A stretch of DNA of 60,162 bases from the IMG/VR virus record IMGVR_UViG_3300042879_001019, positions 1-60,162 of that record. One strand, written 5' to 3'. How positions within the stretch are numbered: the first letter of the stretch is position 1; each line of letters starts with the position of its first letter. The position numbers were made by a program, and so were the translations under genes. Source of the DNA: a virus. The notes under the pieces were generated by a model. The model was not told the origin of the DNA, did not search any database, and worked only from the letters and a program-made list of their open reading frames with translations. Positions 1-60,162 of this stretch are shown here, in pieces.

Positions 1-2
1 GT

Positions 3-1853
3 AAGCCAACCTATATGACAGGTACTCATTACATGTACTTACAATGGACAAAAATTGACATAGGTCTACCTGACTTTAGGGAATCAAATAGGATATTTTA
101 TATCTACTGGGAGGCATGTAAGGCTGATGAAAGGGCTTTTGGTATGTGTTACTTAAAGAACAGACGTTCTGGCTTCTCATTTATGTCAAGTGCCGAAGTA
201 TGTAATACTGGAACAATAGTTAGAGATTCTAGGATTGGTATTATGTCAAAGACTGGTAGTGATGCCAAGAAGATGTTTACTGATAAGGTCGTACCAATCG
301 TAAGGAACTATCCGTTCTTCTTTAAGCCTATTCAGGATGGTATGGATAATCCAAAGACTGAGTTAGCGTTTCGTGTACCAGCAAGTAAGATTACTCGAAA
401 GAATATGGATCAAGAAGCTCAAGATGAGATTGATGGTCTTGATACAACTATTGACTGGAAAAACACAGCTGACAACAGCTATGATGGTGAGAAGTTATTA
501 TTATTGATTGAAGATGAGGCTGGTAAAATTGAGAAACCTGAAAACATATTAAACGGCTGGAGAGTTAGAAAGACATGTCTTAGATTAGGTAGCAGAATCA
601 TTGGAAAATGTATGATGGGATCTACATCGAATGCATTGAGCAAAGGTGGTGAAAATTTCAAGAAGTTATATAATGACAGCAATCCTAGAACAAGATCAGC
701 TAATGGTCAGACAAAGAGTGGCTTGTACTCATTATTCATTCCTATGGATTGGAATTATGAAGGCTATATCGATGAGTTTGGATGGCCAGTTTTAGAAGAT
801 CCTGAAAAGCCGATAAAGGGAATTGACGGTAGTTTAATACACAATAGTGTTATAACATATTGGAACAATGAAGTAGCAGCACTAAAGACTGACTCTGATG
901 CATTGAATGAATTTTACCGACAGTTTCCGAGAACTGAATCACATGCATTTAGAGATGAGTCAAAGCAGTCTGTATTTAACTTAACAAAGATATACCAACA
1001 GATTGACTACAATGACTCATTGATTAAGGATCAGGTATTGACAAGAGGGTATTTCCACTGGAAGAATGGGGTGCTCGATAGTGAAGTTATTTGGACTCCT
1101 GATAAGAATGGTAGGTTCTTAGTATCTTGGATTCCTAACAGTAGGTTGCGAAACAATGTAATTACTAGAGGAGGAAAGAAGTACCCTGGCAATGAGCACT
1201 TAGGTGCATTTGGTTGTGACCCTTATGACATATCAGGTGTAGTTGGTGGTGGAGGGTCTAATGGCGCGTTGCATGGTATGACTAAGTACCACATGGAAGA
1301 AGCACCTACTAATGAGTTCTTTTTAGAGTATATTGCAAGGCCACAAACAGCAGAGATATTTTTTGAAGATGTATTAATGGCGTGTGTGTTTTATGGCATG
1401 CCATTGTTAGCGGAGAACAATAAGGCTAGGTTATTGTATCATTTTAAAAATAGGGGATATAGAGCTTACTCAATGAATAGACCTGACAAGCACAAAACTA
1501 AGCTCTCTAAGACTGAGATAGAGATAGGTGGGATACCTAACTCGTCTGAAGATGTTAGGCAAGCACACGCGTCAGCTATTGAGACGTATATTGAAGAGTA
1601 TGTAGGGCTTGATACTGAAGGCACATATAGAGAGCCTGACTGTATGGGATCTATGTATTTTACAAAAACATTAGAGGATTGGGCTAGATTTGATCCAAAC
1701 AATAGAACAAAACATGATGCATCTATTAGTTCAGGTCTAGCCATTATGGCTACACGCAAGCATTTGTTTGATGTAGAGAAAAAAGAATCGAAAATAAGTA
1801 TTAAATTTGTAAAATACGACAATCGTGGAATTAGAAGCGAAATACTAAAATAA
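3..1853 (+). CDS. terL: Terminase large subunit (5' end cut by window)
   Basis: ATP-driven DNA packaging motor with a headful nuclease. The reading frame is open to the left edge, so the true start lies outside; the first internal ATG is at 15. Counting from that ATG, a deviant Walker A (YLKNRRSGFSFM, about residues 46-57) and a Walker B (LLLIEDEAG, about 160-170) form the ATPase. The C-terminal RNase H-like nuclease shows its acidic residues in GCDPYD (about 400), AENNKA (about 465) and KHDASIS (about 566). It is followed directly by portal with a TAATG overlap, the usual packaging order. The small terminase subunit is not visible and would lie upstream. Confidence 0.95.
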   Translation, partial: KPTYMTGTHYMYLQWTKIDIGLPDFRESNRIFYIYWEACKADERAFGMCYLKNRRSGFSFMSSAEVCNTGTIVRDSRIGIMSKTGSDAKKMFTDKVVPIVRNYPFFFKPIQDGMDNPKTELAFRVPASKITRKNMDQEAQDEIDGLDTTIDWKNTADNSYDGEKLLLLIEDEAGKIEKPENILNGWRVRKTCLRLGSRIIGKCMMGSTSNALSKGGENFKKLYNDSNPRTRSANGQTKSGLYSLFIPMDWNYEGYIDEFGWPVLEDPEKPIKGIDGSLIHNSVITYWNNEVAALKTDSDALNEFYRQFPRTESHAFRDESKQSVFNLTKIYQQIDYNDSLIKDQVLTRGYFHWKNGVLDSEVIWTPDKNGRFLVSWIPNSRLRNNVITRGGKKYPGNEHLGAFGCDPYDISGVVGGGGSNGALHGMTKYHMEEAPTNEFFLEYIARPQTAEIFFEDVLMACVFYGMPLLAENNKARLLYHFKNRGYRAYSMNRPDKHKTKLSKTEIEIGGIPNSSEDVRQAHASAIETYIEEYVGLDTEGTYREPDCMGSMYFTKTLEDWARFDPNNRTKHDASISSGLAIMATRKHLFDVEKKESKISIKFVKYDNRGIRSEILK

Positions 1854-4285
1854 TGGAGAAATTATCAGTTGTAATTTATCAATCACCCTTTCCAAACCAA
1901 ATGGCTAGTGATGAAGAAAAGTCTACCGTTGAGTATGGTTTGAAAGTAGCAAAATCAGTTGAGGGTGAGTGGTTTAAACGTAAAGCAAATACATGTCGGT
2001 TCTATGATCAGTGGGGTGAATTTCATCGTTTAAGACTATACGCAAGAGGTGAGCAACCTGTACAAAAATATAAAGACGAATTATCAATAAATGGAGATAT
2101 GTCTATGTTGAATTTAGACTGGACTCCAATTCCTATTATACCTAAGTTTGTTGACATTGTTGTCAATGGAATGAATGATAGGCTTTTTACGATTAAAGCT
2201 GAATCACAAGATGTGATGTCTGCTGAGAAAAAGAATATCTTCCAGGATATGATTGAGGCAGATATGGTTGCCAAAGATTTCTTACAGTTGACTAAAGATC
2301 AATTTGGTATTGATGCGTTTAATGTTAATCCTGACGAGCTTCCTGAAAATGATGAAGAGCTGTCATTATACATGCAGTTAAAATATAAGCCATCAATTGA
2401 GATAGCTGAAGAGGTTGCTATTGATACAATTCTTAAAATGAATGAGTATCCTAAACTAAAGAAGTTGATTGACTATGATTTAACTGTTTTAGGTAAGGCT
2501 ATTGTAAGACATACATTCTTAGTGAATGATGGATTAAAAGTTGATTATGTAGATCCTGCTAATTTTATTCATAGCTACACTGAGCTAAATGATTTTTCAG
2601 ATTGTTATTACTTTGGTGAGGTTAAGCAAGTGCATTACACTGAGCTTTTAAAAATAAATCCAAACTTAACAGATGAGCAGTTAAAAGAAATACGTAACGC
2701 TTCATCTGCTTGGTATGACTACTTCCCTATTATTCGAAACTATCAAGATGATGCATTTCTAAATGAAGTAGTTACTTTACTTTATTTCAACTATAAGACT
2801 AGTAAGCGTTTTGTATGGAAAAAGAAGATCCTTGAGAACGGTGGTGAGCGAGTAATTAGAAAGAACGATACATTTAATCCTCCATCGGAAGAGGGAATGA
2901 TGTTTGAGAAAGTTGAAGCAGTTCGTGACGTTTGGTATGAAGGTATATTAGTTGGTGGTTCTAACATCATGCTTAAGTGGGATATGATGAAGAACATGGT
3001 AAGACCTAAGTCGGCTACACAGAACGCACTTCCTAACTATGTGATGTTTGCACCTAGAATGTATAAGGGAAATACTGAGTCATTAGTAAGACGTATGATT
3101 CCTTTTGCTGATCAGATACAACTTACTCACTTGAAGTTACAGCAAGTAATGGCAAGAGTAGTTCCTGATGGTGTGTTCATTGATGCTGATGGTATTAATG
3201 AGGTTGACCTTGGTACAGGGGCAGCATATAACCCAGAGGATGCGTTAAAGCTATACTTCCAGACTGGTAGTGTTATTGGTAGAAGCTACACCCAAGATGG
3301 TGAGTTCAATAATGCGCGAGTTCCTATTCAAGAACTTAATTCAAATAGCGGTCAATCTAAAATGGCCGCATTGATAGGAAACTACAACCACTATTTAAAT
3401 ATGATACGTGATGTGACAGGAATCAATGAAGTTAGAGACGGATCAACTCCTAGCCCTGACGCATTAGTTGGTGTTCAGAAACTAGCTGCATTGAACTCAA
3501 ACACAGCTACACGACATATATTAGAAGGAGGCCTTAATATTACTAAGAAACTAGCTGAGTGTTTATCAATACGAATTGCTGATATATTAGAGTACTCTGA
3601 CTTTGCTGAAGAGTTCGCTATGCAGATAGGTAAGTATAATGTTGCTATACTTAATGACATTAAAGATCTTTACTTGCATGACTTTGGTATATTCATTGAG
3701 TTAGCACCAGACGAAGAGCAAAAACAAATGCTTGAGGCAAATATTCAAGTATCATTACAACAACAAACAATTGACCTTGAAGATGCTATTGACATCAGAA
3801 TGATTAATAACATCAAGTTAGCTAATGAGTTGTTGAAGTTAAAGAGAAGAAAGAGAATGGAGCAGAAGCAGAAGGATCAAGAGATGCAGTTCCAAATGCA
3901 GATGCAAAGTAATATTCAATCTCAACAAGCTGCTGCTGAATCTAAAGCGCAATTGGTTCAGCTTGAGGCTCAGTCTAAGATACAATTGAGAGAAGCTGAG
4001 ATGAATTTCTCAGTTCAACAAATGCAAGCAGAGGCTGCTATTAAAGCTCAGTTGATGGAAAGAGAGTTCCAGTACAATATGCAATTAAAAGGTATTGAGA
4101 CTGACAACTTAATGAAGCGCGAAGAAAAGAAAGAAGAAGCTAAAGATAAGCGAGTTGATCTTCAAGCAACAAGACAATCTGAGTTGATTAATCAAAGAAA
4201 GAATAACTTACCACCATTGAACTTCGAAAGTAGCGGTAATGATAACTTAGGTGATTTTGATTTAGAAATGTTTAGCCCTAAATAG
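1853..4285 (+). CDS. Portal protein
   Basis: An 810-residue protein, the size of portals in crAss-like Bacteroidota phages, that forms the dodecameric ring at the capsid vertex through which DNA passes. The assignment rests on position immediately after TerL (shared A in TAATG), length, a mixed alpha/beta body, and a long Gln/Glu/Lys-rich coiled-coil tail from about residue 660 to 770 (repeats such as MQFQMQMQSN), typical of portal barrel or crown extensions. No enzymatic motif is visible. The next gene begins with GTG about 30 bases downstream. Confidence 0.88.
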   Translation: MEKLSVVIYQSPFPNQMASDEEKSTVEYGLKVAKSVEGEWFKRKANTCRFYDQWGEFHRLRLYARGEQPVQKYKDELSINGDMSMLNLDWTPIPIIPKFVDIVVNGMNDRLFTIKAESQDVMSAEKKNIFQDMIEADMVAKDFLQLTKDQFGIDAFNVNPDELPENDEELSLYMQLKYKPSIEIAEEVAIDTILKMNEYPKLKKLIDYDLTVLGKAIVRHTFLVNDGLKVDYVDPANFIHSYTELNDFSDCYYFGEVKQVHYTELLKINPNLTDEQLKEIRNASSAWYDYFPIIRNYQDDAFLNEVVTLLYFNYKTSKRFVWKKKILENGGERVIRKNDTFNPPSEEGMMFEKVEAVRDVWYEGILVGGSNIMLKWDMMKNMVRPKSATQNALPNYVMFAPRMYKGNTESLVRRMIPFADQIQLTHLKLQQVMARVVPDGVFIDADGINEVDLGTGAAYNPEDALKLYFQTGSVIGRSYTQDGEFNNARVPIQELNSNSGQSKMAALIGNYNHYLNMIRDVTGINEVRDGSTPSPDALVGVQKLAALNSNTATRHILEGGLNITKKLAECLSIRIADILEYSDFAEEFAMQIGKYNVAILNDIKDLYLHDFGIFIELAPDEEQKQMLEANIQVSLQQQTIDLEDAIDIRMINNIKLANELLKLKRRKRMEQKQKDQEMQFQMQMQSNIQSQQAAAESKAQLVQLEAQSKIQLREAEMNFSVQQMQAEAAIKAQLMEREFQYNMQLKGIETDNLMKREEKKEEAKDKRVDLQATRQSELINQRKNNLPPLNFESSGNDNLGDFDLEMFSPK

Positions 4286-4287
4286 TT

Positions 4288-4314
4288 GTTTACAGTAAAC
4301 ATTTAAATGTAAAC
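4288..4314. repeat. Palindromic cluster between portal and next gene
   Basis: GTTTAC-A-GTAAAC (4288-4300) is a perfect inverted repeat. It is followed by ATTTAAAT and a second GTAAAC (4309-4314), so the central ACATTTAAATGT is itself a palindrome. There is no T-run, so it is not a standard terminator. It sits directly before the GTG start at 4316 and could be an operator or an RNA-processing hairpin. Confidence 0.5.
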
Positions 4315-4315
4315 A

Positions 4316-4957
4316 GTGGCATATATAGAACACAATTTCTTTCCTTTGAAGGTATTCGTAAGGAATGAGTACATGTATCAATTTAAAAAGGGGCATGGTG
4401 AATTTACAGAAGGCGTAATTATATCTGTAAGATGTATGCCAGGTCAAGCTGCATTATTTCAAGTTTTGCTTGATAATGGTGTCATGAGAGATAAGTTACC
4501 TAGCCATGCTTTACTAACTGAACCAGAGTTACCAAATCCCGACCTACCTTTCCATTACTTACAGATATGGAACTGTTTTAGCTATCGTTTTACATTGACA
4601 CAACTTTCTTATGTGTATGATACAAATGTTGATGTATATATGAAAGATAGGCAGTGGCACAAAGGAACTTATTACGCTACAATAAATTGGGGATCTAACG
4701 ATATAAATACTGATATTACATTGGCTGAAGATCCACTAGAGCACAAGTCACATCATATAATATTACTTGATAACGGTCAGATAGCCTTACAGCCAAACAA
4801 TAGAGTACGTTGGTATGAGCCTTCATTTGTTACAAAAGAGTTTCCATCTAAGCCTGACTACTTGGTTAATAACGCTTGGTTTAACTGCGAAGGGTTTGAT
4901 AAGTGGCATACTGAAGATTCAGATGCTATGTTTTATGACAACGTAGACCTAGATTAA
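4316..4957 (+). CDS. Hypothetical virion-region protein between portal and scaffold
   Basis: A 213-residue protein rich in Trp, Tyr and Asp, with no motif I can name. The first codon is GTG (4316), giving MAYIEHNFFP; no upstream ATG in frame avoids the portal gene. Crass-like phages also have a gene of this kind between portal and capsid, so an accessory head role is possible but is inference. A weak 6-bp hairpin (4956-4974) follows the stop codon. Confidence 0.75.
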   Translation: MAYIEHNFFPLKVFVRNEYMYQFKKGHGEFTEGVIISVRCMPGQAALFQVLLDNGVMRDKLPSHALLTEPELPNPDLPFHYLQIWNCFSYRFTLTQLSYVYDTNVDVYMKDRQWHKGTYYATINWGSNDINTDITLAEDPLEHKSHHIILLDNGQIALQPNNRVRWYEPSFVTKEFPSKPDYLVNNAWFNCEGFDKWHTEDSDAMFYDNVDLD

Positions 4958-4974
4958 TCGGATTTTTACCGATT
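4956..4974 (+). terminator. Weak hairpin after the 4316-4957 gene
   Basis: AATCGG (4956-4961) pairs with CCGATT (4969-4974) around a T-rich loop and overlaps the TAA stop. The following bases are AT-rich but lack a clean T-run, so termination would be partial. Confidence 0.4.
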
Positions 4975-4980
4975 ATTTAC

Positions 4981-5015
4981 TTGCCAAATTGCATGAATTT
5001 TTCCAGATTTGGCAA
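4981..5015. promoter_or_regulatory. TTGCCAAAT inverted repeat, possible operator
   Basis: TTGCCAAAT (4981-4989) and ATTTGGCAA (5007-5015) form a perfect 9-bp inverted repeat about 160 bases before the scaffold-capsid operon. The same half-site (TTGCCAA/TTGGCAA) recurs around the minus-strand promoter at 30309-30344, which suggests a shared DNA-binding regulator. Function is inferred. Confidence 0.45.
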
Positions 5016-5060
5016 CTGAAAAACAGCCAAAACGTCAAAAAAATCTTTATTTTGGCTCAT

Positions 5061-5124
5061 GCATAATATATTAGCTATTTTACCTAAAATTATATGCTTT
5101 TGCATAATATATTAGCTACTTTAC
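5061..5124 (+). repeat. 23-bp direct repeat upstream of capsid operon
   Basis: Two copies of GCATAATATATTAGCTAnTT followed by TAC lie at 5061-5083 and 5102-5124. They match at 22 of 23 positions and start 41 bases apart. They lie between the TTGCCAAAT palindrome and the candidate -7 box at 5154, in a 219-base gap with no gene, and look like regulatory sites or a duplicated upstream element. Confidence 0.6.
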
Positions 5125-5153
5125 TGATTATATATGTTTTAAAATATAATTAT

Positions 5154-5161
5154 TATCTTTG
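5154..5161 (+). promoter_or_regulatory. Candidate Bacteroidota -7 box for scaffold/capsid genes
   Basis: TATCTTTG fits the Bacteroidota -7 consensus TAnnTTTG and lies 15 bases before the ATG at 5177. No clear TTG is seen at -33, so it may need a phage factor. Confidence 0.5.
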
Positions 5162-5176
5162 TAAAAATTAAATCAA

Positions 5177-6286
5177 ATGGAAGGAGAATTTAAAGTAAGA
5201 GCAGTTGAGTTCGAGGAGAAGTCAGTTGCAGAAATAGAACAACAGTTGTTGGATAAACATGCTGAAGAAACAGGACAAGTTCAAGATGAGCCGACTGTGG
5301 ATAAAGTTGATATTAGTGCGCCAACAGACACACCAGTTGAACCTCAAGAGATTGAGATAGACGACAACAAAGTTCTTTCATATATTGGAAAAAGATATAA
5401 CAAAGAGATTAGCAATCTTGATGAGTTGTTTGAGCAACGTTCAAGCAATGAGGATTTAGATCCAGAGGTTGCTACCTATTTGAAGTATAAAAAAGAAACT
5501 GGTCGTGGAATCGAGGACTTTATTAAATTGAATAAAGATTACGATTCAATGGATCAGGACCAATTGCTATTTGAATATCGCAAGAACAAAGACAAAGATC
5601 TTGACATTGATGATATCAAGTTCGATCTTGAGACTCAGTTTGGATATGATTCAGACTTTGACGACGAGAAAGAGATTAAGAAAAAGCAGTTGGCTAAGAA
5701 AAAAGAACTCACAAAAGCTAAGGACTATTTCAACAGCTTAAAAGAACAGTATAAAGTTCCTCTTGAGTCAAGAGAATCTTTTGTTCCACAAGAAGAGAAA
5801 GAGTCGTATGAAGCATATAAGAGTTATAAACAAGCTGCGGCTCAAACTGATGAAGAGCAGTCAAAAAGGGCGAGGTATTTCAGTGAGAAGACTTCTGATT
5901 TATTCTCTGAAAAGTTCGAAGGTTTCGGATTTAATTTAGACGAGAATAAAAAGTTAGTTTACAAACCATCTGAAGCACCAGACCTGCTGAAAGAGCAATC
6001 CAATCTTCAAAACTTTGTATCAAGGTTTTTGAATGAGGAAGGTTATCTTAAAGATGCTGAAACTTTTCATCGGGCTATCGCAGTAGCTTCGAACCCAGAG
6101 AAGTTTGCCAAGTTCTTCTATGAGAAAGGAATGGCAGATGCGGTTGATGGTGTTGCTAAGGAGTCTAAAAATATAGACATGACTCGACAAGCTACACAAG
6201 TCACACCAGCTCCAGGTTTCAGAGTTACAGCTGTAGATGATGATCGTGGCAACAGATTAGTAATTAGAAACAAAAACAAAAATTAG
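5177..6286 (+). CDS. Probable capsid scaffolding protein
   Basis: A 369-residue, very acidic, highly charged and coil-prone protein directly upstream of the major capsid gene, where podovirus scaffolds are encoded. The N-terminal third is Glu/Asp-rich, the middle is Lys/Glu-rich (EIKKKQLAKKKELTKAK), and a short basic tail (RLVIRNKNKN) could contact the capsid protein. No protease motif is visible. The assignment rests on composition and position, not on recognised homology. Only five bases separate it from the capsid gene, so co-translation is likely. Confidence 0.72.
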   Translation: MEGEFKVRAVEFEEKSVAEIEQQLLDKHAEETGQVQDEPTVDKVDISAPTDTPVEPQEIEIDDNKVLSYIGKRYNKEISNLDELFEQRSSNEDLDPEVATYLKYKKETGRGIEDFIKLNKDYDSMDQDQLLFEYRKNKDKDLDIDDIKFDLETQFGYDSDFDDEKEIKKKQLAKKKELTKAKDYFNSLKEQYKVPLESRESFVPQEEKESYEAYKSYKQAAAQTDEEQSKRARYFSEKTSDLFSEKFEGFGFNLDENKKLVYKPSEAPDLLKEQSNLQNFVSRFLNEEGYLKDAETFHRAIAVASNPEKFAKFFYEKGMADAVDGVAKESKNIDMTRQATQVTPAPGFRVTAVDDDRGNRLVIRNKNKN

Positions 6287-6291
6287 AAAAA

Positions 6292-7716
6292 ATGGCTGGT
6301 ACATTACAAGCGAGCCCTGGTGTTGCAATTACACCTAGCTCAGTTAAGGCAGCATTGCCTACAAACTACATCACTGACTTCAATTTCTTGAATCAGTATC
6401 TTCCTGATACTTACGAACAAGAATTTGAGCGTTATGGAAACCGAACTATCGCATCTTTCTTGCGTATGGTTGGTGCTGAAATCCCTACTAACTCTGACTT
6501 AATTAAATGGGCAGAGCAAGGACGACTTCACACTAAATATACTGGATTGACATTTGGTGCTCTTGGAACACCAGCTGCTGGACAACAAATATTTACTCTT
6601 GCTTCTGGATCTTGTGTTTTTAGACTTGGGCAAACTGTATTTTTATCTTCAGATAGCATCTCTAGTCAATCTGCAAAAGGTGTTATTGTTGCAGTTACTA
6701 CAAATACTTTCACTGTTGCTTACTATACTGCTTATGCATCATCTCCATTTACAGCTGCTACTACTGTAACAGCATTCGTATATGGGTCTGAATTCAAAAA
6801 AGGATCTGGTGGTATGCAGGGTTCATTAGAAGCTCAAGATTTATTCTTCGATAATAAACCAATTATTATCAAGGATAAGTACATTGTATCAGGATCTGAT
6901 ATGGCTCAAATTGGATGGGTTGAAGTAACTACTGAGAACGGTGCTACAGGTTATTTGTGGTATATGAAGTCAGAGCATGAAACTCGTCTACGTTTTGAAG
7001 ATTATCTTGAAATGGCAATGGTAGAAGGTGTTCCTGCTGCTTCTGGATCAGGTGCTGCAACTGAACTTGGATCTGCTGCTTACCCTGCTGGATCTACAAA
7101 TCCATACAATGCAGGTACTCAAGGTATGTTTGCTGCTATTGAGTCAAGAGGTAATGTTTGGTCTGGTGGTAATCCATCTGCTTTGTCTGACTTTGATACT
7201 ATCGTACAACGTCTTGACAAGCAAGGAGCTATCGCTGAGAATGCATTGTTCTTGAACCGTCAGTTCTCTTTTGATATAGATGATATGTTAGCTGCTCAAA
7301 ACTCTTACGGAGTTGGTGGTACGTCTTACGGTTTATTTGATAACAGCGAGCAAATGGCTTTGAACCTTGGTTTCACAGGATTCCGTAGAGGTTATGAGTT
7401 CTACAAAACTGACTGGAAATATCTTAACGATGCTACTCTTCGTGGTGGTCTAGTTGGTGGAGCTGTAAACGGAGTTTTAGTTCCTGCTGGTACAACTACA
7501 GTTTATGACCAAGTTCTTGGTAAAAACGCAAAACGTCCATTCTTACACGTTCGTTACCGTGCTTCTGAAGCTGAGAACAGACGTTACAAGACTTGGATGA
7601 CTGGTTCTGCTGGTGGTGCTGCAACTAGCGATCTTGATGCAATGGAGGTTAACTTCTTGTCTGAAAGAGCTCTTTGTACACTTGGTGCAAACAACTTCTT
7701 TATCTTCAAAGGATAA
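6292..7716 (+). CDS. Major capsid protein
   Basis: A 474-residue shell protein. It follows the scaffold gene and is closed by its own strong terminator (7727-7759), the usual arrangement for the most abundant late product. Residues about 90-170 form a Thr/Ser/Ala/Val-rich beta segment (TTNTFTVAYYTAYASS) that may be an inserted surface domain. The C-terminal part (RYRASEAENRRYKTWMTGSA) is well ordered and ends in a hydrophobic FFIFKG. Start codon context is AAAAAATGG with no Shine-Dalgarno sequence. Confidence 0.88.
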   Translation: MAGTLQASPGVAITPSSVKAALPTNYITDFNFLNQYLPDTYEQEFERYGNRTIASFLRMVGAEIPTNSDLIKWAEQGRLHTKYTGLTFGALGTPAAGQQIFTLASGSCVFRLGQTVFLSSDSISSQSAKGVIVAVTTNTFTVAYYTAYASSPFTAATTVTAFVYGSEFKKGSGGMQGSLEAQDLFFDNKPIIIKDKYIVSGSDMAQIGWVEVTTENGATGYLWYMKSEHETRLRFEDYLEMAMVEGVPAASGSGAATELGSAAYPAGSTNPYNAGTQGMFAAIESRGNVWSGGNPSALSDFDTIVQRLDKQGAIAENALFLNRQFSFDIDDMLAAQNSYGVGGTSYGLFDNSEQMALNLGFTGFRRGYEFYKTDWKYLNDATLRGGLVGGAVNGVLVPAGTTTVYDQVLGKNAKRPFLHVRYRASEAENRRYKTWMTGSAGGAATSDLDAMEVNFLSERALCTLGANNFFIFKG

Positions 7717-7726
7717 GAATAAATAC

Positions 7727-7759
7727 AGAGAGGGTGTAAAAACCCTCTCTATTTTTTTT
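7727..7759 (+). terminator. Rho-independent terminator after major capsid gene
   Basis: AGAGAGGG (7727-7734) pairs with CCCTCTCT (7743-7750), followed by A and eight Ts (7752-7759). It lies ten bases after the capsid stop codon. Confidence 0.92.
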
Positions 7760-7779
7760 GAAAATTTAAATTATATAAA

Positions 7780-8559
7780 ATGGAAAAGTTAAAAATTGAG
7801 AAAATTTCTCTCGAACCAAAAGACAGAACTTATATTCTGAAAAACAATGAATCGCCTTTGTCTTATTATATAGCTTCAAAGGATACACCTAGACAACGTC
7901 TACTTTACTATTGTGAAGAAACAAATACAAATCACCCACTTCGTTACGCTCGAAATTCAAATAGCCCTTTTCAGGAAGAGCAGGATCAAAATGTAATTGT
8001 TGAGCCGATTGTATTTGAAGATGGTATATTAACAGTTCCTAGAACAAATCCAGTTTTACAACAATTCTTACATTATCATCCTGGGAATGGATACGAATTT
8101 TATGAATTCGATAATGAAAGAGATGCTGAAGAAGATATTCAATCTATGTACTCAGAACTTGATGCACAGTTGGCCGCTAGAGATTTGGCTGCAAATGACT
8201 TTAATACATTAGAGGCTGTTGCTCGTATTTTAGTTGGTGGACAAGTTGATAGAATGAGTAGTTCTGAGATTAAAAGAGATATGATGATTTACGCGAAGAG
8301 ATATCCTGAGGATTTCTTAGATGCTGTAAATGACCCATCATTAAAAATCAACAACATTGCTGCAAGAGCAATATCTGATGGTTACTTAGCTACTAGAAAT
8401 CAAGGTAAAGATTTATATTTCAACTTAAAAGAAAACAAGAAGAAACTGCTCACAGTACCATTTGGTGCTAATCCAGCAAGTGTTTTAGCTTCATATCTGC
8501 AATCAGATGAAGGTATTGAGCTGTATCAATTCTTAGAAGATAAGTTTTCAAATAATTAG
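7780..8559 (+). CDS. Hypothetical head-region structural protein
   Basis: A 259-residue protein with an ordered N-terminal part containing NPVLQQFLHYHPGNGYEFYE (about residues 88-107) and a helical C-terminal half. I do not recognise a named family, but proteins with this signature sit beside capsid genes in other phages, so a virion or capsid-assembly role is likely. It follows the capsid terminator by about 20 bases, so it is expressed by read-through or from an unseen promoter. Confidence 0.72.
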   Translation: MEKLKIEKISLEPKDRTYILKNNESPLSYYIASKDTPRQRLLYYCEETNTNHPLRYARNSNSPFQEEQDQNVIVEPIVFEDGILTVPRTNPVLQQFLHYHPGNGYEFYEFDNERDAEEDIQSMYSELDAQLAARDLAANDFNTLEAVARILVGGQVDRMSSSEIKRDMMIYAKRYPEDFLDAVNDPSLKINNIAARAISDGYLATRNQGKDLYFNLKENKKKLLTVPFGANPASVLASYLQSDEGIELYQFLEDKFSNN

Positions 8560-8567
8560 TATATTTG
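8560..8567 (+). promoter_or_regulatory. Candidate -7 box TATATTTG
   Basis: TATATTTG begins right after the stop codon of the preceding gene and lies 31 bases before the ATG at 8599. It matches TAnnTTTG. No clear -33 TTG is seen. Confidence 0.5.
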
Positions 8568-8598
8568 CATCGTTATTAACTTTTAAAACGTTTTAAAA

Positions 8599-8913
8599 AT
8601 GGAAAAATTCTTAAAATTAACTGCTGGATCTAATGTTACACTTCTTAATGCTTCTAGCATTCAGTTTGTTGCTACTACATTAGCTAATCCTACGTTAGTA
8701 GATGTTTTGTATGGTGCTGGTGGTGCTACTGCTGGTTCTGATACTATTCGTATCACATCATCTGCAACTGCAACAGCTGCTGAGCAAGCTGCATTTAGAG
8801 ATGCTATTTATGATGCTATTGAATTAGCTAATAGAGCATCAAGCAACCCTGATTCATTTATTGTTCCTGCATTACCTACTGGTATTACTATTGCAAGTGC
8901 AGCTTTGAATTAA
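8599..8913 (+). CDS. Small Ala/Thr-rich structural protein, possible capsid decoration
   Basis: A 104-residue protein with a beta-rich N-terminus (LKLTAGSNVTLLNASSIQFV) and an alanine-rich helix (ATATAAEQAAFRDAIYDAIE). It is flanked by its own candidate promoter and a strong terminator (8939-8964), so it is a single-gene transcription unit. That would suit a high-copy virion component such as a decoration or head protein, but this is inference. Confidence 0.7.
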   Translation: MEKFLKLTAGSNVTLLNASSIQFVATTLANPTLVDVLYGAGGATAGSDTIRITSSATATAAEQAAFRDAIYDAIELANRASSNPDSFIVPALPTGITIASAALN

Positions 8914-8938
8914 TAAGCTATCAAACTAGAAAGGAAGA

Positions 8939-8964
8939 GGCACTTATTATAAGTGCCTTTTTTT
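8939..8964 (+). terminator. Rho-independent terminator
   Basis: GGCACTTA (8939-8946) pairs with TAAGTGCC (8950-8957) around a 3-base loop, followed by seven Ts. It ends four bases before the next -7 box. Confidence 0.92.
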
Positions 8965-8967
8965 ATT

Positions 8968-8975
8968 TATCTTTG
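8968..8975 (+). promoter_or_regulatory. Candidate -7 box adjoining start codon
   Basis: TATCTTTG matches TAnnTTTG and ends only five bases before the ATG at 8981. A transcript from it would be nearly leaderless. It follows immediately on the terminator, which marks a transcription boundary. Confidence 0.55.
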
Positions 8976-8980
8976 TAAGT

Positions 8981-9694
8981 ATGATAAACGAAGTTAGAAA
9001 TACAGTTCTGTCTATATTAGCAAAAGACAACAGAGGATATGTTACTCCATTTGAGTTCAACCTATACGCTAAACAAGCACAGTTAGACATATTCGAGCGA
9101 TATATCTATCTATATAGCAACTCAATTATCAAGCAAAATCAAAGGGCGCATGGCGAAGGGTATTCTGACGTGCCTAAAAAGCTATCTGAAGTTTTGGATA
9201 CCTTTTATAAGGTAGACACATTAACTTATACAGCACCATATTTTGAAGCACCATCAGATAGCTATTTCATTCAAAAACTAGTTTTAAATAATAAGGAAAT
9301 AGAGAAAGTGAGTCAACAAAAAGTCCTTTATTTATTGGCTTCAAACTTGACTGCACCATCTGTTGCTTACCCTGTTTATACGCTTATGGATGATGACGGT
9401 ACAACTAACGCTAGAGCTAATTTCATGGTTTATCCAAATACGATAACGGCTAGTGTTGATGCTCATTATTTAAGGTATCCTAAAGAGCCTAAGTGGACAT
9501 ACACATCAGTTGGTGGCGATCCATTATTTAATCCATCTCCATCATTAGGGTATCAAGACTTTGAAATGCCAATGAGTGACTTCTCTGACTTGGTTGTTAA
9601 GATATTACAATACGCTGGCGTATCGATAAGAGAGCAAGAGGTTATAGCAGCGGCTAAGGCTGAGGAGCTACAAGAAATACAACAAAAACAATAA
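8981..9694 (+). CDS. Head-tail connector / ring protein (putative)
   Basis: A 237-residue protein in the position of the adaptor or ring proteins of crAss-like podoviruses, between head genes and the large nozzle gene. An N-terminal helix (VRNTVLSILAKDNRGYVTPF) is typical of connector proteins that bind portal; the middle is beta-rich and the C-terminus helical and Gln-rich. Stop and next start are separated by three bases (TAATAAATG). Role is inferred from order and size. Confidence 0.7.
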   Translation: MINEVRNTVLSILAKDNRGYVTPFEFNLYAKQAQLDIFERYIYLYSNSIIKQNQRAHGEGYSDVPKKLSEVLDTFYKVDTLTYTAPYFEAPSDSYFIQKLVLNNKEIEKVSQQKVLYLLASNLTAPSVAYPVYTLMDDDGTTNARANFMVYPNTITASVDAHYLRYPKEPKWTYTSVGGDPLFNPSPSLGYQDFEMPMSDFSDLVVKILQYAGVSIREQEVIAAAKAEELQEIQQKQ

Positions 9695-9697
9695 TAA

Positions 9698-10606
9698 ATG
9701 GCATACATTACTAACTATCAATATTATACTAACAATGGTGTAATACCTGAAGATACGAACTGGGGTTCATATCAATATGTTAGCCTTGCAGATATAGTTA
9801 ACAATTTTATGCTAATGTATGTTGGCAATGATAAACTTGTTAATAATGTTGAGCGATATACTGTCTTATTTCATGCAAAGAGAGCTATTCAAGAGATTAA
9901 CTATGACGCATTAAGAAACATAAAAGTGCTTGAGTTGCATTTAGATGATAGCTTAAAGATGGTGCTTCCTCCTGACTATGTTAACTATGTAAGGATATCA
10001 TTACTTAGGCAAGGTGTTCTTTTGCAACTTACTGAGAATAGATCAGTATTGTCGGCTACAGCGTACTTACAAGATAACGACTACAATATTATTTTCGATT
10101 TAAATGGTGAAGTAGTTACAGGCACGTCAAAGATTGACATGATGCGACTTGACAAGCAATTATACACAGGTCCTGGACCTTACAATGGGTCTTACGGTTG
10201 GGATTATAATGGTGAGTGGTACTTTGGTTATAATATGGGTGGACGTTATGGTCTAGCTACTGATGAAGCAAATAGAAATCCTAAGTTTACTATAAACAAA
10301 GCAGCAGGAGTAATTGACTTTTCTACTGGTGTTGAAGATGGTTACATTGTTCTTGAATACATTTCAGATGGAATGGAGAATGGTGATGATTCTCTTATCA
10401 CAATCAACAAATTAGCTGAAGAGTATATTTACAGCTATTTAAAATGGGCGGTACTTAATAATAAAACTGCTATTCCTGAATATATCGTAAACAGAGTTCG
10501 AAAAGAAAAGACGGCTATGTTGAGAAATACAAAAATAAGATTGAGCAACTTACATCCAGCAAGATTACTTATGTCACTAAGAGGGCGTGATAAAATTATA
10601 AAATAA
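9698..10606 (+). CDS. Tail adaptor / tubular ring protein (putative)
   Basis: A 302-residue protein resembling the T7 gp11-like and crAss ring proteins that join portal to nozzle: a helical start (FHAKRAIQEINYDALRN), then LELHLDDSLKMVLPPDYVNY, which is the typical 'LPxDYV' region of tubular tail protein A families. An aromatic Gly/Tyr-rich loop (YNGSYGWDYNGEWYFGYNMG) lies near the centre. The stop codon overlaps the next ATG (TAATG), so translation with the nozzle gene is coupled. Confidence 0.75.
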   Translation: MAYITNYQYYTNNGVIPEDTNWGSYQYVSLADIVNNFMLMYVGNDKLVNNVERYTVLFHAKRAIQEINYDALRNIKVLELHLDDSLKMVLPPDYVNYVRISLLRQGVLLQLTENRSVLSATAYLQDNDYNIIFDLNGEVVTGTSKIDMMRLDKQLYTGPGPYNGSYGWDYNGEWYFGYNMGGRYGLATDEANRNPKFTINKAAGVIDFSTGVEDGYIVLEYISDGMENGDDSLITINKLAEEYIYSYLKWAVLNNKTAIPEYIVNRVRKEKTAMLRNTKIRLSNLHPARLLMSLRGRDKIIK

Positions 10607-13600
10607 TGGAATTAAAAAAGACTTTTATTGCAGGTAAGATGAATAAGGATCTTGACGAGAGACTTGTTCCTGACGGTGAATATATTGATGCATTAAACGT
10701 AACCATAGATACAACATCTGGATCTAATATTGGTGCTGTATCAAATTCACTTGGCAATTCAATAGTTACTAACATTCAACAGTTAATTGAGGACGAAGGT
10801 CTTGTGTATGTTGGAGCAAACGCCAAGACAATAGGTGTTATTACTTATGAGGCTGACAACTTGATATATTGGTTGGTTGCTAGTGATAACTTTGATGCAA
10901 TATTTGAGTACAGTGAGATATTTCAGGTTACTACCATAGTTTTATTGTGTAGTAAGGCAAGTCCAACTACAGCGAGTACATTGAACTTCAGCAAGAACTA
11001 CCCTGTTACTGGTATTAATTTTATTCCTATATCAAAAGGTGAAGGTCCGTTCTTATATTGGACAGATGGATTAAATCCACCTAGACGAATAAATATATCA
11101 AGAGCGAAAGGTTATACAACTGACGACCCAAAAATAGCATTTGACATAGACGTTATTTTAAGGCCGCCACTATATAGCCCTAAGATTGATTTGTCTATCG
11201 ATAACGCGATAGAAACTTCAAACAATATTGAAGATAAGTTTATTTATTTCTCATACCGATTTAAATATAAGGACAACCAATATAGCTCATTATCTCCTTT
11301 TTCATCAGTTGCCTTTCATGCAAATGGTTTTTCTTATGATTACAATACTGGTGATAATAAGGGGATGACAAATAAATATAATAAGGTTGATGTAACATTT
11401 GACACAGGGAATGAATTTGTAGAACAAATACAAGTTCTATATTTTGACACGTACAGGCTAAATGTTTATATAGTTGATAATTATGATAAATCAGATATTG
11501 GTATAGATGATGAATCAAGGTACTCTATAACATTTAATGCAAGTAAAATATATACACCTTTAGAATCTAGTGAAGTAACGCGATTATTTGATAACGTACC
11601 ATTATATGCAAAAGCTCAAGAAATAATTGGAAATAGATTAGTGTATGGTAACTACATTCAGTTCAGAGATATTGTAAATGCAGACGGTATTAAAATAGTC
11701 ACTAACTATACATTATCTCTTGAAGATGAAGCTATAACAGGCGAACCTAAAAAAACATTTAGGAGTGATCGTGATTACGAGATAGGCATTATATATCTAG
11801 ATGAATACGGTAGGATGACTACTGCATTAACTAGTAAAACAAATACTTTATATATACCATCTGATAACTCTGACACTGCTAATTCAATAAAATTAACATT
11901 GAATAATGAGCCGCCTTTTTGGGCGACTAACTATAGATTCGCTATTAAGCAAGCACAAGGTGATTACTACAATATATTTCCGAGAATTTTTGTTGTAGAT
12001 GGTACATTTAGATATTTTTTAATTAATGAATCTGATAGAGATAAAATCACTGTTGGTGGATATATTATCTTCAAAACAGCAAATGGCATAGCTACACATT
12101 CTAATAAAAAATTTAAGGTTCTTGAACTTGAATATAAACAAGCAAGTTCTCCTTTTTCTACAGCTGGATTATATTTTAAAGTAAAAGCTGATCCAATTGA
12201 TACATTTCTAGATCCTCCAGCATCAATTACATACTCTACATATAATGGTGGTCAAGGACCTAGACCTGGCGGCTGTAGTGATGGAACTGAAACAGTTACT
12301 CCTGTTCAAGCTAGATCAACTAATGTTCAATTTGAATATGCTTACTATGCTAATAATGGTGACAATACATTAATATATCCATATCTAAATAATGCACCAA
12401 ATATAAACATATCTTATTCTGGTAGCGTTGAATTACAAAAAGATTATAGATTGACCATTAGAATACTACCTAATTCTACAAATCCTAGTTTGCCTCCAAC
12501 TGAATTTAAATATACATTTGTTCCTGATGGTGACACAGGATATAATATCACTGGTATAGCTATACCATTTGGATCTACATATACTATTCCAATAACACCT
12601 AGTATTAGTTTTGATTTATATTTTGAAAATGGAAATTATAATTTAGGAGATCAGTACTCTTTTAATATAAGAGCAAATAAAATTGTAGATTCTCAATGGA
12701 CACAAACAGTTATAGATACAAGTTCTTATAGTGGAATACCTACTACAACAAATAATAATTTAAGTAATTACGATCCAGATGATTATGGAGGTCATGCAAT
12801 ATTACTTTATAACGGTCCCATATATAATGGAGCTGTCATTCAAATAAATATACTTCATGATAGACCTGCAAACTCTGGGTCTCCAATTAGGTTTCAACCA
12901 AATTATTTTGTAAGCGACAATTATTATAAAAATCTAGAAGAATGGTTTTGGAAGTCAGGTGCTTATCAGAATTTTCAATATAGAGATTATAGTAACAATG
13001 TAGTTACATCTGCAAATAATATAGTATTTAGAAGGGCTAATTTTCAAGGAGTGCAGCTTGGCGGAACACCTAGTTCTAATTTCATAGCTGAAGATTCAAA
13101 TGTTAATAGTGGGCAATTATGTATTTTGATAAGAGGAGTTGGAGATAATTCTAATTGCAACAGAAATCAAATATTATGTGAGCTAATAATAACTCAAACG
13201 CCAACAATTCAATTATCAGCCGAAACAGTTCCATTGGCATCTGATATTGATTTGTTTTACGAAATGCGTAAGACGTATCGTATAGAAGGAGGTAACCATA
13301 AGACTTCATGGAGATGGAACGATTATACTTATGGAGGTGCTTGGCCAAATGTTCCAGCTCAATTTGATAATTTTACAGTATTAGGTCCAGCAGTCCCATT
13401 TGGAGATGTTGCTAATGACATGAAGCATTCGTTTAATGCAGGTGAAATAGTATATGTTAGAAACGATGATCCATCACCAACACCTACATACGGTCCACCT
13501 AGTGATTATTATGAAATTCTTTATGTTATTAACGAATACGCTATTATAATTGATTTGCCAACTTTAATAGTTTCTGGTGCGGCAACAGGAAGTGTATTCT

Positions 13601-14649
13601 ATCAGTCATGGGAGAGCGATCAAGATTTAAGTGCATCTCCAAGTGCTGTTCCATTAGTAGTTGAACTAAATAACGTAACGTCAGATAACTCAGACTTCAA
13701 TGCATTTGCGTTTGGTAATGGTGTTGAGTCTTATAGAATTTATGACAACTTCTTGAGACCCACAATGAAATATAGTCCAAGAGCTACGAGCGTTATTGAA
13801 GATTATAAGCAAGAAGAAAAATTCTCATCGCTTTGTTATAGTGGTATATTCAAAGGGGATACATCAACCAATCGATTAAACTCTTTTAATTTATCTCAAG
13901 CGAACTTTAAGAATTTAGACAAGCAGTACGGACCGATTCAAAAGCTATATGCCTTGGATACCAACCTAATGGTATTACAGCAGGACAAAATAACGTCAGT
14001 CCTTTATGGAAAGAACTTATTGGTTGATGCTGTTGGTGGGGGTCAAGTGGCATCTGTACCTGAAGTATTGGGTAATCAAATCGTTCACCCATCTGAGTAT
14101 GGTATCAGTAATAATCCAGAGAGTTTTGCCAAGTTTGCCAACACTGTTTTCTTTACAGATGCTAGACGTGGGGCTGTATTACAAATGACTGGTGATCAAG
14201 TTGTTGAGATATCAGCAAATGGTATGAAAAATTACTTTAGAGATGAGCTAAAAGATAACCCAAATACTCAGAAACTTGGCATATATGATCCTTATAATGA
14301 GACTTATGTGTTGTCATTTACTGATGTTAAACAAGGTACTTGTGATCTTTCAATTAGTAGAGATGTTTATACAATAGGATGGAACACCTTTGGTTTCTCA
14401 TTCAACATGTTCTCTATAGAATCAAATACATACTGGACAATTACGTTAGAAGATACTGGTGATGGAACTGGATGGTTGACTTTAAACACAAGTTCAGGTT
14501 ATGGAGATCAAGATATAAAATCTAACATTGATGAAAATGATAATGCTAGTTCGAGAAGTGTTGACTTTGTAATTGAATTCTGTGATGGTGAAACAAAAAC
14601 ATTTACATTAACTCAAGGAGGTAATGGTAGTCCTGGTGAAGAATCTTAA
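10606..14649 (+). CDS. Tail nozzle (muzzle/stabilisation) protein, N-terminal chain, with BACON-type domain
   Basis: A 1347-residue tail protein. The start (FIAGKMNKDLDERLVPDGEY) is the signature opening of podovirus nozzle/stabilisation proteins. Near the C-terminus comes IYDPYNETYVLSF, which in homologues runs straight into the rest of the nozzle. Here residues about 1250-1340 instead form a BACON-like Ig domain: a Trp strand (NTYWTITL), GWLTLNTSSGYGDQD, an NxxxxxR segment (ENDNASSRSV) and a final TFTLTQGG. BACON domains bind glycans or mucin and occur in crAss tail proteins. A single in-frame TAA (14647-14649) separates it from the next ORF, which carries the remaining nozzle sequence. Confidence 0.85.
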   Translation: MELKKTFIAGKMNKDLDERLVPDGEYIDALNVTIDTTSGSNIGAVSNSLGNSIVTNIQQLIEDEGLVYVGANAKTIGVITYEADNLIYWLVASDNFDAIFEYSEIFQVTTIVLLCSKASPTTASTLNFSKNYPVTGINFIPISKGEGPFLYWTDGLNPPRRINISRAKGYTTDDPKIAFDIDVILRPPLYSPKIDLSIDNAIETSNNIEDKFIYFSYRFKYKDNQYSSLSPFSSVAFHANGFSYDYNTGDNKGMTNKYNKVDVTFDTGNEFVEQIQVLYFDTYRLNVYIVDNYDKSDIGIDDESRYSITFNASKIYTPLESSEVTRLFDNVPLYAKAQEIIGNRLVYGNYIQFRDIVNADGIKIVTNYTLSLEDEAITGEPKKTFRSDRDYEIGIIYLDEYGRMTTALTSKTNTLYIPSDNSDTANSIKLTLNNEPPFWATNYRFAIKQAQGDYYNIFPRIFVVDGTFRYFLINESDRDKITVGGYIIFKTANGIATHSNKKFKVLELEYKQASSPFSTAGLYFKVKADPIDTFLDPPASITYSTYNGGQGPRPGGCSDGTETVTPVQARSTNVQFEYAYYANNGDNTLIYPYLNNAPNINISYSGSVELQKDYRLTIRILPNSTNPSLPPTEFKYTFVPDGDTGYNITGIAIPFGSTYTIPITPSISFDLYFENGNYNLGDQYSFNIRANKIVDSQWTQTVIDTSSYSGIPTTTNNNLSNYDPDDYGGHAILLYNGPIYNGAVIQINILHDRPANSGSPIRFQPNYFVSDNYYKNLEEWFWKSGAYQNFQYRDYSNNVVTSANNIVFRRANFQGVQLGGTPSSNFIAEDSNVNSGQLCILIRGVGDNSNCNRNQILCELIITQTPTIQLSAETVPLASDIDLFYEMRKTYRIEGGNHKTSWRWNDYTYGGAWPNVPAQFDNFTVLGPAVPFGDVANDMKHSFNAGEIVYVRNDDPSPTPTYGPPSDYYEILYVINEYAIIIDLPTLIVSGAATGSVFYQSWESDQDLSASPSAVPLVVELNNVTSDNSDFNAFAFGNGVESYRIYDNFLRPTMKYSPRATSVIEDYKQEEKFSSLCYSGIFKGDTSTNRLNSFNLSQANFKNLDKQYGPIQKLYALDTNLMVLQQDKITSVLYGKNLLVDAVGGGQVASVPEVLGNQIVHPSEYGISNNPESFAKFANTVFFTDARRGAVLQMTGDQVVEISANGMKNYFRDELKDNPNTQKLGIYDPYNETYVLSFTDVKQGTCDLSISRDVYTIGWNTFGFSFNMFSIESNTYWTITLEDTGDGTGWLTLNTSSGYGDQDIKSNIDENDNASSRSVDFVIEFCDGETKTFTLTQGGNGSPGEES

Positions 14650-14658
14650 TTTTGTGAT

Positions 14659-15675
14659 ATGTGTGATTGCTTAAAAATAAATTATACTCCAATAGGTCAA
14701 GAGCCTATATCTATAGAAGTTACTGCTAATGGTGTAATAAATTCTAACAACTACTATGAGTTCATTTATAATGGAGACACGTTTACTGTCTCTTGGGATG
14801 GTGTGCAGTGGTGTTTATTTGTAGGTGAGGCATTATTGTGGGTATTGGCTGAAGATGTTGAGTGCCCAATAGGTGAGTGGACAAATGAGAGTGATATATC
14901 ATATTTTACTAATTTCTCAGCTGAAGAATGCATGCCAAGAAAGACGATATCATATTCAATGGTATCGACAGGTTGGAATTCATTTTGGTCTTATCAGCCT
15001 GACTGGATGACTGAGATGAATAGCACATTCTATACTTTTAAGGAAGGTGAGCTTTGGAAGCATAATGTTAACACCACTAGAAATAATTTCTATGGACAGC
15101 AGTATCAATCAAGCATTAGGACAATATTCAATACTGATCCATTGACAGTAAAGATGTTCAATACGTTATCACTTAACAGCACACATTCTTGGACGGCCGA
15201 CCTATATACCAATATAAATGCAGGTACAATTGACTATACATATTTCGTTGAGAAGGAAGGTCAATGGTTTGCTTACGTAAGACGATTTGACGATACTATT
15301 GACGTTAAGGCTTTATCCACTCAAGGAGTTGGTTCGGCTGATAGTGTTGATTCAACGACATTATCTGCTGTTGTTTTGGACTTCTTATTTAAAGTCGATC
15401 CAAGTGTAAGTATTGGAGACAAGTTGTATAAGAACCTAGGTGGAAACTTAATTTTAGTAGGAACTATTACTGATATAACATCTAACTCAATAACTGTTGA
15501 CGCTACTATTGGTAATATTCCACTGACTACTGATTTTTTGATATGTGTCAAAAACAGTCAAGCTGAATCATTTGGATTGAGAGGGTACTACATGAATGTT
15601 TACCTATATAATGATTTACCTCAACAAGTCAAATTGTTTTCTATTGGTACTTCAGTATTCAAAAGTTTTCTGTAA
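14659..15675 (+). CDS. Tail nozzle protein, C-terminal chain
   Basis: A 338-residue product in the same frame as the preceding 1347-residue ORF; only TAA TTT TGT GAT lies between them. About the first 95 residues are an inserted, Cys/Trp-rich domain of unknown fold (MCDCLKINYTPIG ... EECMPRK). From residue about 97 the typical nozzle continuation resumes (ISYSMVSTGWNSFWSYQPDW, then TFKEGELWKHN and NFYGQQYQSS). Together the two chains would make one nozzle of about 1690 residues. TAATTTTG (14647-14654), just before the ATG, also fits a -7 box. Re-initiation, read-through or separate expression are all possible. Confidence 0.8.
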   Translation: MCDCLKINYTPIGQEPISIEVTANGVINSNNYYEFIYNGDTFTVSWDGVQWCLFVGEALLWVLAEDVECPIGEWTNESDISYFTNFSAEECMPRKTISYSMVSTGWNSFWSYQPDWMTEMNSTFYTFKEGELWKHNVNTTRNNFYGQQYQSSIRTIFNTDPLTVKMFNTLSLNSTHSWTADLYTNINAGTIDYTYFVEKEGQWFAYVRRFDDTIDVKALSTQGVGSADSVDSTTLSAVVLDFLFKVDPSVSIGDKLYKNLGGNLILVGTITDITSNSITVDATIGNIPLTTDFLICVKNSQAESFGLRGYYMNVYLYNDLPQQVKLFSIGTSVFKSFL

Positions 15676-15680
15676 ATTTG
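15673..15680 (+). promoter_or_regulatory. Candidate -7 box overlapping nozzle stop codon
   Basis: TAAATTTG includes the TAA of the nozzle C-terminal chain and ends three bases before the ATG at 15684. It is one of several TAnnTTTG-N3-5-ATG junctions in the window. Confidence 0.4.
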
Positions 15681-15683
15681 TGT

Positions 15684-16085
15684 ATGGAAGTTCGATTCTT
15701 AAATGATGACGATTATAAAACATTGTCATCATGGTGGAAAGATTGGAGATGGACACCACCACCAATTGATATGTTGCCACAAAATGGTAAAGGCGGTGTG
15801 ATGGTTTTCAAGGATGGTGTTGAGATATGTGCTGGATTTGTTTACTTTACTAATTCAAAAACAGCATGGATAGAGTTTATAGTATCAAACTTTCACTATA
15901 GAGAAGATGACAGGCATGAAGCTCTTGAATTTCTTATAAATGTGTTAACTGAAATCATTAAGGAGACTGGTGACTTTAAATACATTTATACATCTTTAAA
16001 GAGCAAAAGTCTAGTTGATAGATACAGCAATTGTGGGTTTCAAAAGGGAGATGGCAATTGTCAGGAAATGGTTAAAATATTATAA
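15684..16085 (+). CDS. GNAT-like acetyltransferase in the tail module
   Basis: A 133-residue protein; I place the start at the ATG at 15684 rather than the upstream TTG at 15678. It has the N-acetyltransferase layout: MEVRFLNDDDYKTLSSWW, a central strand pair (MVFKDGVEICAGFVYF, then TAWIEFIVSNF), and a C-terminal SLVDRYSNCGFQKGD resembling the usual 'YeklGF' end. The acetyl-CoA loop is poorly conserved, so activity is uncertain. It could modify a virion or host protein. Its stop codon lies one base before the next start. Confidence 0.68.
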   Translation: MEVRFLNDDDYKTLSSWWKDWRWTPPPIDMLPQNGKGGVMVFKDGVEICAGFVYFTNSKTAWIEFIVSNFHYREDDRHEALEFLINVLTEIIKETGDFKYIYTSLKSKSLVDRYSNCGFQKGDGNCQEMVKIL

Positions 16086-16086
16086 C

Positions 16087-16812
16087 ATGGCAGCAGTAAC
16101 AAGTACAATAGTAGCTTTAGGTGGTTTAGGATTGAGCGCGGCTCAAGCAATTAAGGCCAATAAAGACATGAAGCAGGCAGCGCAAGCGGCTGACAAAGCG
16201 CAAGCTGAATTAAAAAACATCAAAGAGTTTAACGCATTTAAGCAAGTTCAAGTTCCTACCTTGGGATTTGAGTTGGCTCAACAAGGACAAGCTCAAGCGG
16301 CAACACAAGCGATGCAGTCATTGCAAGGCGCAGGTGCTGAGGGTGTTATTGGTGGAGTAGGAAATGTGTTGCAAGCTACAGGTGAGCAAAATTTAGCTTT
16401 AGCAGCGCAAGCAAATCAAGCCCAATATCAAAGAGATATGGCACAAGCTGAAGCAGAGCAAGGAATTCAAGCTAGAAAGCAAGAGCGTGAATTTATGATA
16501 GGGACTAATCAACTCATAAGCGAACAAATGCGAAGAGCTGACGCTGAGAATAGACGTAATAAAGCCATTCAAGGTATGTTCGGTTCTGCTGGAACTGCAT
16601 TAACTAGTGCTGCTGGATTAGTTCCTTTATATGGACAATCAGGTTCAGCAAGCACAGGAGGAATAAACTGGAATTCAATGTCTAATCAACAACTTCCTGC
16701 TGGAGTTAATCCTGTAATACAAGGTCAGCAATACATTACTGGAAACACAATAAATCAATCAACAGCTGATGCTTTAACTGGTAATTTACCTGGACAAGTA
16801 ATATTTAAATAA
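16087..16812 (+). CDS. Internal virion / ejection protein (Ala/Gln-rich)
   Basis: A 241-residue protein starting at ATG 16087 (MAAVTSTIVALGGLGLSAAQ); the longer upstream frame overlaps the GNAT gene and is not used. A hydrophobic N-terminal segment is followed by a long Ala/Gln-rich coiled coil (AQAADKAQAELKNI, NQAQYQRDMAQAEAEQ) and a Gly/Ser/Asn-rich tail. This is the typical make-up of podovirus ejected core proteins that form a channel across the envelope. It is followed by two more internal-protein candidates. Confidence 0.72.
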   Translation: MAAVTSTIVALGGLGLSAAQAIKANKDMKQAAQAADKAQAELKNIKEFNAFKQVQVPTLGFELAQQGQAQAATQAMQSLQGAGAEGVIGGVGNVLQATGEQNLALAAQANQAQYQRDMAQAEAEQGIQARKQEREFMIGTNQLISEQMRRADAENRRNKAIQGMFGSAGTALTSAAGLVPLYGQSGSASTGGINWNSMSNQQLPAGVNPVIQGQQYITGNTINQSTADALTGNLPGQVIFK

Positions 16813-16814
16813 AA

Positions 16815-18359
16815 ATGGCAAGCAGATACAACGAATATACAGGATTTATACCAGCCGATAACCCAATTGATTGGGCTACACTCACTGGTGGATTAGTTAA
16901 GACCATTACAGGTATTGGTGAATCAAGAGAGGCTGAACGTCAGGCTCTTGACAAATTGGCTACGGATAACGCAGAGATTATTCAAAATACAGAACTAGGT
17001 AAAACTCAAACTTTCGATCAGCTGGTATTAGCTGGATCAGATAAGGCTAGAAATAAAATATTTGATTGGAATAAAAAATTAAAATCTGGAGAACTCAAAC
17101 CTGCTCAATATAAAAACTTGATAAATAATCTAAAAACCTCTTGGTCTACATTTGCTAATACCACAAAAACATTTGATGCTCAAATACAAGAAGCATTAAA
17201 AAGACAACAAGAAGGAAAGGGTTCAGCTTTTGAGTTGAGTAATAATAATAGAATTGCTGAATTAGCTAATCTAAGAAACAAAATAACTGATATCGATGAC
17301 TCTAATGGAAATTTTATAATTGGAGAGTTAGGTAGCAATGGATTATTTGACCCATCAAGTATTATGGATTTACGAGCTATTGGTAAGCCTGGGAACATAC
17401 TTGACGATAGAATTGATTTAGATGCCATAGTTGATGAAAAGACAAAAGGAATAGCTTCTTGGCTTGAAGAAGAAGGAAGAAAAACTACAACTGATCCACT
17501 ATTAAACCCAGCTGTAGAACGCATGATGTTTGATTTAAGTAAAGCTATATTAAACAATCCTAGAGCAATTGCAGGTGTTTTAACTGATAACACTGATGGT
17601 GATTATGATTTTTATTATAGCGATAAAGAATTAAATGCTAAAATAGAAGATAGAGTAGCTAAAGAAAACCAATTTAGGACTCAATATAACAAACCTACTT
17701 TAAGTGGCGATGAATTAACTAAATTCATTAATGACCAGAAAGATAAAATGATATTTTCGGCTCAAGATGAACAAGGTGTATATCAACCTATCCTAACAAA
17801 TAGTCAAGTTAAAAAAGCAAATGATGCTACAATAGATAGGATAAAATCAAGACTAGAGAGAAAGGTTGAGTTTGACGAACCGTATCGCGGTGGCGGCGGC
17901 GGTGGCGGTGGCGGTAGCTCTACCAAAACTGATGATTTTGCTGTGTCTGCATATATAACAGCAAACAAGGCATTAGAACAAGGCGATTTTTCAAATCTAG
18001 ATAACAATAAATATAATTTCAGTGAAGGAACTGACTCAAGTGGCAAGAAATATGTATTGGTTTCAGCTAGAGCTTATGATAAAAGAAGCGGAACTTATTC
18101 AAACGATCCAAAAGCTAAAAAGATAAGAGTATATTCTGCTGATGGTTTAGCTCAATATATTAAAGGAATGGACAAACAAAAAGGTTTACATGTTTCTATA
18201 TATAATAGGGGTAAAGACGATTACATAAAACTAAATAATACAAAACTCGAAGGTAGTTATGAAATACCAACAGCATCAAGGGCAGAATGGAAAAAGTCAG
18301 GTTGGACAGATGCTCAAATAAATCAAGCAGTAAAAGAAGGAAAAATTAAAGTAATATAA
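16815..18359 (+). CDS. Internal virion protein with poly-glycine linker
   Basis: A 514-residue, mainly helical charged protein lying between the Ala/Gln-rich protein and the giant internal protein, so probably also packaged in the virion core. Residues about 357-366 form a run of nine glycines (GGGGGGGGGSS) linking the helical N-terminal two-thirds to a C-terminal domain of about 150 residues (DDFAVSAYITANKALEQ onward). The glycine run is encoded by a GGC/GGT tract at 17888-17914, a slippage-prone stretch. No catalytic motif recognised. One base separates it from the next ATG. Confidence 0.68.
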   Translation: MASRYNEYTGFIPADNPIDWATLTGGLVKTITGIGESREAERQALDKLATDNAEIIQNTELGKTQTFDQLVLAGSDKARNKIFDWNKKLKSGELKPAQYKNLINNLKTSWSTFANTTKTFDAQIQEALKRQQEGKGSAFELSNNNRIAELANLRNKITDIDDSNGNFIIGELGSNGLFDPSSIMDLRAIGKPGNILDDRIDLDAIVDEKTKGIASWLEEEGRKTTTDPLLNPAVERMMFDLSKAILNNPRAIAGVLTDNTDGDYDFYYSDKELNAKIEDRVAKENQFRTQYNKPTLSGDELTKFINDQKDKMIFSAQDEQGVYQPILTNSQVKKANDATIDRIKSRLERKVEFDEPYRGGGGGGGGGSSTKTDDFAVSAYITANKALEQGDFSNLDNNKYNFSEGTDSSGKKYVLVSARAYDKRSGTYSNDPKAKKIRVYSADGLAQYIKGMDKQKGLHVSIYNRGKDDYIKLNNTKLEGSYEIPTASRAEWKKSGWTDAQINQAVKEGKIKVI

Positions 18360-18360
18360 C

Positions 18361-21300
18361 ATGCCAAATAATTTACCGTCACCAAATCAGATACTAGGAA
18401 ACAATTCTAGAACACCAAATCAACAGGTTGAAAACAATTCTAACTTACCAACTCCTGATGAAGTTTTAGGAAAATCTGCATTAAAAAAAAAAGAGGTTTC
18501 ACAATCAACACAAGACGATGGAGTTACTTCTTTGGATGGATCAAACAAGGAGAAAAAGAAGCAATCGGTATCTTCAAATCAGCAAGGTAAATACTCTCTG
18601 CCTGGTGAATATTTAGATTATCCTGGTAAAGGTATTCGTAGATACTATAATGGTAAGTGGTATGATTATAGTTTTACCGAAACGAAGAATGGTAAAGACT
18701 TAAGTGTTTATGATGTACAAATTACAGATCCAGTTAGAGTAAATACATTAAATAAAAAATTTAATAAAGTTGGATCTACATCCGAAACGGAAGAAGTGTT
18801 TACTGGTTTTCCAGGGCAAGAAAAAAATGAATATAGAATAATTGAAGACAAGTGGCAAAAAAAAATGCCAGGCATGAATAAATTTAGGATTGTTACTAAT
18901 GAAGGATCTATACAATCATTAAATAAGGAATTCAATAAAAATGTATCAATACCATCTAATCTAGAAGATTTAAAGAAAAAGCAAGATCAAGAAATACAAA
19001 GTGATAAAAAATTAAACTCTTCATTGACTTGGGTTAATTCTGGGTTGATAGGATCTGAAGAAGAAAATGCATCCAAAATACTTAAGCAAAAATTCCCTGG
19101 TTTTGAATTTATAAAACAAGGTCCTTTAACAGATGAGTTATTAGTTATTGCTCCAAATGGTGCTAGAACAAATATAAGTTTAGATAATTGGACAGATGAA
19201 GATGACAGAAATCAAAGTGTAGTACTAAGAGAATTTATAAGAAATAACTCAGATCAAGATTTAGCAAAAACAGCAAAAGAATTAAGTTTAAAAGAATCTC
19301 AAGAAAGAACATTCTTGGAAGATAAAAAGAAACAAAGTTTAGAAGCTGGTATTTTATCACAAGATTGGAAATTTGAAAATGGCAAGTTAACTATAGAAAC
19401 ACCACTAGACAAAGCAAAGAAATCTGAAGAGTTTAAAAGAATTCAATCTGAAACAAAAACTGCCAGAGGAGAATATATGTCTGAAAAAGCAGAACAGTTT
19501 GATGATATCTACTATAGATTTAAAAATAATCCTAATAAGAATGATGAAATGATTGCTGCGTATGCAAGTGTAAAAGCAGACAAGCAAGAAATATCTAGAG
19601 TTAACAATTATGTCAATGATGTAAAAAATGTAAGCAATGACGTAGCTAAAGAAAAGTTAAATATTGAAAATTATGCTAATGATATAATTTCTAAAGTACA
19701 AAGTGGAGAGATATCACAACAAGAATTTGATGATATTTATAGACCAGAGATAGACCAGAAAACAAATGATTTAAATGAGAAATATAAAAATCTATCAAAT
19801 GATTTAAAAAATATTTCAACAGTTGATAAATCAATAAATGAATCAGTAGGTAAAAATTATTTAATTAAAGAAGCGACAGGTAGTGTAATTGGAGGGGTTA
19901 CATCTAAATTTATAAAAGGATTTACATATTTACCAAGACTTGCTTCTATGGGCGAGATGTCATCAGCAGATCAAGAGGAAATAGTAAATTTAATTACTGG
20001 TGGAGGTACTACAAAAGAGTACATGGAATCTGAAAAAAGAAATGATCTTACTAAGGCATTATTTAGTATGTCAGAATCTGTTGGTATCCTTACATCAAGT
20101 TCATTATTAGGAGGTGGCGCAGCTGCTTATCCATCTTTCTATGCTCAGTCATATTATGAGATGAAGGATGAATTAGATAAGATTGAAGGAATGAGCGAAA
20201 AAGAAAAAGTTTTGTTATCTGGATCTTATGGTGTTGTTAGTTCACTTCTAGAAAAATTTGGTATTGATTCCGCTATGCAGAAAACAGCAGTAGGTAAAAA
20301 TCTTACTAATAGTATAATGAAATCTGCTTTTTCTGATTTACCAAAAAATGCATCTAAGGAGTTTATTGATGCTGCTATAATGAACAGCTTTAAAAAATAT
20401 GTTGTTAAATCAGGAGTTCAAGCAGCAATTGGTGCAGGAACAGAGGGGATAACAGAAGCATTGCAGAATTTATCTGGTGTTGCTATTAAAGAAGTTTACG
20501 ATCAAGCAAAAGGAACTGAATACTTTAATAATAAGTCAGCGTGGAATATATTAGGTGATGCTGTTTATGAAGGCTATCTAGGTGCTTTAGGAGGTGGAAT
20601 TATGTCAACTGTAACTAGTTCAAAAGATATAGTTGCTAGAGGACTTAGAGCTACATTGAATAAAGAACAAATAGATGCATTAATAAATTCAGCAAAAGTT
20701 GATGGAGTAAATGAAGCCTTAATTACAAATTTAAAATCAAGTATATTAACTGGTAAAATGACAAAAGATGAGGCCAAAGAAATAAGCGAATCTTTTAACT
20801 TAGTGAAATCAAAACTGGAATCATTGCCAGAAGATATGTCTAATGAAGATAAATCTGTATCTTTAGATTTATTAATAGAAAGAGACAAATTACAAAAAGA
20901 AAGTTCTAGATTAGATGAAGCATTAAGAGCTCCATATAACGAGAGAATAACAGAGATAAATAATGAACTATTAAAAATATCAGAAAATGCCGTTCAAAAG
21001 CAAACAACAGGTGAAGTTCCTGTACAGCCAGAAGCCACAATTGGCGGAGAAATGGAGGAAGGAAAGCCCCAAGCAGAACCTCAAGGCGTTACCGAAGAAG
21101 GTCAAGTCGCTGCCAAAGAAGAAGTAGATCAGTATATTGCTAATATGGGGGCAGAAGCTCGTATTGGCTCAACCATTAATCCTATCATGGATAAGATGTC
21201 AAATGCTGAATATATTAATGACAATGACATTGATAACGCTATTGAGAAAATTTTTAACGAGGTAGATAGTTTAGATAAGTCAGATTATAGTGCTGAGACA

Positions 21301-24300
21301 AAAGCAGCTTTATCTGAAAAACTTTTAAATATTGCCGAAAAACTAGACAATTATGAATTTAGAACAAAGACTGAAACTGTCGCAACTACCAAAGCAGGCA
21401 CAGCTACAAGTGCTAGAAGGACTTCTGAAGCAGTCCAAAAAATCACAGCCGAAAAATACTTCAATGGAGTCAATGCCACAGTCAATGGCCAAGAAGTAAC
21501 CCTTGTTGATAGAAATGGGCGTGTAGAAGCAACTATGCCTAATGGTGATGTTGTTGTCTTGGATACTCCAACAATGCAGATAGCTGAAGATGGATTTGAG
21601 TTTGATGATAACGATGCATTAGTTGCGGTTAATATAACAGATCGATTAGGAAACAAGACAAGAATTACTGGAGATCAGGCTCTTGACTTTGCAATTCGTG
21701 ATAGAGAAAATAAGATTGGAGTTGTTGAGCAAGCTGACTTTGATACAGTATATCAAGAAGTAGAAAGAAGGTATGTCAAAGAAGCTCCTAAGAAAAAAGT
21801 AGAGAAGGAAGCACCTGTAATTACTGAAAAAGCTGAACCAGTAGATGTAGAAGATGAGGTAAAAAAATTAGAGGAGTTATTAAAAAGAGATGATCCTAAC
21901 TTCCAACTTGACTCTGAGATAACTCAAGAAGAAAAGAAGGAAGAACTTGTATCTAAGGCTATAGAAAAGATGTCCGAATCAGATATAAATGATATATCTG
22001 AAGAAGCATTTGATGCTGAGTTTCCTACACCTGATGTAAAGACATATGCTATTGAAGTAAAAGAAAATTCAGAGCTAGCTAATAAGTTAAAACGAATGGG
22101 TTTAAAAGACTTAATTGGTAAGAAGATAAACTTAGTAATGGCTGATCAACTTAAAGTTGGAGAAGTAATGGGCAAGAAAAGAATGGGCGGTCCATTCTTC
22201 CCATTAATTGATAAACTTTTCGGCAAAGTTGCATGGGCTTCTATTAATAAGACAGCTGCAAAAGCAATAGTTAATGGAGCTATAAAGTCTGATTATACGG
22301 TTGTGTATAATATGAATCCATCTGCAATAGATTCAAATGCTGCTATAACAGAAACATTTGAAGATTTAATGCAATCATTACCGAAGAATAAACAAAAAGC
22401 AATATTCACTGCTATTCAAGAACAAGTACTAAAAAATAAGTACGCTAATAAGACAGATCAAGTAAGAGCTATAGCTAAATCATCAAAGACATTAAGTGAG
22501 TTCTTTACTGAGTTAGATAAGTTAGATGTTGATACAATATCGGCTGTAGTTAAGAATATAATGCCATCAAGAGATGTTGATGCAGGTACAAAAATAGGAA
22601 AGCTTTTACAGAACGAAGGAATAACTATAGAGACTATTCGTGAAATGAATGTAGAGCAGTTCGCATCTGAATTACCTGCTGGTGCATTGACAATGGTATT
22701 AGAAGTTACAGATAAAGCAGGCAATAAGGTAACAGCAAAAACAGCTGATGAAGCAATAATTACTCCAGAACAACAAGATGAAGAGGGATTACCTAAACAT
22801 AATAACTATCCAATATATGTAAGAGGAAAGGCTGTCGCTATGCTTAATGAAACTGTCCCTTTTTGGAACATATTAAAAGAGTCTATAAATAATATAAATG
22901 TAAAGGTAGCTGGAATTGTAAGAGAAAAATCTGGAAGAAGATTAACATCAAAAGAAGCAATTTCAAACGAGATGAGAAGTGCTTCAATGACTGCTAGTGT
23001 AGCTAAGAAAGCAATAGAAAAAACAAATACACAGTATAACAGATTCTTATCAACAATCGCTAGATCATTTCCAAATGTAGAGGTAGTGGCATCTCAGGAA
23101 GAGTTTGATGCATTACTAAAAGACTTAAATACTAAGAAGTTATCTACAAAGAATGCTAAAGTATATGGTGCTGTTTATAAAGGCAAATTATATTTGAATC
23201 CATCACTAGAAAACTATAATACACCAGTACATGAGTTTGGTCACGTATGGATAAATACTGCTAAGGTTGCATCTAAACAACTATATAGTAAGGGTATATC
23301 ATTAGTTAAAGGTACTGAGTACGAAAATAACGTAAGAGAAAATAAGGAGTACCAAAGAGTCATAAAACAAATGAAGGCAGATGGTGCTTCAGATGTAGAT
23401 ATAGATAACTACATATATGAAGAGGCATTGGCCACTGCTATTGGAGATAAGGGAGAGTCATTTGTTACAGCGTCACAGAGATTAGACTTTAAGAACTGGA
23501 TGAGAAAACTATTCTCATTTGTTAAGTCCATGACAGGTATATCTAAGTACAGTGCTGAGCAATTAGAAGATATCAATTTAGATGAGTTTGTTCAAGCTGT
23601 GTCTATAGATATAATGTCTGGCACAGAACTATTTAAAGGTGTAAAGACAAATATATCTGATGCTCTTCAGTTAATGACAAATGGAAGTAAGAGTATAGAG
23701 TATATTATGTCTGTAGCCAGAGACAATGGTATATCAGATGCAGGTATAAAGAAATATTTGACGAATCAAGGATTCAGTGAGCAAGCTATAAATGATGCAT
23801 TTAAAGCACAACCTAAAGCTCCGTCAGTTGCTAAGGTATTAGGTAAGCCAAAACCAAAACAGGTAACTGTTAATGAGATGTCAGCACTTAAAGATCAGAT
23901 TAGATTTGAAGCAAAAGCTGCTCGTGATGCTAAGGGTGACTTGAATACTAAAAGAAGAGCTCTTGCTGATGCTATTGGTGGTATGGTTAAGACTGGCAAA
24001 ATTAAAGCTCCTCAGGCTGCTACACTCGTTAACAGAATAAGCAATCTTAACTTAGATAATCCAGTAATGGTTGAGCGATTCGTCAACTATGCTGAGAGAG
24101 TCTTTGAGAGAGCTGAATATCAAGAAACACTAAATAAAGCATTTGAAACAAGAAAGTCCATCCGTAAAGCATTAAAGACTGACAACCAGCCTGAGGTAGT
24201 GGGTATGGCCAAGGAGTTTACAAAGATTGATCCATCAATGGTTGAGGACATAGATGCTTATATTGAAATGGCTGAAAAAGTTAAAAATGCTGTTAAGCCA

Positions 24301-27300
24301 TCTGTTGCAAAAATACCTAATCCTATTCTTAAACAAGCAGCTAATATTGCTGATATTTCTGAATATTCTAAAAAAGAAATCGAACGTCAAGAACAAATTA
24401 AGGCAGATGAATTTTTTGCTGCTTATAATGAAGTTGAAGGCTTGTCAAAAGACATGTCTTTAAAAGAAATGAAAGACATAATAAACTCATTGAAAGAAGA
24501 TCCAGAAGCTGAGCCTAATAAGCAAGAAAAAGTAATGGAGTTCCTGAAAGAAAAAATGTCAGAAATGTCAGATACTTTGAAGTCAATGTTCAAAACAGGC
24601 ATTGATCCAATGACTGGTGAAAAAATTACATTTGATGAAAAACAAAAAGAACTAATCAAGCGAGCATTAAAGATTGACCTTAATGAAATTTCAATCAGAG
24701 AGGCGATTAAGATAGTTGAAAGTATTGATAATTTCTTAACCAATCAGATAACAAGTGGACTTGAGGCAGCTGTTAGTTCTTATGAAGGAGCAATGAATGA
24801 TAAGCAGTTAGTTCAAAAAGGTTTTAAGGCTAAAAGTCTAAAATTCTTGAGAAGCGGAAAAATAGGAAGAGGATACACTGAGCAACTGTTCTCACTTCCA
24901 CTTATGATTGAAAAAATGTTTGGTGGTATAAACAGATCAGTCGAAGTAATGAATAAGTGGGGATTAAGTAAATTAATTAATGGTGTAAATAAAGCCAATA
25001 AGCAATTCAGTACCATTGTTGATTCATATACAAAACAACCATTTTATTCTACAAAAAATTCCCTTGGGGTCTATGTTATGAATAAAGGATTTATGGATGC
25101 TAAAAATGTATATGAAAGAGGTATGCTTGCATTCTTGAAAAGAAATCTGATTGGAACTCAAGCTGAAATGAAAGCAGAATTTGAGAGAAGAACTAGAATG
25201 ATAAAAGAATCAATCGATGTTCTAATTCAAGATGGAAACTCCAAAGAGAAGAAAATGGGTGAATTGTATAAAGAAATATATGACAAACTAAATATTGCAT
25301 CAATGGACATGGATGTAATTAATTCCAATGCATCAAAAAATAATTTAGATGCTATTAATTGGTGGGTAAATCAATGGTCGAAACATTACTCAGATTTATC
25401 TGACATAAGTTTGTCTGTATATAATACTCAGCTTGGAAGTGACTTAAACTATACACCTGATAAGTACAAAAAACTATCTTCAGAAAAAGTAAAATTTGAT
25501 AAAGAAGCAGTAGAGAGGAATGGATCTTTTGCTATATCTATTGATTATACTGACAAAAATAAATCAGGTGTATTAATAGAATCAACTAGACCAGGCGCAT
25601 TGCCAAATGGCAGATATGTAAGTCTTGATTTTGATACTAATAATGCAAAAGCATTAAAGTCTGCACTAACTGATATCAATACTGCTTCAGCTATTAGACA
25701 GATTGATGGATTCATGAGTTCTAATTCATTCAAGCAATTAATTCCTGATTCAGATGATAGAAAAATAATTACTAGAAGAATCAATACGTATATAAGAAGA
25801 GCGAAAGGTAAAAATATTGTGCCATCTGATACAATGCAAGATGTTGAGAGATTTGGAAACTTTATAACTGCTCTTGGTGTAGGTAAGGCATTAGGAGGTG
25901 TAAGTCAAGCTGTAACTCAGACAGTACCAGTTATGCTTAACACTGTTGTAAATGCAGGTCGATTTGATGTTGCTGGCGCTGAATTTAACGCATGGTTAGA
26001 TGATTTAGGCGTGTCTACGTCAAATCGTGGATTAGAATCACAATCAACAGTTGAATCAATTGATAGACAACTAGAAGCGTCAAATGGTAATACACAAAAA
26101 ATAATAAAAGGAGTTGAAAATTTAAGTCAATTTTATTTAAAGCAATTTCTTTCAAGACCAGATATATTTGTCGCTAGATCTTCATTTAAGTCATACTACT
26201 TGCAAAACTTAAAGCGTAGAGGAATAAGTACAGATATTGATTGGAAGACACACAAACCAGACATGGAGGCTGTTGAATATGCAGAAGCAATGGTTAATAG
26301 ACAGCAGAACGTATCTGATCCATTGTTGGCAGGTGAATTTTTAGCTAGCGATGAACCTATGCGAAAAATAAGTAGAAAGGCTGCATTTCCATTTGCTTCA
26401 TTTATTTTAAATCAAAAAGCAAGGATGTACAATGACTTTAGTACATTGGCTAGTGCTACTTCAACAAATGAAGATAAAATAGCAGCAGGTAGATCTTTGG
26501 CAGGTCTTGCAGTTGAATTACTTGCATTTCAATTAATTGGTTTCGGAATAAGAAGATTATATGATTCAATTGCAGCTTCATTACTTGGGGATGACGAAGA
26601 GGAAGAAAAAAATAAGAAAATATTCGGTATTAAAATGACTTCAAGAATGTACAACGCTACTAAATATCCAATTAAAAATATTTTTAATGATATTGTATCG
26701 CCTTTTCCTGGAATGACTGATAAATATGTAACATGGGGCTTGAATGAGGCATTATCTTATTATCCTTGGATGGATAATAAAGAAGTAAAAGATGCTGTAA
26801 AAGAAAGAAATAGAATACTAGAGCTAAAAGGTGAAGATCCAATGGATGCTAAAACTGAAGCTGAATTTATCAAGAATGTGAAAGATGAAGCAACATACCA
26901 ATTATTTGAAGATGAGAATGATAGAAGTGGAGGTATGTACGGGATAGCTTCAGCTACATATAACGAACTATTTGATATTTCAAAATTATCTATAACAGGT
27001 GAATTCATTGATGATTATCAAGGTAGAGAAACCACTAAAAGACTTTTAGAGTCTGATCGCGAAAAAGTAAAATACGCTGTTCCTTTTATGATAGCTTACT
27101 CAACTGGATTATTACCTAAAGATGTAGGAACTATTAGCAATAACTACATAAAAAGAATAAAGAAACAAGCCGTTACTGAAAAACAATACGACAGATACGA
27201 TGCTGTACAGAAAGACCTTGGGCGTAATCTAAAATCTTGGGAAATACAATTGGTGAAAGATAAGAAGGAATCCGAAACAGCCATTTCCGAAATAGAGTTT

Positions 27301-27435
27301 ATCGAACGAAATGGTGGATTGACAGAACGTCAAGGAAGAGAGTACTTAAAAATTATGAAGGCTATAGGTGAGCCAACTGTTTCAGATATAGTGAAAATTA
27401 AGGAAGGTCAGACAGCTGATCAGATTTTAAAATAA
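18361..27435 (+). CDS. Giant internal/ejected virion protein with metallopeptidase-like motif
   Basis: 3024 residues, the largest gene here. Order: disordered N-terminus with peptides NLPSPNQILG/NLPTPDEVLG; helical coils; a hydrophobic region about 500-760 (VGILTSSSLLGGGAAAYPSF and others); Glu-rich linkers; a zinc-peptidase-like HEFGH with downstream YEEALATAIGDKGE (about residues 1620-1700), matching HExxH plus a third Glu; long coiled coils; a C-terminal segment with TVPVMLNTVVNAG and a membrane-like stretch near LAVELLAFQLIGFGIRRL. The size, position and mixed domains match phage 'polyvalent' proteins ejected with the genome. I see no polymerase motif, so it is not obviously a virion RNA polymerase. 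Confidence 0.8.
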   Translation: MPNNLPSPNQILGNNSRTPNQQVENNSNLPTPDEVLGKSALKKKEVSQSTQDDGVTSLDGSNKEKKKQSVSSNQQGKYSLPGEYLDYPGKGIRRYYNGKWYDYSFTETKNGKDLSVYDVQITDPVRVNTLNKKFNKVGSTSETEEVFTGFPGQEKNEYRIIEDKWQKKMPGMNKFRIVTNEGSIQSLNKEFNKNVSIPSNLEDLKKKQDQEIQSDKKLNSSLTWVNSGLIGSEEENASKILKQKFPGFEFIKQGPLTDELLVIAPNGARTNISLDNWTDEDDRNQSVVLREFIRNNSDQDLAKTAKELSLKESQERTFLEDKKKQSLEAGILSQDWKFENGKLTIETPLDKAKKSEEFKRIQSETKTARGEYMSEKAEQFDDIYYRFKNNPNKNDEMIAAYASVKADKQEISRVNNYVNDVKNVSNDVAKEKLNIENYANDIISKVQSGEISQQEFDDIYRPEIDQKTNDLNEKYKNLSNDLKNISTVDKSINESVGKNYLIKEATGSVIGGVTSKFIKGFTYLPRLASMGEMSSADQEEIVNLITGGGTTKEYMESEKRNDLTKALFSMSESVGILTSSSLLGGGAAAYPSFYAQSYYEMKDELDKIEGMSEKEKVLLSGSYGVVSSLLEKFGIDSAMQKTAVGKNLTNSIMKSAFSDLPKNASKEFIDAAIMNSFKKYVVKSGVQAAIGAGTEGITEALQNLSGVAIKEVYDQAKGTEYFNNKSAWNILGDAVYEGYLGALGGGIMSTVTSSKDIVARGLRATLNKEQIDALINSAKVDGVNEALITNLKSSILTGKMTKDEAKEISESFNLVKSKLESLPEDMSNEDKSVSLDLLIERDKLQKESSRLDEALRAPYNERITEINNELLKISENAVQKQTTGEVPVQPEATIGGEMEEGKPQAEPQGVTEEGQVAAKEEVDQYIANMGAEARIGSTINPIMDKMSNAEYINDNDIDNAIEKIFNEVDSLDKSDYSAETKAALSEKLLNIAEKLDNYEFRTKTETVATTKAGTATSARRTSEAVQKITAEKYFNGVNATVNGQEVTLVDRNGRVEATMPNGDVVVLDTPTMQIAEDGFEFDDNDALVAVNITDRLGNKTRITGDQALDFAIRDRENKIGVVEQADFDTVYQEVERRYVKEAPKKKVEKEAPVITEKAEPVDVEDEVKKLEELLKRDDPNFQLDSEITQEEKKEELVSKAIEKMSESDINDISEEAFDAEFPTPDVKTYAIEVKENSELANKLKRMGLKDLIGKKINLVMADQLKVGEVMGKKRMGGPFFPLIDKLFGKVAWASINKTAAKAIVNGAIKSDYTVVYNMNPSAIDSNAAITETFEDLMQSLPKNKQKAIFTAIQEQVLKNKYANKTDQVRAIAKSSKTLSEFFTELDKLDVDTISAVVKNIMPSRDVDAGTKIGKLLQNEGITIETIREMNVEQFASELPAGALTMVLEVTDKAGNKVTAKTADEAIITPEQQDEEGLPKHNNYPIYVRGKAVAMLNETVPFWNILKESINNINVKVAGIVREKSGRRLTSKEAISNEMRSASMTASVAKKAIEKTNTQYNRFLSTIARSFPNVEVVASQEEFDALLKDLNTKKLSTKNAKVYGAVYKGKLYLNPSLENYNTPVHEFGHVWINTAKVASKQLYSKGISLVKGTEYENNVRENKEYQRVIKQMKADGASDVDIDNYIYEEALATAIGDKGESFVTASQRLDFKNWMRKLFSFVKSMTGISKYSAEQLEDINLDEFVQAVSIDIMSGTELFKGVKTNISDALQLMTNGSKSIEYIMSVARDNGISDAGIKKYLTNQGFSEQAINDAFKAQPKAPSVAKVLGKPKPKQVTVNEMSALKDQIRFEAKAARDAKGDLNTKRRALADAIGGMVKTGKIKAPQAATLVNRISNLNLDNPVMVERFVNYAERVFERAEYQETLNKAFETRKSIRKALKTDNQPEVVGMAKEFTKIDPSMVEDIDAYIEMAEKVKNAVKPSVAKIPNPILKQAANIADISEYSKKEIERQEQIKADEFFAAYNEVEGLSKDMSLKEMKDIINSLKEDPEAEPNKQEKVMEFLKEKMSEMSDTLKSMFKTGIDPMTGEKITFDEKQKELIKRALKIDLNEISIREAIKIVESIDNFLTNQITSGLEAAVSSYEGAMNDKQLVQKGFKAKSLKFLRSGKIGRGYTEQLFSLPLMIEKMFGGINRSVEVMNKWGLSKLINGVNKANKQFSTIVDSYTKQPFYSTKNSLGVYVMNKGFMDAKNVYERGMLAFLKRNLIGTQAEMKAEFERRTRMIKESIDVLIQDGNSKEKKMGELYKEIYDKLNIASMDMDVINSNASKNNLDAINWWVNQWSKHYSDLSDISLSVYNTQLGSDLNYTPDKYKKLSSEKVKFDKEAVERNGSFAISIDYTDKNKSGVLIESTRPGALPNGRYVSLDFDTNNAKALKSALTDINTASAIRQIDGFMSSNSFKQLIPDSDDRKIITRRINTYIRRAKGKNIVPSDTMQDVERFGNFITALGVGKALGGVSQAVTQTVPVMLNTVVNAGRFDVAGAEFNAWLDDLGVSTSNRGLESQSTVESIDRQLEASNGNTQKIIKGVENLSQFYLKQFLSRPDIFVARSSFKSYYLQNLKRRGISTDIDWKTHKPDMEAVEYAEAMVNRQQNVSDPLLAGEFLASDEPMRKISRKAAFPFASFILNQKARMYNDFSTLASATSTNEDKIAAGRSLAGLAVELLAFQLIGFGIRRLYDSIAASLLGDDEEEEKNKKIFGIKMTSRMYNATKYPIKNIFNDIVSPFPGMTDKYVTWGLNEALSYYPWMDNKEVKDAVKERNRILELKGEDPMDAKTEAEFIKNVKDEATYQLFEDENDRSGGMYGIASATYNELFDISKLSITGEFIDDYQGRETTKRLLESDREKVKYAVPFMIAYSTGLLPKDVGTISNNYIKRIKKQAVTEKQYDRYDAVQKDLGRNLKSWEIQLVKDKKESETAISEIEFIERNGGLTERQGREYLKIMKAIGEPTVSDIVKIKEGQTADQILK

Positions 27436-27584
27436 TCTAAAGCAATGCCGTAGCAATAGTTAAGTTTGCTGAGGTCTGATTGTATAAGGAAAGGGTGGTA
27501 TCTTAGATGGATAGCCACCCTGACTTTTTTCTTCTCGTATATATAGTCCTGTACGAGAGCAATCATTTCTTCAACTGTTATCAT
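27420..27584 (-). CDS. Possible 54-residue terminal gene of the minus operon
   Basis: An ORF starting MITVEEMIALVQDYIYEKKK whose ATG overlaps the phosphoesterase stop (TGATGA), a translational-coupling arrangement. It ends inside the 3' end of the 3024-residue gene. The convergent terminator stem lies inside it, so either the last part of the ORF is unconstrained or the frame is fortuitous. No function visible. Confidence 0.4.
   Translation of the reverse strand: MITVEEMIALVQDYIYEKKKVRVAIHLRYHPFLIQSDLSKLNYCYGIALDYFKI
27493..27530 (+). terminator. Strong terminator closing the late operon (convergent junction)
   Basis: GGGTGG-TATC (27493-27502) pairs with GATA-G-CCACCC (27510-27520, one bulged G), followed by TGAC and six Ts. 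On the opposite strand the stem is followed by TTTCCTT, so it may partly stop minus transcripts too. It sits between the convergent giant gene and phosphoesterase gene. Confidence 0.9.
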
Positions 27585-28693
27585 CAGAATAAATTTGTTA
27601 AACGTGCTATCTGACCATGCTCAGGGTGATGTATAAATCCCTCAACAGCTTTTGGTGCGTGAGTATAACCATTTCTAAAATGCCAACTGTCAGAACCACT
27701 AGGCGAACGTAATGTCTCTACACATACTGACATGTAGTCCTTTGACACTTTGTGGTGCAGATGATGTACGTACACATATCTATGCTTACACTCATGCCAC
27801 ATTGATCCAGCCTCATGCGCCATTAATAATGGCAAGTCTGAATTTTTAGCACCGTCTCCATGCGTACATCCAATTAAGTTCTTGCCATACGATACATACT
27901 TACGGTGCTTCATGTCATTGTCAAAAGTAACTTGCTTGCATTTACCAAACCATGCCTCAACACATTGTAACAACATAAAGCCAGACATGAAGTCATGGTT
28001 ACTTGGATTGTACACAACATGTACGTCAGCTACTGTCATCAATGTCTCAATGATTTCAATCAATAGTTTTTTAGCTGTAACAAAATTATCGTACCACATG
28101 CCGTCAGTATCCTGTGGTGTGCCACTTGTTGTTGTACGCTTAGGGTTATCGATATGTAGAATGTCGTTTCCTGCTATAAAAATAATCTTATTAATACTGA
28201 AAGATGCTGACTTATTCAGTATACCATGCATGCCTTCGCGAACTCGCTTCACAGCTATCTGCATATTATACTCTTCGCCAGTCTCAAAGCTAGAGCATAT
28301 CTTACCGATGTGGATATCAGCAGGATCAAATACAAGGCAGTGTGGATCAGACGATGCCTCTCTTTTGAATGTAGGGTATTTTGGACTCCACTTAGACACT
28401 TCATCTATTAAGTCTTGCTTAAATTCATCATAGTTGAACTCATCGTTCTTCTTGACATTTATACTGAAGTGTTTACCTTTATGCCAATAGTGACTAACCT
28501 TGTCATAATTCACTCCAGCTGCTTTACATGCTTCATATAGACCTCTGTCTTTTGTCCAATTGTAAATGTTTCTTGCTATTGAGCTTATTGAATCATCTAA
28601 GTTAAATTCATCTGATATTATTTTTGCTACCTCATTAATACTTTTATTTTCTTCGAAAAATAATTGAGTAGCTCTATTCCGATATATCTTCAT
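27584..28693 (-). CDS. Calcineurin-like metallophosphoesterase with N-terminal HTH-like region
   Basis: A 369-residue enzyme of the two-metal phosphoesterase superfamily. The five motifs appear in order: DxH in DPADIHIG (residues 123-130), GND (175-177), SNHD (231-234), THGDG (277-281) and HLHH (311-314). The first 80 residues look like a homing-type helix-turn-helix (INEVAKIISDEFNL). Likely acts on nucleic acid ends or nucleotides (Mre11/SbcD-type fold), though a protein phosphatase role cannot be excluded. It is the last sizeable gene of the minus operon, and its start overlaps the preceding small gene by 20 bases. Confidence 0.87.
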   Translation of the reverse strand: MKIYRNRATQLFFEENKSINEVAKIISDEFNLDDSISSIARNIYNWTKDRGLYEACKAAGVNYDKVSHYWHKGKHFSINVKKNDEFNYDEFKQDLIDEVSKWSPKYPTFKREASSDPHCLVFDPADIHIGKICSSFETGEEYNMQIAVKRVREGMHGILNKSASFSINKIIFIAGNDILHIDNPKRTTTSGTPQDTDGMWYDNFVTAKKLLIEIIETLMTVADVHVVYNPSNHDFMSGFMLLQCVEAWFGKCKQVTFDNDMKHRKYVSYGKNLIGCTHGDGAKNSDLPLLMAHEAGSMWHECKHRYVYVHHLHHKVSKDYMSVCVETLRSPSGSDSWHFRNGYTHAPKAVEGFIHHPEHGQIARLTNLF

Positions 28694-28844
28694 GGGTTCT
28701 TTCCAGATCTCTCAAAACTCTTATTAAGTTTTGAATATTTGATTTCATCTCCTTGTAATCAGCATCAACTAAAGATTCGTAGATGCAGTCCGTTAGATCA
28801 TTAATCTCGGCCATTACTGCATTTACGTAGTTGATATTTTCCAT
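28674..28844 (-). CDS. Small hypothetical protein (56 residues)
   Basis: MENINYVNAVMAEINDLTDC onward: a helical, acidic protein. The gene begins ten bases after a well-formed promoter (TTG-N19-TATATTTG, 28884-28855) and overlaps the phosphoesterase start by 20 bases. The two form a short transcription unit, so the small protein may be a partner or a coupling ORF. Confidence 0.65.
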   Translation of the reverse strand: MENINYVNAVMAEINDLTDCIYESLVDADYKEMKSNIQNLIRVLRDLERTHEDISE

Positions 28845-28854
28845 TTACTGTCAA

Positions 28855-28884
28855 CAAATATATCACTTATTAACATTATAACAA
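28855..28884 (-). promoter_or_regulatory. Bacteroidota-type promoter TTG-N19-TAnnTTTG
   Basis: On the minus strand TTG (28884-28882) is followed after 19 bases by TATATTTG (28862-28855). This is the best match to the Bacteroidota -33/-7 pattern in the minus block, placed just before the 56-residue gene and phosphoesterase. Confidence 0.65.
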
Positions 28885-29129
28885 ATACCTGACAGATATT
28901 TTTTTATAACTAGCTCATAGTTAATTCTATATTTATTAAGGTTATCTTTTTTGATTACCTTCTTAATGAAGTACTCACTTATAACTTTTGAGTCATCATC
29001 AAGAGCTATTGGTATATTTTCAAGCCTTTTATTTATCTTATGGAGTTTTGAATTGCTAGATAATGGAATAGCTTTTATTATGACATCTGCACAATATACG
29101 CCTTTATTCGAGAATAATTCCGTATCCAT
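28863..29129 (-). CDS. Hypothetical protein (88 residues)
   Basis: A basic, lysine-rich protein (MDTELFSNKGVYCADVIIKA) with no recognised motif. It overlaps the end of the upstream gene by 26 bases, consistent with operon membership. Its stop is immediately followed by the promoter for the next unit. Confidence 0.55.
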   Translation of the reverse strand: MDTELFSNKGVYCADVIIKAIPLSSNSKLHKINKRLENIPIALDDDSKVISEYFIKKVIKKDNLNKYRINYELVIKKYLSGICYNVNK

Positions 29130-29340
29130 CTACTATACTTCTTATTTGTTCTCTCATGTCTTCAGCAAAGTTACGCTCTTCTGCAGTTGCTTCTCTGTTC
29201 TTATAGTATCCATGCTTAACAATAGCCCTTAGCTCTTGGTCTATATCCCATACAGCTAGTTTCCACTTGTAACCATCTAATGCATCTCTTGCATCTTCTT
29301 TCTCTTCGAACGAATCGAATTCTAAAATTATTTTTCCCAT
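29104..29340 (-). CDS. Conserved small phage protein (EFDSFEEKEDARDALDGYKW family)
   Basis: 78 residues from ATG 29340 (MGKIILEFDSFEEKED); a longer frame to 29403 lacks support. The pattern of an initial strand, a FEEKEDARDALDGYKWK helix, then AVWDIDQELR, is one I know as a widespread small phage protein usually near replication genes. Its biochemical role is unknown. The following gene overlaps it by 26 bases. Confidence 0.72.
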   Translation of the reverse strand: MGKIILEFDSFEEKEDARDALDGYKWKLAVWDIDQELRAIVKHGYYKNREATAEERNFAEDMREQIRSIVDGYGIILE

Positions 29341-29365
29341 GTTATTTAATTTATTAGTTGCGGAA

Positions 29366-29569
29366 TCATTTGTTTTTATCCACATTCCGCGAGTTATAAT
29401 CAATTATAAATCCTATAAATACAATTATGTTCATGCCAATCGAAGAAATAACTTCGATTATATCTTCATATATGTTTAAAGACAAGTGAACATGCCCAAC
29501 TACCCAGAAAGGTATGGATAAGTTCTGACTTATCCAAACAATAGTATACTTTATTAATCCTTTAACCAA
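29366..29569 (-). CDS. Small membrane protein (67 residues)
   Basis: Two hydrophobic segments (IKYTIVWISQNLSIPFWVVG and IGMNIIVFIGFIID) suggest a two-pass inner-membrane protein with a basic C-terminus. It overlaps the upstream gene by 16 bases. Function unknown; phage membrane proteins of this sort can be superinfection-exclusion factors, but nothing specific shows this. Confidence 0.55.
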   Translation of the reverse strand: MVKGLIKYTIVWISQNLSIPFWVVGHVHLSLNIYEDIIEVISSIGMNIIVFIGFIIDYNSRNVDKNK

Positions 29570-29832
29570 TTCCTAAATGCTAGGCCCATGTTGTCTAATT
29601 GATATAAGAACGCTCTATGTTCCTCATCATTCTCTATGTCCATCTTTTTATAAAGCTGGTCGCTATTTTTTAGGACTTCTTTTATAAAATCATTTCCAGC
29701 TTTTTTAATTTGTCGGACATAAACATTTGGATACACATTTTTAATGTCCTCCATGAAGTCCATTAGGACTGGCAAAATACTTACCAAGCTCGCCAGTTTT
29801 TTCTCGTTCGATATAAATTTCTCTTTCTCCAT
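29554..29832 (-). CDS. Hypothetical helical protein (92 residues)
   Basis: An all-helical charged protein (MEKEKFISNEKKLASLVSIL; ending MGLAFRNWLKD). Its start is inside the end of the HTH gene (overlap of about 90 bases in another frame), which is longer than usual. A later start such as the Met in VLMDFMEDIKN would remove most of the overlap. No motif recognised. Confidence 0.5.
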   Translation of the reverse strand: MEKEKFISNEKKLASLVSILPVLMDFMEDIKNVYPNVYVRQIKKAGNDFIKEVLKNSDQLYKKMDIENDEEHRAFLYQLDNMGLAFRNWLKD

Positions 29833-30061
29833 CGCTTAAACTATTAAAATTATACTCTTTATCATTAAACATTTCTTCCTCTGTCTCATAGTATGGTCCT
29901 TCTTTATATCCTAAGTCTACCTTGCCATAGTGTTTAACAAGTATACCTCTTATATATTTTTGAACAATATAACTACTAACTCCTGTTGTTTCACTTATCT
30001 CCTCTAATGTTTTTCCTTCTGCACACAGCTGCTTTATTCTAGACTTATTCTTCTGAAACAT
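29741..30061 (-). CDS. Helix-turn-helix DNA-binding protein
   Basis: 106 residues from the ATG at 30061 (MFQKNKSRIKQLCAEGKTLE). Residues about 5-45 form a resolvase/sigma-like HTH (IKQLCAEGKTLEEISETTGV then SSYIVQKYIRG). The C-terminal half is acidic. It overlaps the VRR-NUC gene by 17 bases and is a candidate regulator for the TTGCCAA palindromes at 4981-5015 and 30309-30344; that link is inference. Confidence 0.65.
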   Translation of the reverse strand: MFQKNKSRIKQLCAEGKTLEEISETTGVSSYIVQKYIRGILVKHYGKVDLGYKEGPYYETEEEMFNDKEYNFNSLSDGEREIYIEREKTGELGKYFASPNGLHGGH

Positions 30062-30314
30062 TATAGAATGCCGTACCATCGTAGACTGTTGCTTTAACGC
30101 CATGATTATTTAGTTCTTTAATTCTGAATACTTGTAGTGGTCTAGGTTTTTGTCCAGGTCGTTTGACTTCAATAAACTCAACGTCTGACCCCCTTGGTAT
30201 TGCCAATAGATCAGGTATGCCAGTCTTATTGGTGACAGATAGCTTGATGACATAGTATCCTTCTTTCTCAAGTTGCTTGATTAGTTTTGATTGTATTTGC
30301 TGCTCTGTTGCCAA
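30045..30314 (-). CDS. VRR-NUC domain nuclease
   Basis: A small PD-(D/E)XK-type nuclease of 89 residues. Motifs: helix (QIQSKLIKQLEKEGYYVIK), GIPDLLAI with the catalytic Asp, then FIEVKRPGQKPRPLQ with ExK and the conserved Gln. I choose the TTG start at 30314 (MATEQQIQSK) because the -7 box TATATTTG ends seven bases upstream. The ATG at 30374 would add an unlikely hydrophobic leader and cross the promoter and terminator. Such stand-alone VRR-NUC proteins process branched DNA or flaps in phage replication or recombination. Confidence 0.85.
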   Translation of the reverse strand: MATEQQIQSKLIKQLEKEGYYVIKLSVTNKTGIPDLLAIPRGSDVEFIEVKRPGQKPRPLQVFRIKELNNHGVKATVYDGTAFYNVSEE

Positions 30315-30344
30315 TATTTGCCAAATATATAGATTATTGGCAAA
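30309..30344. promoter_or_regulatory. TTGCCAA/TTGGCAA operator-like cluster with -7 box
   Basis: TTTGCCAA (30317-30324) and TTGGCAAA (30337-30344) form an 8-bp inverted repeat, with a further TTGCCAA at about 30308-30314. A minus-strand TATATTTG (30329-30322) lies within it, so binding would block the VRR-NUC promoter. Confidence 0.5.
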
Positions 30345-30368
30345 TGTTTGAAATAAAAATATAACAAA

Positions 30369-30398
30369 GTGCAAGCGAAACTATTGCATCGCCTGCAC
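30369..30398 (-). terminator. Minus-strand hairpin terminator
   Basis: On the minus strand GTGCAGGCGA (30398-30389) pairs with TCGCTTGCAC (30378-30369), ten base pairs with one G-U, followed by TTTGTTATATTTTT. It separates the helicase-side operon from the VRR-NUC unit. Confidence 0.75.
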
Positions 30399-30461
30399 GA
30401 CTGTTATACCCAATCGGGTTTAATTGTAGTAAATAAGCTTATATTATACCTTATCGGGTAT

Positions 30462-30638
30462 TTAATAATCATCCATTGAGCCATCAGGATAGACCCATGT
30501 GCCTTCAGATAAATAAACTCCACCTATCTCATTTAATGCATCTTTAAAATGATAAAATGCTAAAAAAACATCATCACAATCCTTTTCATAATACTTTTTA
30601 CCGTTAAAGTAAACTGGGAACAATTTTTCTTCTTTCAT
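30462..30638 (-). CDS. Small hypothetical protein (58 residues)
   Basis: MKEEKLFPVYFNGKKYYEKD ... VYLSEGTWVYPDGSMDDY. Compact, aromatic and acidic. It starts six bases after the helicase stop and is followed by two small hairpins (TACC-TTATC-GGGTA, ACCC-AATC-GGGT at about 30408-30460) and the 10-bp terminator, so it is the last gene of that operon. Function unknown. Confidence 0.65.
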   Translation of the reverse strand: MKEEKLFPVYFNGKKYYEKDCDDVFLAFYHFKDALNEIGGVYLSEGTWVYPDGSMDDY

Positions 30639-30643
30639 AATTC

Positions 30644-31882
30644 TTATGCATTTAAATGTTTATAATCTTTCTTAAATATATTAACAGTGTATTTTTTCTT
30701 TGCTTTAACGGTCTTATATATCTTATCCTCAATGCCGCCTTTTGAGAACAACCAATATACTTTATTGAACTTACGCTCCATGGTCGTTAATCGATCCCTC
30801 GCTTGCCAATAACTAGTAGCACTGAAATCAATGTTATAGAACACCAAATAGTCAGCATTTTTTAAGGATATACCCTCACGTCCAGACACAATTTGTAAGG
30901 CTATAACCTGATATCCTTCATTGTCAAACTTATATAGATCAGTAGTTAAACTATCACCAAATACTTGACTTAATACGTTAAGTTCTTCTTTAAACTTGTA
31001 GAATATACCTATCTTGTTGTTTGAGAATCTCGACTTTATAAACTCAGCTTTTGTGGTGTCAATAACCATGCTGTTGCCACTCTCAAACTTAACAGTACCA
31101 CTCCATAATTGGTGAAGCTTCTGCATCAACTTAACTGGTGTGTCAGCCAATATAACTTCATCTTTTCCTTCCACAACCAAATCCTTCTCAAGCTTCTTCA
31201 CAATCATCTTTGTCTTCTCTGACATGTCAACATACAGTACTTCCTCTTCAATCTCAGTAGAGAATCCTGCCTGCTGTTGTGTGAATGTAATTACATAAGG
31301 TGCTATAGCAGCCATTATCTTAAGCTCATTTCCTTTTGAGTAATCGTTGACCATGAAGCCATTAATCTTCCTTTGAAACTTAAACACATAGTCATCGGCC
31401 CATCGGTAGAAGTTAACATAATGTCTGAACGGACTGTAGTTTGATACCCAAAACTGATGATATACTTGACTGAATGACTCTGGTGTCATTGTTCCTGATA
31501 GAAATATCATTGGCTTGTCAGCGAACATCTGTTTGTAAGTTTTAGTTGCTAGCCCTGGCTTTGGGAATGATCCGAATCTATGGTGCTCGTCATGTATAAC
31601 TAAGTCATAGTTAGTGTTCTCTAACTTATGCATTGACTCATCATTTGTTACAACTAAATCAAATTGATAACCAAAATTATTGTAGTCATTTAGAATACTT
31701 GATACGGCCTTCTTTTTGGTTAAGAATAGAACTCGTTTTGCTCCGTATAGTTTTGCTGTCTCTAAAGCTGTCAAAGTTTTTCCAGTTCTAACTTCCATAG
31801 AAATGTAAACGATTTTGTTTACTTTTAATATGTCAATCGCCCTGTTCGCTATGTCGATCTGATAATCCCTTAGTTCCATCAT
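30644..31882 (-). CDS. SF2 (SNF2-like) DNA helicase
   Basis: A 412-residue two-RecA-domain ATP-dependent DNA translocase or helicase. Q-region LRDYQIDIANRA; motif I VRTGKT (31-36); motif II DEHH (98-101); motif III LSGTMT (about 128-133); motif V IVSGREGISL (about 340-350); motif VI QARDRLTTMER (about 370-380). Phage helicases of this size work with the primase-helicase or in recombination. The start codon lies within the 3' end of the P-loop gene (50-base overlap). Confidence 0.9.
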   Translation of the reverse strand: MMELRDYQIDIANRAIDILKVNKIVYISMEVRTGKTLTALETAKLYGAKRVLFLTKKKAVSSILNDYNNFGYQFDLVVTNDESMHKLENTNYDLVIHDEHHRFGSFPKPGLATKTYKQMFADKPMIFLSGTMTPESFSQVYHQFWVSNYSPFRHYVNFYRWADDYVFKFQRKINGFMVNDYSKGNELKIMAAIAPYVITFTQQQAGFSTEIEEEVLYVDMSEKTKMIVKKLEKDLVVEGKDEVILADTPVKLMQKLHQLWSGTVKFESGNSMVIDTTKAEFIKSRFSNNKIGIFYKFKEELNVLSQVFGDSLTTDLYKFDNEGYQVIALQIVSGREGISLKNADYLVFYNIDFSATSYWQARDRLTTMERKFNKVYWLFSKGGIEDKIYKTVKAKKKYTVNIFKKDYKHLNA

Positions 31883-32276
31883 TACAATTTATTATTGAAA
31901 AACGTCTTTTAAATGCCATTGATTCTAAAGGAAAGTCATCTATAGATACTTCTGATGAACATCCAATAATTATTTCTGGGTAGATTATAAATGGATCTTT
32001 ACATTGCTTTTCTACCATAAGGCCCTGGCATATATAGCTATAAAAAAAATCTATATTTGATGCATCTTTAAAATCATCTATTATTACTAATTCAGTATTT
32101 AAATTACAGCGACTAAAATAAAAACCCATACTATACCTATATAATATCTCATTAAGATTACGCCCATCGAACCAAGTAACATTATCTTGATTATACGAAC
32201 TTGCTATTTCTTTAGCTTTTAGTGTTTTTCCACTGTCGGAATCACCTATTATTACTGTTATCTTTCTGTCCATCAT
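31833..32276 (-). CDS. P-loop NTPase (small AAA-type)
   Basis: 147 residues with Walker A GDSDSGKT (11-18) and Walker B LVIIDDF (63-69). A C-terminal Arg-rich segment (ESMAFKRRFSIINC) resembles a sensor or arginine-finger region. It is short for a full AAA+ protein; it could be a helicase loader or a packaging or partition-like ATPase. It lies between SF2 helicase and primase-helicase genes, which favours a replication role. Confidence 0.72.
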   Translation of the reverse strand: MMDRKITVIIGDSDSGKTLKAKEIASSYNQDNVTWFDGRNLNEILYRYSMGFYFSRCNLNTELVIIDDFKDASNIDFFYSYICQGLMVEKQCKDPFIIYPEIIIGCSSEVSIDDFPLESMAFKRRFSIINCNDGTKGLSDRHSEQGD

Positions 32277-32556
32277 ATTTCATTTTATTTATACATTCAT
32301 TTAATTCATTAATTGTGTCGGCATGCAGCTCTCTATCATAGTTAAGCCAATTGAACTGCCTTTTTAGTTCTTTGAGGCTGTAGTCAGGGACGAACGACAC
32401 AGCCTCAATTTTACCAGTTAAAAAGTCATGAGCCTCCTTATAATCTGCACACATCTTAGATAGTTCAGATTTTCTTCTTGTGCCATGCTTGGCAAAGCCG
32501 TGGAGCTTCTCAGTAAACTCCAACCTTTTTCTAATTATAGATTCGCAGAAATTCAT
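32242..32556 (-). CDS. Hypothetical protein (104 residues)
   Basis: A charged helical protein (MNFCESIIRKRLEFTEKLHG). It overlaps the downstream P-loop gene by 35 bases and touches the primase-helicase stop. No motif recognised. The context suggests a replication accessory protein. Confidence 0.6.
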   Translation of the reverse strand: MNFCESIIRKRLEFTEKLHGFAKHGTRRKSELSKMCADYKEAHDFLTGKIEAVSFVPDYSLKELKRQFNWLNYDRELHADTINELNECINKMKYDGQKDNSNNR

Positions 32557-34916
32557 AACCTAAGATTTAATTGTTCTTCTTCTTTTAATACAAACTCAAC
32601 ATTCTTACCAAGAGCGTTACGTGTTACTATTGGTTTCTTACCAAACGCATACTCACCATAACTATCTATCCACTTATAGAACCTATTCTGTGATACTTTA
32701 TATCTACCATAGTTACTATAGTCAGGGTAGTCTTGTGTAAATGAATTAAATAAGTCTTGCCCTAACGACTTCATCAGTGGTCTTGTATATACGTTGTCCT
32801 TAGCAGTTGCCCACTCCCAAAATTCAGAGCTTGTCTCAGCAATAAATTTACGAGTTTTTAAGTTCTTGAACTCACTACGAACCAACCCTTTATTCAAGTA
32901 AGACTGTAAGTTAGCTATCATGTAGTTGTCAAACTTATTCCACTCATACTCATCCCAACCACTAAACAACATGTGACCAAACTCGCTCTCAGGGGTAAAC
33001 GACTTATTGTAGTGCTGCTTAAACTCAAGATCCCACTTACGTCTCTCAAACGAGTTACCTGCACCCTTAATCGCATAGTTAGTTGTTATGACAATCTTTG
33101 GTGATCTTTCGAATGGAATGTGTATCTCATCCTTGTTCTTCTTCTCAAGAGTTATACCTTCAGTAATCACAGAAAACAAACGCTCAAACTCAAAGTTCTT
33201 GCTAACATCATCAAATACCAACACCTGCGTATCAACTTGAACTCTTTGGTATGGGAACGACTTCTGAAAGCTAAATCCCTTGCCATCTATTATAACCATC
33301 TTCTTCATGTGGCTGACAGACTTAACAAAGATACCTTTACCTGTACCACCCTCTGGATTGTCGCTAATGACCTCATCGTTCAATATAACAGCAGGACAGT
33401 AGCTTTCTGGTTTATAGCTATGCATCAAATAACCAATCGTTGACTCAACAGATTTAATTCGCTCCTTGTCATCTCCCGAAATATTTGTGATGAATCTTTT
33501 AAATTCACAATCATCATGAGATGTCTCTAAGAAGTTTCTTTTTATCTTCTGATCTTCCCACACAATACCTTTCAAGTTCTTGTAGTCAATCTTCTCAACA
33601 CCACGTCTTGTTACCTTGATAGCACAATTTTTATAGTACAGATAAGCTGTCTCTGAGTCGTCAGTCATGAATCTGCTGTCAACATTTGTTATGAAGTTCA
33701 AGAAGTTCTCTGTAAAGAACTTAGTGTTCATGGCAAAGAAGTTATAGACAGACATGTCGTTAATCTCCTCAAGGTACTTTAGTATAAAGTCTTTTATGAC
33801 ATCTTCACTTGAGTCAACTATGACGTTATCTTTGACGCGAACAAACACAAAGTTCTTCGATCCTTCAGGGTAGTACTTATAGAACCCTTCCTTAGTCAAG
33901 AAGTCTCTGAACAGGTTAGGCACTAACTCAATCTTACCTTTCGATGATTTTGTCCAAAACTCATTTGGATTGGTTTCGTTTACCATCTTATCGATCAACT
34001 CTACTGGAACATCTTCATTTCGCTCAATCACCTCTTTGATTGGTGTGCCGTTCTTTATGTCGTTCTTTATTGCTACAGTCTTGTCAATGTCCTCGTAGAA
34101 CTTAGTGTTGTGATTTGCTACGTTCTTGTATCCGCTCTGAATGATTGACGGTATCTCGTGTGCCATGTCACCATTAATATCATACGACTCAATAACTGAC
34201 CTTGCTGTCTCTCTGCTAATACCAAACTCATTGAATGCGCTTGCTAATATGTATAAGTTGTTGTTGCGATGACCAGGTATCATTCCGAAGTTTTTATCCC
34301 ACCAAAGCGATAAACGTCTAATAATCTCATTGTCGTCAGTTACTCTTATCATCTGCTTGACGACAGGGATGTGCTCGTCAGACTTATCCATGTCTGACCA
34401 TATTAAAGACAGCTCGTTCACATAGATGTCAGGATCGTAGGACTCATAACATACCCGACTGATGTTCTTACATGTTACATCAAACTCATCACAGTCGTAG
34501 TACTTCTTTAAAGCGTTGAAGTATTTCTTATGGTTCATCGGATCTTTTGGTATCCTAACCAATGCCTTCAAGCCATCACCAGATGGTGACGTAAATACAC
34601 AATAAGTGTACTTATCGTCAATAAGCTCCTCCCTTTTTTGGAATAGATGCTGGTTGTCTCTGAATCCATCAAAGTCAATACATATTATACCACTGTGCTC
34701 TATTATAGCGTTGTCAGCTCGTTTAGAGAATGTGCCTGAAAAACAGATGGCAGGTAACTTCTTTTTCTTTTCGTTCCTTGCGCTCTTCTCTGTCTCTTGC
34801 CGTACACTCTCAACAAGCTCTTTTGATTTACCATTCTTTATTCTGTCAATGGCTATACTTACATCAACATGGAATGGTGTCGATGTGTCGTTGATCGTCT
34901 TGAAATAAGTTATCAT
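32553..34916 (-). CDS. Primase-helicase (VirE_N/BT4734-type primase domain plus SF3-type helicase)
   Basis: A 787-residue replication enzyme. Residues about 20-175 match the VirE N-terminal (BT4734-like) primase-related domain: GIICIDFDGFRD and FTSPSGDGLKALVRI. A D5-type linker region (VPNLFRDFLTKEGFYKYYPE) precedes the helicase: Walker A NPEGGTGKGIFV (about 517-528), Walker B QVLVFDDVSK (about 565-575) and motif C KIVITTNYAIKGAGNSFERR (about 600-620). The C-terminus looks like a wHTH (KVSQNRFYKWIDSYG). It would prime and unwind the replication fork. It starts inside the 3' end of the DnaA-like gene. Confidence 0.9.
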   Translation of the reverse strand: MITYFKTINDTSTPFHVDVSIAIDRIKNGKSKELVESVRQETEKSARNEKKKKLPAICFSGTFSKRADNAIIEHSGIICIDFDGFRDNQHLFQKREELIDDKYTYCVFTSPSGDGLKALVRIPKDPMNHKKYFNALKKYYDCDEFDVTCKNISRVCYESYDPDIYVNELSLIWSDMDKSDEHIPVVKQMIRVTDDNEIIRRLSLWWDKNFGMIPGHRNNNLYILASAFNEFGISRETARSVIESYDINGDMAHEIPSIIQSGYKNVANHNTKFYEDIDKTVAIKNDIKNGTPIKEVIERNEDVPVELIDKMVNETNPNEFWTKSSKGKIELVPNLFRDFLTKEGFYKYYPEGSKNFVFVRVKDNVIVDSSEDVIKDFILKYLEEINDMSVYNFFAMNTKFFTENFLNFITNVDSRFMTDDSETAYLYYKNCAIKVTRRGVEKIDYKNLKGIVWEDQKIKRNFLETSHDDCEFKRFITNISGDDKERIKSVESTIGYLMHSYKPESYCPAVILNDEVISDNPEGGTGKGIFVKSVSHMKKMVIIDGKGFSFQKSFPYQRVQVDTQVLVFDDVSKNFEFERLFSVITEGITLEKKNKDEIHIPFERSPKIVITTNYAIKGAGNSFERRKWDLEFKQHYNKSFTPESEFGHMLFSGWDEYEWNKFDNYMIANLQSYLNKGLVRSEFKNLKTRKFIAETSSEFWEWATAKDNVYTRPLMKSLGQDLFNSFTQDYPDYSNYGRYKVSQNRFYKWIDSYGEYAFGKKPIVTRNALGKNVEFVLKEEEQLNLRL

Positions 34917-35211
34917 ATTCTTCGATGTCTTTTAAATATTTTGAATCATTAATTTCAATATATGTCTCATGCTTTTTAATGCCTGACATAACAGTTGCGT
35001 GATCTCTTCCAAAATATCCTCCAATATCTTCGAACGTTAAATTCGTCTCTTCTCTCATCTTGTTGTAAAGGAAATACCTCTTGTGTGTCTTAGACTGAAT
35101 TCTTGATGGTACATTTAAATTATCTTGTTCTATTAAGGTCATTACCTTTTCTAAAAATTCACTAACGTTGTGGTATTTCATTAGTGATCCACAGTGACTA
35201 CATCTTCTCAT
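34864..35211 (-). CDS. DnaA domain-IV-like initiator protein with N-terminal zinc ribbon
   Basis: A 115-residue protein carrying only the DNA-binding part of DnaA. KRYFLYNKMREETNLTFEDI and GGYFGRDHATVMSGIKK (about residues 44-80) match the Bac_DnaA_C signature, including RDHATV. It lacks the AAA+ domain and has a CSHCGS half zinc ribbon at the N-terminus. Placed just upstream of the primase-helicase, it probably recognises a phage origin or a promoter. I found no clear DnaA box in the window. Confidence 0.85.
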   Translation of the reverse strand: MRRCSHCGSLMKYHNVSEFLEKVMTLIEQDNLNVPSRIQSKTHKRYFLYNKMREETNLTFEDIGGYFGRDHATVMSGIKKHETYIEINDSKYLKDIEEYDNLFQDDQRHIDTIPC

Positions 35212-35578
35212 CTTCTCTATATTTTATTTCTTTTCTAATTAAATCTAAGTGCCAATCAGCACCGCCATACTCAAGCACTGCCTGTAGGTAATCATCGTCC
35301 ATATCTTTAATCGCGATGTACGTTAATGGCTGCATTCCATCCTTACCTCGACTACCCCTTGTAGCGTACTGCCTAACAAGCTGGAAGTCATCATCAGCAA
35401 ATACCTCATGGTGGACTATCTTCTTCATGTCCATAGCACCATACCTCGCGTAGTCAAGTCCTCCATCTACCATCGCTCCATTTGGACACCTGCATGTCTT
35501 GTAGTCGTGTCTGTGGTAACTAACTATCGTGTCTAAACATTCAATGCACGTCACTGCATTATATACTAACTGTCTCAT
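35198..35578 (-). CDS. Zinc-finger phage protein (DUF7695-like)
   Basis: 126 residues. The N-terminal CIECLDTIVSYHRHDYKTCR followed by CPNGAMVDGG matches a common phage zinc-binding family (which I recall as DUF7695). The C-terminal part (YIAIKDMDDDYLQAVLEYGG) is a second small domain often fused to it. The biochemical role is unknown. It overlaps the DnaA-like gene by 14 bases. Confidence 0.72.
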   Translation of the reverse strand: MRQLVYNAVTCIECLDTIVSYHRHDYKTCRCPNGAMVDGGLDYARYGAMDMKKIVHHEVFADDDFQLVRQYATRGSRGKDGMQPLTYIAIKDMDDDYLQAVLEYGGADWHLDLIRKEIKYREDEKM

Positions 35579-36048
35579 ATCTCAAAAAAATTATCGTTCC
35601 ACGTTGATACTTTAGTTTCGCCATCTACCCATGGCCATGTCTCTTTTGCTTTATTGTAATCATTATCACTGTACTTTTCAAGCCATAACTTTTGCTCGTA
35701 GTACTTGTCAGTACCACCTACAGGTGATACCCAAAAGATGCAGAACTGCCACCTGAAAAAGTATATGTAGAAAGCAGGAGGCCACTCAAATCTAGGCGTG
35801 TCATACTTATCCTTCCAACCTAACTTAAGTTTTTTAAACTTGATTGGCGAGCCTATCTGTATCCAGTAATATCTGTTGAACAACTCTACAATCCAATTCA
35901 TTGATCGTCTGACCATTGGTGCGCTTGCTGGATCTTTTACCCTTCGTATCGTTACTATATTCCTATCGAAATTTATAGGCATAAAGTAAGGACATCCATG
36001 TACTATCTTTCCAAAGTAGTACTTCTTAATTGGTTTTTTTAGTTTCAT
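35575..36048 (-). CDS. Conserved hypothetical phage protein (157 residues)
   Basis: An aromatic-rich protein with LGWKDKYDTPRFEWPPAFYI and a WQFCIFWVSPVGG segment. I have the impression of a recurring phage protein of unknown function but cannot name a family. Stop and start overlap the neighbours by four bases on both sides (ATGA-type), which indicates tight coupling. Confidence 0.7.
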   Translation of the reverse strand: MKLKKPIKKYYFGKIVHGCPYFMPINFDRNIVTIRRVKDPASAPMVRRSMNWIVELFNRYYWIQIGSPIKFKKLKLGWKDKYDTPRFEWPPAFYIYFFRWQFCIFWVSPVGGTDKYYEQKLWLEKYSDNDYNKAKETWPWVDGETKVSTWNDNFFEI

Positions 36049-36407
36049 TTCTTATTATTTTTTAATTGTTCTCTTAAACGATAGCAGTATAGGATGGCAT
36101 CCATCATCTCCTCAAGCAAATGGTCGCACCACTGCTCCTCACTCAAATCAGTCCTATCTAATGTTGTGTTATACTTCTTGATTCCAACAGCAGAACGCTG
36201 TCTAAACTTTTCGATTATACTCTCGACTACACTATCTACTAATTCAAAATTTTTGTACTCAAGAAACCATCTATCAATATTCCCCTTATGATCTTCACCT
36301 TTCAACCAAGCACCATACTTATCTGGCTCATCTATCAATACAATCTGTCCTTTTTTAAAATAACTATTACCAATAGTTATTCTTACCTTTTGTCCTTTAT
36401 TAAGCAT
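36045..36407 (-). CDS. MazG-like nucleotide pyrophosphohydrolase with SH3-like N-domain
   Basis: 120 residues. The first 50 (MLNKGQKVRITIGNSYFKKG) look like an SH3/KOW-type barrel. The rest has the phage MazG-like helix pair: KFRQRSAVGIKKYNTTLDRT, then HLLEEMMDAILYCYRL, with the acidic EExxDA metal-binding pattern. It would cleave (d)NTPs or alarmones such as ppGpp, as proposed for phage MazG proteins; the substrate cannot be read from sequence. Confidence 0.75.
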   Translation of the reverse strand: MLNKGQKVRITIGNSYFKKGQIVLIDEPDKYGAWLKGEDHKGNIDRWFLEYKNFELVDSVVESIIEKFRQRSAVGIKKYNTTLDRTDLSEEQWCDHLLEEMMDAILYCYRLREQLKNNKK

Positions 36408-36511
36408 ATTTCATTAGATTTAAGTAAAAATATCGAACAGACATACCTGTCGATATATAGTTTTTCCCAGTATGTTGGGTTAACCACAGAACTATAACTG
36501 TCGTTCGCCAT
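36383..36511 (-). CDS. Possible small protein (42 residues)
   Basis: MANDSYSSVVNPTYWEKLYI onward. It overlaps the MazG-like start by 25 bases. The N-terminal half looks protein-like, but the frame lies at the edge of a structured intergenic region and could be chance. Confidence 0.38.
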   Translation of the reverse strand: MANDSYSSVVNPTYWEKLYIDRYVCSIFLLKSNEICLIKDKR

Positions 36512-36756
36512 GAACTTTGTAGTCATGGTATGACTCAACTTACCATGACTTTATAGGACACGCTTAACCTATTGAGTTGCTAGCAGGTACACTCTTCGAT
36601 GCCGAACATCAGCGTTTTTTTAGCAACTTTTATTACTGTCCGAAAGAGTTGCCAACTTTGCCTACTTACGATTAGGAATCAGAGTGTGCGCTGGCAAGTA
36701 AACTGTCCTTACACATCGCCTTGATTGACCTACGATCCCTTGTACTTCGGGCGCAA
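36408..36756. other. 350-base intergenic region with strong inverted repeats, possible structured RNA
   Basis: Apart from the 42-codon ORF, no gene is convincing. AGTCATGGTA (36521-36530) and TACCATGACT (36541-36550) form a perfect 10-bp stem. AGTTGCTA (36575-36582) and TAGCAACT (36621-36628) form an 8-bp stem enclosing GATG-CCGAA-CATC. ACTGTCC occurs twice (about 36636 and 36702). It is more GC-balanced than the surrounding spacers. A non-coding RNA or cis element is likely; the strand is unknown. It matches no family I recognise. Confidence 0.5.
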
Positions 36757-37104
36757 TTACACTAATGTCAACAAGTACAACGTCTTATTAACAAGGCCCA
36801 ACATCTCATCCAATATGTTCTCTAAGTCACATGGATAGTTGTCAGAGTCAGCTTCACCCTCAATCAATTTTTGCATTGACTTTAAGTGATCCATAGCATT
36901 CATTGCCTTTGACTCAGGAATTACAATTGGAATTCGCTTGTTGCGACCAAAATACTTCTCAGTAAATGAGTCAGTCAACTCTAAAATTCCATCATAATAA
37001 TGTCCCAAAGCCTTATGCTCTGCAAATGATGTTGTCTGTAGATGCTGTAAGTGCATCATGTCTCGCGATTGAAATAACAATCCTATAAATTTCCCTGTTT
37101 CCAT
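36757..37104 (-). CDS. Ferritin/Dps-like helical phage protein (DUF5856-like)
   Basis: 115 residues, four-helix type. QSRDMMHLQHLQTTSFAEHK with ALGHYYDGILELTDSFTEKY has the His/Glu spacing of Dps- or ferritin-like proteins, and I recall similar phage proteins as DUF5856. Metal binding is not proven. It is preceded by a -7 box (37109-37116) only four bases from the ATG and followed by the structured spacer. Confidence 0.68.
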   Translation of the reverse strand: METGKFIGLLFQSRDMMHLQHLQTTSFAEHKALGHYYDGILELTDSFTEKYFGRNKRIPIVIPESKAMNAMDHLKSMQKLIEGEADSDNYPCDLENILDEMLGLVNKTLYLLTLV

Positions 37105-37108
37105 ATTA

Positions 37109-37116
37109 CAAATTTA
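37109..37116 (-). promoter_or_regulatory. Candidate -7 box overlapping a stop codon
   Basis: Minus-strand TAAATTTG (37116-37109) starts with the TAA of the 56-residue membrane protein and ends four bases before the ATG at 37104, giving a near-leaderless arrangement. Confidence 0.45.
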
Positions 37117-37284
37117 ACGCTTTAAGTCTAACCAACTACCTAGATATATTGGCATCATAAACCAACCTGCTACAAAGCTTAGAAATGCTTTTAGTAATAC
37201 ATCAATAGTCCTATCATTCTCGCCATGTGTCACTCCCCACGTAAAGCACGCTGAGAAAAAGACATAAAATATCATCAACCACAT
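37114..37284 (-). CDS. Small two-pass membrane protein (56 residues)
   Basis: MWLMIFYVFFSACFTWGVTH, then a polar linker (GENDRTIDV) and a second hydrophobic segment (AFLSFVAGWFMMPIYLG). It begins two bases after the SSB-like gene. Function unknown. Confidence 0.62.
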   Translation of the reverse strand: MWLMIFYVFFSACFTWGVTHGENDRTIDVLLKAFLSFVAGWFMMPIYLGSWLDLKR

Positions 37285-37286
37285 AG

Positions 37287-37640
37287 CTAGAACGGTAAAT
37301 CTTCGTCATTACCACTAATATCTATAACTGGAACGTTTCCCAACATAGGTGCTCCAATTGACTCAACCTTATAAGCATCTAACGTGTTAAAATACTTAAC
37401 GTCTCCTTGAGGCGATGTCCACTCTCTACCTTTTAAGTTGAAGCTTACCTCAACCTCTTGACCTTCAATAAAGTTGTCTAATAAACTCGTTTTGTCTTGC
37501 TTTAATTCAAACATAATATCTTGCGTATACTTTTCATCTGAATTGTCAGTCACAACGAACTCACGCTTACTAAACTTCTCTGACACCTGTTGTGTCTGTC
37601 TGATCACCTTGATCACACCCTTCATTTTAAATGCACTCAT
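37287..37640 (-). CDS. Single-stranded DNA-binding-like protein (DUF3127)
   Basis: A 117-residue OB-fold-type protein. KREFVVTDNSDEKYTQDIMF, EVEVSFNLKGREW and KYFNTLDAYKVE match DUF3127. The C-terminus is NDEDLPF, the acidic-LPF tail by which SSB proteins recruit replication partners. It is very probably the phage SSB. It lies in the same operon as the exonuclease and primase-helicase. Confidence 0.87.
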   Translation of the reverse strand: MSAFKMKGVIKVIRQTQQVSEKFSKREFVVTDNSDEKYTQDIMFELKQDKTSLLDNFIEGQEVEVSFNLKGREWTSPQGDVKYFNTLDAYKVESIGAPMLGNVPVIDISGNDEDLPF

Positions 37641-37661
37641 TTTATTTGATTTAATTGATTA

Positions 37662-37835
37662 CTAAAATACACCGTCAGTCAATATATTTTGCTGTCTGTG
37701 TGTGAAATGCTCACCTATATAATTAAGGAGCTCTGCCATTGTTTGGAATACCATTGCTGGATTTACAGACATGTTGGCATTAGGGGTGTTATCTCTAACA
37801 ATATACCCGTTCTTTACTTGTGTTATCTCTATCAT
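37662..37835 (-). CDS. Small hypothetical protein (57 residues)
   Basis: MIEITQVKNGYIVRDNTPNA ... ending ILTDGVF. Its ATG overlaps the nuclease stop (ATGA). No motif recognised; the length is just under common gene-calling limits. Confidence 0.62.
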   Translation of the reverse strand: MIEITQVKNGYIVRDNTPNANMSVNPAMVFQTMAELLNYIGEHFTHRQQNILTDGVF

Positions 37836-38599
37836 TTGTTTATTAGTTTATTATAATACTCATCAGCATACTCATTAGCAGCTTTAACTCTTCGCTCAAT
37901 CTTTAATATGTCATCGTCTGTCAACTCTACAGGAACGACAGTCACACATAACCTCTTGTTTATGAAGTCATCAATGTAGTGCAAAGACTCACTCTCCCAC
38001 TCAGGCTTAATCTCTGGAGGAGTGCTAACCAATACATGCGCTACCTCACCATGCCGCCAGTTCTCACCAGTGATCTTACTCAACATGTATAAGTACAACT
38101 TAACCTGCCACTGATATCCTAAATCATAGGCCTTCTCAGGAGTTTTAGGAAAAGTCTTCTTAGTCCATGATGACTTGATGTCGATAACCTTTCTTCTCTC
38201 ACAATCAACAATGTCAGGGTGTCCTACAAGTATACCATACTCAATACTGTAATACTTGTCTGCCTCAACCAACTTATTATACTTAGTGCCGAACACAGCA
38301 TTGTACACCTCAATTGAGTCGGTCTCAACAGCCCAGCCTTTCTCGGTTATTGGACTAGAGAAATTATTCTCATACCTGTAGACTTTCCGATCGACATACT
38401 CCTCGATCAATGTCTTTGCCCCTGCCGACAGTTCAACAGGCGAGTCGCGCTTGGCTATCAACTCGTCACGTTTCTCAGCCTGTTTCTCCGTCAGTTTTAT
38501 CTTGGATGATAATTCATCCAGTAGTTCGGATTGCTTTGCCGTCAGCCCATCATCACCTAAGAAGACAGGGCTAGATGTAGATGCCCTAAGACTGAGCAT
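37832..38599 (-). CDS. PD-(D/E)XK exonuclease (YqaJ/RecB-like)
   Basis: 255 residues. A Lys/Glu-rich N-terminal coil precedes the nuclease core: EYGILVGHPDIVD (motif II Asp), KVIDIKSSW (DxK) and GYQWQVKLYLYM (the conserved QxxxY). This is the lambda-exonuclease/YqaJ/Cas4-like class, which resects DNA ends for recombination. The next gene upstream overlaps it by 14 bases and is probably its functional partner. Confidence 0.85.
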   Translation of the reverse strand: MLSLRASTSSPVFLGDDGLTAKQSELLDELSSKIKLTEKQAEKRDELIAKRDSPVELSAGAKTLIEEYVDRKVYRYENNFSSPITEKGWAVETDSIEVYNAVFGTKYNKLVEADKYYSIEYGILVGHPDIVDCERRKVIDIKSSWTKKTFPKTPEKAYDLGYQWQVKLYLYMLSKITGENWRHGEVAHVLVSTPPEIKPEWESESLHYIDDFINKRLCVTVVPVELTDDDILKIERRVKAANEYADEYYNKLINK

Positions 38600-39086
38600 C
38601 CTCTAGCTGTTTTAACTGATCGTCAGTTAGTTTATACTGTGACTTGATTAGATCTAATGACGTTGACTTAGTCTTGACAGCCTCAATGGCTACCTTTAGA
38701 CTGCTGTCCGTCAGCACCTTCATCTCACCCTTCTTAGTAGGTAACGGCCTAGTGCTGAATCGCAACGCCTCAACCATACCCTGTGGACTCTTTACCTTCT
38801 CAGCTCCCAATACTATCTGCTTGCCTATGTATGCATTCGGATCAAACGAATCAAAGAAAGTCTCCAACCTCTTGAAGTTCGTTCGGTTTGTTACCATAGG
38901 CTTCGAGAACTCCTTCAGCTTGATGAATACCTTCTGCTCCTTACCCATCTCCCCAACAAAGGTATCTTGGTAGATCTTCTCAATTGTTACGACTCTTGAC
39001 TCGTACTTACCATTTACTTCTAAATCCCAAGCACCTAAGTACTTGTTGTCGGCCATCATGTTGCGCCAGTGTGTTTGATTATTCAT
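38586..39086 (-). CDS. Exonuclease-partner protein, possibly recombination or ssDNA-binding
   Basis: 166 residues. Features: HWRNMMADNKYLGAWDLEVN, VTIEKIYQDTFVGE, KPMVTNRTNFKRLETFFDSF and YIGKQIVLGAEKVKSPQG, then a helical tail. Proteins with this pattern commonly accompany a RecB-like exonuclease in phages, which suggests an annealing or ssDNA-binding role. I do not recognise a named family. The start could be the first Met or the Met pair at residues 10-11. Confidence 0.65.
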   Translation of the reverse strand: MNNQTHWRNMMADNKYLGAWDLEVNGKYESRVVTIEKIYQDTFVGEMGKEQKVFIKLKEFSKPMVTNRTNFKRLETFFDSFDPNAYIGKQIVLGAEKVKSPQGMVEALRFSTRPLPTKKGEMKVLTDSSLKVAIEAVKTKSTSLDLIKSQYKLTDDQLKQLEDAQS

Positions 39087-39096
39087 TTAATTTAAT

Positions 39097-39477
39097 TTAA
39101 GGGGTTACAAACTTAACTAATCTTTGTTGATAATCCAACAATTTTTCTTTATTTTTTTCTATCTTCTTCTGCATCGTCTCAGGGCCAACCAGACAATTGG
39201 ACTCTAAGAGGTGCTCCTGCCACTCTAACTTATGCTCAAGCACATTGATGTTAACGTTCAGACATCCTGCCACCCATCCATACTTCTCAAATATCTCCAT
39301 CTCATCATCACCTATGTCCCTGAACTTCTCGTTCGGTGTCATCGTGTTCTTGATCTCTACCCTGCCATCCTCATCAAACTTCTCGATCTTAACTCCCATG
39401 TCAACATACCACATACTCACTCTAGTATGATAGAGTGAGACATGTGGGTTTTCTTCTAAGTCTTGCCAAGCTTTCAT
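39097..39477 (-). CDS. Hypothetical protein (126 residues)
   Basis: An acidic N-terminal beta region (VSMWYVDMGVKIEKFDEDGR) and a coiled-coil C-terminal half (KIEKNKEKLLDYQQRLVKF). It overlaps the upstream gene by four bases (ATGA). No function recognised. Confidence 0.6.
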   Translation of the reverse strand: MKAWQDLEENPHVSLYHTRVSMWYVDMGVKIEKFDEDGRVEIKNTMTPNEKFRDIGDDEMEIFEKYGWVAGCLNVNINVLEHKLEWQEHLLESNCLVGPETMQKKIEKNKEKLLDYQQRLVKFVTP

Positions 39478-39674
39478 TTTTCTAATTCTTTTAATAATGC
39501 GTCTGCATAATCAACACTTAATTCAGCTACTACCTCAGGATCATCTCCATACACTTCTGTCATTTTACATAACGATTGCATTGCTAACCCAGCAAAATAT
39601 TCTCTTTTGGTTAAACCAAATTGATATGCTTCATTTACTATACCAGTAAATGCTGATTGTTTTCCATTTTCCAT
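39474..39674 (-). CDS. Small phage protein with GLTKREYFAGLAMQ motif
   Basis: 66 residues. GLTKREYFAGLAMQ followed by a variable middle and VDYADALLKELEK is a widespread small phage protein of unknown function. Its ATG follows the recurring junction TTTAAATTAGAATAGAATG that closes the upstream gene. Confidence 0.7.
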   Translation of the reverse strand: MENGKQSAFTGIVNEAYQFGLTKREYFAGLAMQSLCKMTEVYGDDPEVVAELSVDYADALLKELEK

Positions 39675-39675
39675 T

Positions 39676-39849
39676 CTATTCTAATTTAAAGGTTTGTTTT
39701 TTAGTTTTGGCTAAATAGTAAAGCTCTGCGTATTCTTGCATTGCTATCAATGCTTGTGACCTATCAATGATACCATCATAATCAGTATACTTGTTTAGTA
39801 TTTCTTCTTTTGAACCAAGCAATATTATTTCTTTTTGTTCCTCATTCAT
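39676..39849 (-). CDS. Small hypothetical protein (57 residues)
   Basis: I take the ATG at 39849 (MNEEQKEIILLGSKEEILNK), because it sits immediately after the stop of the upstream gene in the same junction sequence seen elsewhere; the longer frame to 39933 overlaps that gene. It ends ...TFKLE. Confidence 0.62.
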   Translation of the reverse strand: MNEEQKEIILLGSKEEILNKYTDYDGIIDRSQALIAMQEYAELYYLAKTKKQTFKLE

Positions 39850-39850
39850 T

Positions 39851-40048
39851 CTATTCTGATTTAAAGGTTTCGTTGTAAAATGTTTCCGCATCTCCATATC
39901 CTGATGTTTCATACTTTCCATCATCCCAAGCATCCATTATCTGATTCTCAAACATTTTATCTGCTTGCTCAACTATATCCTCAGGAACTCCATAAGGAAA
40001 ATATCCCTCATTCCATAGTTGTTGTATTAACCAATTTACTGCTGTCAT
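39851..40048 (-). CDS. Small TAVNWLIQQL-type protein (65 residues)
   Basis: MTAVNWLIQQLWNEGYFPYG ... AETFYNETFKSE. It is a member of a small-protein family frequent in Bacteroidota phages and mobile elements ('TAVeWLxeQL ... YyNETFKSE'). A divergent paralogue lies at 43071-43274. The last codons plus stop and next start form the repeated junction TTTAAATCAGAATAGAATG. Function unknown. Confidence 0.68.
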   Translation of the reverse strand: MTAVNWLIQQLWNEGYFPYGVPEDIVEQADKMFENQIMDAWDDGKYETSGYGDAETFYNETFKSE

Positions 40049-40995
40049 AAGTTCTTAAATATATGTGTTACTACATCAACGGTCCACGAATTACCCAACG
40101 CTTTATACCTTTGTGTATTGCTAATACCTTCCGTCCAATTGTCTGGAAAGGTCTGTAATCTCTCGCACTCTATTGGGGTGAGCTTCCTAGCAAATGTTTC
40201 AATAACACCATACGGAACACCTTTATGCATATTGGCTGTTAGACATGCAGCCTTGCCATCTAAATTATTCTTGTGATATTCCCACCTAGGCTTTCCGTTA
40301 CGCAACCTACTCATGTAGTCAATTGCTTCGGGTGTTAAGTAGTACTTCTTGTCAACTTCATATACACCTGTAGCGTGAAATGTTCCTGTTCTCTCAAAGT
40401 TTGCTTGGCTTGATTTGTAATATTGATTTTTAATCATAGCTGACTTTTCTTCTACTACATAACCACTCTCGATTATATCCCTCAACAATATACCACAATC
40501 ATCAGGCTGAGTGACGTTAGGGATGTTTGTCCAATACAATCGATATCTGTTCTGAGCCGACACCAATGAACTATTGATAGCAATTGGCTCAACTCCAAAG
40601 TATCCAGTAATCACATCTTGATACTCCTTCTTCATCCGAACGTTCTCTAACATAAAACGCATTCTTGGATTCTCGTCAGCAACTCTATGACATATGTCAA
40701 CGAACACAAAGAACAACGCTGATCGAGGATCGTCAAAGTTCAACTGCTTGCCTGCAAAACTGAATCCCTGACAAGGAGATCCACCTATCACTAGGTCAAT
40801 CTCTCCCCAGGGTATGTCCCACTCACGCCACTTCGTTATGTCACCCAATTGAATAGTGTTAGGGAAGTTCTTATCAGTTACGCTTATAGCGTACTTGTCA
40901 ATCTCACTTGCATAGTACGCATCGACAGAAACGCCAGCTCGCTGTAGTGCAAGCTGACCTGCCGATATTCCGTCAAATAATGATAGTACCTTCAT
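40045..40995 (-). CDS. C5 cytosine-specific DNA methyltransferase
   Basis: 316 residues, apparently complete. Motif I SLFDGISAGQLALQRAG (5-21); motif IV GGSPCQGFSFAGKQ with catalytic Cys75; motif VI ENV (116-118); motif VIII QNRYRLYW (about 148-155); a short target-recognition region; motifs IX-X RKLTPIECERLQTFPDNW and YKALGNSWTVDVV. No cognate restriction endonuclease is next to it, so it probably protects phage DNA or acts as an orphan methyltransferase. It overlaps both neighbours by four bases. Confidence 0.95.
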   Translation of the reverse strand: MKVLSLFDGISAGQLALQRAGVSVDAYYASEIDKYAISVTDKNFPNTIQLGDITKWREWDIPWGEIDLVIGGSPCQGFSFAGKQLNFDDPRSALFFVFVDICHRVADENPRMRFMLENVRMKKEYQDVITGYFGVEPIAINSSLVSAQNRYRLYWTNIPNVTQPDDCGILLRDIIESGYVVEEKSAMIKNQYYKSSQANFERTGTFHATGVYEVDKKYYLTPEAIDYMSRLRNGKPRWEYHKNNLDGKAACLTANMHKGVPYGVIETFARKLTPIECERLQTFPDNWTEGISNTQRYKALGNSWTVDVVTHIFKNL

Positions 40996-41387
40996 TTCTT
41001 TGCTTTAAATATTAATGTCATCGGATCACCAAATTGATCAACAACGTCAAACAACTCTTGATCATAACTCCCATCAATCTCACCAAACAATAACTTATGC
41101 CTTTTGCCCTCACGTAAAAGCACAGCCACAATAACGTTTGTGCCGTTAGGGTCGTTCTTGAAGAAACAAAAGTCAATCGGGTTCTTTGTCACGTCATACA
41201 CAATTTTACTTGTGTCAGCGTCATTCATGTCTAACACATAGTTATACTTGTGAATAGCTTCCCTGACATCCTTGATCGACATCTCATAAAACCCATCACT
41301 GTTCTGCTTGAAGTCACGCATGTGACCCAACTGTCCAAATGCTGACATGCTACCTAGTAACACGAAAGCAACTACTAACCTACCCAT
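40992..41387 (-). CDS. Exported hypothetical protein (131 residues)
   Basis: The N-terminus MGRLVVAFVLLGSMSAFGQL is a signal peptide with a likely cleavage after AFG. The mature part is a small acidic alpha/beta domain (DGFYEMSIKDVREAIHKYNY; FFKNDPNGTNVIVAVLLREG). A phage-encoded periplasmic protein in an early operon could affect host surface or superinfection, but no family is recognised. Confidence 0.65.
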   Translation of the reverse strand: MGRLVVAFVLLGSMSAFGQLGHMRDFKQNSDGFYEMSIKDVREAIHKYNYVLDMNDADTSKIVYDVTKNPIDFCFFKNDPNGTNVIVAVLLREGKRHKLLFGEIDGSYDQELFDVVDQFGDPMTLIFKAKK

Positions 41388-41548
41388 ATTATTACATTTA
41401 TAATTAGAAAAATAATTGATAACATCATGCCTGCAAACCCAACAAATACTCCACCAACCCGAAGTATACTATTGTTGGACATACTAGCCAAAGACATGAT
41501 GCCAAAGAAAATGGTTGGCATTAATAAAATTATCAGCGCATTAAGCAT
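41375..41548 (-). CDS. Small two-pass membrane protein (57 residues)
   Basis: MLNALIILLMPTIFFGIMSL and VFVGFAGMMLSIIFLIINVI are two membrane segments around a short polar turn (SNNSILR). It overlaps the exported protein gene by 13 bases. Function unknown. Confidence 0.6.
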   Translation of the reverse strand: MLNALIILLMPTIFFGIMSLASMSNNSILRVGGVFVGFAGMMLSIIFLIINVIIWVG

Positions 41549-41670
41549 ATGTACAAAATTTGATTGTCCTTACTAAACTTCTTTAAAGCATCACCATAAC
41601 TCGATGCTTCTAACGTTATACCTGTACACAAGTCCTTGTCTATCAGGTAACAGATGTGATATTTACTCAT
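41533..41670 (-). CDS. Small hypothetical protein (45 residues)
   Basis: MSKYHICYLIDKDLCTGITL ... DALKKFSKDNQ. It overlaps the next gene by 16 bases and the upstream one by 8, the packing typical of this block. Confidence 0.55.
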   Translation of the reverse strand: MSKYHICYLIDKDLCTGITLEASSYGDALKKFSKDNQILYICLMR

Positions 41671-41812
41671 AGTTATTATATATTGGTTTAAATACTTTCC
41701 GCAAGTCATTCATTGACTTACGAATTAAATGCTTGTCCCTCGCTGTGACAAACCTAAAGCCATACCTACCTGCCGATAAATACGACTGCCCTACAAACTT
41801 ACCTGGTCTCAT
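41663..41812 (-). CDS. Small basic protein (49 residues)
   Basis: MRPGKFVGQSYLSAGRYGFR then RDKHLIRKSMNDLRKVF. Basic, possibly nucleic-acid binding. It overlaps both neighbours by a few bases. Confidence 0.55.
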   Translation of the reverse strand: MRPGKFVGQSYLSAGRYGFRFVTARDKHLIRKSMNDLRKVFKPIYNNYE

Positions 41813-42104
41813 ACTCCATCAGTCTTTTAAATTCATCTACCAACCGATCGCCTACACCATACATCAAGTGAAACCGATCGATGTCTATCTCACTCAAATC
41901 CTCCAGCTTTACGTCATAGTCAAAGTACCTGTACAAAACACCATACAACCTAGGACTTATGACACCAGCATAATACATGTCTTTAATTCGCGTGTGCCTA
42001 TCGATCGTGGCTGTCATCAGCTTGCTAATCCTAATCTGAGCCTGCTCGTCTTGATAACGCTTGACCGTAGCCATGGCGTTGTCGTACTGTCGCTTTGTTA
42101 TCAT
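41799..42104 (-). CDS. Hypothetical helical protein (101 residues)
   Basis: A charged helical N-terminal part; the C-terminal RFHLMYGVGDRLVDEFKRLM resembles a helix-hairpin-helix turn (GVG). It may bind DNA. It overlaps the next gene by four bases (ATGA). No family recognised. Confidence 0.6.
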   Translation of the reverse strand: MITKRQYDNAMATVKRYQDEQAQIRISKLMTATIDRHTRIKDMYYAGVISPRLYGVLYRYFDYDVKLEDLSEIDIDRFHLMYGVGDRLVDEFKRLMEYETR

Positions 42105-42412
42105 AAGTCCCTCAATTTAGCCGCGAACTCGTAGTCCTCACAATCAACAGCTCGTTGTAGTGCTTCTTGCTTCTGATCAAGCAAGACGAACTCATCCTTC
42201 GGTGTCCACATCAATCCTCCCGAATCCATTAATGTACCACACTTACACATAACTGCTTGATGCCGAGAGCGTTGTCCTATGTTAATTAAACCTTTCATGC
42301 ACATAGCACAGAACGATGTCGCGTTCACCATGTACACACTGCCCTTCATCCTGAACTGACAACTGTCATTCGGATTGTCTGTCAAAGCGATTACCTTGTC
42401 TCCTATTTTCAT
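42101..42412 (-). CDS. Zinc/SH3-type protein with UVR motif
   Basis: 103 residues: an SH3-like start (MKIGDKVIALTDNPND), two Cys pairs (CAMCMKG and CKCGT) likely binding zinc, and a C-terminal UvrB/UvrC-type motif (EALQRAVDCEDYEFAAKLRD). The UVR motif mediates protein-protein contacts in UvrABC and Clp systems, so it may contact a host repair or protease complex. Function otherwise unknown. Confidence 0.65.
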   Translation of the reverse strand: MKIGDKVIALTDNPNDSCQFRMKGSVYMVNATSFCAMCMKGLINIGQRSRHQAVMCKCGTLMDSGGLMWTPKDEFVLLDQKQEALQRAVDCEDYEFAAKLRDL

Positions 42413-42588
42413 ATATCCCTAAGTATTGCGCACAACTCATAGAACTCCCGATCTATAGCCCTGCTGGTTAACGAATCCCTCATCTCAGACCAATTGTCCA
42501 ATATGATCGATGCGTTTCTTAACGCATCTATCTGCGCATCTTCAGGCAAATCTATCAGCCTGTCCAATACATTATCTACTAAATCCAT
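42409..42588 (-). CDS. Small hypothetical protein (59 residues)
   Basis: MDLVDNVLDRLIDLPEDAQI ... REFYELCAILRDI, an acidic helical protein. ATGA overlap with the UVR-motif gene. No motif recognised. Confidence 0.6.
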   Translation of the reverse strand: MDLVDNVLDRLIDLPEDAQIDALRNASIILDNWSEMRDSLTSRAIDREFYELCAILRDI

Positions 42589-42676
42589 ATCTCTCTCTTA
42601 AATATTTATACCAATCTTCCTGCTTCCTTCCGTTGACGAAAAACCAACCGAAGTATATCTCAAATATACGTCTCAT
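42572..42676 (-). CDS. Possible micro-protein (34 residues)
   Basis: MRRIFEIYFGWFFVNGRKQE then DWYKYLRERYGFSR. It fills the only gap between two genes and overlaps both by 17 bases. Composition is protein-like (aromatic and basic). Confidence 0.45.
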   Translation of the reverse strand: MRRIFEIYFGWFFVNGRKQEDWYKYLRERYGFSR

Positions 42677-42914
42677 CTTTCATGCATTTTTTAATGTCTC
42701 CAATTGTATAAACTCCCTGCTGACTGTTGTCCAAAGCATACACCCTCGTGTCGTCAGGTAACAACTTAGCTAAATCACTTAGCCATCTGCTGTTATGCCT
42801 GCTCCTAAACCATACCTTGTCAAATATGTCCGTGTCGATGTAGTAATATACCCCATCTTCATCACCTAACTCTATGTCGATAGGCTCTCTTGGTATTCCA
42901 AATGTTGTGCTCAT
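42660..42914 (-). CDS. Hypothetical protein (84 residues)
   Basis: Contains WLSDLAKLLPDDTRVYALDN then SQQGVYTIGDI, a pattern I associate with small phage proteins of unknown function in Bacteroidota phages. Overlaps its upstream neighbour by four bases. Confidence 0.65.
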   Translation of the reverse strand: MSTTFGIPREPIDIELGDEDGVYYYIDTDIFDKVWFRSRHNSRWLSDLAKLLPDDTRVYALDNSQQGVYTIGDIKKCMKDETYI

Positions 42915-43069
42915 ATTTCTTCGTCCTTAAATTCTTTCCATGTGTCAAAGTCTTGCAACTGCTCTAACATCCATTTAGCACCCTCAATGAAGGCATGCCT
43001 TATAAACTCACCATCCAATTTCTTTAGCTGGTTGTACTTCCAAGAAGCTTCCTCAAGTTGTTCTTTCAT
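42911..43069 (-). CDS. Small FIEGAKWML-type protein (52 residues)
   Basis: Start taken at ATG 43069 (MKEQLEEASWKYNQLKKLDG), which directly follows the junction TTTAAATCAGAATAGAATG. The motif FIEGAKWMLEQLQ recurs in a family of small Bacteroidota phage proteins; a related F-x-x-G-A-x-W-M motif is in 43672-43917. Confidence 0.62.
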   Translation of the reverse strand: MKEQLEEASWKYNQLKKLDGEFIRHAFIEGAKWMLEQLQDFDTWKEFKDEEI

Positions 43070-43070
43070 T

Positions 43071-43274
43071 CTATTCTGATTTAAATAACCCATTAAATTT
43101 CATTTCACATACTTTATATCCTGTATCGTAACCTAATTGATATGCTTTAATTCTTTGCTCTTTCTCCATTTCTTTGGCTTCGTTAAATATCATGTCAAAT
43201 GTTTGCATTTCTTCTTTTGAAAAAGCATAATACTTATTAAACTGTTCTTGAAACCATTCTACTGCTGTTTTCAT
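43071..43274 (-). CDS. Small TAVEWFQEQF-type protein (67 residues)
   Basis: MKTAVEWFQEQFNKYYAFSK ... MKFNGLFKSE. It is a paralogue of 39851-40048 by the TAVxW start and FKSE end. The last 19 bases plus start of the next gene repeat the junction found 3.2 kb away, which suggests duplication or cassette exchange. Confidence 0.65.
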   Translation of the reverse strand: MKTAVEWFQEQFNKYYAFSKEEMQTFDMIFNEAKEMEKEQRIKAYQLGYDTGYKVCEMKFNGLFKSE

Positions 43275-43675
43275 ATTCTTCTTAGTATTAAGTTATTATT
43301 GTCGTCTAGTTTGGGTCTTTTATTACCGCAACATATTGATTTGTTTCCATTAAATATAAAATTATTACATCCTGTTTCACATTCCATCTCAATCTCTACC
43401 TCTATTTCGGTTGGTTGATATAACTCCATTGCTTTATTGAAGCCATTAATAAAGCCATCTATAAATATATTTTGGTAATCACTTTCATGGTATCCATTCG
43501 GGTCATTTTTAGCCAACTTCTCAACATCAACAACCCCAAATATCTCATCGCAATTTTGTTTGGAGAGTTTATTTACTATTTCGTATTGAAGATATAAATC
43601 ATCATTAGTTCCAAATGGCTTACCTTCTACAAACAAATAATAATTATCTTCTCTCTTTGTTAACTTTCCTATCAT
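43271..43675 (-). CDS. Hypothetical protein (134 residues)
   Basis: Middle motif YQNIFIDGFINGFNKAMEL is related to the 'F-x-x-G' helix of its neighbours. The acidic C-terminal part has cysteines (ECETGCNNFI, SICCGNKR) that may bind metal. ATGA overlaps on both sides. Confidence 0.6.
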   Translation of the reverse strand: MIGKLTKREDNYYLFVEGKPFGTNDDLYLQYEIVNKLSKQNCDEIFGVVDVEKLAKNDPNGYHESDYQNIFIDGFINGFNKAMELYQPTEIEVEIEMECETGCNNFIFNGNKSICCGNKRPKLDDNNNLILRRI

Positions 43676-43917
43676 TTTATCTGCTTTTTTAATTTCTCAA
43701 ATGACTCTTCATTTATTATAAATATCGACGCACCAAGTGCTATACCTACAGATATCTCAATCGCCCTCCTTAACTGCTCCTCACTGTACATCTGACTAGC
43801 CATCCAGTTTGCGCCTGCACTAAAATCAATCATGCAAATCAATTTGTCATTCTTACTACCCCTGTTCTTAATTTCATCTTCAGCATATTTCTTAGCCGCT
43901 TGCTCAATTGTCTCCAT
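43672..43917 (-). CDS. Small SAGANWMASQMY-type protein (81 residues)
   Basis: METIEQAAKKYAEDEIKNRG, then DFSAGANWMASQMYSEEQLR: the common small Bacteroidota phage protein type with an (F/S)xxGAxWM motif. The C-terminus has a short hydrophobic stretch (VGIALGASIFII). Function unknown. Confidence 0.62.
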   Translation of the reverse strand: METIEQAAKKYAEDEIKNRGSKNDKLICMIDFSAGANWMASQMYSEEQLRRAIEISVGIALGASIFIINEESFEKLKKQIK

Positions 43918-44212
43918 GCTCCATCATTTTAATTATCATCCGATATTGACTCAACGTGTTTAACGAATGCTTGAAATTTAAAAAATCATACTGGTTCAAC
44001 TTGTCATGCTGAATGTTATTCCAATGTGACGCACACTTCTTCATCTGAACTATATCACAATCATCATACTGCTTGAAATGATTGTTCACAAACCAATACA
44101 TTTGATTCTCCTTTATGCCTGCCTTCTCAAACGCCTCAGCACAACACTCAATAAAAAATATAGATCCCTCGTAATTCGCGAACTGATCTATTAACTTGTC
44201 TTTCTTTGTCAT
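43904..44212 (-). CDS. Hypothetical protein (102 residues)
   Basis: A helical, His/Cys-containing protein (MTKKDKLIDQFANYEGSIFF). It overlaps the HNH gene stop by four bases and the next gene by 14. No motif recognised. Confidence 0.55.
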   Translation of the reverse strand: MTKKDKLIDQFANYEGSIFFIECCAEAFEKAGIKENQMYWFVNNHFKQYDDCDIVQMKKCASHWNNIQHDKLNQYDFLNFKHSLNTLSQYRMIIKMMEHGDN

Positions 44213-44868
44213 AGGTTTAAATAAATTTCTTCGTTAATAATTATTTCTTTTACTTTTGAGAAGTACTCATTATCACCGCTAGAATTGTTTAACATGAAAT
44301 CAATCGTATTGATCGCACATCTTTTAGCCATTTCCATTGAACAGTCAACGTTAAAAAAGTACCATGAAACTAATTCACTGGCTTTTTCTCTTTCATTCCC
44401 TATTCTCAATACTTCTTTTGGTATCTTATCCGATTTCCTTAAATTAACTCCCTTCCATTCAGGAGATAAATTTTTATAATTAGCTAAGCTGTATAATTGC
44501 GCTTCAGTTTTTGCACTGGACAATGGGACAACGTGGTCAATATGCCATAACGCTCTATTACTCCAAGCCATACCTTCTTTAAATTTACTTTCGATATATT
44601 TTATGACGGTATCCCTGTCAGCACCCAACATCTTTTCGTTGTTGCTATTTCTTAACCAATAAGAAGATTTTAAGGCTGAATTTGTTTTGCTTAAAATATC
44701 CATCTTTAACTTAAACAATGGATCTACTTTCCTTCTGTTTCTTACATATTCCGAAGGATCTGATTTCGGATCGTCATATAATGATCTACAAACAGAACAT
44801 CTGTAATTATCGCCTTCAAAATTCTCTATGCCTTTTACATTATGGCACGTGTTACATACTCTTTTCAT
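44209..44868 (-). CDS. HNH endonuclease with N-terminal zinc finger
   Basis: 219 residues. Zinc-binding CNTCHN ... YRCSVCRS at the N-terminus, then the beta-beta-alpha HNH core HIDHVVPLSSAKTEAQLYSL with NYKNLSPEWKGVNLRKSDK. A free-standing HNH nuclease may act as a homing enzyme or in phage DNA processing. Its start codon is one base after an 8-bp hairpin arm that can also pair elsewhere (44870-44970), so translation may be switch-controlled. Confidence 0.85.
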   Translation of the reverse strand: MKRVCNTCHNVKGIENFEGDNYRCSVCRSLYDDPKSDPSEYVRNRRKVDPLFKLKMDILSKTNSALKSSYWLRNSNNEKMLGADRDTVIKYIESKFKEGMAWSNRALWHIDHVVPLSSAKTEAQLYSLANYKNLSPEWKGVNLRKSDKIPKEVLRIGNEREKASELVSWYFFNVDCSMEMAKRCAINTIDFMLNNSSGDNEYFSKVKEIIINEEIYLNL

Positions 44869-44869
44869 A

Positions 44870-44970
44870 CTGCACCCTTTTTAACCGAAAAACCTTCTCG
44901 GCTTTCGAGGGTGCAGCTCTACTAACCGAAAAGGTTGTTCAAATTCTTGTTTAACTTTTGTCCCTGCACC
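44870..44970 (-). promoter_or_regulatory. Three-segment alternative hairpin leader before HNH gene
   Basis: In transcript order the minus strand has GGTGCAG (44970-44964), CTGCACCC (44916-44909) and GGGTGCAG (44877-44870), the last one base before the ATG. The middle segment can pair with the first (freeing the start) or with the third (masking it). Further small stems CCGA/TCGG and AACC/GGTT lie inside. This is the geometry of a translational switch or riboswitch-like element; the ligand, if any, is unknown. Confidence 0.6.
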
Positions 44971-45377
44971 GAACAAGGACAAATATAGTGTTAAAGTTTT
45001 ATCTAATTTGTTAAAAAAGGTTAAAAAATGTTATAATGAAATTCATGTATCCCTTATTCTATCTATATAGTGTTAATATGTTAATCTTTTTCTCGTCTAT
45101 AAGAAAAAAATAATGAACAAGAGAATGAACAAGAGATATATAGGGGGAATAACCCCGTCCCATAAAAAAAAAATATTCTCCACTATAGGAAAAAAGTCAC
45201 CACTTTACCACTATTTTTAACTAATTGACTGATTATCAAGCAACTAACTTTTTTCAGTTAACACAAAATCGCAAATTTCAACACTATTTTCAATAATTCC
45301 AACATTTTAAACAGGTCGATTTATTGGTTAATCTTTTCACAATCAACATGTTAGTTAAGTTTACTTAACGCAACACT
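44971..45377. other. Intergenic region with repeats and hairpin
   Basis: About 400 bases without a supportable gene. It contains a minus-strand TATATTTG -7 box (44987-44980), a direct repeat TATAGTGTTAA (44984-44994 and 45066-45076), a perfect tandem repeat of AATGAACAAGAG (45112-45135), a GGGG-AATAA-CCCC hairpin (45144-45156) and very AT-rich stretches. It could be a secondary origin or a promoter region for the HNH side of the operon. Confidence 0.5.
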
Positions 45378-45431
45378 TTAATTCCAGTCCAACCATTCTT
45401 TTATTAGGTCGTTTATTTCTTCGTCTCTCAT
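45378..45431 (-). CDS. Possible 17-residue micro-ORF
   Basis: MRDEEINDLIKEWLDWN. Its ATG overlaps the stop of the upstream gene (ATGA), as at most junctions in this block, and the sequence is a clean amphipathic acidic helix. Too short to judge by composition alone. Confidence 0.4.
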   Translation of the reverse strand: MRDEEINDLIKEWLDWN

Positions 45432-45646
45432 GGCTTCTCGTTTAATATGTCAATACTCATTTTGATTGCTAACCAAATTTGATCGGTCGTGTCGTTATTC
45501 GTTAACGCCATTTCTAAGACTTGTCTTGCTTGGTCTTTCTTTATGTTGCCCTCAGCTACATTGTACACATCTTGAATGTGCCACAGGTTATCTACAAAGT
45601 ATCCTGCATCTCGCAAGACTTCTTTTGCTTTTAGTATCTCATTCAT
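45428..45646 (-). CDS. Small conserved protein with AGYFVDNLWHIQDV motif
   Basis: 72 residues: LRDAGYFVDNLWHIQDVYNV then QARQVLEMALTNNDTTDQIW. I recognise this as a recurrent small protein of Bacteroidota phages and mobile elements. Function unknown. Overlaps its upstream neighbour by eight bases. Confidence 0.75.
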   Translation of the reverse strand: MNEILKAKEVLRDAGYFVDNLWHIQDVYNVAEGNIKKDQARQVLEMALTNNDTTDQIWLAIKMSIDILNEKP

Positions 45647-45860
45647 ATCCTTCTAAATTTTCTAATTTTATTCCAATTGGTCTTAATCCAAACGGCTCCG
45701 CGTCCAATCCATAATCCAACGTATATCCAACTTCTTCTAGTTGATTGGTTAATCTTTCTAAATCTAGATAGTCATTCGCACATTCATCCTCATTGAATGA
45801 TTCAAGTATCAATTGTACTTCTATAGGTATTAATTCAGGTGTTTCAAATAGGTCTTTCAT
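45639..45860 (-). CDS. Small conserved protein MKDLFETPELIPIEVQ type
   Basis: 73 acidic residues; MKDLFETPELIPIEVQLILE and GYTLDYGLDAEPFGLRPI are signatures of a small protein very common in Bacteroidota phages and conjugative elements. Function unknown. The start is in the TAGCCATG context shared by eight genes here. Confidence 0.75.
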   Translation of the reverse strand: MKDLFETPELIPIEVQLILESFNEDECANDYLDLERLTNQLEEVGYTLDYGLDAEPFGLRPIGIKLENLEGYE

Positions 45861-45865
45861 GGCTA

Positions 45866-46051
45866 TTAATTATTAATTTGTTCATAAATCTCTTCTACAG
45901 TTTGAAGCACCCAGCTTGTTGTTACCATTGCACCAACACTTTGTATTTTCGTTAGTCCATTTGTGTTTACATGTTCAACACGAATAATTTGTGCTACGCC
46001 AATTAGTATCTCTTCATGGTTACTATTGGTTAATTTGATTACTGTTCTCAT
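45866..46051 (-). CDS. Small hypothetical protein (61 residues)
   Basis: MRTVIKLTNSNHEEILIGVA ... VLQTVEEIYEQINN, a small beta-rich protein with a helical end. It follows a TAGCCATG start, where TAG is the stop of the upstream gene. Confidence 0.68.
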   Translation of the reverse strand: MRTVIKLTNSNHEEILIGVAQIIRVEHVNTNGLTKIQSVGAMVTTSWVLQTVEEIYEQINN

Positions 46052-46053
46052 GG

Positions 46054-46278
46054 CTATTTAAATTTAAAAATTGTTAATAGGTTAATCATTCTATAGGCTC
46101 GCTTGTGAACATCGTATACGACCATTAAGTTATGGTCATTTGGATCGAATCGCAATCCGATCCCTTTGATGTTCTTCTTTACGCCCAGTCGGGCTACCAT
46201 TCTTCTTTCAGTGCCGTCCTTCTTGATGAAGCTAACGGAGAAGAATCTTCCGTTAGTGGCTAAAATCTGTTCTTTCAT
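46054..46278 (-). CDS. Small SH3-like protein (74 residues)
   Basis: Basic beta-rich protein: FFSVSFIKKDGTERRMVARL and LMVVYDVHKRAYRMINLLTI. This pattern recurs among small Bacteroidota mobile-element proteins; a WYL/SH3-like fold is plausible. It overlaps the upstream gene by 26 bases. Confidence 0.7.
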   Translation of the reverse strand: MKEQILATNGRFFSVSFIKKDGTERRMVARLGVKKNIKGIGLRFDPNDHNLMVVYDVHKRAYRMINLLTIFKFK

Positions 46279-46813
46279 ATTGATATATTTGTTGGTTATA
46301 AAATAAACTCACATAAGAATCTGTGATATTACTTGGCTCTTCGAATCCTTCATTCTCACAGATGAACTGTAGTATGCTTCCTACTTGATGTTCATTCCAT
46401 TTGTTCATCCAATCTTTTGGATTGTTTGAATGGTAAGATATGAATCCATCACGAGATGTGTACGTATGTTTGATATACTCGCTGAATTTCTCGTAGTTAT
46501 CTTTGAGGTATTGTTTAACTTTTGTTTTGTTAAATGTTATCTCGCAATAGATTGTATCATCGCTGAAGTTGTAGTACTTTGGACTTACCAATCTTTCGAA
46601 TTCAATGTGAGATACAAAGTCTGATAAAAGGTATTGAACTTCGTTACACATCTCTTTTGATATATGATTGTAGTAACTTGCCCAATCAACGAATTCCCAA
46701 AATTCTTTATCTTTTGGTAGGTCGAAGATTTCCTCCTCCCCATCGAAACATGGCTCGCTCCAACGCGAATTGTAGAATCCACTGAATAGTGGTAGATATG
46801 TTTTTGCTTTCAT
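46253..46813 (-). CDS. Hypothetical protein (MKAKTYLPLFSGFYNSRW type, 186 residues)
   Basis: An acidic, aromatic-rich protein whose start (YLPLFSGFYNSRWSEPCFDG) is one I associate with Bacteroidota mobile elements, sometimes suspected of anti-restriction activity. No catalytic motif is visible and the role is not established. It uses a TAGCCATG start. Confidence 0.68.
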   Translation of the reverse strand: MKAKTYLPLFSGFYNSRWSEPCFDGEEEIFDLPKDKEFWEFVDWASYYNHISKEMCNEVQYLLSDFVSHIEFERLVSPKYYNFSDDTIYCEITFNKTKVKQYLKDNYEKFSEYIKHTYTSRDGFISYHSNNPKDWMNKWNEHQVGSILQFICENEGFEEPSNITDSYVSLFYNQQIYQYERTDFSH

Positions 46814-46824
46814 GGCTATTTGTT

Positions 46825-47088
46825 TTACTCAGCGCATAATTCCCATGGCTGAAGATTAATAATTGCTTTTGTTCCTCCTAATTGTTTGACAATAAATCTT
46901 GCTAGCTTTCTATTTACTTTTTCATCCTGTATATGTGCGCTTCCAATTTGTTCTACAATATCTCTTGGTGACATACCTAATACTCTATGACAAAACTTAA
47001 CGTCTTGACCTAGATAGAATGATTTGCTTTTAATAATTAATGTCCAATTGTGATCGAATCCGTAATTCGAAGAGATTATTATATTCAT
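46825..47088 (-). CDS. Hypothetical protein (87 residues)
   Basis: MNIIISSNYGFDHNWTLIIK ... GMSPRDIVEQIGSAHIQDEK. Small alpha/beta protein, no motif recognised. It lies two bases downstream of the Cys-rich 235-residue gene, and hence on the RNA released by the first hammerhead. Confidence 0.6.
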   Translation of the reverse strand: MNIIISSNYGFDHNWTLIIKSKSFYLGQDVKFCHRVLGMSPRDIVEQIGSAHIQDEKVNRKLARFIVKQLGGTKAIINLQPWELCAE

Positions 47089-47090
47089 AA

Positions 47091-47798
47091 TTAATGATTT
47101 AAAATGTAAATTGATTTGTTTGATTTTGTCCCTAGTGTACCACTACATAAACCACATTTGCTACATGTAGATTTGAATCCTGCTTCCTTGCTTGCAGGAC
47201 AATTGACAATTCCATCTAGCTTTGATTCTGTAGCAATGTAACTTCTATATCCTTTCATCCTTGCGATAATCTCTCCGTTGATGTCATGTGTAGATGCCAT
47301 GAAGAATTTACTCAAATCGTTACGCATCCATTGATGTGTATATCCAGTCCAATTATCCGCGACATTTGTCATCTCTTCAATCATCTTAATTGGATGTAAT
47401 GATGGCTCACCATACGTTCCGAATCGAACGAATGTTCCTTGTGCCATCTCTCTTGCCTGAAGAATCATATCATACTTAAATGTTGGTACATTTTCAAATG
47501 TTCCGAATTCCTTTGCAATACTTTTTAGCATGCTGATAAACCCAACATACTGATTGAATTTATGCGTATAACATTTTCCGAATTCATTGAATGGACAATC
47601 TAAACAATTTGTATCAGCATTACTGAAGAAAGTCTTCATGCCATCATTCGTTACGTTCACAATCAATTCGTATTGCTTTCTGCTAAATGTGTACGTTTGG
47701 ACAATTTTTCTTTTCTTGTCTGATTCAATCTTATTGTTGCTAGTGGTTGACTTGCTTATTACTTGCAATGTGTCTCCGATTCTGAATACTAATTTCAT
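47091..47798 (-). CDS. Cysteine-rich phage protein (DUF7227-like)
   Basis: 235 residues. CLDCPFNEFGKCYTHKFNQY, VRFGTYGEPSLHP, NWTGYTHQWM and a C-terminal CPASKEAGFKSTCSKCGLCS make two Cys clusters. I recall this pattern as DUF7227, found in phages and bacteria; the clusters suggest a metal or Fe-S site. Function unknown. Its mRNA leader is the 3' product of hammerhead ribozyme 1, which would leave a 19-nt 5' UTR. Start context TAGTCATG. Confidence 0.72.
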   Translation of the reverse strand: MKLVFRIGDTLQVISKSTTSNNKIESDKKRKIVQTYTFSRKQYELIVNVTNDGMKTFFSNADTNCLDCPFNEFGKCYTHKFNQYVGFISMLKSIAKEFGTFENVPTFKYDMILQAREMAQGTFVRFGTYGEPSLHPIKMIEEMTNVADNWTGYTHQWMRNDLSKFFMASTHDINGEIIARMKGYRSYIATESKLDGIVNCPASKEAGFKSTCSKCGLCSGTLGTKSNKSIYILNH

Positions 47799-47811
47799 GA
47801 CTAATTGTTTT

Positions 47812-47867
47812 GGTTAATATGCCGTATCACTACGGCATTTCGTCTATTTAAGACTCATCAGTTAACC
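47812..47867 (-). ncRNA. Type I hammerhead ribozyme 1
   Basis: Minus strand, 5' to 3': stem I GGTTAA (47867-47862); core CTGATGA (47861-47855); stem II GTC (47854-47852), loop TTAAATA, GAC (47844-47842); core GAAA (47841-47838, last A pairs in stem III); stem III ATGCCGTA (47838-47831) with TACGGCAT (47826-47819) around TCAC; cleavage nucleotide H17 = A (47818); stem I TTAACC (47817-47812). Every invariant hammerhead base is present (CUGANGA, GAA, A15.1-U16.1, G10.1-C11.1). Predicted cut lies between 47818 and 47817, 19 nt before the ATG at 47798. The CTGA contains the TGA stop of the upstream gene. Confidence 0.93.
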
Positions 47868-48100
47868 TGTTTTAAAAGTTTTTCGTATTTCTTTGGCAAT
47901 TTGTTATACATTCTTATTGTATGTCCACTACTCCAATGATTCAAGAATACTTCCTGTATTATGGTTGATTTTAATCCGTTACCTATACAAATTGTCGTTC
48001 CGTAGCCTAAACATCCCTCAATGACTTCTATTATTTCGCCATCTTTTTTAATGTAGTTATCAATTACATCTTGAACTACTTTGTTTGTGTATATTTTCAT
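47858..48100 (-). CDS. Small hypothetical protein (80 residues)
   Basis: MKIYTNKVVQDVIDNYIKKD ... LPKKYEKLLKQVN. A small alpha/beta protein, no motif. Its last codons and TGA stop are the 5' stem I and CUGA core of hammerhead 1, so ribosomes finishing this gene would disrupt the ribozyme. Confidence 0.62.
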   Translation of the reverse strand: MKIYTNKVVQDVIDNYIKKDGEIIEVIEGCLGYGTTICIGNGLKSTIIQEVFLNHWSSGHTIRMYNKLPKKYEKLLKQVN

Positions 48101-48105
48101 GATTT

Positions 48106-48363
48106 CTAGTTATTAATTAATTCTTTAATCTCACCACTACCAATTCTGTAAATAAACAAATCAACTATCTCTGTTTCTTCATTCTCTTCAGTTCTATCTA
48201 ACAATATGAAGTTTTGTTCGTCATCTTCAAAGATGAATCTTCCTTCCGTTTGTCCATCACTATCTACATTCCAAACGTTATTTCCTCCCCAATTAGCTGA
48301 ACTATATTGTGTTACTCTTCGATATCTCTTATCTAAGAATCTTCTTACGTTTTGTGCTTTCAT
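48106..48363 (-). CDS. Small hypothetical protein (85 residues)
   Basis: Start taken at ATG 48363 (MKAQNVRRFLDKRYRRVTQY), since the longer frame to 48471 crosses another micro-ORF and has a poor leader. Basic N-terminus, then acidic beta-rich part (EGRFIFEDDEQNFILLDR). I recall related small proteins in Bacteroidota mobile DNA. Function unknown. Confidence 0.6.
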   Translation of the reverse strand: MKAQNVRRFLDKRYRRVTQYSSANWGGNNVWNVDSDGQTEGRFIFEDDEQNFILLDRTEENEETEIVDLFIYRIGSGEIKELINN

Positions 48364-48368
48364 GATTC

Positions 48369-48440
48369 CTATTTTTTTGATAAATACTTTAATGTAATTA
48401 CTACTGAATACAGTAATAATAAATAAACAAATGTTCCCAT
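48369..48440 (-). CDS. Possible 23-residue membrane peptide
   Basis: MGTFVYLLLLYSVVITLKYL then SKK: one transmembrane helix with a basic C-terminal end. It fits between neighbouring genes with gaps of two and five bases, so translation is plausible. Confidence 0.45.
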   Translation of the reverse strand: MGTFVYLLLLYSVVITLKYLSKK

Positions 48441-48442
48441 GA

Positions 48443-48616
48443 CTAAATGTATTTGTAAATATTCTTTTCAATATCTGCGATTACTTGGTCTTCAGTATAG
48501 AATGAGTAAATATCCTCAACTATTACATCAAACGTATCATTCTTGAATGTATCGTCTCTATGTGTATACTCAATATATCCACTACCTAAATCTGTTTCAA
48601 ATGCTATTCTTTTCAT
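48443..48616 (-). CDS. Small hypothetical protein (57 residues)
   Basis: MKRIAFETDLGSGYIEYTHR ... DQVIADIEKNIYKYI, acidic, beta then helix. TAGCCATG start where TAG ends the upstream gene. Confidence 0.6.
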   Translation of the reverse strand: MKRIAFETDLGSGYIEYTHRDDTFKNDTFDVIVEDIYSFYTEDQVIADIEKNIYKYI

Positions 48617-48618
48617 GG

Positions 48619-48765
48619 CTAATAATATATTTCGTTTAACGTATAATTATATTTCTTACAGACATAATTAATGAAGTTATTCATGTGATTTATGTCGTTA
48701 AATTCTCTGTTGATTACAACTATATCTCTGTGATATGGCTTGTAAAATTCTATTATTGCTTTCAT
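48619..48765 (-). CDS. Small hypothetical protein (48 residues)
   Basis: MKAIIEFYKPYHRDIVVINR ... YTLNEIYY. Its ATG overlaps the stop of the upstream gene. Compact alpha/beta; no motif. Confidence 0.58.
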   Translation of the reverse strand: MKAIIEFYKPYHRDIVVINREFNDINHMNNFINYVCKKYNYTLNEIYY

Positions 48766-49016
48766 GATAATTTGTATTTTCTTTTTAAAAATTGTATTTG
48801 ATTGTATTCCTTTTCTGAATAACTTACAGGATGTAATTCAACTTCGTTTATGTTGAAGTCTATTAATCTATTTTCATGTTTAATTGTTACTCTAGTTGTA
48901 ACTATTTCATGAGCGCAAAATTTTTGATTAATAAAACCATATGCTTTGTTAGTTATTCTTACAGACATATCGAATCCATCGAAAAAGTCTAAAATTATTT
49001 GATTTCTAGATTTCAT
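48762..49016 (-). CDS. Small hypothetical protein (84 residues)
   Basis: MKSRNQIILDFFDGFDMSVR ... EKEYNQIQFLKRKYKLS. Starts in the TAGTCATG context, TAG being the stop of the 36-residue gene. No motif recognised. Confidence 0.6.
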   Translation of the reverse strand: MKSRNQIILDFFDGFDMSVRITNKAYGFINQKFCAHEIVTTRVTIKHENRLIDFNINEVELHPVSYSEKEYNQIQFLKRKYKLS

Positions 49017-49018
49017 GA

Positions 49019-49129
49019 CTATCTATTGTTAAATGGTATTAATACTTTTCTTGTTTTAATTAACGTTCCGTTTAAAAAGAATCCCCAAATTTCGAAACGT
49101 CCATCAATCTTTAAAATTTTTGTTGACAT
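49019..49129 (-). CDS. Small basic protein (36 residues)
   Basis: MSTKILKIDGRFEIWGFFLN then GTLIKTRKVLIPFNNR. It is the first ORF on the RNA released by hammerhead 2, with a 22-nt leader ending TAGCCATG. Function unknown. Confidence 0.58.
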   Translation of the reverse strand: MSTKILKIDGRFEIWGFFLNGTLIKTRKVLIPFNNR

Positions 49130-49145
49130 GGCTAAAAATTTAATT

Positions 49146-49200
49146 GGTTAAGACGTGACTAAACGTCACGTTTCGTCTATTTAAGACTCTTCAGTTAACC
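49146..49200 (-). ncRNA. Type I hammerhead ribozyme 2
   Basis: Minus strand, 5' to 3': stem I GGTTAA (49200-49195); core CTGAAGA (49194-49188); stem II GTC (49187-49185), loop TTAAATA, GAC (49177-49175); GAAA (49174-49171); stem III ACGTGAC (49171-49165) with GTCACGT (49159-49153) around GTTTA; H17 = C (49152), giving the classic GUC cleavage triplet; stem I TTAACC (49151-49146). Stem I, core and stem II match copy 1 except for the variable core position N7, while stem III is a different perfect helix. Predicted cut between 49152 and 49151, 22 nt before the ATG at 49129. The TAA stop of the upstream gene is inside GGTTAA. Confidence 0.94.
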
Positions 49201-49377
49201 TTTTTTAATCGAGAATAAAATGCTTGATAACATCGCAATTGCGCCACATCCGTAGAATAGTGTAGCAATCAAATACTCATGTTGAATCATCAAGCTTTCA
49301 TTGTTAAAACTAACAATTGGTGTAGCGATTGCCGTACTACCGAATGCAATCATCATTACTAAAAACATTGTTTTCAT
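49195..49377 (-). CDS. Small membrane/exported protein (60 residues)
   Basis: A hydrophobic signal (MKTMFLVMMIAFGSTAIATP) and a second membrane segment (YLIATLFYGCGAIAMLSSIL) ending KKG. It is the first gene of the minus operon after the long non-coding region; a three-way-junction hairpin (49401-49448) ends 23 nt before its TAGCCATG start. Confidence 0.62.
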   Translation of the reverse strand: MKTMFLVMMIAFGSTAIATPIVSFNNESLMIQHEYLIATLFYGCGAIAMLSSILFSIKKG

Positions 49378-49400
49378 GGCTATTGGTTTATTTGGTTAGT

Positions 49401-49448
49401 GCTTGCCGTTCGTATCGCTCGAATAAAATTGTCATTCAATCGGCAAGC
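49401..49448. other. Three-way-junction hairpin element
   Basis: GCTTGCCG (49401-49408) pairs perfectly with CGGCAAGC (49441-49448) and encloses two hairpins, TTCG-TATCGCT-CGAA (49409-49423) and ATTG-TCATT-CAAT (49428-49440). On the plus strand it is followed by TATTTTATTT (terminator-like); on the minus strand it is a leader structure for the gene at 49377. It has the three-helix layout of the neighbouring hammerheads but lacks their core. Confidence 0.6.
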
Positions 49449-50183
49449 TATTTTATTTCCATAACATTTCGGGTAGTTCAATTCCCTAGGTAGTTCGATA
49501 CTAAGAACTATTATCGTATCTGTTATTATAGTTTAACTTGCACCACGCTTATATAGATGGAATCGAACCACCACAAGTTATTAAAGTATTGTTATTCCCT
49601 CCCATGCTTGCAAAAGGGTAGTTTAATGATTATTTCTAATCTTTCATCTTTGGTGTTACCTCAGATAAAGCATGTTACAAGATGTCAAAGAACTAAATTT
49701 GCAAACTATTTAAACTAATCTACTTTAAACCACTATCTGAATTGTTTATCCTCGAAAGGCAATCTATTTAGTTTTATTGTTTCAATCTACTTCAGCAATC
49801 TAATCTCATCAATCGTACATCTGAAATATTGTTTTTAGCTCGTTTGCTTATTGTAAAGGTAGGCACATAATCGGGATTGTCAACAATTTTTTATTGAAAG
49901 ATTAGCAAAATACGTATTTACACTTAGAAACGTCTACGTAGTTTCACTTAGCTAAGACGGATGCCGTGACTGATTAAGTTAGCTAAATGCTTGTAAATCA
50001 ATGCTTTACGATAATTAAATATATTTTGCATGAAATACGTTTTTAAATTGCGAAATGAATTGAGGCTTAACCCACTCAATCCAAACGCGTGAAGATGTAT
50101 GCATATTTGGATGCATAACGTATTGATTGTCAGTCACGTAGGTAGGTCGATTGGTCGATTGGTCCGTTGGTCTATTTAACATA

Positions 50184-50240
50184 ATGGATATTATATTACA
50201 GATTGGTTTGTTGGTAGGCTGTATGTATTGGTATCAATAA
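50184..50240 (+). CDS. Possible 18-residue micro-ORF
   Basis: MDIILQIGLLVGCMYWYQ. It resembles the start of the 45-residue gene at 50477 (MNIIVENLLRVGLLVGFEYY), so it may be a truncated paralogue or chance. Confidence 0.25.
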   Translation: MDIILQIGLLVGCMYWYQ

Positions 50241-50366
50241 AGGTATGTAGGTCAACAGATAGATGTCAACAGACGGCAAGCATATAGGCACATCGGTTAA
50301 TGTCATAGGCACATAGGCACATTGCTAGGCAAAAAGCTGAAAATCCCCAACCAATTTGCCGAAATG

Positions 50367-50446
50367 AATACCCCCCAGTCAATTTTCAAACCGTTTCCCC
50401 CGAGCGGACTTTTTCGCGGAATGGGGGTATTACCCAAAAATTCCGC
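50367..50446. repeat. Competing inverted repeats upstream of the rightward operon
   Basis: AATACCCCC (50367-50375) pairs with GGGGGTATT (50423-50431), and GCGGAAT (50416-50422) pairs with ATTCCGC (50440-50446). The two helices share sequence and cannot both extend fully. They lie 20-100 bases before the -7 box at 50466. Possible operator, terminator or origin hairpin. Confidence 0.5.
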
Positions 50447-50465
50447 ATATCTAACAAAAAATAAT

Positions 50466-50473
50466 TATATTTG
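50466..50473 (+). promoter_or_regulatory. Candidate -7 box for rightward operon
   Basis: TATATTTG matches TAnnTTTG and ends three bases before the ATG at 50477, a near-leaderless arrangement. Confidence 0.5.
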
Positions 50474-50476
50474 CGT

Positions 50477-50614
50477 ATGAATATAATCGTTGAGAATTTA
50501 CTTAGGGTTGGTCTATTGGTAGGTTTCGAGTACTATGGTCCTGACGAGGAGTTTGACTTCAATGAGCTGCAGATCAGTTTATTAATTTTAAGATTGACAT
50601 TTATATGGCACTGA
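50477..50614 (+). CDS. Small protein (45 residues)
   Basis: MNIIVENLLRVGLLVGFEYY then GPDEEFDFNELQ and a hydrophobic end (ISLLILRLTFIWH). It has its own -7 box and overlaps the next gene by ten bases, with the TGA within the next gene's second to fourth codons. I recall similar very short proteins in Bacteroidota phages; function unknown. Confidence 0.6.
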   Translation: MNIIVENLLRVGLLVGFEYYGPDEEFDFNELQISLLILRLTFIWH

Positions 50615-51696
50615 TGAGAACAAGTAGGAACGGTGAAGATCCTAAGAAGAAGAAATCCACATGGGAAGATGTTGCAAAGAATGAAGAGATCAAGGCTTCA
50701 AACAAGGCTGCTCAAGATAAGTATAAGTCTGAGAGTGATGTTTACGAGAAGCAGGTCAAGGCATACGCTAGTCAGCCAAAAAATAGGGACTTAAAGTCAC
50801 ACTTCCAAGGTGGCGGCAGGTATTTATCTCCTAGTGAGCTTGACGTGTGGAACAAGGACATGGAGGCAAGTGGTTTAGCTAAGGAGCGTGGTGGTTTAAA
50901 GGCTAATAAGGTTTATGTTACTAAGGACTTTGGCAAGGAGGGGTCTGTCAGCAGTTTGAAGACTGCTACTGGCAAGTCTTACTCTGGTGGCATGGGATCT
51001 TTTCATGAGTGGTTGGATAAGCCAACTAAGAAGCCTTCACCAACTCCACCAATTTCTGAGATAGAAATTAAGAAGACAGACTTGAGTGTAGGCAATCTAC
51101 CTACTAGAAAGCCAGGAAAGATAGCTGCTAAGACAACTGGCCCATTGCGGATGAGTGAGAGATCTGAAGAGGAGACACCATTTGTAAAACCAGCAAGAAC
51201 TTTAGTTGGCCCGTTAGTAAAAAGTTTCTATACTCAAGATGGCGGAGTTAAAAAGGAGAACAAGCCAATTGCTAGAGCCGTTGAGAATGTAAAGAGAAAG
51301 GTTCAGTATGCTAAGGAGGGTAAGCAGTTTAAGGCTTACTATGGTGCTCCTTCTAGTATAAGTGCATCTGACAGGGCTGGCATGACAGCCGATCAGTTGG
51401 GCAAGGAGAGAGCTTCGTTGATGGGAGTAAAGAGAGAGTTGAAGTCTGATATTAAGAAGCCAGGCGGTATTATTTCAAGAAGTGAGATAAGATCTGAGCT
51501 TAAGAACGTTAAGAAGGACATCAGATCAATTGGCAAGGCACAGAAGTATGCAGCTGGCAATATTGAAGCCAGGAGTGTTCAAGAGAATGGCAAAGAAAAG
51601 ATTATAATGGTTTCTAAGAAGAATGGATCTGCGAAATCTTTCAAGCCTGAGCTTGGTGAAAGGTACACTGCCTACAGTAAAAAGAAAAATAAATAA
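50605..51696 (+). CDS. Basic, low-complexity hypothetical protein (363 residues)
   Basis: A Lys/Ser/Pro-rich, probably disordered protein (MALMRTSRNGEDPKKKKSTW; KPTKKPSPTPPISEIEIKK; FKPELGERYTAYSKKKNK). No domain recognised; a basic virion or DNA-associated protein is possible. It is closed by the terminator at 51703-51724, so it is separate from the chaperonin genes. Confidence 0.65.
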   Translation: MALMRTSRNGEDPKKKKSTWEDVAKNEEIKASNKAAQDKYKSESDVYEKQVKAYASQPKNRDLKSHFQGGGRYLSPSELDVWNKDMEASGLAKERGGLKANKVYVTKDFGKEGSVSSLKTATGKSYSGGMGSFHEWLDKPTKKPSPTPPISEIEIKKTDLSVGNLPTRKPGKIAAKTTGPLRMSERSEEETPFVKPARTLVGPLVKSFYTQDGGVKKENKPIARAVENVKRKVQYAKEGKQFKAYYGAPSSISASDRAGMTADQLGKERASLMGVKRELKSDIKKPGGIISRSEIRSELKNVKKDIRSIGKAQKYAAGNIEARSVQENGKEKIIMVSKKNGSAKSFKPELGERYTAYSKKKNK

Positions 51697-51702
51697 AAAT
51701 AG

Positions 51703-51724
51703 CCCTCCAATCGGAGGGTTTTTT
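51703..51724 (+). terminator. Rho-independent terminator
   Basis: CCCTCC (51703-51708), loop AATC, GGAGGG (51713-51718) and six Ts (51719-51724). Confidence 0.92.
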
Positions 51725-51754
51725 GTTGTATATCACTAAAAAATACTATTTTTG
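51723..51754 (+). promoter_or_regulatory. Promoter for groEL-groES
   Basis: TTGTTG (51723-51728) followed after 18-21 bases by TATTTTTG (51747-51754) fits the Bacteroidota -33 TTG / -7 TAnnTTTG promoter. The ATG of groEL is 18 bases further on. The -33 element overlaps the T-run of the preceding terminator. Confidence 0.7.
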
Positions 51755-51772
51755 TGATATAAATACAATAAA

Positions 51773-53329
51773 ATGATAGTAAAACAGGTACATTTTGGCG
51801 ATGAAGGCCAAAAAAAGCTCAAGAAGGGCATCAAAACGATAGCAGGAGCTGTCAAAAGTACGTTAGGGGCGCGAGGTCGCACTGTACTAATTGAATCAGA
51901 GAACCATATTGGTGGTATGACGGTAACGAAGGATGGTGTTACTGTCGCTAAGTCGATCAACTTGTATGATCCGACTGAGAATTTGGCTGTTATGATGATG
52001 CGTCAGGCGGCAGAGCGAACGGCAACTGTTGCTGGTGATGGAACGACAACAAGCATTGTGTTAGCTGAGGCTATTATTGATGCATCTGACAAGTACTTGT
52101 CGGAGACAGACAACGTAACTGAGGTGATACGTGAGATCAATCAGATAGCTGGGCAAGTTGTTGCGCAACTTGACAAGAAGTCCAAGAAGTTATCAGGTAA
52201 GAAGTTGGTTGACGTGGCAACTATTAGTGCTAACAATGACAGGGAGGTAGGCAAGATGATTGCTGATGCTTTTGGGGAGGTTGACATGGTGACAGTTGAG
52301 AACAGCCAGACGACAAGTACGTATGTTGAGATAATTAAAGGTATGAAGATTGATAGGGGCTATGCCTCTAGAGTGTTCATCAATGACTTCAAGAAGCAGG
52401 AGTGTGTGTTAGACAATCCGTACATTTTGATCAGTGATCATGAGATAAATAATATTATGAATTTGGAGCGTATACTAGTACCAATTGTTGCTCAAGGTAA
52501 ATCGTTGCTTATTATTGGTGAGTTAGGTCAGAACGCATTGAATACTTTGAATGCTAACGTTGCGGCACAGAAGCTTAAGGCATGTGCTATTATGCCACCG
52601 TCGTTTGGCTACCGTAAGAAAGACTTGCTAGAGGACTTGGCAGTCGCTTTGGGAGGTGTGTATTTCTCTGAGGACACTGGTGATGATTTGTCGTTGATAG
52701 ACTTAGACAGTTTGGGTAGAGCTTCAAAGGTTATTGTTAGCAACAACATGACGGTATTCATGCATAGTGAGTCGAGAGAAGAGCATATCAACCAAAGGGT
52801 AGATGAGCTAAAAGACATGCGTGATACAGCGACAAAGGATGAGGACAAGAGCTTCTTGAACGAGCGTATTGCCAACTTGTCTGGTGGCGTTGGTGTCATC
52901 TATGTAGGGGCATTGAGTGACATTGAGCAGAAGGAGAAGAAGGATAGGATTGACGATGCTGTGTGTGCTGTTCAGGCTGCTTTGGAGGATGGTATATTGC
53001 CTGGTGGTGGTGTGGCGTTGTTGGATGCGAGCATATCTACTGATTATTCAAGTACTGCTGCTGCTATAATGATTGATGCGCTAGAAGCACCATTTAGACA
53101 GATTGTCACAAATGCTGGTAAGAATTGTGACGAGATATTATTTAACAGACCTGATGGATGTGGCTATGACGTGAAGGGCGAGCAGTATGGTGACATGGTT
53201 AAGTTGGGAATTATTGATCCGACAAAAGTTACTAAGAACGCTTTATTGAACGCTGTGTCTGTTGCAACGACAATCATGAGTACGAATGCTATTATCACAA
53301 ACGTAAGAGACTATGAAGGTTCTAAATAA
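51773..53329 (+). CDS. groEL: Phage GroEL-type chaperonin (Cpn60)
   Basis: A 518-residue group I chaperonin, slightly shorter than the usual 540-550. Diagnostic sites: TLGARGRTVLIE (about 30-41), GMTVTKDGVTVAK (ATP-binding Asp), VAGDGTTTSIVLAEA (about 82-96, nucleotide loop), KDRIDDAVCAVQAALEDGIL (hydrolysis Asp) followed by PGGGVALL, and PTKVTKNALLNAVSVATTIM near the end. It lacks the Gly-Gly-Met tail of bacterial GroEL. It would form an ATP-driven folding cage, probably for phage capsid or tail proteins. It overlaps groES by 17 bases, in the reverse of the usual groES-groEL order. Confidence 0.96.
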   Translation: MIVKQVHFGDEGQKKLKKGIKTIAGAVKSTLGARGRTVLIESENHIGGMTVTKDGVTVAKSINLYDPTENLAVMMMRQAAERTATVAGDGTTTSIVLAEAIIDASDKYLSETDNVTEVIREINQIAGQVVAQLDKKSKKLSGKKLVDVATISANNDREVGKMIADAFGEVDMVTVENSQTTSTYVEIIKGMKIDRGYASRVFINDFKKQECVLDNPYILISDHEINNIMNLERILVPIVAQGKSLLIIGELGQNALNTLNANVAAQKLKACAIMPPSFGYRKKDLLEDLAVALGGVYFSEDTGDDLSLIDLDSLGRASKVIVSNNMTVFMHSESREEHINQRVDELKDMRDTATKDEDKSFLNERIANLSGGVGVIYVGALSDIEQKEKKDRIDDAVCAVQAALEDGILPGGGVALLDASISTDYSSTAAAIMIDALEAPFRQIVTNAGKNCDEILFNRPDGCGYDVKGEQYGDMVKLGIIDPTKVTKNALLNAVSVATTIMSTNAIITNVRDYEGSK

Positions 53330-53570
53330 GTTTCTGATTGTTGAGCGAATAGCTGACAAAGCAGAGAATAAGTCAGGTCTTATAATGACAATGGACGACA
53401 AGCGTGAGTTACGTTACAACAAGGCTGTTGTTATGTCGGTAGGTTCGATGGTCTCTGGAATATCAGAGACTAACGAAATCTACTTCGACAAGGCGGCAGG
53501 CCATGATGTATTGATCGACGATAAACGCCTTACTGTAATTCAGGAGAAGGACGTTGTTTGTGTTCTTTAA
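53313..53570 (+). CDS. groES: Phage GroES-type co-chaperonin (Cpn10)
   Basis: An 85-residue co-chaperonin, shorter than the usual 95-97. MKVLNKFLIVERI is the first strand; KSGLIMTMDD matches the mobile loop that docks on GroEL (cf. GGIVLTG); AVVMSVGSMVSGI, EIYFDKAAGHDVLI and VIQEKDVVCVL follow the beta-barrel. The roof hairpin is reduced. Its start lies inside the end of groEL, so the two proteins are probably made together. The minus-strand wHTH gene overlaps its last 41 bases. Confidence 0.9.
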   Translation: MKVLNKFLIVERIADKAENKSGLIMTMDDKRELRYNKAVVMSVGSMVSGISETNEIYFDKAAGHDVLIDDKRLTVIQEKDVVCVL

Positions 53571-54048
53571 GTTCTTTGTTATGATTTTTAATTGCTATGG
53601 CTAGAGTCTTGTGAGAAAAAGGTGCTGTCTTTAAGAATATTTTATTACGCCTTGTAGACTCTGGTATAGGCTCTAGTCCGAGCAATTTTTTGTATATTGA
53701 GCTAATCATTTTCTTTCCTTTGTACGACACTTCGTACATGTGTGTTTCTTGGTGGTTTCTATGTCGCCAAATATAAATCCAACCTTCCCTTAACAGCCTA
53801 TCGAATCGTTCTCTATCCCAAGACAGGAAGTTTGAGTATTCTGCAAATTGGGTACGCGTGAACAACTTTTCTGAGTACAAGAATAGTAGTATTTCTAGGT
53901 CGGACTGTGATTTCAGTTCGTGTCTTATTACAGCCCACTTTCTGATTATTGTCCAATGTTTTAAGAAGTCGTAGTCTCCTTGTTTACGTCTATAGACTTT
54001 ATCATTATCGCGTCTATGTGTAACTTTCTTTTTTACTTTAGGAATCAT
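53530..54048 (-). CDS. Winged-helix DNA-binding regulator (putative)
   Basis: 172 residues from ATG 54048 (MIPKVKKKVTHRRDNDKVYR); the longer frame to 54231 runs through the opposite-strand Lys-rich gene and is rejected. Basic N-terminus, then a MarR-like winged helix: SQSDLEILLFLYSEKLFTRT, WDRERFDRLLREGWIYIWRH and YEVSYKGKKMISSIYKKLLG. It is the only minus gene in the right-hand block. Its -7 box (TAACTTTG, 54079-54072) faces that of the plus gene at 54079, suggesting divergent control. It overlaps groES tail-to-tail. Confidence 0.72.
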   Translation of the reverse strand: MIPKVKKKVTHRRDNDKVYRRKQGDYDFLKHWTIIRKWAVIRHELKSQSDLEILLFLYSEKLFTRTQFAEYSNFLSWDRERFDRLLREGWIYIWRHRNHQETHMYEVSYKGKKMISSIYKKLLGLEPIPESTRRNKIFLKTAPFSHKTLAIAIKNHNKELKEHKQRPSPELQ

Positions 54049-54053
54049 TTTAT

Positions 54054-54079
54054 TATATTTGTATTTCAAAACAAAGTTA
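54054..54079. promoter_or_regulatory. Divergent overlapping -7 boxes
   Basis: Plus-strand TATATTTG (54054-54061) and minus-strand TAACTTTG (54079-54072) lie in a 30-base gap between divergent genes. Polymerases could not occupy both, which suggests mutual exclusion. Confidence 0.5.
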
Positions 54080-54222
54080 TGAAAAAGATAGTTGAAAAGA
54101 AAACAAAAGAGGTATATCCTTCTAAAAAAGCTAAGGCTAAGCATGAGAAGTCTGAGTCTAAGAAAGAGATGATCAAGGAGTACGGCATGAAGGCCGCTAT
54201 GAAGAAGATGTCTAAAAAATGA
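54079..54222 (+). CDS. Lysine-rich small protein (47 residues)
   Basis: MKKIVEKKTKEVYPSKKAKA ... MKAAMKKMSKK, very basic. Start taken at 54079, not the upstream in-frame ATG at 53980, which lies within the wHTH gene. Similar Lys-rich mini-proteins precede structural genes in other phages. It may bind DNA or be a virion component. Overlaps the next ATG by four bases. Confidence 0.65.
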   Translation: MKKIVEKKTKEVYPSKKAKAKHEKSESKKEMIKEYGMKAAMKKMSKK

Positions 54223-54521
54223 AAGACCCAAGATTAGAAAGAGCAGGTGTTGAGGGATTTAATAAGCCCAAGAGAACGCCAAGTCATCCGACCAAGAGTC
54301 ATATTGTTGTGGCCAAGGAAGGTGATCGAATTAAGACAATACGTTTTGGACAGCAAAATGTTAAGACCAATCAAACGGTGGGTCAGAGAAAAGCATTTGA
54401 GAGTCGTCACGCTAAGAATATTGCTAAGGGTAAAATGTCAGCTGCTTGGTGGAGTGCGAAAGAAAAATGGTCTCCAAGCAAGACGGCATCACCAAGTAAG
54501 AAATGGGTTAAGGGAAGTTAA
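54219..54521 (+). CDS. Conserved basic phage protein (100 residues)
   Basis: KPKRTPSHPTKSHIVVAKEG, then IKTIRFGQQNVKTNQTVGQR and FESRHAKNIAKGKMSAAWWS. I recognise this as a widespread phage protein next to DUF5872-type genes; it is probably virion-associated or DNA-binding. Exact role unknown. Confidence 0.75.
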   Translation: MKDPRLERAGVEGFNKPKRTPSHPTKSHIVVAKEGDRIKTIRFGQQNVKTNQTVGQRKAFESRHAKNIAKGKMSAAWWSAKEKWSPSKTASPSKKWVKGS

Positions 54522-54522
54522 T

Positions 54523-54912
54523 ATGTCTGTAGCTAAGAAATCCAATCCAGCATTATGGAATCGCATTGTGTCAAGCGTTAAGTCGAGCACAAAGGGCGGT
54601 GATGCAGGTGTTTGGTCCGCGAGAAAGGCACAACTAGCTGTTGCTAAGTATAAAGAGGCAGGTGGTAAGTATTCGGGCAAGAAGTCATCTGACAACAGCC
54701 TGTCTAAATGGACAAAGCAAGAGTGGGGAACTAAGAGTGGTAAGCCGAGCAAGGATACTGGCGAGCGGTACTTACCTAAGAAAGCAATCTCTGCGTTAAG
54801 TAACGCTGAGTACGCTGCAACAACAAGAGCAAAGCGTGAGGGCGGTGGCACAGGTAGTGTTGTCAAGCAGCCAAAGAGTATTGCAAGTAAGGTTAAGAAA
54901 TATAGAGACTAA
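54523..54912 (+). CDS. DUF5872-family phage protein
   Basis: 129 residues starting at ATG 54523 (MSVAKKSNPALWNRIVSSVK); the much longer frame from 54247 is the shadow of the preceding gene. WSARKAQLAVAKYKEAGGKY and KDTGERYLPKKAISALSNAE match DUF5872, common in phage structural regions. Function unknown. Overlaps the next ATG at its TAATG junction. Confidence 0.8.
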   Translation: MSVAKKSNPALWNRIVSSVKSSTKGGDAGVWSARKAQLAVAKYKEAGGKYSGKKSSDNSLSKWTKQEWGTKSGKPSKDTGERYLPKKAISALSNAEYAATTRAKREGGGTGSVVKQPKSIASKVKKYRD

Positions 54913-55172
54913 TGGGAGCAAGTAAGACATCAAAATATTATGCAGAGAACCCTAAAGCTGCTGAGAAGAGGCGTGAATATCAGAGAGAGCTTAACGCTAC
55001 TCCTGAGCGCAAGAAGTACAGGGCAGAGCATGTCAAAGTAAGACGTGAGGCTGACTTGTATGGCAAGGGTGGTCCTGATATGAGTAAGAAAAAAAATGGT
55101 AACTTTGTAAAAGAAAAAGCATCTACCAATAGAGCTCGAAATGGAGCTAATGGTAAGAGCACTAAAAAATAA
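54912..55172 (+). CDS. Conserved small basic protein (86 residues)
   Basis: KYYAENPKAAEKRREYQREL ... YGKGGPDMSKKKNGNFVKEK, ending NRARNGANGKSTKK. This 'YYxxNP ... DMS' pattern is widespread in phages of aquatic bacteria; it is probably a virion-associated nucleic-acid-binding protein. Function unproven. Confidence 0.75.
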   Translation: MGASKTSKYYAENPKAAEKRREYQRELNATPERKKYRAEHVKVRREADLYGKGGPDMSKKKNGNFVKEKASTNRARNGANGKSTKK

Positions 55173-55177
55173 ATAAG

Positions 55178-55453
55178 ATGGCAAATTTAAAATTACAAAC
55201 CAGTAGAGCTGCTGCTGTGACACCTAGCAACACTGTCAACATACCTTACCCTGGTGATGCAACTGCTTCTCCGAATGAGGCTAGGTGGCCTTGTGTTTTG
55301 TATGTTGGTACAGGCGGTACATTGCGAATTATGACAGCTGACGGTGATGACGTTACATTGGTTAATGTTGCTGACGGAACATTTATTCCAATTCAAGTTA
55401 TTCGAGTATTTTCATCAACTACAGATGCTGCTGACATTGTAGCACTTTGGTAA
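55178..55453 (+). CDS. Capsid spike/decoration-type protein (91 residues)
   Basis: A beta-rich protein: VNIPYPGDATASPNEARWPC, VLYVGTGGTLRIMTADGDDV, FIPIQVIRVFSSTTDAADIV, ALW. Small proteins with this CVLYVGTGGTLRVMT pattern are frequent in phage tail or head-fibre regions and may form trimeric spikes or fibre bases. It lies just before the fibre genes. Confidence 0.72.
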   Translation: MANLKLQTSRAAAVTPSNTVNIPYPGDATASPNEARWPCVLYVGTGGTLRIMTADGDDVTLVNVADGTFIPIQVIRVFSSTTDAADIVALW

Positions 55454-55456
55454 TAT

Positions 55457-56332
55457 ATGTCGCTACAAATATCCATATCAAATTCTATAAGGGGATACAG
55501 ATCTGTTCCTGGAGGAGTACCTGTTGACCCAGACGCACAAGCATTCATAACAGCGGCTGCAATAACAGACCCTACTCAACAAGCGGCTATCAATACTTTG
55601 GTAGTTGACTTGAAAGGGTATTCTATTTGGACTAAGATGAGGGCTTTATATCCATTTGTAACAGATAAAACAGTTGAGGCTGATATTAAGTCACAAATGA
55701 AATTTAACCTAAAAGACCCAAGAGATTTAGATGCTGCATTTAGATTAACTTGGCATGGTGGAGGAACTTGGACTGCAAACGGTTATCAACCTAATGGAAT
55801 AAATGGATATGCAGATACTAAATTAAATCCTTCAAGTATATTAACTAATGGAAATAATCATATTTCATATTATTCAAGAACAAATCAAGCGGCATCAAAC
55901 ACAGTAGAAATGGGTGTTTTTTCAAATAATGGTTTTTTTGGTCCAGCTTTAGGAGCAAGAAGAACATCAGATTTATTTCAATATTATAATGGAAATACAA
56001 CAACATTAGTTGTTACAACATCATCAAATACTAATTCCACAGGTCATTTTATTGGCAATATTTTAAGTAGCACAAATAGAAAAACATATAAAAATGGAAC
56101 TTTAAGTGGAACAAATACTAATAATGTTAGTAATGTTGTTGCTAATACGCTTTTTGGTACAGGGATTTATTTGGGAGCTGGTAATATATCAGATGTATTT
56201 CAAGGAGTTTTTGGTTATTCAACTAAACAATGTGCCTTTGCTTCAATAGGTGACGGTTTGCTTGATTCTGAGGCTAATAATTTGTATCTTTGTGTTCAAC
56301 AATTTAACACCACGTTGGGCAGACAAGTGTAA
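55457..56332 (+). CDS. Tail fibre / surface-binding protein (lectin-like)
   Basis: 291 residues. N-terminal attachment part; then DPDAQAFITAAAITDPTQQA, a conserved segment of Bacteroidota phage fibre proteins; then KFNLKDPRDLDAAFRLTWHG and a Gly/Asn/Ser-rich beta domain (residues about 110-260) resembling a concanavalin/lectin sandwich. A receptor-binding role is likely. Its stop overlaps the ATG of the GIY-YIG gene (TAATG). Confidence 0.75.
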   Translation: MSLQISISNSIRGYRSVPGGVPVDPDAQAFITAAAITDPTQQAAINTLVVDLKGYSIWTKMRALYPFVTDKTVEADIKSQMKFNLKDPRDLDAAFRLTWHGGGTWTANGYQPNGINGYADTKLNPSSILTNGNNHISYYSRTNQAASNTVEMGVFSNNGFFGPALGARRTSDLFQYYNGNTTTLVVTTSSNTNSTGHFIGNILSSTNRKTYKNGTLSGTNTNNVSNVVANTLFGTGIYLGAGNISDVFQGVFGYSTKQCAFASIGDGLLDSEANNLYLCVQQFNTTLGRQV

Positions 56333-56973
56333 TGGCAGTAGTATATAGACATATCAGATTAGATAAAAATGAACCTTTCTACATTGGAATAGGAAATTCG
56401 AAATATAGAGCTACTAAAAAAGATAGTAGAAATGAAATTTGGCAAAATATAGTTTCTAAAACTGACTATAAGGTTGAAATTATTTTTGATGATTTATCTT
56501 GGGAAGAAGCTTGCGAAAAAGAAAAAGAATTTATTCTTTTATATGGAAGAAAAAAAGATGGCGGCATTTTAGCTAACATAACTTTTGGTGGCGAAGGAGT
56601 TGTTGGATTAAAACAAAGTGAAGATTCAAAAGAAAAGGCAAGACAATTAATGCTTAAAAACACTAAAGACCCTATCTTTATGGATAAGGTAAAAAAAGCT
56701 GCAAGTATTAATGGTAAAAAGCAAGCTCAAAATAAAGAGCTTAGACAAAAATTAATGGATGCTTCAAATGCTGCAAGAAGTAAAAAAGTTTTTTCATTAG
56801 AGAATGGCGAATTAAAAGAATGGATTTCAATTTCAGAAGCTGGAAGGCACTTTGAATTAACATCATCTGATATAATTAGATGTTGTAAATTAGGGTATAA
56901 ACGTAAAGGAATACAATTTTCTTATACAACTGATTTTATAATCAATAATAATTGTAAATCTTACAAGAAATGA
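56332..56973 (+). CDS. GIY-YIG homing endonuclease with NUMOD domains
   Basis: 213 residues. A modified GIY-YIG core starts at VVYRHIRL ... PFYIGIGNSKYRA, followed by EIIFDDLSWEEACEKEKEFI, LLYGR and the GGEGVVG loop. Then a NUMOD3-like KQSEDSKEKARQLM and a C-terminal NUMOD1-like KKVFSLENGELKEWISISEA with RCCKLGYKRKG. It sits between fibre genes, free-standing rather than in an intron. Such enzymes spread their own gene and can drive exchange of neighbouring fibre alleles. Confidence 0.88.
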   Translation: MAVVYRHIRLDKNEPFYIGIGNSKYRATKKDSRNEIWQNIVSKTDYKVEIIFDDLSWEEACEKEKEFILLYGRKKDGGILANITFGGEGVVGLKQSEDSKEKARQLMLKNTKDPIFMDKVKKAASINGKKQAQNKELRQKLMDASNAARSKKVFSLENGELKEWISISEAGRHFELTSSDIIRCCKLGYKRKGIQFSYTTDFIINNNCKSYKK

Positions 56974-57230
56974 AACTAACAGATTTAACAACAGAACAAA
57001 AGTTAACCTATGTCGGACTATTGACAGAGGTACAGAAAGACGAATTAGTCGGTCAATGGTATGCACCAGATTCTTATTTCAATCCTATTCAGGATTTGAA
57101 TGACAACTGGGTAATCTCAGTAGAGGAGATGGAGCAATGTGTTAATCCTGACTATCTTTGGGTTAAAGACTTAGATTTGATTCCTTACGAACCACGTCCT
57201 GTTCCACCACCTTTTAATCAAGCAATATGA
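56970..57230 (+). CDS. Small tail-fibre cassette protein (86 residues)
   Basis: QWYAPDSYFNPIQDLNDNWV, ISVEEMEQCVNPDYLWVKDL and a proline-rich end (PYEPRPVPPPF). I recognise it as a common companion of fibre genes in Bacteroidota phages; it may be a fibre assembly factor or minor fibre part. Overlaps both neighbours by four bases. Confidence 0.7.
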   Translation: MKLTDLTTEQKLTYVGLLTEVQKDELVGQWYAPDSYFNPIQDLNDNWVISVEEMEQCVNPDYLWVKDLDLIPYEPRPVPPPFNQAI

Positions 57231-57865
57231 GCGTTCCAGCAGGCACACGATTTATAGGAATTCTGCCAGGTGTAGACATGGTAGAAAGAAAGTCCACACA
57301 GGCTAACAGTCCGACTGAAGTTTATACAATTGAGGATATAACTCCACCTACAACAAATTTCGGTTTGTTCGCTCAAACGGCCAATAGCACAATAATAACT
57401 AATACTAATGTAGAGACATCGTTAATAAATGGTGGAGTAGGTAGTTTGTTTGTTCCAGCGAATGGTTTTCAGGTAGGTGATAGCTTTAGGGCTGTTATAG
57501 CTGGTGTTATTAATGTTGGTAACAATCAGACAATTAGAATAAAGGTTAAGGACGGTAACACTATATTAGCTGACAGTGGAGCTAAAACAATATCGAATAT
57601 CACTAATAATGTATTCTCTTTAAATATTGATTTTACAGTAAGAGCATTAGGAGCGGCAGGTGTAGCATCTATTGTAGCGTTGGGCACATTTCATTTCACT
57701 AAGACATCGAATGGTGCTACAGAGGGGTTTGCATTTAACCAAGTTAATAGCACGACATTCGATACAACTGTTGGCAATACTTTAAATGTAACTGTTCAGT
57801 GGGGAGCTGCATCTACATCTAATTCAATTTATTCAGATATCTTTGTATTAAATAAAACATATTAA
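57227..57865 (+). CDS. Tail fibre protein A with shared N-terminal anchor
   Basis: 212 residues. The first 38 residues (MSVPAGTRFIGILPGVDMVE, RKSTQANSPTEVYTIEDI) are homologous to the start of the next gene, so they are probably an attachment module. The rest is a beta-rich jelly-roll-like domain (VGDSFRAVIAGVINVGNNQT; FAFNQVNSTTFDTTVGNT), typical of a receptor-binding tip. Confidence 0.72.
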   Translation: MSVPAGTRFIGILPGVDMVERKSTQANSPTEVYTIEDITPPTTNFGLFAQTANSTIITNTNVETSLINGGVGSLFVPANGFQVGDSFRAVIAGVINVGNNQTIRIKVKDGNTILADSGAKTISNITNNVFSLNIDFTVRALGAAGVASIVALGTFHFTKTSNGATEGFAFNQVNSTTFDTTVGNTLNVTVQWGAASTSNSIYSDIFVLNKTY

Positions 57866-57867
57866 AA

Positions 57868-59427
57868 ATGAGCATACCAGTAGGAACAAAATTTATAGGG
57901 ATATCTCCAAATGTAAATATGACAGAGAGGAAGTCAGCTCAGGCTAACAGTCCATCAGAGGTTTACACTATTGAGGATATTAAAGATGGAGGTGTTCCTG
58001 ATAGTAGAACGATTACTATTAATGGTACAACATCTGATTTAACAGCAAATAGAACTTACACAGTTACAGATGCAAATCTTTCAACAAGTGATATAACTAC
58101 AAATAATGTAAGTACATCGAAACATGGATTTGCACCTAAAGCACCGAATGATACGTCTCAATATTTAAGAGGTGATGGAAACTGGGCATCAATACCAACA
58201 ACAACAGGAGTATGGGGTATATCTAATACATCGGGTGTTTATACTTTCTATTCTACTCTTACTCTTGCTATGGCAGCAGCTACATCAGGACAGACTATTG
58301 AATTATTTGCTGATGTTATTGAAACAGGAGCTGTGACTATTACTTTAAAGAATGGAGTTAATTTTAATTTCAATGGTCACACATATACTTTAAATAATGC
58401 CAATACTGTTAATGCTTTACAAGATAATGGAGTAGCTGTTAATTGTACTATATTTAATGGAAGTATTTTGAGAACAGGAGGAGCAGGGTATGCTTTATCA
58501 GTGACAGGTGCATCATTAATTAGAGGAGATAAATTTAATCTTTTAGGTGCTACAGGAGGGCAGTATAATTGTCTTTCAATTAATAATGCAAATGCTGCTG
58601 TTTATAATATGTTTTGTCGAAATAGTGCTGGTTTTGGTACTATTATTCTTGCTGGCTCTTTATATGATTCAGTTTGTATTGGAGTAAATGGAGTTGGGTT
58701 ATATACTACTGGACTTGTAAGTAATTGTACTGCATCAGGATTTGGAGCTCAATCACTTCAAATTGCTGCAGGAGGTAGAGCAATAAAATGTATAGCTTAT
58801 AACGGTACAGTAGCCATTGAAAACTCTGGAATTGCAATAGATTGTGTTGCTTATAACACAATTGGAATAGCTATGAATATACAAGGTGGAAGCACCAGCT
58901 TAAATTGTTCAGCCTTTTCTACCGCATCTACAGGATTGAGTAGTAATGGAAATGGAACAATAGAAAATTGTAGAGGATTTTCAACAGCAGGTGTAGGAAT
59001 AGGTATGATTAATGGTAGGATTGATAGTTGTATAGCATATTCAGCCACAAGTAATGCAATTACAACTACTAATTCAGGAGGGATAACTTCTCAAATAGTA
59101 AACTCCCATGCTATATCAGTAGCTGCTGCAGCTATTTCAGCAGCAAATGCAAATGCTGGTTCTACTATACACAAAACAATGGTTGAATGTTATTGGCCAA
59201 ATGCAGGTGGTCATGCTGTTGTGACGTCAAGTGCAGGTGCTAACTTAGAAGTAATTCAATGTTTTTTAAGAACAAATAATACTTCTGCAAATGCAATTAA
59301 CTCAACTGTTGCAAAAACAGTTAACTATTCACAAAATGCATATAAAGGAATGACAACTCCAATAAATGCTAATATTACACAAGGAATAACTAATACAGAA
59401 GATAATCAAGGAAATATATTAATATAA
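57868..59427 (+). CDS. Tail fibre/spike protein B, beta-helix
   Basis: 519 residues. The N-terminal anchor (MSIPVGTKFIGISPNVNMTE) is shared with the preceding fibre. A middle linker contains the widespread phage fibre segment KHGFAPKAPNDTSQYLRGDG. The C-terminal 300 residues consist of short repeats such as CIAYNGTVAIENSGIAIDCV, typical of a right-handed parallel beta-helix that binds or degrades surface polysaccharide. No catalytic residues can be assigned. Confidence 0.8.
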   Translation: MSIPVGTKFIGISPNVNMTERKSAQANSPSEVYTIEDIKDGGVPDSRTITINGTTSDLTANRTYTVTDANLSTSDITTNNVSTSKHGFAPKAPNDTSQYLRGDGNWASIPTTTGVWGISNTSGVYTFYSTLTLAMAAATSGQTIELFADVIETGAVTITLKNGVNFNFNGHTYTLNNANTVNALQDNGVAVNCTIFNGSILRTGGAGYALSVTGASLIRGDKFNLLGATGGQYNCLSINNANAAVYNMFCRNSAGFGTIILAGSLYDSVCIGVNGVGLYTTGLVSNCTASGFGAQSLQIAAGGRAIKCIAYNGTVAIENSGIAIDCVAYNTIGIAMNIQGGSTSLNCSAFSTASTGLSSNGNGTIENCRGFSTAGVGIGMINGRIDSCIAYSATSNAITTTNSGGITSQIVNSHAISVAAAAISAANANAGSTIHKTMVECYWPNAGGHAVVTSSAGANLEVIQCFLRTNNTSANAINSTVAKTVNYSQNAYKGMTTPINANITQGITNTEDNQGNILI

Positions 59428-59433
59428 TAAGCT

Positions 59434-59610
59434 ATGGAAAATTTACAACAAATAGTATTACAAGAAACTACTGCTCCTTATGTAAGAGCATTAGCACAGT
59501 ATGGAACAGGATTTATGCCTGAGAATCAAGTTGAAGTTGTCTACTCTGAATTATCAGATGATGATAAAGCAATTTGGGATGCATTTGTAACAATGATAAA
59601 AAGTAAATAG
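59434..59610 (+). CDS. Small hypothetical protein (58 residues)
   Basis: MENLQQIVLQETTAPYVRAL ... SDDDKAIWDAFVTMIKSK, acidic and helical. It begins seven bases after the beta-helix fibre gene. Possibly a fibre-associated or lysis-control protein; no motif. Confidence 0.62.
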   Translation: MENLQQIVLQETTAPYVRALAQYGTGFMPENQVEVVYSELSDDDKAIWDAFVTMIKSK

Positions 59611-59638
59611 TCATGGCGGTAATAACAAGTATGTCTTA

Positions 59639-60088
59639 ATGCGCTATCTAATCCCACTACTATTTATAATTATTTCCTGCACACCTCAAAGAAGATTTGA
59701 TAGGCTAGTTAAAAAGTATCCATATCTTTTAACTAATGACAGCCTTGTTATCAGAGATACAATTAGAGATACCATTCGTATCACTATACCTGAAGTTGAA
59801 GTCGATACAATTGTAAGTATAAAAGAACTTTACGATACAGTTACTATAGAGAAAGACCGCATAAAAGTTAAGGTATGGCGAGTAAAAGACAAGGTGTATA
59901 TCAACGGTAAATGCGACACTATATACATCGAAAAGCCGATAGAACGGATAGTATACAGGAAGATACCTATAAAGTATTACGAGAAGACTCCTTGGTATAA
60001 GGTGTTGTTGCATAATGTTCTAGGAATTTTATTAATTTTGCTAGTAATATATATTACGTACAGAATTATAAAAAACTACTTACTTTGA
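59639..60088 (+). CDS. Spanin-like lipoprotein with C-terminal membrane anchor (putative u-spanin)
   Basis: 149 residues. A lipoprotein signal (MRYLIPLLFIIISC, lipobox cysteine at residue 14) would place the N-terminus in the outer membrane. A charged beta-rich middle is rich in DTI/DTV (IRDTIRDTIRITIPEVEVDT). The C-terminus is a transmembrane helix (LLHNVLGILLILLVIYITYR) for the inner membrane. One protein spanning both membranes is the layout of unimolecular spanins, which fuse the envelopes in the last step of lysis. A holin-like gene follows with a 4-base overlap. Confidence 0.75.
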   Translation: MRYLIPLLFIIISCTPQRRFDRLVKKYPYLLTNDSLVIRDTIRDTIRITIPEVEVDTIVSIKELYDTVTIEKDRIKVKVWRVKDKVYINGKCDTIYIEKPIERIVYRKIPIKYYEKTPWYKVLLHNVLGILLILLVIYITYRIIKNYLL

Positions 60089-60162
60089 AAACGAAATTAC
60101 TTTTACTAGCAACATCAATTCTAGCAGTCTTGTCCCCAGTTAAACCAATGATATATGTTGCA
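60085..60162 (+). CDS. Holin-like protein (3' end cut by window)
   Basis: Starts with TTG at 60085, overlapping the spanin stop (TTGA), and stays open to the window end. The 26 residues seen (MKTKLLLLATSILAVLSPVK, PMIYVA) are a hydrophobic segment like the beginning of Bacteroidota phage holins, which form the membrane lesion that releases the endolysin. Partial, so uncertain. Confidence 0.6.
   Translation, partial: MKTKLLLLATSILAVLSPVKPMIYVA

Follow-up and report, generated by a model that had tools for sequence, protein, structure and literature searches.

A predicted type I hammerhead ribozyme between phage genes belongs to a subfamily placed between stop and start codons

A hammerhead at the boundary of two small genes

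For the window, which is the whole stretch of 60,162 nt analysed here (IMG/VR virus record IMGVR_UViG_3300042879_001019), the motif at 47812-47867 on the minus strand (copy 1) is predicted to be a functional type I hammerhead ribozyme that cuts the operon RNA of the phage into mRNAs of one gene each whose 5'-OH ends are uniform, and a probability of about 0.8 is given to this reading. An active ribozyme appears by far the best reading of copy 1 because all three stems covary in relatives, loop II and stem I are predicted to be in contact, a second copy is present in the window, and orthologous loci carry a hammerhead at the same boundary. The features of copy 1 and its neighbouring genes are as follows.

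47812-47867, minus strand: hammerhead copy 1, whole motif, type I, open at stem I (sequence, fold, covariance model R1)
47862-47867, minus strand: stem I 5' strand GGUUAA, partner 47812-47817 (sequence)
47855-47861, minus strand: catalytic core CUGAUGA (C3-A9), containing the UGA stop of the upstream ORF
47842-47854, minus strand: stem II hairpin GUCU(UAAAU)AGAC (fold; compensated variation in orthologue L249)
47839-47841, minus strand: core GAA (G12 A13 A14), followed by A15.1 at 47838
47819-47838, minus strand: stem III hairpin AUGCCGUA(GUGA)UACGGCAU, A15.1-U16.1 included (fold)
47817-47818, minus strand: predicted cleavage site, between A17 (47818) and U1.1 (47817), placed by core position
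47812-47817, minus strand: stem I 3' strand UUAACC, with which the downstream mRNA is predicted to begin
47868, minus strand: A at -1, flanking stem I, predicted to touch U47850, the first base of loop II (covariation in relatives)
47811, minus strand: A at +1, flanking stem I, predicted to touch U47846, the last base of loop II (covariation in relatives)
47799-47817, minus strand: 19-nt leader of the downstream mRNA after the predicted cleavage (sequence)
47858-48100, minus strand: upstream ORF, 80 aa, stop codon within the copy 1 core
47091-47798, minus strand: downstream gene, 235 aa, Cys-rich, PHROG 2554 (function unknown)

On the minus strand copy 1 reads GGUUAA-CUGAUGA-GUCU(UAAAU)AGAC-GAA-A.UGCCGUA(GUGA)UACGGCA.U-A/UUAACC (loops in brackets, slash at the predicted cut), with 6 bp in stem I, 4 bp and a 5-nt loop in stem II, and 8 bp in stem III including A15.1-U16.1. 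The core nucleotides, A15.1-U16.1 and H17, which structurally define a type I hammerhead, are complete in both window copies, and the MFE fold of copy 1 has the helix order I-II-III-I, open at stem I. The hammerhead was the MFE fold of the 56-mer (-17.3 kcal/mol, z -3.8) and also that of copy 1 in 101 nt of context. The upstream ORF terminates at the core UGA (C-UGA-UGA), and copy 1 thus overlaps its stop codon; family searches with this ORF gave no match. A search for an intrinsic terminator on the minus strand at copy 1 found none.

A preliminary description, made from the letters alone, had listed a stem I GGTTAA/TTAACC, CTGATGA, GAAA and an A at the cleavage position, in correct order and with no mismatch; all of these are present on the minus strand, stem I is fully paired over 6 bp, and the perfect type I core and three stems fold accordingly. 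Its 8-bp stem III is right when A15.1-U16.1 is counted in, its cut between 47818 and 47817 agrees with the core position, and 19 nt do separate that cut from the ATG at 47798. Two of its details needed revision: the bases given for stem II (GTC/GAC) are there, but the stem has 4 bp with a 5-nt loop and not 3 bp; and the downstream gene, called a Cys-rich DUF7227-like gene, is Cys-rich, but its DUF7227 hit (E 0.019) reached 15 bits, short of the cut-off of 27, and the real match is PHROG 2554 (1.4e-28).

The second hammerhead, absent from that description, was detected by searching the whole record with the copy 1 region, and is located 1.3 kb upstream of copy 1 on the transcript. Its features are as follows.

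49146-49200, minus strand: hammerhead copy 2, GGUUAA CUGAAGA GUCU(UAAAU)AGAC GAA ACGUGAC(GUUUA)GUCACGU C/UUAACC (sequence, model R1)
49130-49151, minus strand: copy 2 leader, 22 nt (sequence)
49019-49129, minus strand: short ORF after copy 2, MSTKILKIDGRFEIWG..., 36 aa (the same gene follows hammerheads in L248 and L252)
49195-49377, minus strand: ORF upstream of copy 2, 60 aa, terminating at the UAA with which the stem I 5' strand ends

In their 5' part the two copies are 95% identical over 38 nt; stem III of copy 2 differs from that of copy 1, yet full pairing is retained. A terminator-like match at copy 2 was on the plus strand and was rejected, being the stem III hairpin of copy 2 itself.

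Comparison with chance and with RNA family models

With a parser for complete hammerheads, two were found in the real 60-kb window, compared with two in total in 200 dinucleotide shuffles. A chance origin was ruled out by these window shuffles and by the shuffled-flank control on the IMG/VR matches given below.

At the gathering threshold, Rfam gave no match for either window copy. In a permissive scan, RF03152 (RAGATH-1-hammerhead) scored 30.1 bits for copy 1 and 28.8 bits for copy 2, short of its cut-off of 56.3, and RF00163 (Hammerhead_1) scored 14.4 and 26.3 bits, short of its cut-off of 34. Both copies are thus below the Rfam thresholds, and on the strength of this library alone they would have been discarded. 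A custom covariance model, R1, was built from hammerheads of other phages, with both window copies outside the training set; it scored 59.7 bits (E 6e-13) for copy 1 and 66.3 bits (E 1e-14) for copy 2. The covariance-model search that the preliminary description had proposed as a check therefore failed at the curated Rfam threshold and clearly succeeded with the subfamily model. In 18 loci, model R1 detects 63 copies, part of which belonged to its training set, and two of these pass in Rfam RF00163. If true, most of this hammerhead family has been overlooked by curated RNA libraries.

The window copies share the core and the type I topology with RF00163, but score below its cut-off. The core of RF03152, the best Rfam match, is similar; however, its stem II is a single pair and it includes a further hairpin upstream, whereas here stem II has 4 bp, the alignments show 4 inserted bases in the stem II region, and the fold has no such upstream hairpin. 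Membership in RAGATH-1 was ruled out by score and architecture.

Conservation and covariation in other phages

To find relatives, a search pattern was used that consisted of the core and three stem II pairs only, leaving stems I and III free. It matched at least 120 IMG/VR stretches, and among the matches listed, 110 of 124 distinct ones were complete hammerheads, compared with 45 of 2700 (1.7%) in the shuffled-flank control. The parser added 66 nearby copies outside the search pattern in 41 loci. All three stems covary in the relatives: among the 34 members of equal length from which R1 was built, both sides had changed in 12 of 16 pairs, and the covariation score was 0.769 (shuffled, 0.145; slid registers, at most 0.092). 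The percentage of paired positions is no evidence here because the 34 members were selected as fully paired; the covariation remains evidence. In 178 distinct copies, stem I was exactly 6 bp in 160, and position 17 was C in 162 and A in 16. The highest copy number in whole records was 14 within one 40-kb contig.

In cellular genomes the same pattern gave complete hammerheads in 6 of 28 distinct matches, most of them in one phage-like contig, and in one bacterial family 2 of 151 genomes carried a hammerhead copy; a cellular origin was rejected, the pattern matches in cellular genome contigs being mostly chance. One contig binned with an Aliivibrio MAG (JAAGZR010000219.1, L195) holds 8-9 hammerheads in 5.8 kb; no other contig of that genome had matches, and this one is probably a misbinned phage. 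Megablast of the hammerhead-rich loci L098, L195 and L013 against phage isolates gave no match. A 35-bit match in AP013540 was not accepted, as its stem III is unpaired. An identical 33-nt stem III loop was observed in L108 (position 1075, plus strand) and L251 (position 3197, plus strand), with different downstream genes.

Loop II mostly begins and ends with U (U...U), and the nucleotides immediately outside stem I are then A/A. This holds for the window copies, and A/A flanks were found in 134 of 135 copies with a 5-nt U...U loop. Where the loop ends have changed, the flanks have changed as well: A...A loops occur with U/U flanks, G...A tetraloops with C/U (or U/U), and U...A loops mostly with A/U. 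When one case was counted per contig and state, by which shared ancestry is reduced, not removed, the -1 flank and the first loop II base formed a standard pair in 112 of 112 cases and the +1 flank and the last loop II base in 101 of 112, and none of 5000 shuffles was as high for either. For 62 copies outside the search pattern, these pairings were found in 62 and 58 copies, respectively. The crossed pairings (-1/last and +1/first) were likewise above shuffles. In 26 informative cases with other loops, the fractions were 100% for -1/first, 62% for +1/last, 35% for -1/last and 81% for +1/first, indicating that the -1/first contact is firm and the partner of +1 is less certain.

The covariation of the stem I flanks with loop II implies a tertiary contact. 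Contacts between loop II and stem I matter for fast hammerheads, many of which have short pseudoknots (PMC3088659), and the contact predicted here from covarying bases is what is looked for in a fast-cleaving type I hammerhead. In the open-access papers searched, no earlier description of this particular two-base loop II/stem I contact was found. Across the wider family, the comparisons argue for strong purifying selection on the structure and on the loop contact.

Position and orientation relative to genes

In 43 loci with more than one copy (131 copies in total), no locus has copies on both strands. An ATG-started ORF of at least 40 aa begins within 120 nt downstream in 170 of 189 cases (33 of 189 on the antisense side), and the leader from cut to start has a median of 24 nt, with 19-27 nt in 102 of 163. 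The leaders in the window, 19 and 22 nt, place each ribozyme directly upstream of a start codon with a short uniform leader, as in RiboJ. This recurrence of orientation and short leader across the phage family supports the predicted cutting of a polycistronic mRNA upstream of the downstream gene. On the other side, the stop codon of the upstream ORF overlaps the ribozyme in 127 of 177 cases; these are mostly a UAA ending the stem I 5' strand, the core UGA, or a stop whose last letter is the first base of stem I.

Such an arrangement might serve a regulator, in which a terminating upstream ribosome or another signal blocks folding, so that cleavage reports low translation and alters downstream expression; the 127 overlapping stops, the core UGA of copy 1 among them, would fit it. 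Stop overlap, however, is expected from tight phage gene packing alone, neither an additional conserved domain nor an alternative fold was observed, and the downstream genes are mostly unrelated between phages, with 159 ORFs (median 77 aa) spread over 130 families, by which a conserved downstream gene function was also rejected. Regulation of this kind is considered improbable. The downstream ORFs named by PHROG include N4-like RNA polymerase, DNA ligase, MazG and an anti-restriction protein.

In the window, many minus-strand genes between 45860 and 49377 have the start context TAG(C/T)C-ATG (starts at 49377, 49129, 49016, 48616, 47798, 46813, 46051 and 45860), and some of these TAGs resemble an upstream stop. 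Elsewhere in the window, a plus-strand ORF of 3024 aa (18361-27435) is probably a very large virion protein.

Variation among related loci

The source of the window is a Flavobacterium-type phage; its terminase is closest to that of MW202828 (73%, uncultured), followed by Maribacter phage Panino and the Flavobacterium elemo phages (44%). With model R1, no hammerhead copy was found in MW202828 and Panino, and one was found in elemoE. The elemo hammerhead stretch is carried by 68 cultured elemo isolates on Flavobacterium sp. BAL314. The elemo ribozyme was missed by the stringent parser because of one A.A mismatch in its stem III and was recovered by the covariance model. Its stem II is GACU/AGUC in elemoE, GGUU/AACC in elemoA (double compensation) and GACU/AACC in elemoF (two mismatches), and elemoE and elemoF are therefore a natural test pair for stem II. 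The elemo gene gp65 (NC_055854.1, 16289-16396, plus strand; L245) is annotated antisense across the hammerhead and is probably not a real gene.

At loci orthologous to copy 1, the ribozyme is kept in L249 and L250 (downstream gene 94%), with the same stem III and a different but compensated stem II, and in L251 (downstream gene 92%), with stem II mismatched at two positions. No ribozyme precedes the orthologue of the downstream gene in L248, L252 and the 67% group; in L248 and L252 one precedes the orthologue of the short gene after copy 2. The gene starting at 49377 on the minus strand of the window (MKTMFLVMM...) follows a hammerhead in its L251 orthologue and not in the window, where a GC-rich hairpin persists near the leader; this suggests a gain or loss of the ribozyme.

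The patchy occurrence in close relatives (L248 and L252 at the downstream gene; MW202828 and Panino) speaks against the preferred reading of an active ribozyme that processes operon RNA, as do the Rfam scores below the cut-offs. Together with the broken stem II variants of L251 and elemoF, which indicate that loss is tolerated, this patchiness would be consistent with a relic or a neutral passenger, with little or no cutting in the cell. Both window copies are perfect, however, and the selection on structure and loop contact described above would not be expected of a relic, which we regard as quite improbable.

The gene content around the ribozymes also varies. Upstream of a shared downstream gene, the window, L249 and L251 each have a different gene, and strong homology to the shared gene starts at the ribozyme. 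Four locus pairs differ by one gene inserted between two ribozymes, i.e., upstream gene-ribozyme-downstream gene in one phage and upstream gene-ribozyme-extra gene-ribozyme-downstream gene in another. These cases, together with the near-identity of the window copies, would suit a ribozyme that cuts but whose main role is homologous recombination at near-identical cores, by which genes are swapped or lost, RNA processing being secondary. On the other hand, phages also recombine at boundaries without ribozymes, and compensatory changes preserve the structure where identity is lost, which recombination alone would not require; as the main role, recombination is judged unlikely. A tentative possibility, which would be a widespread strategy of phages, combines it with RNA processing: the operons may be interchangeable cassettes split by hammerhead insulators, each gene receiving its own mRNA with a standard 5'-OH leader regardless of neighbouring genes, and the same sites serving as seams for gene exchange. 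Separate travel of the ribozyme halves with the upstream and downstream genes was also considered; the similarity data gave no clear separation, and it is not claimed.

Religation was considered as well, in which the ribozyme or a ligase rejoins the cut ends and the sites serve RNA shuffling or circle formation. Stem I sequences are identical within many phages, which would permit an exchange of halves, but they differ within others (L013, L098), and no spliced or circular products were obtained from the other phage hammerheads that have been tested (PMC3088659). Religation is thus very improbable.

Discussion

From structure, conservation, placement and orientation, which were established by comparison, we infer cleavage, its products and an effect on expression. 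During transcription, the RNA would fold into the 6-bp open stem I and the hairpins of stems II and III, with the ends of loop II touching the nucleotides just outside stem I, and the minus-strand operon RNA would be cut after A47818. The upstream message would carry two stable hairpins and a terminal 2',3'-cyclic phosphate, ending about 40 nt past its stop codon; the downstream message would begin with 5'-OH-UUAACC, 19 nt ahead of its AUG. Copy 2 would act likewise 1.3 kb upstream. A long phage transcript would in this way become single-gene or few-gene mRNAs with standard short leaders, the expression of each gene would be isolated from that of its neighbours, and decay pathways needing a 5' phosphate would be avoided. 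In E. coli, decay by RppH/RNase E starts from a 5' phosphate. Two points speak against this mechanism: stem I is short and AU-rich, and a ribosome that terminates within the core might interfere with folding.

That hammerheads flank genes in phages has been on record since 2011 (Perreault et al. 2011, PMC3088659), when their role as operon splitters was proposed; clusters of them cleaved efficiently in vitro, and one also in E. coli (PMC3088659). As in those clusters, where types I-III occur, the hammerheads here flank single genes or small blocks and processing of long transcripts is proposed. Unlike them, the present hammerheads form a type I subfamily in which stem I has 6 bp, loop II is U...U and the flanks covary; they overlap the stop codon, precede the next start by about 24 nt, are often present in many copies per genome, and occur mostly in free phages. 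Against the open-access papers searched, this compact stem I, the loop contact, the fit between stop and start, and the copy number look new. The theta (HDV-like) ribozymes of gut phages (PMC10879173) are also self-cleaving elements in phage genomes, but belong to a different class and are tRNA-linked.

A parallel in position is RiboJ, a synthetic-biology insulator and likewise a self-cutting hammerhead directly upstream of the ribosome-binding region giving a uniform 5' end, which here is predicted (PMC6206723, PMC7536230); besides standardising 5' ends, it roughly doubles the mRNA level (PMC6206723). RiboJ, however, was derived by engineering from a ribozyme of a plant satellite RNA, and its cut is followed by an added 23-nt hairpin, which is not found here.

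What hammerheads do in bacteria and phages is described as unsettled (PMC6155905). The consistent placement within the subfamily makes the insulator reading specific and testable. The context is unusually clear, with a fixed stop-start position, one orientation, many copies per genome and cassettes between copies, and this context, together with the 68 cultured elemo isolates and their natural stem II variants, makes the role directly testable. The hammerheads described here belong to a large, little-noticed family in phages, whose members probably cut long messages into separate, uniformly started single-gene messages, and if this is true, nature uses hammerheads where synthetic biologists put RiboJ.
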